In this document: one piece after another, positions 1 through 29,090 of the stretch
Numbering within the stretch: the first letter of the stretch is position 1
Layout: every line of letters begins with the position of its first letter
Virus record (IMG/VR): IMGVR_UViG_3300030107_003157
Location: 1 to 29,090 of that record
Origin: a virus
DNA: 29,090 nucleotides
Strand: one strand, 5' to 3'
Position numbers and translations under genes: made by a program
Notes under the pieces: generated by a model
What the model saw: the letters and a program-made list of their open reading frames with translations, nothing else
Database searches by the model: none
Told to the model about the DNA's origin: nothing

Positions 1-1736
1 ACTTGTTCTTGTTGAGAATTATTTCTAGTCAATCTATTTTCTCTATAAAAAACTTGCCTAGCTCCAGCCTCCGTAAGTGTAGTGTTTACAGAGTGTTTTT
101 CATAATTTTCAACCATTCTATCTATAGTTTGAAATATATTATCTCTTCCTTCTTCTGTTAATTTTCCTTCTTTTACTTGATTTTCTATAACTCCCTTCAT
201 TTTAGTTGCATCACCTTCATAATTCCAAATATGGTCTGCAATTAGTTCGTCTGATAAATTTTGAAAATCTCTCATTACCTCTTCAGAATATGTACCGTCT
301 TCAGATAATAATCTTAATCTTTCTGTTTTTTCTGCTTTCTCATCTAACATTTTTTGTCTTTCAGCCATTCCATCTACTACACCTCTTGTTCCACCCATTG
401 CACTTCCTAAAGCTACAGATGTCCAAAATATTTCTCTAATTTCTGGTTTAAATTCTCCTCCTGGACCTTTAATCCAGTTTGTATAAGATTCATAATCTAA
501 CCCTTGTTCTTCTTGTAAATTAGCATATTTAATCCATTCTTGATAAGTTTCTTGTAATCCTTCTGTATATCCTTCAAAAGCAGCATAAGCTCCAGCTGTC
601 GGAAGAACAGCTCCTACTTTTTTCAACGCAGGTGTTAATAGACCTCCTACACTCATACTAAATTTACCTGTAGATTGTGGGCCTAAACGAGCAATTTTAC
701 TCATCTTAAAGTTTTTACCTAGACCTCCAAATAATATTCCATATTGTACAATATCTAATCCAGCCCATTTAGCATTGTCTACCATAACTCCCCATCCTGC
801 ATGCGAAGCTTGTTTTGGGTCTAGCCCCATCTTTAATCCTTGATTATAAGTCTCTCCAGCTAAAAAGGCTCCTTCCGCCATATTTGCGGCTAAACCACCT
901 CCGATAGCTCTTGTCCATCTTTCAGCTCCTTTTGTAAGTATAACTCCCTTTTTACCAGCATCAATAGCTATGTGTTTTGCTAATCCACTTCCTCCCACTC
1001 TATTTGTACCATATAATAATTTAGAAACTTTTGAGCCTGAAGCTGTTGTAGAAACCATTCTCCCCATTGTCCCTACTCTTCCTGACTTTGCGGCTCCTAT
1101 TAATAACTTACCTCCAAACCTTCCAGCTATAGAAGCTCCACCTGCATAAGGTATTAAAAAAGAAGCTGCATAAGGAACTACAGGAGCGACTTTATGTGAC
1201 CAAAATTCTGGTGAAAATAAATCAACCCATGTTATATCATCTAAATCTGACGAAGCTATTAATAAATTTTCATTTTGTGTTTCTTGTCCTTTTTTTCTAA
1301 ACCAATCACCTAAAGATGTATTAGGGTCTGGGTCACTAGGAGACACTAAAGCATTTAAAAAATCAACTGTATCACCTGTATTAGAAAGTATTCCTCCCCA
1401 TCCACTTCTAAGAGACCTCATTGTATCACTAGTCCAAGAAGCCATAACTTGGTCTGGGTCTGGCCCATATAATTCTCCTGTTTCAACATCTCCTTTCATT
1501 GGGTCTGTTAATCCTCTATTCAATTCTTGACCATACTGCTGACTAGCTAATCCAGTCATATATTCATCCATAACCCTCTGCTGTTGCATTTGGTCTTGAG
1601 ATGGACCCATTAATATATTTGCTAGTTCGCTTGAATTTAAAGCGTTATCATACGATTGTATTTCTTCTCCTGGTTCCTGTACCCTTGTGTCTAATGATTC
1701 TCCAGGAAAATTCAATGATTGAAATTTCTTTGCCAT
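1..1736 (-). CDS. Partial internal virion protein with hydrophobic Gly/Ala-rich segments; C-terminus beyond window
   Basis: The reading frame opens with ATG at 1736-1734 (MAKKFQSLNFPGESLD) and stays open for 578 codons to base 1, so the C-terminus is missing. The first ~150 residues are polar, with Gln-rich and Asp/Pro-rich stretches. Residues about 182-215 form a hydrophobic Pro/Gly/Ala-rich segment (VAPVVPYAASFLIPYAGGAS), and further Gly-rich amphipathic stretches follow to about residue 400. A segment near residues 390-410 reads AAFEGYTEGLQETYQEW; from memory, similar E-G-x-x-E-x-x-Q patterns occur in large internal proteins of phages. The rest is charged and helical. It starts only 2 bases after the upstream gene's stop, inside the block of probable ejection proteins. 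I infer an internal protein that enters the host envelope during DNA ejection. It is not a recognised enzyme in the part visible, but a downstream enzymatic domain cannot be excluded. Confidence 0.7.
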   Translation of the reverse strand, partial: MAKKFQSLNFPGESLDTRVQEPGEEIQSYDNALNSSELANILMGPSQDQMQQQRVMDEYMTGLASQQYGQELNRGLTDPMKGDVETGELYGPDPDQVMASWTSDTMRSLRSGWGGILSNTGDTVDFLNALVSPSDPDPNTSLGDWFRKKGQETQNENLLIASSDLDDITWVDLFSPEFWSHKVAPVVPYAASFLIPYAGGASIAGRFGGKLLIGAAKSGRVGTMGRMVSTTASGSKVSKLLYGTNRVGGSGLAKHIAIDAGKKGVILTKGAERWTRAIGGGLAANMAEGAFLAGETYNQGLKMGLDPKQASHAGWGVMVDNAKWAGLDIVQYGILFGGLGKNFKMSKIARLGPQSTGKFSMSVGGLLTPALKKVGAVLPTAGAYAAFEGYTEGLQETYQEWIKYANLQEEQGLDYESYTNWIKGPGGEFKPEIREIFWTSVALGSAMGGTRGVVDGMAERQKMLDEKAEKTERLRLLSEDGTYSEEVMRDFQNLSDELIADHIWNYEGDATKMKGVIENQVKEGKLTEEGRDNIFQTIDRMVENYEKHSVNTTLTEAGARQVFYRENRLTRNNSQQEQ

Positions 1737-1738
1737 GT

Positions 1739-3913
1739 TTATTTATTTAATCTAAAATATTTTGACCAATCTTTATTTTTAATTTTAAATTCATTAAAAG
1801 TTTCTTTATCAGTATTCTTACTATACCAATTTAAAAATTGTTTTGGCCCTTCTTTTAAAGCGCTTAACATCGGTCTATATTCAGCTGATTGTAAATTACT
1901 ACTTAAATTATAAGTCATAGTCTGCATAATTTCATTTTGCTTTTGTTTATCACCTCCTGCTATTTTCTCAGACTCTGTTAAAAGCCAACTCATTATCATT
2001 GATGTACTTTGATTTGCTTTATCTGGAGAAACTCCTCCTACTACTAAGCTTGTCCCTACACTTGATTTATATGTATTTGCAACTTCTTGTAATACTTCAT
2101 TGTCTCCATCTGTATATACATCAGCTAACTTTTGATTTAATCTCATTTTATTTTGGAGTTCTCTCTTTTCATTTGCTATTTTATTTTTATGGCTTAAAGA
2201 ATCATTAAATACTTTACTTAATGCTTCAGAATCTGTATTTCTTTCCATATTCGTTCTAAATGTATAATCATTTATTGGTAGTACATCATAATAAACATCA
2301 TCAGAAATCATGTCTGGCTCTCTTAATTCATTTACCATAACTACTTTTAACTCTCTATTTCCATATTGTTCTAACATATTTTTTACTTTGTATTCTGAGG
2401 TTCTATAGGTTATTAAAGCGCTTTCTTTTTTACCTTCAGCGCTTATCACTTCCATTTGTAATCCTAAATATGTTCCATGATATTCTAAGTCATCTGTTTC
2501 ATTTTCAGCATATGGATTCCAACCTAAAGCTCCAGCTACGCCTCCAACTACACCCCCAACAACTCCTCCCACAACGGTACCAGGTCCTGGCGCGATATAG
2601 GTTCCTACAGCTGCTCCTCCAGTTGCTATAGTACCTCCTCCATGAAGCCCTCTTTCCCACCAAGTTCCTGCTACATCATCATCTGTAATCATTGTTCCAA
2701 ATTCATCATATAATCCACGCATAGTTATATCATAAACTTTACCACTATTTGCATTATATTTATCTCCATATATAGATTTCATAACTGCAATTTGTAAAGA
2801 TGGGTCTGTTAATATTTGTCCAGAAGATATTAATTGAGTCCCCTCCCATACATTCGTTCCTCCTGTTTTATCATATGGTGTTTTAGTTGCGTTATATCCT
2901 CCTAACTTTTCCCAAACATCTGAATAAGCAACTCCTGTTTCTGGGTCTACACCTTCTACTATATCTTTAAATGATATTCCTTTCTTTTCAAATTCTAATA
3001 ATCTATTAAGTGTCATTGGTTGAGGAGCTTCTCCTTCTGGAGTAGCCATACCTATAAGTAATGGAGCTAAATCTGTTAAATTTTTATCCATTAATGTTAC
3101 ATAAGAGACTTCTTCTTCTTTTGTACCTTGATATATCTGGTCTTCACCTATTCCTGTAGCTTGTTGAAACCAATTTTTTACAGCAGGCATACTAGATGGA
3201 TGAGCTAATTGCTCTTGACTTATACCAGTATCATTACTCATATCTGCTATTATTGACATAAAATTAGCCCCTATGATGTCATCCATATCTATTTGCTCTC
3301 TTAATCCAGATTCATCTATTAATCCTTGAATATCGTAATCCATTCTTAATCCAGCAAATTGAAAATCATCAATTTTTCCATCTTTAAAATCTTGGAATCT
3401 ACGTCTGTCTCCAGGCATAATTCTAGCTTTATCTTCATCGCTACCAGCAGCTAATACAAACTTTTCTAAATTAGCTTTATTTTGTTGAGCTCTTAAAAGT
3501 ATAGGATTTCCTTGTAAAGGGTCCGCATTTGGATTATTTATCTTTTGTTTATATTGTTCTATATAATAATCTAAATTACCATATAATCTCGCCTGTGAGT
3601 AATCTCCATTAAATCTTTGTATTATTTCTTTTATATCATTCCACCCTGAATGTTCAGCGTGCCATGTTTTCATATCATCGATATCCTTTTGTCTACCGAA
3701 TGTATTTTTTAATATTTGGTCTGTATAAGCTGATGCTGTACTTAATTGTTGCTGAATAAGATTTTTTTGATTCAAATTTTCAGCTTCTTGCTTTTCCATC
3801 ATTTGCAAGTATTGTAGCTGTTTCATCATATCAGCATCACGAGCGGCTCTTCTGTCCTGTGCAGATTTATAACCTGTGCTTAAAGCTGACCAATAACCGT
3901 AATCTAAAGCCAT
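1739..3913 (-). CDS. Probable internal virion (ejection) protein with glycine-zipper segment, 724 aa
   Basis: I do not recognise a catalytic family. Residues 1-80 are a charged, Gln-rich helical region likely to form coiled coil. Residues about 90-420 are mixed and acidic. Residues about 422-465 are a long Gly/Val/Ala segment with repeated GGVVGG-type spacing, a glycine-zipper pattern typical of sequences that insert into membranes or pack helices closely. The C-terminal 250 residues are polar and helical, ending in Lys/Asn-rich sequence. The start ATG lies 3 bases downstream of the stop of the 1638-aa gene, and the next gene starts 2 bases after its stop, so the three are probably translated from one message. 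Position after the tail genes, size and the single membrane-active segment suggest a protein packaged in the head and ejected to help DNA cross the cell envelope. This role is inference from context. Confidence 0.75.
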   Translation of the reverse strand: MALDYGYWSALSTGYKSAQDRRAARDADMMKQLQYLQMMEKQEAENLNQKNLIQQQLSTASAYTDQILKNTFGRQKDIDDMKTWHAEHSGWNDIKEIIQRFNGDYSQARLYGNLDYYIEQYKQKINNPNADPLQGNPILLRAQQNKANLEKFVLAAGSDEDKARIMPGDRRRFQDFKDGKIDDFQFAGLRMDYDIQGLIDESGLREQIDMDDIIGANFMSIIADMSNDTGISQEQLAHPSSMPAVKNWFQQATGIGEDQIYQGTKEEEVSYVTLMDKNLTDLAPLLIGMATPEGEAPQPMTLNRLLEFEKKGISFKDIVEGVDPETGVAYSDVWEKLGGYNATKTPYDKTGGTNVWEGTQLISSGQILTDPSLQIAVMKSIYGDKYNANSGKVYDITMRGLYDEFGTMITDDDVAGTWWERGLHGGGTIATGGAAVGTYIAPGPGTVVGGVVGGVVGGVAGALGWNPYAENETDDLEYHGTYLGLQMEVISAEGKKESALITYRTSEYKVKNMLEQYGNRELKVVMVNELREPDMISDDVYYDVLPINDYTFRTNMERNTDSEALSKVFNDSLSHKNKIANEKRELQNKMRLNQKLADVYTDGDNEVLQEVANTYKSSVGTSLVVGGVSPDKANQSTSMIMSWLLTESEKIAGGDKQKQNEIMQTMTYNLSSNLQSAEYRPMLSALKEGPKQFLNWYSKNTDKETFNEFKIKNKDWSKYFRLNK

Positions 3914-3916
3914 ATT

Positions 3917-6900
3917 TTACTCTTCTGTGTTATTATTATTGTCATTATTATCATTACCATTATCAAATGTGGAAGTTATTCCTAAATTTTCTTTTTGGTC
4001 TTGTCCCGCAAGGAATCCGCCTAAATATTGTTGTTGTATTTGCTGTAATAACGCATTACTACTTCCCCCCATATTCATTAATGTGTCTCCTAGTGTTAAT
4101 CCTGCAAACTCAGAGGCAGCTTTTTTATTAGCTAACTGCATTTGTAAATTCTCTTGTCTTAATTGCTCTTTTTGTGTTGCGTCAAAATTTTCCTTAAATA
4201 GCAACATTTCTTGATATTTATCTTGATTTTGTCTTTGCAACTCTGCGTCTTGTGAAGCAAACTCTAATAAAGCTGATGACCTTTTTGCATCTAATATACC
4301 TGATGAAGCTAAAAATTTAGCTCTATCTCCAGCTGTACCTCTAATACTATTTTCTAATCCCATTTGATATGCTGTATCTATCTCTCTTCTTATTTTTTGT
4401 TCTTCACTTGGATGAAATCCTCTTTTTTGTAATTCTTTTACTTGTCTAAAATGTTCATGAAACACAGGGCTCAGTCTAGCTCTTTCTTCTGGAGTCACAT
4501 CTTTCATTGCTGCCGCTAAAGCTTTTTTACCCATAACTGCTCCTATTAAAGCATCAGGCCCTCCAAAAGCATCTAATATACCTTTAGCAGCATTCATAGT
4601 TCCTTGTAGAACTTCTTGACCACTTAATCCTTGACTTCTTAATTCTGTATCATCTTCTGTTGTTATTTCTTCATCTACCTGTAAATCTAAATCTGCATAT
4701 GTAGTTGCATTTTCATTTACAAAGGTAGATATCTCTATATCTTGACCTTCGTTTAATTTTGTAAATAAATTAACTAATGCTCCTCTAGTTGTTGTGTGCA
4801 TTCCAGCTCCTAATAATCCTGGAGCTGTTTTTGTTGTTTCCACCCCATTAACCATTTCTGTATACTCTCCTCCAAATAACAACGTCTCTATAGCAGTACC
4901 TCTATATTCTTCTTTTAAAGTGCCTCTTCTTGATAAATTTAATACAGCATTTTCTATATCTTCTTCTTGAATTTTAAATATGTTTTTCAAAGGTATACCT
5001 AAATCTTTAAATTCACTTATATCATCTGCTGTTACCTGTACGTTAAATATCTTTTTTGCATCTCCATATTTTAAAGATTTTGTTTTTGTATCATGAATAT
5101 CGTATCCTATCTTTTTCTGAACAAAATTTCCATTTTCATCTAAAGTATAATAATGTTCAGGCCCGTTTTTCTTTATTCTTTGCCATTGATTATATGTTAT
5201 ATAAAGAGTTTTACCATCTGGTGTAGTTAAAGTTACAGTACCAGGTTTTATAGTTCCATCAGCTCTATGAGTTGCGTTTGCGTCATCTTTCTCATATCTA
5301 TGCCAATAAGTATCTTCATCGTTCCACCAATCTATAAGATGTCGTATAGGTCCTTGTCCACTTTTTATATCACTACCATAATAATTTATATCAACTTCTT
5401 CTTCATGATACACCTGAAATCTTTTTTCTTGCAGATTTTTAGCATGCATGTTATCTACAACAGTTATCCAAGAAGGTTCTCCTGTAAAGTCATCCATGCG
5501 TCCTGGTTTATGACCTTGTAAATATAAAAATATATCTATACCTCCTTTCCATTTTTCACCCCATTTCGCTATCTCTCCTCTACTATTTGTAATTCTGTCC
5601 ATATATCCACGAACTTCTTCTTGGTCTTCACCTATAAAAAACTCTGTAAACAAATCTTGTACTGACATGTTTTCAAGCTCTTCACTAGTAAAATATGGAG
5701 TATCTAATTGACCTAATCCTTCTAGCTCTTCGTTACGTAAACGTAATCCATCTATATATTCTTTTTCTTTGTTTTTATCTCCCTTTATATCGTCTGGGAA
5801 TATACCTTTACCAGCTTCTTTTATTAGTCTATCATTTTCTTGTTTGTATTTTTTTATAGATATATTTATTTCTTTTCTAATTTTTTGATTATTTCCTTCT
5901 AAAATTGAACTATCTAAAGATTCATGATTTTCTAATTCTGCGTCTACGCCTTCTGGATGATATTCTTTTAATACAGTAAGGTATTGATTTAAACCATTTA
6001 ATGTTGCTATATTTTTATCTATTTGTTCTAGTTCAGCTTTTTGATTTTCAGTGGTTTCTCCTTCTAATTGTATTACATCATTAATTAAATTTTTTCTATT
6101 ATTTAATTCTTCTATTTTTTGAAGAGAATATGATGTATAAGATTCTACAGTTTTATCTTCTGGTAATACTATTTTATTTTCTTCTTCTTGTTCTAACCTT
6201 AAATCTTTTTCTAAATTTAATTGTTTTTCTTCAGCGTCTTGAGATTCTTTTAATTCTCTTTCTTCTCTTTCCCAATTTTCTTCTCTAATACCTGTTTCTA
6301 ATTCATTTTTATCTTTTTCTTGCTCTGCAATTACAAGGTCTTTTTCAGTTGTTTCAAAGTCTACTAAACTTTCTAATTCTGATAACTCATCTGCAGTTAA
6401 TACTCTTTCATTTTGTTGGGTTCGTAACTCCTCAAGTCTATTATATTTCCATCCAGATTCAACTTCTTTTTCTAAATCTGAATTTTTATACATTATACCT
6501 TTCCAAGGCCATTCTTCTATAGGGGTTCCTTCGTGCTCTATCTCCAATTCCTTTATTTTTGAATATAAAGGATGTGATTCGTCTGCTAAAATTTGGTCTA
6601 TTTGTTCTTTATGTTTACTATAATATCCTATATTTTCCTGTCTTTCCTCTTCTTCTTCTTCTGCTTCTATAGCTTCCCATTCTTCATTATCTATTGAAGC
6701 TTGAATCTGAAAATCTATATTCTCAGAATGTTGAGTCTTATTCTTTTCAACACGTGTATTCCAATCTTCATCTGACATACGTATAAAATCCCATCTATCT
6801 TTATCATAATTCCATTCAGCGTCATACTTTTTTCCATCAATCATTATCAAGTCTCCAGCCGACCAACTATATTCTCCTTTCTGATGAGATAGAGCTTCTT

Positions 6901-8833
6901 CTTTAGAGTTATATGAAAAATATCCATCAAGATATGTTTCTCCATACGCTCCTAATATTTCTTTTCTTAAACCTTCTCTTTTATCTTTATCAGTTATTTC
7001 TATCTTTTCTGTTACCTCCGCTTCTTCTGTTACTTCTGTCTCTGTATCTTCAATAATTTCTTCTTCTGTTGTTTCTGTTTCTGCTTTACGCAATTCTAAT
7101 TCTCTATCTCTGATTTCTTTATTATTTATTATTTCACTTCTCGTGCCCTCATCTGGCTGTTCATTTGCTATATTTAAAAGTAAATTAGCATCTTCTTCTG
7201 AATACCCTTCATTTATAAAAATATTTAATAAATTTTCGTCCGCTATATTTGTTTCTGTAGTTATTTCTTCTACTTCTTCTGTCTTTATTTCTGTCTCTGC
7301 ATCTTCCTCTACTTCTATATTTTCTGTTTCTTCTGCTGTCTCTGTTGTTTCTATTTCTTCAGTTACTTCAGTTTCTTCTGTTTCTAAATATTTTATTGGA
7401 GCTCCACTATCAGTATCATTTTTCTCTACTACAGCTCCTTCTCCTCTTTCTTCTGATACAGCGTCTTTTATACTTACCCTATCTCCATATACATTTTTTG
7501 CTTTTACAAAAGCATTTTCAAATTCATTTTTTATTGCATCATACGGTTCTCTAGTTTTTTCATAATTATCATATCCTGTAAATACCAATTCTTTTAATGG
7601 CTTACCTTCTGTTATAGTTCTAAATTCATATGTATATCCTTGATTTTCTAATTCTGTAAGTTTATCTCCATATTTCTCACGAAGACTTTCTTCAAATCCT
7701 ACCGCAACTTGTATTTCGTAACTAAACTCTTTTACAGGATTTTCATATAATACTCTATTTGTTTCTTCATCTACATTTATATTAGATTCTTCTCCTCTTT
7801 CTATTTTTACAGCGTCTTTTATACTAATACGTTCTCCACCTTTATCCGCTCTTACAAATGTATTATCAAATACTTTTGTTGCATCTATAAATGTTTTTTG
7901 AGTTTCTTCATAATTTTTCCAATCTCCTTCTATTGAAAATTGTATCATATTACCATCTTCACTTACTGGTTTTTTTGTAATTGTATATCCTTGATTTTGT
8001 AATATTTGTAGTTTATTTCTAAGACTTTCATCTATATCATCTCTTTTAGCTATTAAAAGCCTTACACTATATTGTATTTGCTCATCACCAACATCAACTG
8101 TTTTTACTTCTTCGTCTTCATTAGGAGTTGCCTCTGTATTATATAAAGATACTGGATTCCCATCAGATATATCCACCCATGTAGAATCATCATCTGGAGA
8201 TGACCTAACATTATTCTGAAAGTAGTCTGATTGATTAAATTCTGTTTTAACAAAATGATTAGGCTGATTACCCCATCCCCAAGCAGAAAATGTAGTCCCA
8301 TCCCCATTTTTCATTTTTAATTCTTTATCATAATAAGCTCCAGAACTATCATCATCTATTTCATATACATTACTAGCTTTTCCTTCATGACTCTCTCTAT
8401 TCCCTTCTTCTGTCATTACATCTATATGGTAATGAGCAGCATCACCGTCATCTCTATTTCTTTCGTCTATTATTCTAAGATTATGTTTTTTTATCCAATC
8501 GTCTGCTTCTGGTGTTAGATTTAATTCTTCCATTTTGTAGTCTAATGGATTCTCAACGCCAAATAAAAACATATATAATTCTTTATTTGCTTTACCATCA
8601 AGCCTAAAATCCATTGCGCTAGAATGGCTATGTGGACTTCCTTTTCTATAATGTTTATGTTTTCTTGTTGCGCTCGTTACTTCAAGATTCGCATTAATAG
8701 CTTCGTGTAGTTCTTGCAGAGCTAATGCGAGCTCTGGTCTTACTCTTTGGTCATGCACATCGTGAAAGATAAATCCAAAGTCTTCATTATAATCATCACC
8801 TGGACTTCCTCCTATCATTTTTGTTTTTGCCAT
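3917..8833 (-). CDS. Virion-associated peptidoglycan-processing protein: M15-like peptidase + two SPOR-like domains + acidic/coiled-coil region, 1638 aa
   Basis: Residues about 30-140 resemble a zinc-dependent M15 peptidoglycan peptidase: VTSATR, then GSPHSHSSAMDF (H68/H70, D75) and GDAAHYHIDVM (D131, H134, H136), the family's S.H....A.D and D..H.H pattern. Two tandem copies of a SPOR-like domain follow (about 254-342 and 371-459), each running from Y-[SE]-[VI]-x-[VL] through a G-[DY]-x-x-NYE-[EK]-T helix to FV-x-A...R-[IV]-SIKDAV. SPOR domains bind glycan strands stripped of stem peptides. Residues about 481-616 are Glu/Thr low complexity, 700-1080 are highly charged coiled coil, and about 1400-1600 are helical with RGTAGDRAKFLASSG near 1500. 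The tail end is Asn/Asp-rich. It overlaps the upstream gene by TAATG. I infer a packaged protein that finds and cuts peptidoglycan when DNA enters; it could instead sit at the tail tip. Domain calls are by eye. Confidence 0.8.
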   Translation of the reverse strand: MAKTKMIGGSPGDDYNEDFGFIFHDVHDQRVRPELALALQELHEAINANLEVTSATRKHKHYRKGSPHSHSSAMDFRLDGKANKELYMFLFGVENPLDYKMEELNLTPEADDWIKKHNLRIIDERNRDDGDAAHYHIDVMTEEGNRESHEGKASNVYEIDDDSSGAYYDKELKMKNGDGTTFSAWGWGNQPNHFVKTEFNQSDYFQNNVRSSPDDDSTWVDISDGNPVSLYNTEATPNEDEEVKTVDVGDEQIQYSVRLLIAKRDDIDESLRNKLQILQNQGYTITKKPVSEDGNMIQFSIEGDWKNYEETQKTFIDATKVFDNTFVRADKGGERISIKDAVKIERGEESNINVDEETNRVLYENPVKEFSYEIQVAVGFEESLREKYGDKLTELENQGYTYEFRTITEGKPLKELVFTGYDNYEKTREPYDAIKNEFENAFVKAKNVYGDRVSIKDAVSEERGEGAVVEKNDTDSGAPIKYLETEETEVTEEIETTETAEETENIEVEEDAETEIKTEEVEEITTETNIADENLLNIFINEGYSEEDANLLLNIANEQPDEGTRSEIINNKEIRDRELELRKAETETTEEEIIEDTETEVTEEAEVTEKIEITDKDKREGLRKEILGAYGETYLDGYFSYNSKEEALSHQKGEYSWSAGDLIMIDGKKYDAEWNYDKDRWDFIRMSDEDWNTRVEKNKTQHSENIDFQIQASIDNEEWEAIEAEEEEEERQENIGYYSKHKEQIDQILADESHPLYSKIKELEIEHEGTPIEEWPWKGIMYKNSDLEKEVESGWKYNRLEELRTQQNERVLTADELSELESLVDFETTEKDLVIAEQEKDKNELETGIREENWEREERELKESQDAEEKQLNLEKDLRLEQEEENKIVLPEDKTVESYTSYSLQKIEELNNRKNLINDVIQLEGETTENQKAELEQIDKNIATLNGLNQYLTVLKEYHPEGVDAELENHESLDSSILEGNNQKIRKEINISIKKYKQENDRLIKEAGKGIFPDDIKGDKNKEKEYIDGLRLRNEELEGLGQLDTPYFTSEELENMSVQDLFTEFFIGEDQEEVRGYMDRITNSRGEIAKWGEKWKGGIDIFLYLQGHKPGRMDDFTGEPSWITVVDNMHAKNLQEKRFQVYHEEEVDINYYGSDIKSGQGPIRHLIDWWNDEDTYWHRYEKDDANATHRADGTIKPGTVTLTTPDGKTLYITYNQWQRIKKNGPEHYYTLDENGNFVQKKIGYDIHDTKTKSLKYGDAKKIFNVQVTADDISEFKDLGIPLKNIFKIQEEDIENAVLNLSRRGTLKEEYRGTAIETLLFGGEYTEMVNGVETTKTAPGLLGAGMHTTTRGALVNLFTKLNEGQDIEISTFVNENATTYADLDLQVDEEITTEDDTELRSQGLSGQEVLQGTMNAAKGILDAFGGPDALIGAVMGKKALAAAMKDVTPEERARLSPVFHEHFRQVKELQKRGFHPSEEQKIRREIDTAYQMGLENSIRGTAGDRAKFLASSGILDAKRSSALLEFASQDAELQRQNQDKYQEMLLFKENFDATQKEQLRQENLQMQLANKKAASEFAGLTLGDTLMNMGGSSNALLQQIQQQYLGGFLAGQDQKENLGITSTFDNGNDNNDNNNNTEE
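6986..7393 (-). repeat. Glu/Thr low-complexity region encoded by GAA/ACA-type codon repeats
   Basis: Residues about 481-616 of the 1638-aa protein are dominated by Glu, Thr and Val with irregular repeats such as TEEIETTETAEETE and IEDTETEVTEEAEVTE. One less repetitive island at about 529-585 contains NIFINEGYSEEDANLLLNIA. The DNA is a run of near-repeats (tctgt/ttcttc on the plus strand), a place where copy number could change by slippage or recombination. It probably forms an acidic flexible linker. Confidence 0.75.
7457..8074 (-). repeat. Tandem SPOR-like domain pair inside the 1638-aa gene
   Basis: Two protein repeats of about 89 residues are separated by about 28 residues (copy 1 at 8074-7808, copy 2 at 7723-7457). 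Shared features in order are Y-x-[VI]-x-[VL], an [ED]-S-L-R-x-K helix with a second L..L-x-N-Q-G-Y block, a strand ending in G, N-Y-E-x-T, [NT]-[AT]-FV-[RK]-A, then R-[IV]-SIKDAV and ERGE. The implied order beta-alpha-beta-beta-alpha-beta is that of SPOR. The copies are clearly diverged, so the duplication is old. Confidence 0.65.
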
Positions 8834-10098
8834 TATGAATACATGTTATTTGATTTCCACTTATTTATATTTTTTTGAGCAATTTCGGCAATTTTTTTAT
8901 CACTCATAGTAGATTTAAATTGGTCTGTAGCATGGTCATATATACCAGCTCCACTTTTAACTTTAAAACTTAATGGACCTCCTCCAGCATATATAGTTCC
9001 ATCTGATGTAACTGGCATTGGATTATTTGCGTGAGTTTCTGGTCCTGGAGTTATATATCCACCTCTCATAGCGTTTCTAATAGGAGCCGCAGCTTTTGCA
9101 TAGTTACCTTCTTTTAATCCTTGTTCTACAACATTTTGATTATTTACTACTAATTCATTTCCTGTAAATTCTGCCATAACATCTTGTCTAACTGTACCTC
9201 CCATATTATAAGAGTACTTCATTCCTTTAGCTGCTGTTTCAGGTAAAAATCCTCCATACATAGTATCTCCTATATCTGAGCCTTTACCATGTCTTGCTGA
9301 CCATTCCGCATCTCTTTGTCTTCTTTCTTCTGCCATTTTTTCTGCATATAAAGAAGTTTCAGGAGCTTGTATAGTATCTTGATATTCTTGTGTTTTTTTC
9401 TTAGCTCTTCTTTTTCTAAATAAAAATCCTAATGCTGTTGCCGCTATAGGTAACCAAGGAGCTACCGCTGCTAATTTAGGCATTAAAGTCATAGCTGTTC
9501 TAGCTGCAAAAAAGTCTCCTATACCTGTTCCAATAGCCTCTCCTGTTCCATATGTATATGGATTTTTATCACTAGCTAAACTATATGCTATTGCTGCAAT
9601 TGGAGCTGTTGTAGCAGCTGGCATATTAGAGCCAAATCCCATAACTTTATCAGCCATTGATGCAGGAGCTGAAGCAGAAGGAAGAGAATATGGTATAGCT
9701 GTAGATGAAGCAGCTGTTGAAGCTGAAAGTGTTTGAGGCCCTATTACTGGAGCTGCGGTTGTAGCAGCTGTTTTAGCGGCCATTTTAGAAAATATACTTT
9801 TATCTAAAGTTGATAAAGGTTTTTTTAATGTTTTTAACAAATCTTTAGATGTATATAAACTTTTGACACCAGTCAGAAGCTTCTCTTCTGTTGTTGGAGT
9901 TACATAAGCATCAGGAGGTATTATACCAGAAGCTTCTTCACTTTGTGATATTTCAGATTGAGCTTGAGCGTATATATCTCCAGCTGATGTACCTATATAA
10001 GCGTCAGATGTATATGGATTAACAGAAGAATATCCTTGTGGATTTTCTAATCTTTGTCTGTCTTGAAATTGTCTAAGTATATTTAAGTAATTTGGCAT
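8833..10098 (-). CDS. Internal virion protein with a hydrophobic segment and conserved-looking Gly-rich C-terminal domain, 421 aa
   Basis: The N-terminal 100 residues are polar. Residues 105-180 are Ala/Ser/Thr/Pro-rich with a hydrophobic stretch near 160-176. Residues 205-227 are a clear membrane-type segment (MPKLAAVAPWLPIAATALGF), followed at once by a basic cluster RKRRAKKK (228-235). After a charged helix, residues 300-421 form a distinct domain containing EFTGNELVVNNQ, GGYITPGPETH and AGIYDHATDQF, and ending in a Lys/Asn-rich helix. I do not recognise a named family, though EFTGNE-like motifs occur in large tail or internal proteins of phages of Bacteroidota. It overlaps the muzzle-like gene upstream and the peptidase gene downstream by TAATG at both ends, so all three are probably translationally coupled. 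I infer a membrane-active ejection protein; a tail-tip role is an alternative. Confidence 0.75.
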   Translation of the reverse strand: MPNYLNILRQFQDRQRLENPQGYSSVNPYTSDAYIGTSAGDIYAQAQSEISQSEEASGIIPPDAYVTPTTEEKLLTGVKSLYTSKDLLKTLKKPLSTLDKSIFSKMAAKTAATTAAPVIGPQTLSASTAASSTAIPYSLPSASAPASMADKVMGFGSNMPAATTAPIAAIAYSLASDKNPYTYGTGEAIGTGIGDFFAARTAMTLMPKLAAVAPWLPIAATALGFLFRKRRAKKKTQEYQDTIQAPETSLYAEKMAEERRQRDAEWSARHGKGSDIGDTMYGGFLPETAAKGMKYSYNMGGTVRQDVMAEFTGNELVVNNQNVVEQGLKEGNYAKAAAPIRNAMRGGYITPGPETHANNPMPVTSDGTIYAGGGPLSFKVKSGAGIYDHATDQFKSTMSDKKIAEIAQKNINKWKSNNMYS

Positions 10099-13000
10099 TA
10101 TTGATAAGATTTACGATATTGAGCTAATATTGCAAAGATATTAAATTTATTTGGATTCTTTGCTCTGTATGTTAATTTTAAATATGTACCTCTTTGTCTT
10201 CCTATTGATTTAAATGGAGTCCTTAAAGGAAACCTTAATACTCCTTCTCTATATTTAGCGAATGACGTACCATTAAGCAGTCCTGTATCTTCGTCAGTAA
10301 TCTCTGTTTCAAAGTCTACAAATGTAATATTGGTTGATATTGCTGTATCATCTGTATCCATTATAATTTTAGCATTATCAAACACCTTAGGCATTGCTGG
10401 AACTTCATTTATAATTTTAGTTATATAACTCCAAGAAACATCACTACTGTAATTTATTGAAACAGTTTCATCAAAAAACACAGTTTTATAATTATTTATT
10501 TGCTCATCCCATTTCCATAATGATAAATAATTTTGAGGACCTTTTGCGCTTTCTAAAGACCCTCTCCCATTGTCCACTTGTACATTTTCTAATCCATTAT
10601 TATTAAAATAACCACTTGTATAATATCTAGTATTCTGTTCATCAAAATATGTTTGATGCTGAGTGGAAACTAAATAACCTCCTATTTGCATCCATCTAGC
10701 TGGACAAACACTATAATATGATGTAAACGCATTTATACTTTCGCTATATACTATAGTTTTTGATAATGTTGAAGGAGTGTCTGTATTTGTAGAGGTCTCA
10801 CCAAATGATTGAGTGGTTCTTACAAACTTTCTATGAAGACCAACTGATTGGTCTATCATTGAGGAATGCATTGTAATTATTAGTTCATTATTTTTATAAT
10901 CAAAAGCACTTGTTATTCCATTAAATCTCATTGAATTATCAGCTACAAAGTTTCTAGTTGTTAATTTTCTATTACCTTGAACCATAATACTTTTTTCTTT
11001 AGAATCTAAACTACCATAATTTTTGATAACAGATTGTAAAGAATCTCTTTGTCCTAGCTCATCAGATAAAATTTTCAATTCATTTCCAGTGAATTGTATT
11101 AATTTTGCATATGTATTATCTATGAAATATAAATTTCTTTCTGAAGCAACCACACTCTCCATATGTCTTGTACCATATATAGATGATATATATTGATGAT
11201 TTTCTATAACATCTCCTGTACCAACATAAATAGATGTTCCTAATTCATCTTGAATCATTGAAATTGGATTAACGAGTAGTTTAGCAAACGATTTCTCCTG
11301 TAAAACATATAAATCATTTTTCCATGTTTTTAATCTCGTTATTTCTCCGTATTGAGATTCCATGTCATGGAAATTTCTAAATTGAAAAACCTTAAAAGAA
11401 TCACTAGGCTCTCCAGCTATTTTAGTATTTGAATAAGCAATTTCATATGGCAAATTCAAAGCTCTACACGTTCTTGTTTCGTCTATCATTAAGCTAGACT
11501 TAACATTGTTATCTTGAGAATATACACTATTATATTCCCAATCATTCCAATTTCCTCCACCATCTTCGAGTTGTACATCTCCAATGTTAACATCTCCTGC
11601 TGAAAGATGATACCCCATTCTCATATCTGTATTTGTATCTGCTTCTACAGGGAATACCTGCCATCTAGCAAAAGACCTGGTTTCGTAAACGGCAGCTGTT
11701 TTTTGATGCGTATAGAAAGTAATAAACGTATCCCCTCCAAATACTCTTGATAAATGAGATTCTTTAGATGTTCCGTTAGATTCTATTTTTATAGGATGAA
11801 AATTACCTGCTGGTATATATCTAGTATTTTGTATAGCTGGTAAACTAGAACCTCCATATGGTATTGTATTTCTTGTTATAGAACATAAAAATTTAAATGG
11901 TATATAAGAAGGCCCTCCCCAATCTTGGGTACCAGTAGTAGAAATACTTTGATATGTTTTAGTACTAGAATTTATACCTTGATTTAAATAATATTTTGTA
12001 CTACCAGTTCCTGTTCCCCAATGCCTATGCTCTAATATTTCTGATAAATTTCTTGGATTTAATAATCCTCTCTTCTCTCCAAATTCACCTTCTCCATCTA
12101 TTTGAAGCAATATAGTTCTTAACCCCATTTGTATTGAAGAAACAGTATCATATGTTACATCTTCTTTCTTTGGAAAGGTTGTACTGCTATTTTCACCTCC
12201 TCTTGAAAAATGTTTAACTAAAGCTCCAAATAGCCAACTTGTACCTCCAGAATAGTAACTTCCTCCCGCAGCGGCGCCTAACCAACCAAAGTCAGATTGG
12301 TTTGTAAATTTTCTTCTTCTTTCTACAAATCCTAATGTGTTATTTGAAAATCCAGCCATTTCATTACCCGCTCCATCACCTTTATCAAACATTCTTACGC
12401 CCTCTTTAAAAAAAGATTTTCCAACTATATCTCCTGGAGCTATTTCTTTTGCTGTTAATATTGTATTATGATATATATCATGATGTTGACTTGGTCTATA
12501 TTTTAAATTATTACCATCTACCACTAGTTCATCTTCTGCTCCAGGAGCGTATATTTTACCTCCATCTACAGACATCCCTACTCCCCAATAAGTATCATAA
12601 ATATAATACTTAGCTATTAAAGCTCCATATCCGTCTCCATCAGTTCCTTTACGTAAAAATTTACAATATTTTAAAGATTCTGTTCTGTTTAAGTCTTTAT
12701 CCCATGATTCCCAATTATGACCACTTAATGGCCCTACCTCTGCTTGGTCCACTCCAAGAGCCGCACTTACAGCATTACTTCCAGAGTGATTTAACATCCC
12801 CCAAGGACTAGAAGCGTGTGACCCACTAGTTTGAAAAGCTTTAGTAGTTCTTTCCTCATCAACTAATTTCATTATTGCGTCTACCCTAATTTTATCACCA
12901 GTTCTAAAATGATAAGGTGACGTACCAAAAGCACTATCTGGACAATCTAATGTAAATATACTACCCTGAACAGCATGATAGGCCGCTCCTTGCATATCGT

Positions 13001-16000
13001 GATTATAAGGAGAGGTAAGCGATATCCTTTTAGATTTTTGATATTGGTCTAATACATTTGGAAGTAAATCATAACTACCAAAATAAGCAGAGTGTTTACG
13101 TTGTACAGCGTCATTTGCAGGGGTTCTGTCTGAAGTATAATCCAAAGGCTGGTTAAAATATTGGAATTGACCTGAAGAACCTGTTGAAGCTTCTTCTCTT
13201 TCTTTAAAAGACCAGATATATGGCCATCTTCTTGCAGCAGAAGGTAAAAAATTATAAGGACTGCCACTAGGAGAGCTAGCTCCGCCATAGTTTTCGTCCC
13301 AAAAGGCTATATTTGAATTTTCTGCTAAACCTATATATCCATTTAAAAAATCATCATACTTAATGTGTACAGTAGCAGTATATTGTTTAGTACTACCAGA
13401 ATAGTTATTTTCATTTGCAAATGTACCTGGTCCAAAATTGAACTCATCGTTTCTCCATCCAGTTGAAGCTTTCCCAAATTCTTTATCTTGATTATAACCC
13501 TTATAAACATCTTTATGACCATAAGCAACTGTTTGGTTTAATATACCTTGTTGTAAAATAGATTTATCTGATTCTAATCTTTCTGCTCTTACCACTCTAA
13601 ATCCTGATATTTTATCTCTAACATTTTGAGGTATTCTAAATTCAAAATTTAAAAATAAATCTAAAGCATAATGAACATCATCATGCTGCTGTTGAACCAT
13701 ATTTGTTTGTGGCCTTATTTTGGTTGAAATATTATTTGTATCATCTCCAATTGCAACTTGATTTGAAGGACTTATATATCTTGTAGAAGTCCCTGGCGTA
13801 TGATAACCTCTATGGTCACGATATGCTTTTACTAAGTCATATCCAGCTCCTGTTGTGCCAGTTGTAGTAGCTGATATCGTTGAGATAGTAGGTCCTGTAC
13901 CCGCATTGTTAAATCCACTAATATCTGCTTTATGAGTGAACTCTATATTATTAGGGTCAATATATCTATGAGTGTCTTTAGCTGTATATGGTCCTATACT
14001 TTGATTAAACCAAGCAACATCTGTAGATGGAGTTGTACTTCCAAATATAAGTGAAGTTCTATGGTCTTGTACAGATGGCCTATCCCCACCACCTGTAGTT
14101 GCGAATAAATTTTCCTTTTGACTACCAGAGCTTTCTCCATTTAATGTTTCTAAGTCGTTAAGGTCACTAGGATTATAAGTTGGCATTCCAGGCCAATATC
14201 TTGCATCTTCTGTTCTTATTCTTCTTAAAGGGTCATGCATTTCTGGCATTTCAATATCTCCAATCCATAATACATTTCCTGGTCTACCGTTTTTATCATA
14301 AATTTGCACACCAAATCTATACATCTCACCTCTTCTATATCCTTTAAATCCATTTATACATGGGTCTTTACTTCCTCCTAAATTAGTGGTAGCGGTATAA
14401 ACAGTACTTGAATTATTCATGATTATACCAGGGGAGGTTCCATCATCTGATATATTATCTGTTCCATTTCCAGACCCCTGAGAAATGTCATCAAGTCCTC
14501 CAGCGCTTATAAAAGGAACGCTGTCAACATTATTTTGAACATCTACCTGTCTATGTCTTAAATCAAATGTGACTCTACATCCTCCTAAATCGTTTTCTGC
14601 ATAATCATAACTTTCTCCCCCTAATGTTAGCCCATCAGATAAATATCTATATTCATGAGATTGTTTTTTTACAATATCTACTCTTCCCTCATCTTCATAT
14701 TTTGTACCTGAAATTTCTGTTGTATCGTCTCCTTTATATGTTCTCCATTTTGGCATACCGCTTTCCCATGTCAATCCAGGAGAACTTAAAGCATTTAAAT
14801 CCCCACTAGAATCTATTTCGTATTCTTTTATTTGCGTATCATCAGATGTTATTCTTCCTGTATTGCTACTACCTCCACTACCCTCATCTGCAATATTGTA
14901 TCTTCTAACCTTTACATTCCACTCTTCTTCAGAAATAACATTGTCTCTAGTTTTTAAATTTCCAGCAAATAATATATTATCTTTTATTGCTAAATCTTTA
15001 CATACATCCCAAGTGTTTATATCTATTAATATCATGTCTACACCATTCTCTAAATCACCTGTCCAATGTGTATGATTAAAAACAACTGAACCTGCATTTC
15101 CATTATAATGTCTAGTACCCGCTAACGACACTCTAACAGGACCATCATTAGATTCATGATGTATAGCGTATAATTCTATTATATCAAAATCTGGGTCTAA
15201 ATCAGTTATTGTTACTTCAAATCCTTGAGAACTTACATCAATTAATGGGTCTCCAGAAGGACTTCCATAAAAAGATTGTGTAGTTGATACATCATGTTTA
15301 CTTGTATGATACAAGCTGCTCCAAGGACTCATAACTGTTTCTCCTCCATTTGAAGAAAGATATTTATAACAATATTGCATTTGTCCAACTGGTAAACTTC
15401 CTAAAATAGTTCCTGTAGCTACAGGTTGAGAAGGACTATGCATTGGCGTTAAATCTAAAACATCAGGAGATAATATATTTTTTCCTGGCTGCTTTATATT
15501 TATAGACCTTAAAGGATTTATATTGTCTGTCCAAAATATCCTAGAAATACACTCATTTTCTACTATACCCTCCACTCTAACAGGTAAATCCATTTTCATA
15601 TTTAAATCTGGATAACCTGATGACGCTCTATTAAAATCGTAACAAACATGTAAATCAGTTATACTAACTACATTTAAATCTTTATCAAAAACTACATCTA
15701 AGAAAATAGTTCTTGTTTTATTTGTGTCTCCTGTAGTAGCGTCTTGAGAGTTATCATCATAAGGAATTACAACAATAAAAATTACATTTGTATTATAAGA
15801 ATAATATCCAACTATACTAGCTGTATTAAAATCTTCTTCCCATGCGGGAGCAGGAGTTAATCCTCCATCAACAAGCTCTACGTTATTTCCAAAAAAAGGA
15901 ATAATACCTCCTGTTAAAGTGGCAGTTGTGGTTCCTGACCATATATTAGTTGCGCTTGGATAGTAATTTCCTACTTGCTCGTTATTTCCATCATAAGAAG

Positions 16001-16331
16001 TAGGGTCTATATATATTTCAGAAAATTTTTCATCTGTTGCTATTGTCTCTCCTGCTTTGCCTGTTACTCTTGTATTTAATATTCCTGTATTTGTACCAGG
16101 AGCACCGTCTTCTGATTGTTTACAAATTTCATTTAAATTAAAAAATTGTTTATTACCTAATATATTTTCAACAGTAAAAGAGCTTCCTCCATCATTAATC
16201 AATCTAATGTTTAATGCTTTTCTATAACTGCCTTTAACCTGATACCTTGGGTCTGGGTCTGATACCATTCCTCCTGTAAACCCTTGAGTCATAGATACAG
16301 CTTTATTTGATGGTGCTTGTTTTTTAGCCAT
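10098..16331 (-). CDS. Giant tail muzzle / stabilisation-like protein, 2077 aa
   Basis: The N-terminus (residues about 17-64: QGFTGGMVSDPDPRYQVKGS, then YRKALNIRLINDGG and NILGNKQF) matches the opening I know from tail-stabilisation or muzzle proteins of crAss-like and other short-tailed phages, where a 'GG.n.D' segment leads into 'ALN.R...G....N..GN'. Most of the rest is beta-rich, full of Gly/Ser/Thr/Asn/Tyr. Residues about 1640-1760 look like beta-propeller blades (YGEITRLKTWKNDLYVLQE, then NLYFIDNTYAKLIQFTGNEL). The C-terminus ends in IGRQRGTYLKLTYRAKN. No signal peptide or membrane segment is visible. It starts one base after the ring-protein stop and overlaps the next gene by TAATG. It should form the distal end of the short tail below the rings. 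It is the largest gene here, and middle parts may hold extra domains, possibly receptor-facing. Confidence 0.75.
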   Translation of the reverse strand: MAKKQAPSNKAVSMTQGFTGGMVSDPDPRYQVKGSYRKALNIRLINDGGSSFTVENILGNKQFFNLNEICKQSEDGAPGTNTGILNTRVTGKAGETIATDEKFSEIYIDPTSYDGNNEQVGNYYPSATNIWSGTTTATLTGGIIPFFGNNVELVDGGLTPAPAWEEDFNTASIVGYYSYNTNVIFIVVIPYDDNSQDATTGDTNKTRTIFLDVVFDKDLNVVSITDLHVCYDFNRASSGYPDLNMKMDLPVRVEGIVENECISRIFWTDNINPLRSINIKQPGKNILSPDVLDLTPMHSPSQPVATGTILGSLPVGQMQYCYKYLSSNGGETVMSPWSSLYHTSKHDVSTTQSFYGSPSGDPLIDVSSQGFEVTITDLDPDFDIIELYAIHHESNDGPVRVSLAGTRHYNGNAGSVVFNHTHWTGDLENGVDMILIDINTWDVCKDLAIKDNILFAGNLKTRDNVISEEEWNVKVRRYNIADEGSGGSSNTGRITSDDTQIKEYEIDSSGDLNALSSPGLTWESGMPKWRTYKGDDTTEISGTKYEDEGRVDIVKKQSHEYRYLSDGLTLGGESYDYAENDLGGCRVTFDLRHRQVDVQNNVDSVPFISAGGLDDISQGSGNGTDNISDDGTSPGIIMNNSSTVYTATTNLGGSKDPCINGFKGYRRGEMYRFGVQIYDKNGRPGNVLWIGDIEMPEMHDPLRRIRTEDARYWPGMPTYNPSDLNDLETLNGESSGSQKENLFATTGGGDRPSVQDHRTSLIFGSTTPSTDVAWFNQSIGPYTAKDTHRYIDPNNIEFTHKADISGFNNAGTGPTISTISATTTGTTGAGYDLVKAYRDHRGYHTPGTSTRYISPSNQVAIGDDTNNISTKIRPQTNMVQQQHDDVHYALDLFLNFEFRIPQNVRDKISGFRVVRAERLESDKSILQQGILNQTVAYGHKDVYKGYNQDKEFGKASTGWRNDEFNFGPGTFANENNYSGSTKQYTATVHIKYDDFLNGYIGLAENSNIAFWDENYGGASSPSGSPYNFLPSAARRWPYIWSFKEREEASTGSSGQFQYFNQPLDYTSDRTPANDAVQRKHSAYFGSYDLLPNVLDQYQKSKRISLTSPYNHDMQGAAYHAVQGSIFTLDCPDSAFGTSPYHFRTGDKIRVDAIMKLVDEERTTKAFQTSGSHASSPWGMLNHSGSNAVSAALGVDQAEVGPLSGHNWESWDKDLNRTESLKYCKFLRKGTDGDGYGALIAKYYIYDTYWGVGMSVDGGKIYAPGAEDELVVDGNNLKYRPSQHHDIYHNTILTAKEIAPGDIVGKSFFKEGVRMFDKGDGAGNEMAGFSNNTLGFVERRRKFTNQSDFGWLGAAAGGSYYSGGTSWLFGALVKHFSRGGENSSTTFPKKEDVTYDTVSSIQMGLRTILLQIDGEGEFGEKRGLLNPRNLSEILEHRHWGTGTGSTKYYLNQGINSSTKTYQSISTTGTQDWGGPSYIPFKFLCSITRNTIPYGGSSLPAIQNTRYIPAGNFHPIKIESNGTSKESHLSRVFGGDTFITFYTHQKTAAVYETRSFARWQVFPVEADTNTDMRMGYHLSAGDVNIGDVQLEDGGGNWNDWEYNSVYSQDNNVKSSLMIDETRTCRALNLPYEIAYSNTKIAGEPSDSFKVFQFRNFHDMESQYGEITRLKTWKNDLYVLQEKSFAKLLVNPISMIQDELGTSIYVGTGDVIENHQYISSIYGTRHMESVVASERNLYFIDNTYAKLIQFTGNELKILSDELGQRDSLQSVIKNYGSLDSKEKSIMVQGNRKLTTRNFVADNSMRFNGITSAFDYKNNELIITMHSSMIDQSVGLHRKFVRTTQSFGETSTNTDTPSTLSKTIVYSESINAFTSYYSVCPARWMQIGGYLVSTQHQTYFDEQNTRYYTSGYFNNNGLENVQVDNGRGSLESAKGPQNYLSLWKWDEQINNYKTVFFDETVSINYSSDVSWSYITKIINEVPAMPKVFDNAKIIMDTDDTAISTNITFVDFETEITDEDTGLLNGTSFAKYREGVLRFPLRTPFKSIGRQRGTYLKLTYRAKNPNKFNIFAILAQYRKSYQ

Positions 16332-16332
16332 A

Positions 16333-17421
16333 TTACAATTCTAATAGTCCTCTATTATTTTTAACAGGAACCATTGAGTTCCAAATTTTACCTATTTGCT
16401 TTAACTCTTCTGCTGTTGGCATATTATCGTTTCCTCTAGCTTGTCCACATAAATAATACCATCTCTTTTCTATATCTTTAATAACATACATAGATAATTT
16501 GCCGTTTATAAAATCTATATTTTTATGTTGCCACATAATATATTGAGCTACGGCTGGAACATGACTTTCTTTTATCATAGGATATCCTTTAGCGTCTGTA
16601 GGATAAGAAGAGTATACAACAGTAATTTCTGTAATTTGGTCATGTTGAATATTTAATCTATTTCCCCTAACATAATATCTTAAAGCTCTCTGTTCTGTAT
16701 CATTATCATTTTTACCCACCCTTTCTCTATGAACAGCTGTAGGCTTTGTTAATTCTAAATGTTGATAAGAAGAATCTCCTGTTCCACCTCTCACACCTAA
16801 TACTTTAATAATATTATCTGGCAATCTTAATTGTTGGTTTGCAAAAATACCTTTACCTCCTGTTAAATGAGAGCCACTACATTTTGCATTTACATCGCTT
16901 GAAGATAAAGTATAATTATTACCCTCTATACCTACCTCGTCTCTTGTTATAGTTAATGTAGTTGTATCAACTGTATACGAATATCCTTCTAAAGATTCAG
17001 TAAAATAATAAAAAGGCGAAGTTTCACTAGAAGTTGCGGTAGGAGTTAATCTTGCAGCAAGTTCTGTTAATGTATCTGTTAAACTTGTTTTTCTAGTAAT
17101 TACATGAGGAGGGGTAACATTCCCACCAAATACGTTTGGTTCAGTTCCTCCAGGATATGTTGCATCTCTAAAATATAAAGTTACACCATTTAATGTTATT
17201 GAATCATTATTAGAAGGGTTCGCAGAAAATGTAATAGTTCCTGTAGATTGAGCTCCTGTAGATGTATATGTGGCTTCTGTTTCTTCAAATGTATCTCTAC
17301 TTCCTATAAGCAATTCTGCTTCAAAAGCCCATTCTGTCCAGGATTGAATATTACTACTAAAATCTTTCATTCCTAAATTACGACCTACTGTATTATATAT
17401 TCTTTCTATATGAGCGTACAT
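16333..17421 (-). CDS. Tail ring (tail tubular-like) protein with inserted sheath-type beta domain, 362 aa
   Basis: Two separated parts resemble a ring protein of the tail neck. The N-terminal helix pair (residues 1-45, SWTEWAFEAELLIGSRD) and the C-terminal part (about 195-340: LRLPDNIIKVLGV, YYVRGNRLNI, VVYSSYPTDAKGYPMI, then helices) follow the pattern I know from crAss-like ring/tail tubular proteins, including the 'P.D..GYPMI' motif. Between them, residues about 59-190 form a different domain: GTITFSANPSNNDSITLNGV, TDTLTELAARL, and GIEGNNYTLSSS followed by LTGGKG. This is the 'GTITF...P..gDtitingv' domain familiar from tail sheath and other phage structural proteins. It lies one base upstream of the muzzle-like gene, which it should contact in the assembled tail. 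Promoter signals are not visible; it sits 4 bases after the 159-aa gene. Confidence 0.72.
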   Translation of the reverse strand: MYAHIERIYNTVGRNLGMKDFSSNIQSWTEWAFEAELLIGSRDTFEETEATYTSTGAQSTGTITFSANPSNNDSITLNGVTLYFRDATYPGGTEPNVFGGNVTPPHVITRKTSLTDTLTELAARLTPTATSSETSPFYYFTESLEGYSYTVDTTTLTITRDEVGIEGNNYTLSSSDVNAKCSGSHLTGGKGIFANQQLRLPDNIIKVLGVRGGTGDSSYQHLELTKPTAVHRERVGKNDNDTEQRALRYYVRGNRLNIQHDQITEITVVYSSYPTDAKGYPMIKESHVPAVAQYIMWQHKNIDFINGKLSMYVIKDIEKRWYYLCGQARGNDNMPTAEELKQIGKIWNSMVPVKNNRGLLEL

Positions 17422-17425
17422 AATT

Positions 17426-17905
17426 TTATTCTGTTGTTGCTATTACTATTTCTACCTGTGTATTTGCAGATGTTGCTTTTAAAAATATTTTATCAATGTC
17501 ACTCCACGCAGACCAAGCGCTTCCGTTTGTAAACGCCTCTATTTGTGTGTCTGTTAATATTAATGAAGCGTCTGCGTCAACCAAAAGAGCTGCAGTATCA
17601 GCTCCATTATCTTCTAATATTACAGCGACTCCATTTGTATCGTCTAAATTTGTTATTCTAATATATTCTACAGTTGACCTTTTATAAGTCCCAAGGTCTG
17701 CAGCAGCGGTTGCTCCCAACTCAGCTATTTGTACTTGATTAGTATTAGGTAGATTTAAAACTCTTTTTTCTAAGTTATCTATACTAGCGAATGTTTTAGT
17801 TATAGTTTGACTATGACTTCTATCATCAGCATCAGTATTGTGGTCTATAGTTAAGGATTCAGTTATAGTTACAGTTAAAGTCCCTGCAGTTAATCTTGTT
17901 GCCAT
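17426..17905 (-). CDS. Small beta-rich virion protein, 159 aa (decoration or neck-associated)
   Basis: The protein is rich in Thr, Ala, Asp and Val, with alternating hydrophobic residues through its length, as in a beta-sandwich. It has no Cys, signal peptide or membrane segment. An 'IRITNLDDTNGVAVILEDN' stretch near residues 82-100, followed by 'ASLILTDTQIEAF', resembles small structural proteins seen in marine phages (established only as a general look, not a named family). The start is preceded by AATAAAAAAATG with no Shine-Dalgarno, like the capsid genes, and it is 4 bases after the IHF-like gene. Its codon use is richer in G and C than that of most neighbours, which fits an abundant virion protein. 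It could be a decoration, neck or fibre-base protein; the sequence does not decide. Confidence 0.65.
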   Translation of the reverse strand: MATRLTAGTLTVTITESLTIDHNTDADDRSHSQTITKTFASIDNLEKRVLNLPNTNQVQIAELGATAAADLGTYKRSTVEYIRITNLDDTNGVAVILEDNGADTAALLVDADASLILTDTQIEAFTNGSAWSAWSDIDKIFLKATSANTQVEIVIATTE

Positions 17906-17909
17906 TTTT

Positions 17910-18305
17910 TTATTTTATATTATTTATTATTCTTTTGTATACACCAAGTGGCATAATTTTACAATTTTTATATTTCTTAGGTCTCACCCAAACTAACTTA
18001 TGATAAAAGTCATCTAGTATTGGAACCTTATATTTTACTAACTCTCCTGTTTCTTTACTAGCTTTCTGGTCTATTCTAATATGAAAAGCTCTTTTATGTT
18101 CTCTTTTATCTAAATATACATATCCCATATTATTTGGCAAATATACCTTCTCATCTCTTACAATTAAATCTCTAATTACTATTTCAAAAAATCTTTTAAT
18201 AATATTATAAAATGTACTATAATTTACTTTTTTTAATAAATCACCTTTTACATTATTATAGATTTCTCTAATCTGTATATATTTATGTTTATATTTACTA
18301 CTCAT
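17910..18305 (-). CDS. IHF/HU-like small protein of the virion gene cluster, 131 aa
   Basis: Residues about 25-75 (YSTFYNIIKRFFEIVIRDLI, then DEKVYLPNNMGYVYLDKREH) follow the pattern of the 'IHF-subunit-like' proteins placed among tail genes in crAss-like phages: a helix, then 'g.ev.LP..mG.l.i.kr'. The pattern is close to the start of the HU/IHF beta arm region. The tail (LVWVRPKKYKNCKIMPLGVY) is basic and aromatic, and the whole protein is strongly basic. HU/IHF proteins bend DNA, but in this phage group the product may be a virion or assembly component rather than a regulator. It overlaps the upstream 333-aa gene by TAATG, a typical coupled start. The family call is from memory; an unrelated small basic structural protein is the main alternative. 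Confidence 0.6.
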   Translation of the reverse strand: MSSKYKHKYIQIREIYNNVKGDLLKKVNYSTFYNIIKRFFEIVIRDLIVRDEKVYLPNNMGYVYLDKREHKRAFHIRIDQKASKETGELVKYKVPILDDFYHKLVWVRPKKYKNCKIMPLGVYKRIINNIK

Positions 18306-19306
18306 TATTGTTGTCTTTGTTGTCCACCTCCAATTTTTATTTTAGATGTATCTACATTATCTTCTACTAAATCTTCTGGTGTTTTTAATACTAATGACAT
18401 TTCTATCTCTGCAACTCTACTTATTAGCAATGGTAAATCTTCATTTGATATAGGGTATTGGTCAGTTGTGTCATTATATACTTTTTTATCGGCTAAAAAG
18501 TCAGCATCAACTCCTGGTCCATTATTGAGCCACCCCATTTTGTAAGAAAACGTAGGAGTTTCTAAAATTCCTTCTATTTCTATATAATATTGATATTCGT
18601 TTTCATATCCAGTTGCCGTTATTTTTGGAGAATGTTTTAATGCATGAATTTCAAGATTCGTATTATTTTTAGATAAAACAGCAAATGGTTCTTTTGTTTT
18701 ATTTGGAAATTTATTCGCCCAATCAAATTTAGCCTCGTCATATGTTTTAATTGGTATTTCATACCACGGAAGCCACAATCCCATATTGTCTCCCCAGTCA
18801 CCTTTGACTACTCTTTTTGCTAATCTAATAGTTGTTATTCCATGGTGCTGACCTACATTTATAGTAGGAGGCATATTTACATTAGAATATTGATAATTTG
18901 CATAATTTTCTGATATTTGTTCTGCTCCTTGCGATAACCAGTTTTTACCATGATAACTATACATTGGAGTAAATTTATCGTAAGTTCCACTCTCATTTGA
19001 ACCTAAACCATAATTTTGTCCAAAACTACTATACTCGAATGATGACCGATACCCTGAATAATCATTATTTGAAGGGGGAGGAGGAGAGTTGACTGCATCA
19101 TCATTTATTATAAGAGCATTACATATTGGCTGTATCCACCTTCTGTCTATTGGATATTTATTAAGAATTTTTTCTTCTATAATCTTAGCTCTATGATAAT
19201 GTATCCAATGTTTTATTTGTCTAGTACTAATGTTATTTTCTATATTTTCATTACCACCAGACATCAATTCTTTGATGTTATACGCTATTTGATTTAATGT
19301 TGCCAT
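18305..19306 (-). CDS. Neck/ring structural protein of crAss-like type, 333 aa
   Basis: The N-terminus, ATLNQIAYNIKELMSGGNEN followed by ISTRQIKHWIHYHRAKIIEE, is a helical opening I associate with a conserved tail-ring/structural protein of crAss-like phages (tLnqia.ni....gg....s.rqi..wi...Ra.ii). Residues about 70-110 are a Pro/Ser/Tyr-rich loop starting with PPPPSNND. The middle and C-terminal parts are beta-rich with Trp/Tyr-containing blocks (GDWGDNMGLWLPWYEIPI), and the end is helical (LPLLISRVAEIEMSLVLKTPEDL) with a Gln-rich tail. It follows a 119-base spacer that holds a hairpin and a TAATTTTG -7-like box, so it may begin its own transcript for the tail genes. It overlaps the IHF-like gene by TAATG. 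I expect it in the neck or tail rings; exact ring number cannot be assigned. Confidence 0.62.
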   Translation of the reverse strand: MATLNQIAYNIKELMSGGNENIENNISTRQIKHWIHYHRAKIIEEKILNKYPIDRRWIQPICNALIINDDAVNSPPPPSNNDYSGYRSSFEYSSFGQNYGLGSNESGTYDKFTPMYSYHGKNWLSQGAEQISENYANYQYSNVNMPPTINVGQHHGITTIRLAKRVVKGDWGDNMGLWLPWYEIPIKTYDEAKFDWANKFPNKTKEPFAVLSKNNTNLEIHALKHSPKITATGYENEYQYYIEIEGILETPTFSYKMGWLNNGPGVDADFLADKKVYNDTTDQYPISNEDLPLLISRVAEIEMSLVLKTPEDLVEDNVDTSKIKIGGGQQRQQ

Positions 19307-19322
19307 ATAATTATATTATTTA

Positions 19323-19330
19323 CAAAATTA
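19323..19330 (-). promoter_or_regulatory. -7-like box TAATTTTG before the 333-aa tail gene
   Basis: TAATTTTG fits TAnnTTTG, lies 16 bases before ATG 19306 and follows a possible terminator hairpin. The -33 region is T-rich without an exact TTTG. It may start a tail-gene transcript. Confidence 0.35.
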
Positions 19331-19352
19331 CGAATTTTAATTCAGAAAACAG

Positions 19353-19388
19353 AAATAGGCCCTCACAAATTAATGTTTAGACCTATTT
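19353..19388 (-). terminator. Possible terminator hairpin between the 207-aa and 333-aa genes
   Basis: On the minus strand AAATAGGTC pairs with GGCCTATTT over nine pairs, one of them G-T, around an 18-base loop, and is followed by T-rich CTGTTTTCTG. It sits in a 119-base spacer, the longest class of gap here. A long loop makes it a weak terminator candidate. Confidence 0.4.
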
Positions 19389-19425
19389 CCTTGCACAGGG
19401 AGCAAAATTTTAGATATCTTATATT

Positions 19426-20049
19426 CTATTGCTGAGCTTCATTTGCCTGTACAGCATAGTTAGTGCTCTCTATGTTTGCTGTTAACTTCCTATTAACTAT
19501 ATTTAAAATATCATATTGATATTGTTCTGGAATATCTTCCCAATCAGATACAGTCAAATGTCTTAAATAACGAATATTAAATGTATCAGATGCAGTAAAA
19601 TCAAGACTACCATCAGTAGTATCACTTCCTATATCTGGAGCAAAATAAGCTCGTAATCCCCCTCCCGCATTATCTGTAACCCAACATATTGGGTGAAATT
19701 CATTTACAGCTTTAAATGGATTATTTGTTTCTAATAATTCTATAGCTTCATCATCTGAAACTATTCTACAATTTATTCCATTTAAAACAGCGGTTGTTAT
19801 ATGATGATAGTCACTTATTGCTACATAATTATCAGCAATAGTAAGACCAGAAGAGTCCTGATTTATACTTGCTCTAGCTCCTGTCATTTCAGAAAAATCT
19901 TGATTTGCTCTCATTAAAGCATATCTACCATTTAGAAATTCTGTTATAGATAAATTTATAAATATATCTTTTTCAGTGTCACTAAACCAAGGTTGATTCG
20001 CTTTGTCTAATAACAAATCTAAATAATTATATGCGTCAGATAGAATCAT
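19426..20049 (-). CDS. Head-tail ring/adaptor protein, 207 aa
   Basis: Size, acidic composition and the helical opening (LSDAYNYLDLLLDKANQPWF, then TEKDIFINLSITEFLNGRYAL) fit head-completion or ring proteins that bind under the portal of short-tailed phages: N-terminal helices, a central beta part (IVSDDEAIELLETNNPFKAV, then HPICWV) and a C-terminal helix (IPEQYQYDILNIVNRKLTAN). The pattern 'sd.EkdifiN.a...fl..ry' is one I know from crAss-like phages. It overlaps the upstream 245-aa gene by TAATG and is followed by the 119-base spacer with a possible terminator. I place it as a ring protein near the portal. A role as tail-terminator or connector is also possible. Confidence 0.6.
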   Translation of the reverse strand: MILSDAYNYLDLLLDKANQPWFSDTEKDIFINLSITEFLNGRYALMRANQDFSEMTGARASINQDSSGLTIADNYVAISDYHHITTAVLNGINCRIVSDDEAIELLETNNPFKAVNEFHPICWVTDNAGGGLRAYFAPDIGSDTTDGSLDFTASDTFNIRYLRHLTVSDWEDIPEQYQYDILNIVNRKLTANIESTNYAVQANEAQQ

Positions 20050-20786
20050 TAACTATTTACTTTAATTGGTTCTACGTCATTTTCTAATTCAGACAATGTT
20101 GAATTTGATATAGTTGATTGCTTTTCTACTTTTTCTTCTTCAATTTTTTCAATTTTACCTGTTCTTAATTGATGTTTAAGTAGAGCGTATACATCACCAT
20201 TATCTTTTAACCACACAATAGCTTGGTCATCATTCAGTCCTATATTTAAAGTACCATGTTTCCAAACTCCATTAACTTTAGTCAAGATATTTTTATCTGA
20301 AGCTTTCTTTAAAAATACTCTATGCTCTTTATCTATATCTTCTAGATGTGATATAAATTTTTCTGAATTATTACTAGCAAAATCAATAATTTTTGCTCTT
20401 AATAACATTTCTTCTAAACTAGAATCTATTCCCATTAATAAAGCTAAATCTCTCATATCATTTTCACTTAGTTGTGAAGCTGTAGTAATAGCTTTAGCGC
20501 TATGTAATGAATTTTCTGCTTTACGTTGTTGTTCACTAGAAACGTCTTCGATTGTAAATTTTCCTTGAATTAAAGGATGGTCTTTTAAAAATTCATATAA
20601 TCTTTTATCGTAATCTCTATTAATGTCTAAAGATACAACAGCCTGGAACATTTCATATCCACTTATAACTTTATCATTAATGTCTACCAGTTCTTTTGTT
20701 CTTCCATCTTTATCTGTATAAGTACCAAATTTACAATAGTTGAATTTTTCTGGATTTTTTGATTTAATCATTACTATGTGTCTCAT
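20049..20786 (-). CDS. Virion-cluster protein of unknown function, 245 aa
   Basis: I do not recognise a family. The N-terminal ~60 residues look beta-rich (RHIVMIKSKNPEKFNYCKFG). Residues 60-85 contain YEFLKDHPLIQGKFTIED, a short 'lkdHPl..g.F' phrase. Residues 85-170 are helical with many Glu/Lys/Ser, 175-215 are mixed (GVWKHGTLNIGLNDDQAIVW), and the last 40 residues are an acidic Ser/Glu-rich tail. It has no signal peptide or membrane segment. The start is preceded by ATTAAAAAAAATG. It lies between small capsid-associated genes and the ring protein, with a TAATG overlap to the latter, so it is probably made with virion proteins. It could be a neck component, an assembly factor or a non-structural protein. 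Confidence 0.7.
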   Translation of the reverse strand: MRHIVMIKSKNPEKFNYCKFGTYTDKDGRTKELVDINDKVISGYEMFQAVVSLDINRDYDKRLYEFLKDHPLIQGKFTIEDVSSEQQRKAENSLHSAKAITTASQLSENDMRDLALLMGIDSSLEEMLLRAKIIDFASNNSEKFISHLEDIDKEHRVFLKKASDKNILTKVNGVWKHGTLNIGLNDDQAIVWLKDNGDVYALLKHQLRTGKIEKIEEEKVEKQSTISNSTLSELENDVEPIKVNS

Positions 20787-20814
20787 TTTTTTTAATTTTA
20801 GTTAATACTCCCTG

Positions 20815-21021
20815 TTAATATTTAGGTATTGTTTTACCATTTTTTTGCTTTATAAGTTTGTCTCCCTCTATCCATGTTTTATTAGCAGATTCTGTTTTCC
20901 ATTTAAATCCAGATTGACCACCAATATTAAATCTATTCTTTTTACTTTTTTCATATTCCTTAGCTGCCCTGTCTGTGTATCCTGGTTTTATACTATTTAA
21001 AAAGTCTATAAAGTTTCCCAT
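20815..21021 (-). CDS. Small basic protein of unknown function, 68 aa
   Basis: The product is short, basic and Lys/Asn-rich (MGNFIDFLNSIKPGYTDRAA; C-terminus KLIKQKNGKTIPKY), with a helix predicted by eye near residues 3-30 and no hydrophobic segment. I do not recognise it. Support for a real gene comes from its good start, placement in a tight one-strand gene series, and its own upstream signals: a G6/C6 hairpin and a TAACTTTG box only seven bases before ATG. The stop lies 28 bases before the next start. It might be a small head or packaging-associated protein; the sequence does not say. Confidence 0.6.
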   Translation of the reverse strand: MGNFIDFLNSIKPGYTDRAAKEYEKSKKNRFNIGGQSGFKWKTESANKTWIEGDKLIKQKNGKTIPKY

Positions 21022-21028
21022 AGTTTTA

Positions 21029-21036
21029 CAAAGTTA
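21029..21036 (-). promoter_or_regulatory. -7-like box TAACTTTG before the 68-aa gene
   Basis: TAACTTTG fits TAnnTTTG and stands just after a G6/C6 hairpin. Only seven bases separate it from ATG 21021, so any transcript would be leaderless or nearly so. No -33 element is visible, which keeps the call tentative. Confidence 0.3.
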
Positions 21037-21044
21037 AGAATTTT

Positions 21045-21063
21045 GGGGGGAATAAATCCCCCC
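21045..21063 (-). terminator. G6/C6 hairpin downstream of the 166-aa gene
   Basis: GGGGGGA and TCCCCCC form a seven-pair stem with a five-base loop (TTTAT). It is not followed by a run of T on the coding strand, so it may slow or process RNA rather than end transcription. Confidence 0.45.
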
Positions 21064-21084
21064 TAAACTCTAAATTAATTACTA

Positions 21085-21585
21085 TTAACTAAACGCAGGG
21101 TCAGCGTCAGAAGAGTTTACAACTCCACTAACAACCCAGTTCGTAGAATCAAGAGCAAAAAGCCTTAATACTGTTCCTGGTTCTATGTTATCATTTACAG
21201 TAATTTTTGTATCAGTACCATCAGACTGAACAATAGTTGTTCCAGTACCATTTTGCGCTGTAACACAACCTAACATAGCTCCTGAAGGAACTTCTATTAC
21301 AGTTGCTTGAGCGTCAGAAGCTACAGACCAGCAAACGTCATAATATAAACCAGCATTTGCGGCTGGTAAAGTTAAAGTTCGTGCGCTTGTTGCAGCTGTG
21401 TTAACATTAATGATAGCACCAGAATCATCATCGAGAATTGTATAGTCTGCGTCTCCGACAGTTATAACATTTCTCGCTTGTCTGAATGTTGGTAAGTGTA
21501 CTACTTCATAACCTGCAGTATCAGTAATTTTTAAAAAACTTTTGATACCAGTTCTTAATCTGTTCCAATCAAATTTTATTGCCAT
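21085..21585 (-). CDS. Probable capsid-associated (decoration or head-fibre) protein, 166 aa
   Basis: After a short basic N-terminal stretch (KFDWNRLRTGIKSFLKITD), the protein is beta-rich and Ala/Thr/Val/Asp-rich. It has 'ARTLTLPAANAGLYYDVCW' near residues 67-85 and 'LFALDSTNWVVSGVVNSS' near the C-terminus. The 'LP.a..G..y....' and 'st.W.v.g' patterns are common in phage decoration proteins and fibre/spike heads. ATG is preceded by AATAAAAAAATG. It sits two genes after the major capsid gene and is set off by hairpins on both sides, and its DNA is noticeably less AT-rich than the tail genes. I infer an abundant virion surface protein, either a capsid decoration protein or a head fibre; a tail location is less likely from its position. 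Confidence 0.65.
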   Translation of the reverse strand: MAIKFDWNRLRTGIKSFLKITDTAGYEVVHLPTFRQARNVITVGDADYTILDDDSGAIINVNTAATSARTLTLPAANAGLYYDVCWSVASDAQATVIEVPSGAMLGCVTAQNGTGTTIVQSDGTDTKITVNDNIEPGTVLRLFALDSTNWVVSGVVNSSDADPAFS

Positions 21586-21609
21586 TTTTTTATTTATTTT
21601 GCGGTATTC

Positions 21610-21633
21610 GGGGGGTTTTAATTTTTACCCCCC
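21610..21633 (-). terminator. G6/C6 hairpin downstream of the 108-aa gene
   Basis: GGGGGGT pairs with ACCCCCC around a ten-base A/T loop. It lies just before the 166-aa gene start. No T-run follows on the coding strand. Confidence 0.45.
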
Positions 21634-21653
21634 TCTACCAAGTTATTTACTAA

Positions 21654-21688
21654 GGTATCCTAGCTAAGCAAGATGTTCTAGGCATACC
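21654..21688. other. Imperfect inverted repeat between the 108-aa and 166-aa genes
   Basis: GGTATCCTAG at 21654-21663 pairs with CTAGGcATACC at 21678-21688, ten pairs with one bulged base and a 14-base loop. Together with the G6/C6 hairpin 21 bases away it makes this 119-base spacer a two-hairpin element. Confidence 0.45.
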
Positions 21689-21704
21689 AATTAATTAATT
21701 ATTA

Positions 21705-22031
21705 TTACGTTAACGCAATAGTACCACAAGACGTTGCAGCAACAGTAGTTCCTCCAGAAGCAGTTGTAAGATACTTACTATTACTATCATCAGCAATTAC
21801 TATAAAAGAATTTCTACTAGTAGCAATTTCTCTTGTTACAGCTTTTATAAATGCTTGACAATACCCTGAAGTAATATCAACTTGAACTGAACCAGAAAAA
21901 TCAACAGCATCATTACTTCTAAAGTAAAACTGAACTGTATCTGCGTCTACTACGTCTATTGTAGCTAGATGGTCTACATTGACAAGTATAGCGTCTGTTG
22001 TAGAGTTTTCAAAATACAAAAATTTTCTCAT
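21705..22031 (-). CDS. Small capsid-associated protein, 108 aa
   Basis: This is a short beta-rich acidic protein: the first 50 residues alternate hydrophobic and polar (MRKFLYFENSTTDAILVNVD), followed by a helix (CQAFIKAVTREIATSRNSFI) and a Gly/Thr/Ala-rich C-terminus. It lies directly after the major capsid gene with a start context identical to it (AATTTAAAAAAATG), separated by a strong hairpin. No family name is recognised. Small proteins in this position of related phages are often auxiliary capsid proteins, so I suggest that role by context only. It has no membrane segment or signal peptide. Confidence 0.62.
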   Translation of the reverse strand: MRKFLYFENSTTDAILVNVDHLATIDVVDADTVQFYFRSNDAVDFSGSVQVDITSGYCQAFIKAVTREIATSRNSFIVIADDSNSKYLTTASGGTTVAATSCGTIALT

Positions 22032-22053
22032 TTTTTTAAATTTTTAAAGTTAA

Positions 22054-22089
22054 GCCTAGAGAGGGGGAGGTTAATCCCCCTGTGTAGGC
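22054..22089 (-). terminator. Two-part hairpin downstream of the major capsid gene
   Basis: The inner stem AGGGGGA/TCCCCCT has seven pairs and a six-base loop; the outer stem GCCTA/TAGGC has five pairs, with a small internal loop between. It lies 15 bases after the capsid stop. It may protect the capsid mRNA 3' end or reduce read-through. Confidence 0.5.
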
Positions 22090-22103
22090 AATTAAGTTAA
22101 TTA

Positions 22104-23639
22104 TTATGAAACACTTAAGATACCACAAGACAATGGGTTTCTAACAACGATTCCAGTTTCTGAAAGCACGTGGCATTCAAATTTGTCATCAGCGTTAGCA
22201 CTTAACATTGACTTTTGGTCATAAGGGTTTACCATTCCAGCTACATACTTCTTAATCATGCTTCTATTTACTCCTTCAGCACCTTTAGTAACTAATTCAA
22301 CATTAGATACACCAGATGTTTTTCCGAAGTCCATAAATACCATTTTAGCAGATTCTTTAAGTCTGTTATCACCGAAAGCATTAGTTCCACCAGCAGTAGA
22401 ATGTAGATTAGGGTCATCAAATACAGGGCAGTGAGCAACAGTAATCTTGTTACCTAATGCGCTATATGAAGCAAAGTTCGCTCCTAAATGAACATCACCA
22501 GCTACACCTTTCATAGAACCACCAGTCATTGCACCAGATGGAGCAACAATAAGGTCTTTCATAGCTCTGTGAAATGCTAATCTACCTTCAGTTCCAGTAA
22601 ATACAACCCACTCATTACCTTCAGCAGCAGTTGCGTTTAATGAAATCTTAGCGATAAACTCAGTAATAATATCTTCAGTTAAAGATCCCATTGAATAAGA
22701 TGCTTGATTAGAAGAATCGATTTGAGCTAATAAACCATCACCACTTACCATTGAAGTAGCCATAGTACCAGAAGTACCAAGTACAGTTGAAGTGTAAGCT
22801 CCTGGTCTTTGAATAGTAGTATCTGTTATAGATTTTCTACCATACCATCTTTGAAGCTCTTGTTGATACATAAACTCATCCATCATTTGTTGTTCTCTAG
22901 TAAAATACCATAAAGAACTACCATTATTTTCAATCCAAGTTACATCTGTAAGGTCTTTACCAGTAACTGTACACTTCTTTCTCATAGTTGTTAACCAATT
23001 AGTATGAGTAGAAGGATACACCCAGTTTTCACCTACATCAGCTCCGTCAGAACCATTAGGGAACGCAGAACCAATAGAAGCAATAATAGCCTCATCAGCA
23101 ACGTCAGTCAATAATACTGGCTGAGCAGCAGCGTCTATGATTTCAAATTTTACAATTCTATCAGTAGAAGCTCCTGAACCTGAATCATTAGCTCTAGGGT
23201 CTTCAACAACTACAGCTGTAGCTCCTGATTGAAATCTTACCATATCCCATTTATTTAGGAAGTCTGGAGTTCTGCTAGAAGCTGTTCCATCAATAAGAAT
23301 TGAGAAAACATCATTTGCAGCGTCAGCGGCAGCCCAGTTCACTGTAGAAGCAGCTGTTGGTGAGCTAGTCCAAGCTGTGTCTGCTGACACACCTAAAACC
23401 GCTCCAGTTGAATATGAGGGAGCATTATATCTTCCCATTACTTTCCATTCGAAAGAGTTATCACCTAACACTTTCTCTTTTGCGAAACGACCTGTTCTTT
23501 CTAAAAGATAAGTCGCAGCATAACGAGGATACTGTTGAATTAAAGTCCTAGCAATCTCTGGGTATTGCATTAGGGCTGTATTCAAAGCATTCTCTGCAGT
23601 TGTACCTTGTCCATAGGTACCGTTATACATACTTGCCAT
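22104..23639 (-). CDS. Major capsid protein, 511 aa
   Basis: Position immediately after the scaffold-like gene, length, and sequence character fit an HK97-fold major capsid protein of crAss-like phages, which are typically around 500 residues. The N-terminal region is helical (ENALNTALMQYPEIARTLIQ, then YPRYAATYLLERTGRFAKEK). A Gly/Asn-rich beta part follows with WKVMGRYNAPSY, then a helical spine-like region (WYFTREQQMMDEFMYQQELQ) and a long beta/helix core with NEWVVFTGTEGRLAFHRAMK. It ends at CGILSVS. The gene is less AT-rich than its flanks, consistent with high expression, and uses AATTTAAAAAAATG as start context after an 82-base leader. It contains the only GATC I found. I could not identify by eye the residues of the E-loop or a protease cleavage site. 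Confidence 0.85.
   Translation of the reverse strand: MASMYNGTYGQGTTAENALNTALMQYPEIARTLIQQYPRYAATYLLERTGRFAKEKVLGDNSFEWKVMGRYNAPSYSTGAVLGVSADTAWTSSPTAASTVNWAAADAANDVFSILIDGTASSRTPDFLNKWDMVRFQSGATAVVVEDPRANDSGSGASTDRIVKFEIIDAAAQPVLLTDVADEAIIASIGSAFPNGSDGADVGENWVYPSTHTNWLTTMRKKCTVTGKDLTDVTWIENNGSSLWYFTREQQMMDEFMYQQELQRWYGRKSITDTTIQRPGAYTSTVLGTSGTMATSMVSGDGLLAQIDSSNQASYSMGSLTEDIITEFIAKISLNATAAEGNEWVVFTGTEGRLAFHRAMKDLIVAPSGAMTGGSMKGVAGDVHLGANFASYSALGNKITVAHCPVFDDPNLHSTAGGTNAFGDNRLKESAKMVFMDFGKTSGVSNVELVTKGAEGVNRSMIKKYVAGMVNPYDQKSMLSANADDKFECHVLSETGIVVRNPLSCGILSVS
22684..22687. other. The single GATC tetranucleotide found in the window
   Basis: It lies inside the major capsid gene, spanning Gly-Ser codons (GGA TCT) on the coding strand. 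My eye scan of both strands (GATC is a palindrome) found no second copy; see the finding on GATC depletion. Confidence 0.8.
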
Positions 23640-23721
23640 TTTTTTAAATTTTATTAATTAAACATTATTTTAATTTGCTCAATTAACTTTCAACATCTAT
23701 AGACCTTGTCTAAGTTTTAGT
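23640..23721 (-). promoter_or_regulatory. 82-base leader between scaffold and major capsid genes
   Basis: The spacer has a small hairpin (TAGAC-AAG-GTCTA, 23700-23712) just after the scaffold stop, and then a very AT-rich stretch ending in AATTTAAAAAAATG. No TAnnTTTG box was found. The length suggests an untranslated leader for strong capsid translation. Confidence 0.35.
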
Positions 23722-24711
23722 CTACTCGCGCATGAACGCTTTTGGGTCAAAACCAGAGTTCTTAGGTTGATAAGGATTCCGATTTTTACCAGTACCAAGG
23801 CTTGGCGATTGTATTTTGTCCATTAGACTTTTACTACCTTCGTTACGTCCTTGAGAACGAAGAATGTCTTTGATTTGGTCTTTATATAGCAGAAACATAG
23901 CTACGTCTGCAACATTGGCATGACTAGCCCATAGTTCTTTTGCCATATCTTTAGTAGCAAATCTATAAACTTCTTCCTTCTGTTTTTTTGTTACTTTACC
24001 TCCCATAAACCTGTCCATTTCTTTTAAGTGACTTTGTAATCCCTGTCTAGCTTCACTTATTTTAGCGTTTTGCTCTTCATAAGTTTTTCTCTGATTTTCT
24101 ACTAAATATTCTTTTTGTTGTTGTATTGCTTTCTTTATTGTTCTTTTAATTTCTTTACCTTTTAATGCAATCATTCCGTTTCGTTGCATTTTATCAATAG
24201 TATCATCTATTTCAGATTCATCTAAACCCTCAGCTTTTAATTCTTCTATTACTAATTCTTTATTAGAAAAAGATAAATAATTTTCTAGAGTTTCAATTTG
24301 AGGAGATGTCGGCTCATTATTTGTTTCTCCTTTATCTTTAGAGTTCATCGCATCTAAAGCTGCCTTTATCTCGTTTTTTGAAGCTCCTTCAAGTCCTAAT
24401 TGTTTAGATACTTGTTTCCAGTCGATATCCTCTTCTTTGGATTCTGTACTAACTTCCCATTCGTACTCTTCTTCTGGTTCTTTTTCTTCTGTTGATTCTT
24501 CTTTTTTATCCCAAGTCCAACCATCTTCTTCAGTGACTGGCTCTCCCTCGTCATCTGATGTTATTGACTCTTCTTTTTCATTGATAGTTGTTCCTGGTGT
24601 TTCTTCTTCTGTAAAAGCTAAAGGATTAAATTCTTTTGCTTCATTTGTTGTTGATTCAGTAGATGTAGTTTCTTTAACTTCTTCTACTAAACTTGATTTT
24701 TCTTCTGACAT
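23722..24711 (-). CDS. Scaffold-like assembly protein, 329 aa
   Basis: The gene lies between portal and major capsid genes, the usual place for the internal scaffold. The product is highly charged. Residues 1-110 are very acidic and Ser/Thr/Glu-rich (EEKEPEEEYEWEVSTESKEE). Residues about 135-260 are helical and probably coiled coil (KAIQQQKEYLVENQRKTYEE). A short basic C-terminal part (KNRNPYQPKNSGFDPKAFMR) is where scaffolds usually contact capsid protein. There is no enzymatic motif, so I see no head protease fused to it. It has a strong -7-like box (TATCTTTG) 28 bases upstream of ATG, suggesting that scaffold and capsid are boosted by their own promoter. Scaffold function is inferred from context and composition. 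Confidence 0.75.
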   Translation of the reverse strand: MSEEKSSLVEEVKETTSTESTTNEAKEFNPLAFTEEETPGTTINEKEESITSDDEGEPVTEEDGWTWDKKEESTEEKEPEEEYEWEVSTESKEEDIDWKQVSKQLGLEGASKNEIKAALDAMNSKDKGETNNEPTSPQIETLENYLSFSNKELVIEELKAEGLDESEIDDTIDKMQRNGMIALKGKEIKRTIKKAIQQQKEYLVENQRKTYEEQNAKISEARQGLQSHLKEMDRFMGGKVTKKQKEEVYRFATKDMAKELWASHANVADVAMFLLYKDQIKDILRSQGRNEGSKSLMDKIQSPSLGTGKNRNPYQPKNSGFDPKAFMRE

Positions 24712-24739
24712 ATTATTTTATTTATTGGTCCCTATTTTG

Positions 24740-24747
24740 CAAAGATA
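24740..24747 (-). promoter_or_regulatory. Bacteroidota-type -7 box TATCTTTG upstream of the scaffold gene
   Basis: On the minus strand the box TATCTTTG matches the -7 consensus TAnnTTTG of Bacteroidota primary sigma factor promoters exactly. It ends 28 bases before the scaffold ATG at 24711, leaving a short leader. A clear -33 TTTG was not found. This would give a separate start for scaffold and major capsid genes. Confidence 0.5.
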
Positions 24748-24751
24748 CAAA

Positions 24752-27046
24752 TTATTTTGTTATTTTATCTTTTGCTCTCATTTTATCCTCCATTGTTGAT
24801 TTTGATTCGCCACTATATTCATTTTTATCATCATCTTTATTTTCAGTATCTTTAGATAATTCATGGTCTGCTAATTTTTTAGCAAACTCAGCTTGTTCAG
24901 AAGCGTCATGAATATCTCTTTTATCTTCTGATTGTATTTTAGCGACTTGTAATCTTGATTCTGCTTGAATTTCAGCAACTTCTATTTTAGCTTCATTATC
25001 CATTTGTTTAAGTTGAGCTTCTTTTTCAAATTTAGCATCTTCCATTTGTTGTTGAGCTTGCATTTGTTGCATTGCTTGTTCTTGTTGAGCAGCAGCTTGT
25101 TTCTTCATTTCATCCATACCTTTTTCTAAAACTTTTTCTGCTTCAGTCATGGTATCTGCTTTTAATACTTTCAGTATATTAAGTAGGTCAATATTTCCAG
25201 CTTGTAATGCGGATTGAGCTAATTGTTGTACAACTTGCTTCATAGAGTCATCTTTACCACTGTCTCCAATATAAACTCCAAAATCTTGTAAGGAAACATC
25301 TGGCATTACAGTTAAAAACTTATACGCACCATCTCCTAATATCATTGCAGCTTTTTTACCTCCAGCCCAAGCAATTTTCATATTATTACATAATCTTTCC
25401 AGTACTCTTTGTTTAACCTCAGAATGTGAATAAAACCAAGACTCTGTGATAGTAGAAGATTGTATTACACTTCTTTGAACATTACCAACATATTCATATT
25501 GGTCTACAGCTCCTTCTCTTTGTCTGGTAACTCCTGAAAGTTGACCAGCCATATCCTCTAACATAATTTTTAAATTAATTAATTGTTGAACAGATTGAGA
25601 TAAAGTAAAATCCACTTGTTGGAATTGGTTAAATGAAGCCATTTGATTTCCTTCGTCTTTTGAATTTATAGGAATAATACCATCTGTTTTTAAATGATAT
25701 AATACAGTTTGCATGTCCATACCTACATTAGTTGGTATTTGAGATGTATCGTATACTACAGCTTTACCTCCTGAACGAGCCATAGCTAATTCTATTTGGT
25801 ATATTACTATATTATAAAGCATTTGTACATTTGTTAATACATCTACCATAGATGTAGGGTATCCTGTAGTATTTCCTTTTATACATCCAATATAAGATAA
25901 AGGAGTTTTTCCTGGGTCATCTACACTTCTAACCTGATTATCACGTCTTTTCGCTTTTACTAATATTTTGCCTCCAATTTTTGTTGCTTCCCATATATCG
26001 TCCACCCATTTAGTTTCTATTTTGTCTCCTTTTCTTTTCTTATATGTATCTCTAACCATTTTTCTAAACGGTCTATCTGGGTCATATTTATTTGGAGATA
26101 TTTTAAACTTGATAGCTCTAAAAGATTTCCATTCAGCAGTTACAACACGAATACGATTCTCTTTTCCATATCCACTATCAACCCATAAAATTTGATTGTT
26201 ATAATCACTAATATCAGAGCCATATGCTGTTCTCATTTGGTCTAATAATTCTAAATCTTCTTTTGTTAAATATTCTTTAAATTCATCATTTATTTCATTT
26301 ACAGACAGCCATCTTTCTTCTCCCACCCATGTAGCATCATCTAAATAATCTGAATGTACAGTCATATCGTAAATAATAGAACGGGGGTCCACTCTACGCG
26401 CATGTGGGTCTCCATTTATTATGTCTACTTTAAAAAATTCTTTACCTGTAACTAATAAATCTCTAAATCCTTCTTTAAATTTATCTTTTAAATTATATCT
26501 ATTCATTATATATTCTAAACCATCTTGAGCGGTTTCTTCAACCATTTCTCTATAGTTATATTTCATATAAGTATCAATATCATCTGGGACTGGCATTCCT
26601 TGGCCCTCATCAGTTACAGAAGTTCCATATTGCTGTTCAAATCCTTTGTGAATCTCTTCTAATAAATCTTTCATTTTTAAAGCTACTTTAAAATCTAACT
26701 TTCTAATAACAGCTTCTTTATTTACTGTAGAAACTTTCATATCTATAGGTCTCTTTAATTCTTCACCAAGGAGTAAATCAATTTTTGGAGATATAATAGG
26801 ATAATTGACTAATCTTGCTGGATATGATAATCCGTATTGCTCTGTAATATAAGCGTAATCATCTTGATTAATTCTACCATTATATATAGCATAATTATTA
26901 ATATCTTTTGTTCTAAAGTCACCATAAGAACTTTCATTGTATGACATGAAGTTTACTATAGAAGCTAATACCGCTTCACACCATTCTTCATTTTTTTCTT
27001 TCTCAGAAACCATCATTGATGGAAATATTGTACTATTCTTGCTCAT
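24752..27046 (-). CDS. Portal protein, 764 aa
   Basis: It directly follows the terminase gene (one-base spacer). The sequence shows the portal pattern of crAss-like phages: residues about 80-104 contain NYPIISPKIDLLLGEELKRP, followed by VSTVNKEAVIRKLDFKV. The middle has 'DGLEYIMNRYNLKDKFKEGF' and 'GKEFFKVDIINGDPHARRVD' (wing and stem-adjacent beta parts), then 'NTTGYPTSMVDVLTNVQMLY'. The C-terminal 130 residues (about 635-764) are Gln/Glu/Lys-rich helix (AAAQQEQAMQQMQAQQQMED), probably a barrel or coiled coil, ending in a charged disordered tail. The portal forms the dodecameric channel at one capsid vertex and is the docking site for terminase. No unusual base composition was noticed. The scaffold gene begins 40 bases downstream with its own promoter signal. 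Confidence 0.85.
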   Translation of the reverse strand: MSKNSTIFPSMMVSEKEKNEEWCEAVLASIVNFMSYNESSYGDFRTKDINNYAIYNGRINQDDYAYITEQYGLSYPARLVNYPIISPKIDLLLGEELKRPIDMKVSTVNKEAVIRKLDFKVALKMKDLLEEIHKGFEQQYGTSVTDEGQGMPVPDDIDTYMKYNYREMVEETAQDGLEYIMNRYNLKDKFKEGFRDLLVTGKEFFKVDIINGDPHARRVDPRSIIYDMTVHSDYLDDATWVGEERWLSVNEINDEFKEYLTKEDLELLDQMRTAYGSDISDYNNQILWVDSGYGKENRIRVVTAEWKSFRAIKFKISPNKYDPDRPFRKMVRDTYKKRKGDKIETKWVDDIWEATKIGGKILVKAKRRDNQVRSVDDPGKTPLSYIGCIKGNTTGYPTSMVDVLTNVQMLYNIVIYQIELAMARSGGKAVVYDTSQIPTNVGMDMQTVLYHLKTDGIIPINSKDEGNQMASFNQFQQVDFTLSQSVQQLINLKIMLEDMAGQLSGVTRQREGAVDQYEYVGNVQRSVIQSSTITESWFYSHSEVKQRVLERLCNNMKIAWAGGKKAAMILGDGAYKFLTVMPDVSLQDFGVYIGDSGKDDSMKQVVQQLAQSALQAGNIDLLNILKVLKADTMTEAEKVLEKGMDEMKKQAAAQQEQAMQQMQAQQQMEDAKFEKEAQLKQMDNEAKIEVAEIQAESRLQVAKIQSEDKRDIHDASEQAEFAKKLADHELSKDTENKDDDKNEYSGESKSTMEDKMRAKDKITK

Positions 27047-27047
27047 T

Positions 27048-28865
27048 TTAATTTAGTTTTATTGGAGTACCACTTCTACTCCTTGTGTAATATTTAAGTC
27101 CTATATCTATATTCTCTTGTTTTTCCTGAACCCTCATTCTATAATTATCTATATTATGAATTAAACAAATACCAAAAGCCATAGCTCGGTCAGTATTCCT
27201 TAATCCATAATTAGCCAATTCATCTATCAAATCTAAAAACCATATATCTTTTATATGCTCTCTAATATAATCGTCTATCAAATCTTCCAATAAAGCTTTC
27301 ACTTGTTTGTTCATGTGAACTCCATATTGATTTCTTGTTTTAGAACCTGGATTATGAGCAGATTCAGGTTTTTCTTTCAAATATTTTAACGCATTCATAC
27401 GTTTAAAATAATCTAATATACCTATCTTTGTATACTCTACCAGCATCTTAGCATTATAATAAACTGCTAATTTCAAACAACCGTCCCAAAAATCTTCTTT
27501 TTTCTTCGGTCTATCAGTATATTCAGCAACAACGTAATCGCTTGGAATATTTGTATTTGCAAATCTACGATAAATTATTGCACTACCCAAGGATTCTGAC
27601 GCTCCTGCTTCATCTTGGTCATAAGAATCCACTCCTCCAATGTCAATTCCTTGATATTCTGGCATTGGATGGGATAAAATTTTAAATGGACCTTTTGGAT
27701 GAGGCTTCCAGGAAACCTTTAATTCTGCGTCATCATTTAACACCCAATCTAAGTATCCACGCTGAATTTGACTCTTATAATCTTTACTCGCAAGTATTCT
27801 TGACCTTTGAGCGTTTAATAAGGATATATCAAATCTACTTTCCTTTGTATTAAGAAAAGCCTCTTCAATAGTCAAAGGATAATTTTGTATGTGTAAATTA
27901 TAAGCTTCATTATCTCCAGATGCTCTAATATTATCTCTTTCTTCAGTTAAAGACTCTCTAGCTCCAATTTCATCTTCCACTCCACTTTCTATATCAAAGA
28001 AACCATAATAAGCTTTTGAAGCTGGTATAAACATGGGTATTAAATTATAAGCGTCATGACTATAATACATGTCCATAAAATCTTTAGACGCTTTTGAAAT
28101 GTCACCACCAGTACCTCCAATAATAGGAACTCCAAATTGTATGTTACCATCCATAAAACATGCTTTAGATGACATATATGCATTTTTAAGATGTTTAAAT
28201 TCTCCAGCCTCTTCAAATACCATTAATGAAGTTCTTTCACCTTTAAATACCTCTGGATTATCCATCGTTCTACATATAATTGTAGATTGATATCCACCTA
28301 TCTCCCATTTACCATCTTTATTTTTTTGTTTATATCCTGAACGTAGTATACCATCAGTGTCTTTTAAAACAGAGTGTTTAAAGTTAGGATGTATACCATT
28401 AAGACCTTTTTTTGTTTTATCAAAGAAGGCATCAGCTGTAGCTTGTAATCCAGCAGCTACACCTATATCATTATAAGGGAAAAATGTATATTCATGAGCT
28501 ACCATACCAGAGTTCATATAAGAAAATCCTTTATCTCTGGCTTTAATGACAATCATACCTTTTCCTTCATCTTTACACGTTTCAAATAGATTAAAATATT
28601 CTCTATCCATTTCTCTATACCAGGGATGTATTAAAGATTTACGACCACCCTTATCTCCACTATTACCTAAAATATAATAGAAGTTTAAATAAAAATAATA
28701 CTTACCAGAAATTTTAGGCATACCTTTTGGTTTAAATCCATTGATACATCTATCTTGTTGTTCTGACCACCATTCCTGATAGTTTACAGAACCTTCATCT
28801 AAATCTGGAAATCCATTATTAGCGATTGGTCTATACTTTTGTGGGTTAAATTTTATCTTACCCAT
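27048..28865 (-). CDS. terL: Terminase large subunit, 605 aa
   Basis: The ATPase-nuclease motor that packages DNA into the head. ATPase part: a degenerate Walker A at residues 107-119 (IKARDKGFSYMNS), Walker B at 213-219 (SLMVFEE, catalytic Glu), and a Gly-rich coupling segment at 249-256 (IGGTGGDI). Nuclease part (RNase H-like fold): an acidic cluster at 406-416 with GIDIGGVDSYD (D408, D413, D416), E477 in LVEYTK and D559 in LRNTDRAMAF, all plausible metal ligands. An N-terminal region with WWSEQQDRC and YYFYLNFYYIL precedes the ATPase, as in the 'Terminase_6'-like group of Bacteroidota phages. The length is somewhat short but complete. Start is the ATG that overlaps the upstream stop by eight bases (ATGGGTAA); the portal starts one base after its own stop region. 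Confidence 0.88.
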   Translation of the reverse strand: MGKIKFNPQKYRPIANNGFPDLDEGSVNYQEWWSEQQDRCINGFKPKGMPKISGKYYFYLNFYYILGNSGDKGGRKSLIHPWYREMDREYFNLFETCKDEGKGMIVIKARDKGFSYMNSGMVAHEYTFFPYNDIGVAAGLQATADAFFDKTKKGLNGIHPNFKHSVLKDTDGILRSGYKQKNKDGKWEIGGYQSTIICRTMDNPEVFKGERTSLMVFEEAGEFKHLKNAYMSSKACFMDGNIQFGVPIIGGTGGDISKASKDFMDMYYSHDAYNLIPMFIPASKAYYGFFDIESGVEDEIGARESLTEERDNIRASGDNEAYNLHIQNYPLTIEEAFLNTKESRFDISLLNAQRSRILASKDYKSQIQRGYLDWVLNDDAELKVSWKPHPKGPFKILSHPMPEYQGIDIGGVDSYDQDEAGASESLGSAIIYRRFANTNIPSDYVVAEYTDRPKKKEDFWDGCLKLAVYYNAKMLVEYTKIGILDYFKRMNALKYLKEKPESAHNPGSKTRNQYGVHMNKQVKALLEDLIDDYIREHIKDIWFLDLIDELANYGLRNTDRAMAFGICLIHNIDNYRMRVQEKQENIDIGLKYYTRSRSGTPIKLN

Positions 28866-29090
28866 ACTTTACTCTTTTAGGTTTATCAAATCCAAAAATA
28901 TTTTTTTTACTCATTTTATTTGCTTCTTTTGTTTCAAACCAATCTCTTAAATCCGTGTTGTAATGTTTTACCGCATAATCACTATATTCTTCTGCTCTTT
29001 TCCAATTACCCTTTTTATAGTGAAAACTATATCTTGATTTTAAATAATTAATATTACCTTTTTTTATTTTATTTCCTCCAGTTCCTTTTT
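28858..29090 (-). CDS. Partial ORF upstream of terminase large subunit, possible small terminase subunit
   Basis: A frame open from the window edge (base 29090) encodes about 77 residues and stops at TAA 28860-28858, eight bases inside terL. The visible part begins KGTGGNKIKKGNINYLKSRY and ends KNIFGFDKPKRVKYG. It is basic and Lys/Tyr/Asn-rich, with a helix likely around NWKRAEEYSDYAVKHYNTDL. The N-terminus is outside the window. A small terminase subunit often sits here, and the basic C-terminus would fit, but no family motif is seen. I mark it as a possible TerS only by position. Confidence 0.55.
   Translation of the reverse strand, partial: KGTGGNKIKKGNINYLKSRYSFHYKKGNWKRAEEYSDYAVKHYNTDLRDWFETKEANKMSKKNIFGFDKPKRVKYG

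Follow-up and report, generated by a model that had tools for sequence, protein, structure and literature searches.

crAss-like phages are abundant viruses of Bacteroidota. The window, by which we mean the whole 29,090-nucleotide stretch of viral DNA analyzed here, was placed among them because of the matches of its TerL (phrog_6681, E 5e-95), portal (phrog_6547, E 6e-118) and major capsid protein (phrog_11589, E 1.5e-29), and homologs of these crAss-type proteins and of the muzzle protein, as looked for in Crassvirales, are all present in crAss order. The window TerL is about 30% identical to those of cultured crAss-like phages, and on these comparisons the phage is crAss-like and deeply split from the cultured members. 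The interval 7457-8746 on the minus strand, in which a sequence-only reading had recognized a peptidase and two SPOR-like domains in one phage virion protein, corresponds to residues 30-459 of a single open frame of 1638 codons (Table 1). The start codon of this gene and the stop of the 421-aa gene upstream of it overlap at position 8833, and the gene order runs from the muzzle homolog, which also matches g071 of phage phi14:2 (E 1e-30), through the 421-aa gene and the 1638-aa gene to a 724-aa gene. Residues 422-617 of the 724-aa protein, a partly Gly/Ala-rich stretch, weakly match phrog_16692 (E 5e-5). No homolog of the 1638-aa protein over its whole length was found in IMG/VR by short-peptide search or among annotated phages by tblastn, and the relatives discussed below were found via TerL and via the C-terminal domain of the protein.

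Table 1. Genes and features at the locus, with window coordinates
Feature	Position	Strand	Basis
724-aa protein, next gene, order the same in relatives	1739..3913	-	ORF; comparison with relatives
1638-aa modular protein (M15 peptidase, two SPOR-like repeats, long acidic linker, conserved C-terminal domain)	3917..8833	-	ORF
Conserved C-terminal domain, residues 1386-1633 (~200 residues common), in all relatives regardless of N-terminal enzyme	3935..4678	-	Alignment, E 2e-113
Long acidic low-complexity linker, residues 470-1385, length variable among relatives	4679..7426	-	Composition; total lengths of relatives differ widely
SPOR-like repeat 2, residues 362-468; retains Gln, has Ala for Gly	7430..7750	-	Profile comparison; repeat alignment
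SPOR-like repeat 1, residues 246-352; Arg-x-Leu in place of the conserved Gln-x-Gly	7778..8098	-	Profile comparison; AlphaFold; repeat alignment
M15-type peptidase domain, residues 29-146	8396..8749	-	phrog_894; PF08291 sub-threshold; same zinc ligands in M15_3 endolysins
His136 codon, predicted zinc ligand	8426..8428	-	Invariant in six-row alignment
Asp75 codon, predicted zinc ligand	8609..8611	-	Invariant in six-row alignment
His68 codon, predicted zinc ligand	8630..8632	-	Invariant in six-row alignment
421-aa protein, upstream conserved neighbor	8833..10098	-	Homologs in 18/23 related contigs
2077-aa homolog of crAss 'stabilization'/muzzle protein	10098..16331	-	phrog_28748, E 4e-49; tblastn to crAss stabilization proteins

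The N-terminal domain of the 1638-aa protein is assigned to the M15-type peptidases from its profile matches and predicted metal ligands, in agreement with the M15-like motif set that the sequence-only reading had described there. PHROG 894 ('endolysin') matches the domain alone with E 1.5e-6 and in a six-frame search with E 9.6e-9, while the Pfam model Peptidase_M15_3 (PF08291) gives 16.7 bits, under its cut-off of 23.2; the two models match the same three control genomes. phrog_894 also matches stand-alone endolysin-like proteins of 151 and 164 residues in two related contigs (L275:250-705 and L276:207-701), which are above the Pfam M15_3 cut-off (E 9.5e-19 and 5.1e-12). No Amidase_2 endolysin was found in 14 related contigs searched. 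In an alignment of the window, its sister phages and these two proteins, S66, H68, A73, D75 and H136 do not vary among the six rows, giving the H-x(6)-D and H zinc ligands at M15 spacing. The window domain therefore shares with the Peptidase_M15_3 endolysins both the ligands and the motif S-x-H-x(6)-D ... H, and differs from them in being only about 21% identical, embedded in a multi-domain protein and below the Pfam cut-off. Sequence searches of solved structures gave no match for the M15 part or for the repeats that follow it, and an AlphaFold model of the M15 part made from four rows was set aside (pLDDT 50). Based on the family and the ligands, the domain would act as a peptidoglycan peptidase.

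The two repeats that follow are 34% identical over 98 residues (E 4e-17), with an alignment score 22 SD above 2000 shuffles, so that the tandem arrangement noticed in the sequence-only reading is real. Its further suggestion that they are SPOR domains resembling those of Bacteroidota was examined with a reference set of 150 SPOR-like domains from Bacteroidota genomes, for whose retrieval a Bacteroidota SPOR consensus was used only as bait; a first search of the genome contigs with the phage repeats as queries had given no match. Clearer SPOR copies lie at the equivalent place in the relatives L123 (two copies), L124, L125 and L143, and eight phage repeats aligned with the reference set by hhalign at 98.8%, or at 98.9% when those of the window were omitted. 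The two window repeats reached 95%, in the C-terminal half, and singly 92% (repeat 1) and 45% (repeat 2), compared with at most 4% for 60 column shuffles and 0.2% for a reversed control. The bacterial-domain profile found the repeats of L123 (1e-13), L125 (1e-10), L143 (1.5e-8) and L124 (5e-7) and, with the whole protein as target, those of the window (1.4e-3). In the opposite direction, a phage-only profile gave 19 matches in five of nine whole Bacteroidota genomes (best E 9e-9), and all ten of the loci fetched from these matches were SPOR proteins. AlphaFold, given phage rows only, modeled repeat 1 in the order b-a-b-b-a-b, followed by a short b-a extension, at pLDDT 80.6, a predicted fold with the SPOR order of strands and helices, and the phage and bacterial domains have in common a C-terminal extension with the signature F(V/I)xA...GxRI....A, the repeat ending to which attention had been drawn. 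These two-way profile matches, their controls and the AlphaFold order together indicate that the window repeats are homologous to Bacteroidota-type SPOR domains, with which they share length, strand order, extension and signature; the bacterial domains differ in belonging to chromosomal proteins and in nearly always having Gln-x-Gly. Presumably the SPOR-family repeats are of bacterial origin. A repeat of L134 that was included in the first alignments was later dropped, its own comparison reaching only 4%.

The relatives have the other end of the protein in common. The C-terminal domains of the aligned relatives are 43-66% identical to that of the window, and the domain has no PHROG and no match among annotated phages. 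The N-terminal enzyme, in contrast, differs from phage to phage: it is M15-like in the window and, by alignment to the window, in L122, L123 and L124; of the GH19 type in L125, L143 and L170 (sub-threshold in Pfam, with strong PHROG matches for L125 and L143); SLT in L126 and L133 and, by PHROGs, in L134; Phage_lysozyme2 in L131, L132, L148, L163 and L166; and GH108 in L151. Scans of L137 and L167 detected no enzyme, and L128, L129, L130 and L135, which had no scan of their own, show no apparent one; because several relatives thus have no detectable enzyme, it is not essential in the lineage. SPOR repeats accompany both M15 (the window, L123 and L124, so that M15 followed by SPOR does recur in related phages) and GH19 (L125 and L143). 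Since phages exchange the enzyme and the wall-binding parts but retain the C-terminal domain, the gene, as judged from these alignments, behaves as a cassette.

Other parts of these proteins vary as well. In L122 (L122:121-4194), a close relative of the M15 type, two other related segments, 'IRIE(Y/F)...YEGTV', replace the SPOR repeats, and in L123 and L125 (L123:1081-5373 and L125:133-5127) the enzyme is also separated from the linker by a CarboxypepD_reg (Ig-like) domain (E 3e-8 and 1e-9). In some relatives the homolog of the 421-aa neighbor has an SLT-type lytic domain (L134:280-1230 and L136:256-1206), that of L134 matching phrog_669 (E 2e-17) and phrog_342, internal virion protein with endolysin domain (1e-12), and muralytic domains therefore also move into the adjacent gene. 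T7 gp16 is a large ejected internal virion protein whose muralytic domain is a transglycosylase and which has no SPOR. Proteins of its type (phrog_342) thus resemble the window protein, as proposed below, in being large, ejected and muralytic, from a podovirus-like particle, and differ in enzyme and in lacking SPOR; they have a sequence relation to this family only via its SLT-bearing members.

The position of the gene bears on where the protein may act. In crAss phages the muzzle gene is followed by those of the cargo proteins C1 and C2 (PMC10172136), after which come the RNA polymerase subunits. The C1 cargo protein of phiCrAss001 is located in both capsid and tail, and its N-terminus is expected to exit first (PMC10172136). 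Mass spectrometry shows the genes that follow the muzzle gene of the marine phage phi14:2 to be structural. Muralytic domains are found in structural-module proteins of the present lineage, M15 here and GH19, SLT, lysozyme2 and GH108 in the relatives, and a Phage_lysozyme2 domain occurs in two of eight C1 cargo proteins scanned; the latter are the gut crAss C1 proteins of bajarodcaudo virus 1 and cr85_1, where the domain lies upstream of CARG1 (L254:1096-4059 and L260:965-3736), and the scan found none in gp45 of phiCrAss001. C1 (gp45, PF25725) and the window protein thus both follow the muzzle gene, but the eight C1 proteins scanned have no SPOR repeats reported by Pfam, and homology to CARG1 was not detected (hhalign 0.2% with either the C-terminal part or the 421-aa neighbor). 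Short motifs had also raised the suspicion that the C-terminal domain is related to crAss C1/C2, for which hhalign stayed below 1%, or to g067-g071 of phi14:2, which was likewise unsupported. Because the C-terminal domain has no detectable C1/C2 relation, the 1638-aa protein is filed as a cargo-position protein rather than as C1. A location in the virion is suggested by synteny, namely the muzzle neighbor and the structural genes of phi14:2 at that place. Since its position after the muzzle gene matches that of the crAss cargo proteins, a wall-opening ejection protein is the most likely of the roles considered, and we regard the 1638-aa protein as one that this crAss-like phage probably carries in its virion to open the wall.

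A role in lysis has to be weighed against this, in which the protein would be a late, periplasmic endolysin held at the wall by its SPOR repeats. This architecture has precedent, as SPOR is the binding domain of a few Bacillus phage endolysins (PMC11674121), one of which, an amidase with SPOR (L262), was recovered here. Moreover phrog_894 carries the name endolysin, and no other endolysin was recognized within the window, which is a genome fragment. However, the Bacillus/Geobacillus proteins, although they likewise join a hydrolase to SPOR, are short lysis enzymes of Gram-positive phages, of another enzyme class than M15, with no comparable C-terminal domain and encoded outside the structural gene block. 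With its 1638 residues, long acidic linker and conserved C-terminal domain, the window protein does not resemble endolysins, its gene lies between structural genes in the position of cargo proteins, a stand-alone M15 protein is encoded separately in two relatives, and several relatives retain the protein with no detectable enzyme at all. By reason of its size and position, the relatives without detectable enzyme and the separate M15 protein in two others, a lysis role is less likely than one in ejection, and we consider that the protein is unlikely to be the lysis endolysin.

A virion-carried wall-opening protein leaves the contribution of the repeats to be considered. That they are a different ferredoxin-like domain, resembling SPOR by convergence, might be argued from Foldseek, which with repeat 1 ranked generic ferredoxin-like folds first and returned nothing under E 1e-3, and from Pfam SPOR (PF05036), which has no match in the window even at E 10. 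The structural matches of the repeat 1 model to SPOR in VIA (RlpA, Z 6.7, 2.8 A over 73 residues; CwlC, Z 6.3) indeed tie with other ferredoxin-like folds, and the predicted fold is consistent with SPOR and no proof by itself. Pfam SPOR, however, under-detects the Bacteroidota branch, since one of five reference domains checked (L175, 15.7 bits) is itself below the cut-off of 21 that the other four exceed; a sister-phage repeat also scores 15.7 bits (E 0.019). With sequence profiles agreeing in both directions, clean controls and the extension signature in both groups, convergence is highly improbable. A more serious alternative is that the window repeats no longer bind glycan and serve another purpose, whether as spacers or refolding units of a long chain that is ejected or by binding a different partner. 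SPOR domains are used by bacteria to hold bare cell-wall sugar chains and are known from cell division. In RlpA and FtsN a conserved Gln (Q270 and Q251, respectively) and basic residues touch the glycan (PMC6895207), the Gln being the residue that SPOR domains conserve most. This Gln is present in 149 of the 150 reference domains and the following Gly in 140, whereas window repeat 1 has Arg and Leu instead and repeat 2 keeps the Gln and has Ala for the Gly, making the window repeats the most degenerate of the phage family; in L122, with the same enzyme type, different repeats stand at that place. Against a loss of binding, the repeats of L124, L125 and L143 and the first of L123 keep both Gln and Gly (the second of L123 has Lys at the Gln position), the aromatic and basic positions are kept in most of them, the module persists beside two unrelated hydrolases, which fits wall binding, and the contacts of RlpA are mostly main-chain (PMC6895207). 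Because Gln-x-Gly is partly lost in the window, it is fair to expect glycan binding in the sisters and less safe to expect it in the window, for which loss of binding is a real possibility short of being probable.

If the 1638-aa protein is indeed an ejected wall-opening protein, its conserved C-terminal domain would place it in the particle or the ejection apparatus, and its N-terminus, with the M15-kind zinc peptidase, would leave the tail first, as is thought for the phiCrAss001 cargo. The peptidase would then cut peptide cross-links at the entry site, and the SPOR-family repeats between enzyme and linker would in the sisters most likely keep the enzyme attached to glycan strands of the thin wall during cutting, a role that may also apply, in weakened form, to the window phage. 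The outcome would be a local opening of the wall during ejection. This account of wall opening and glycan docking is plausible, with the window copy as its weakest example. The sequence-only reading went further in proposing that a host-like module aims the enzyme at septal or remodeled peptidoglycan. Its observation and family assignments are upheld, and of its interpretation the M15-type peptidase, the two repeats of the Bacteroidota SPOR kind, a phage of a Bacteroidota-infecting order and a cargo-type gene position are supported. The steering itself, by which host-derived SPOR modules in crAss-like cargo would dock the enzyme on bare glycan and direct DNA entry to dividing or remodeled wall, with docking module and enzyme exchanged independently on one conserved ejection domain, is a tentative and rather doubtful extension. 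It is disfavored for the window protein by the change of Gln to Arg in repeat 1 and of Gly to Leu or Ala, and is better founded for the sister phages, where Gln and Gly are retained.

Hydrolases joined to SPOR are known in Bacillus endolysins, and we know of no virion protein with this pairing. The pairing therefore has precedent in phages, but its occurrence in a protein of the late structural module, in a crAss-like phage, looks undescribed. Literature searches found no treatment of SPOR domains in crAss-like phages or of virion-associated hydrolases in Crassvirales, which, coverage being incomplete, is weak evidence, and no wall-cutting protein is named in the structural paper on phiCrAss001 (PMC10172136). 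The more informative finding is not the window copy but that, throughout the family, modules for cutting and for binding the wall are exchanged on one conserved domain. In one crAss-like lineage a single C-terminal domain is combined with five or more kinds of muralytic enzyme and with a wall-binding module known from cell division, and two questions thereby become testable, namely whether the wall is opened by a cargo protein and whether entry is directed to particular sites on the wall.
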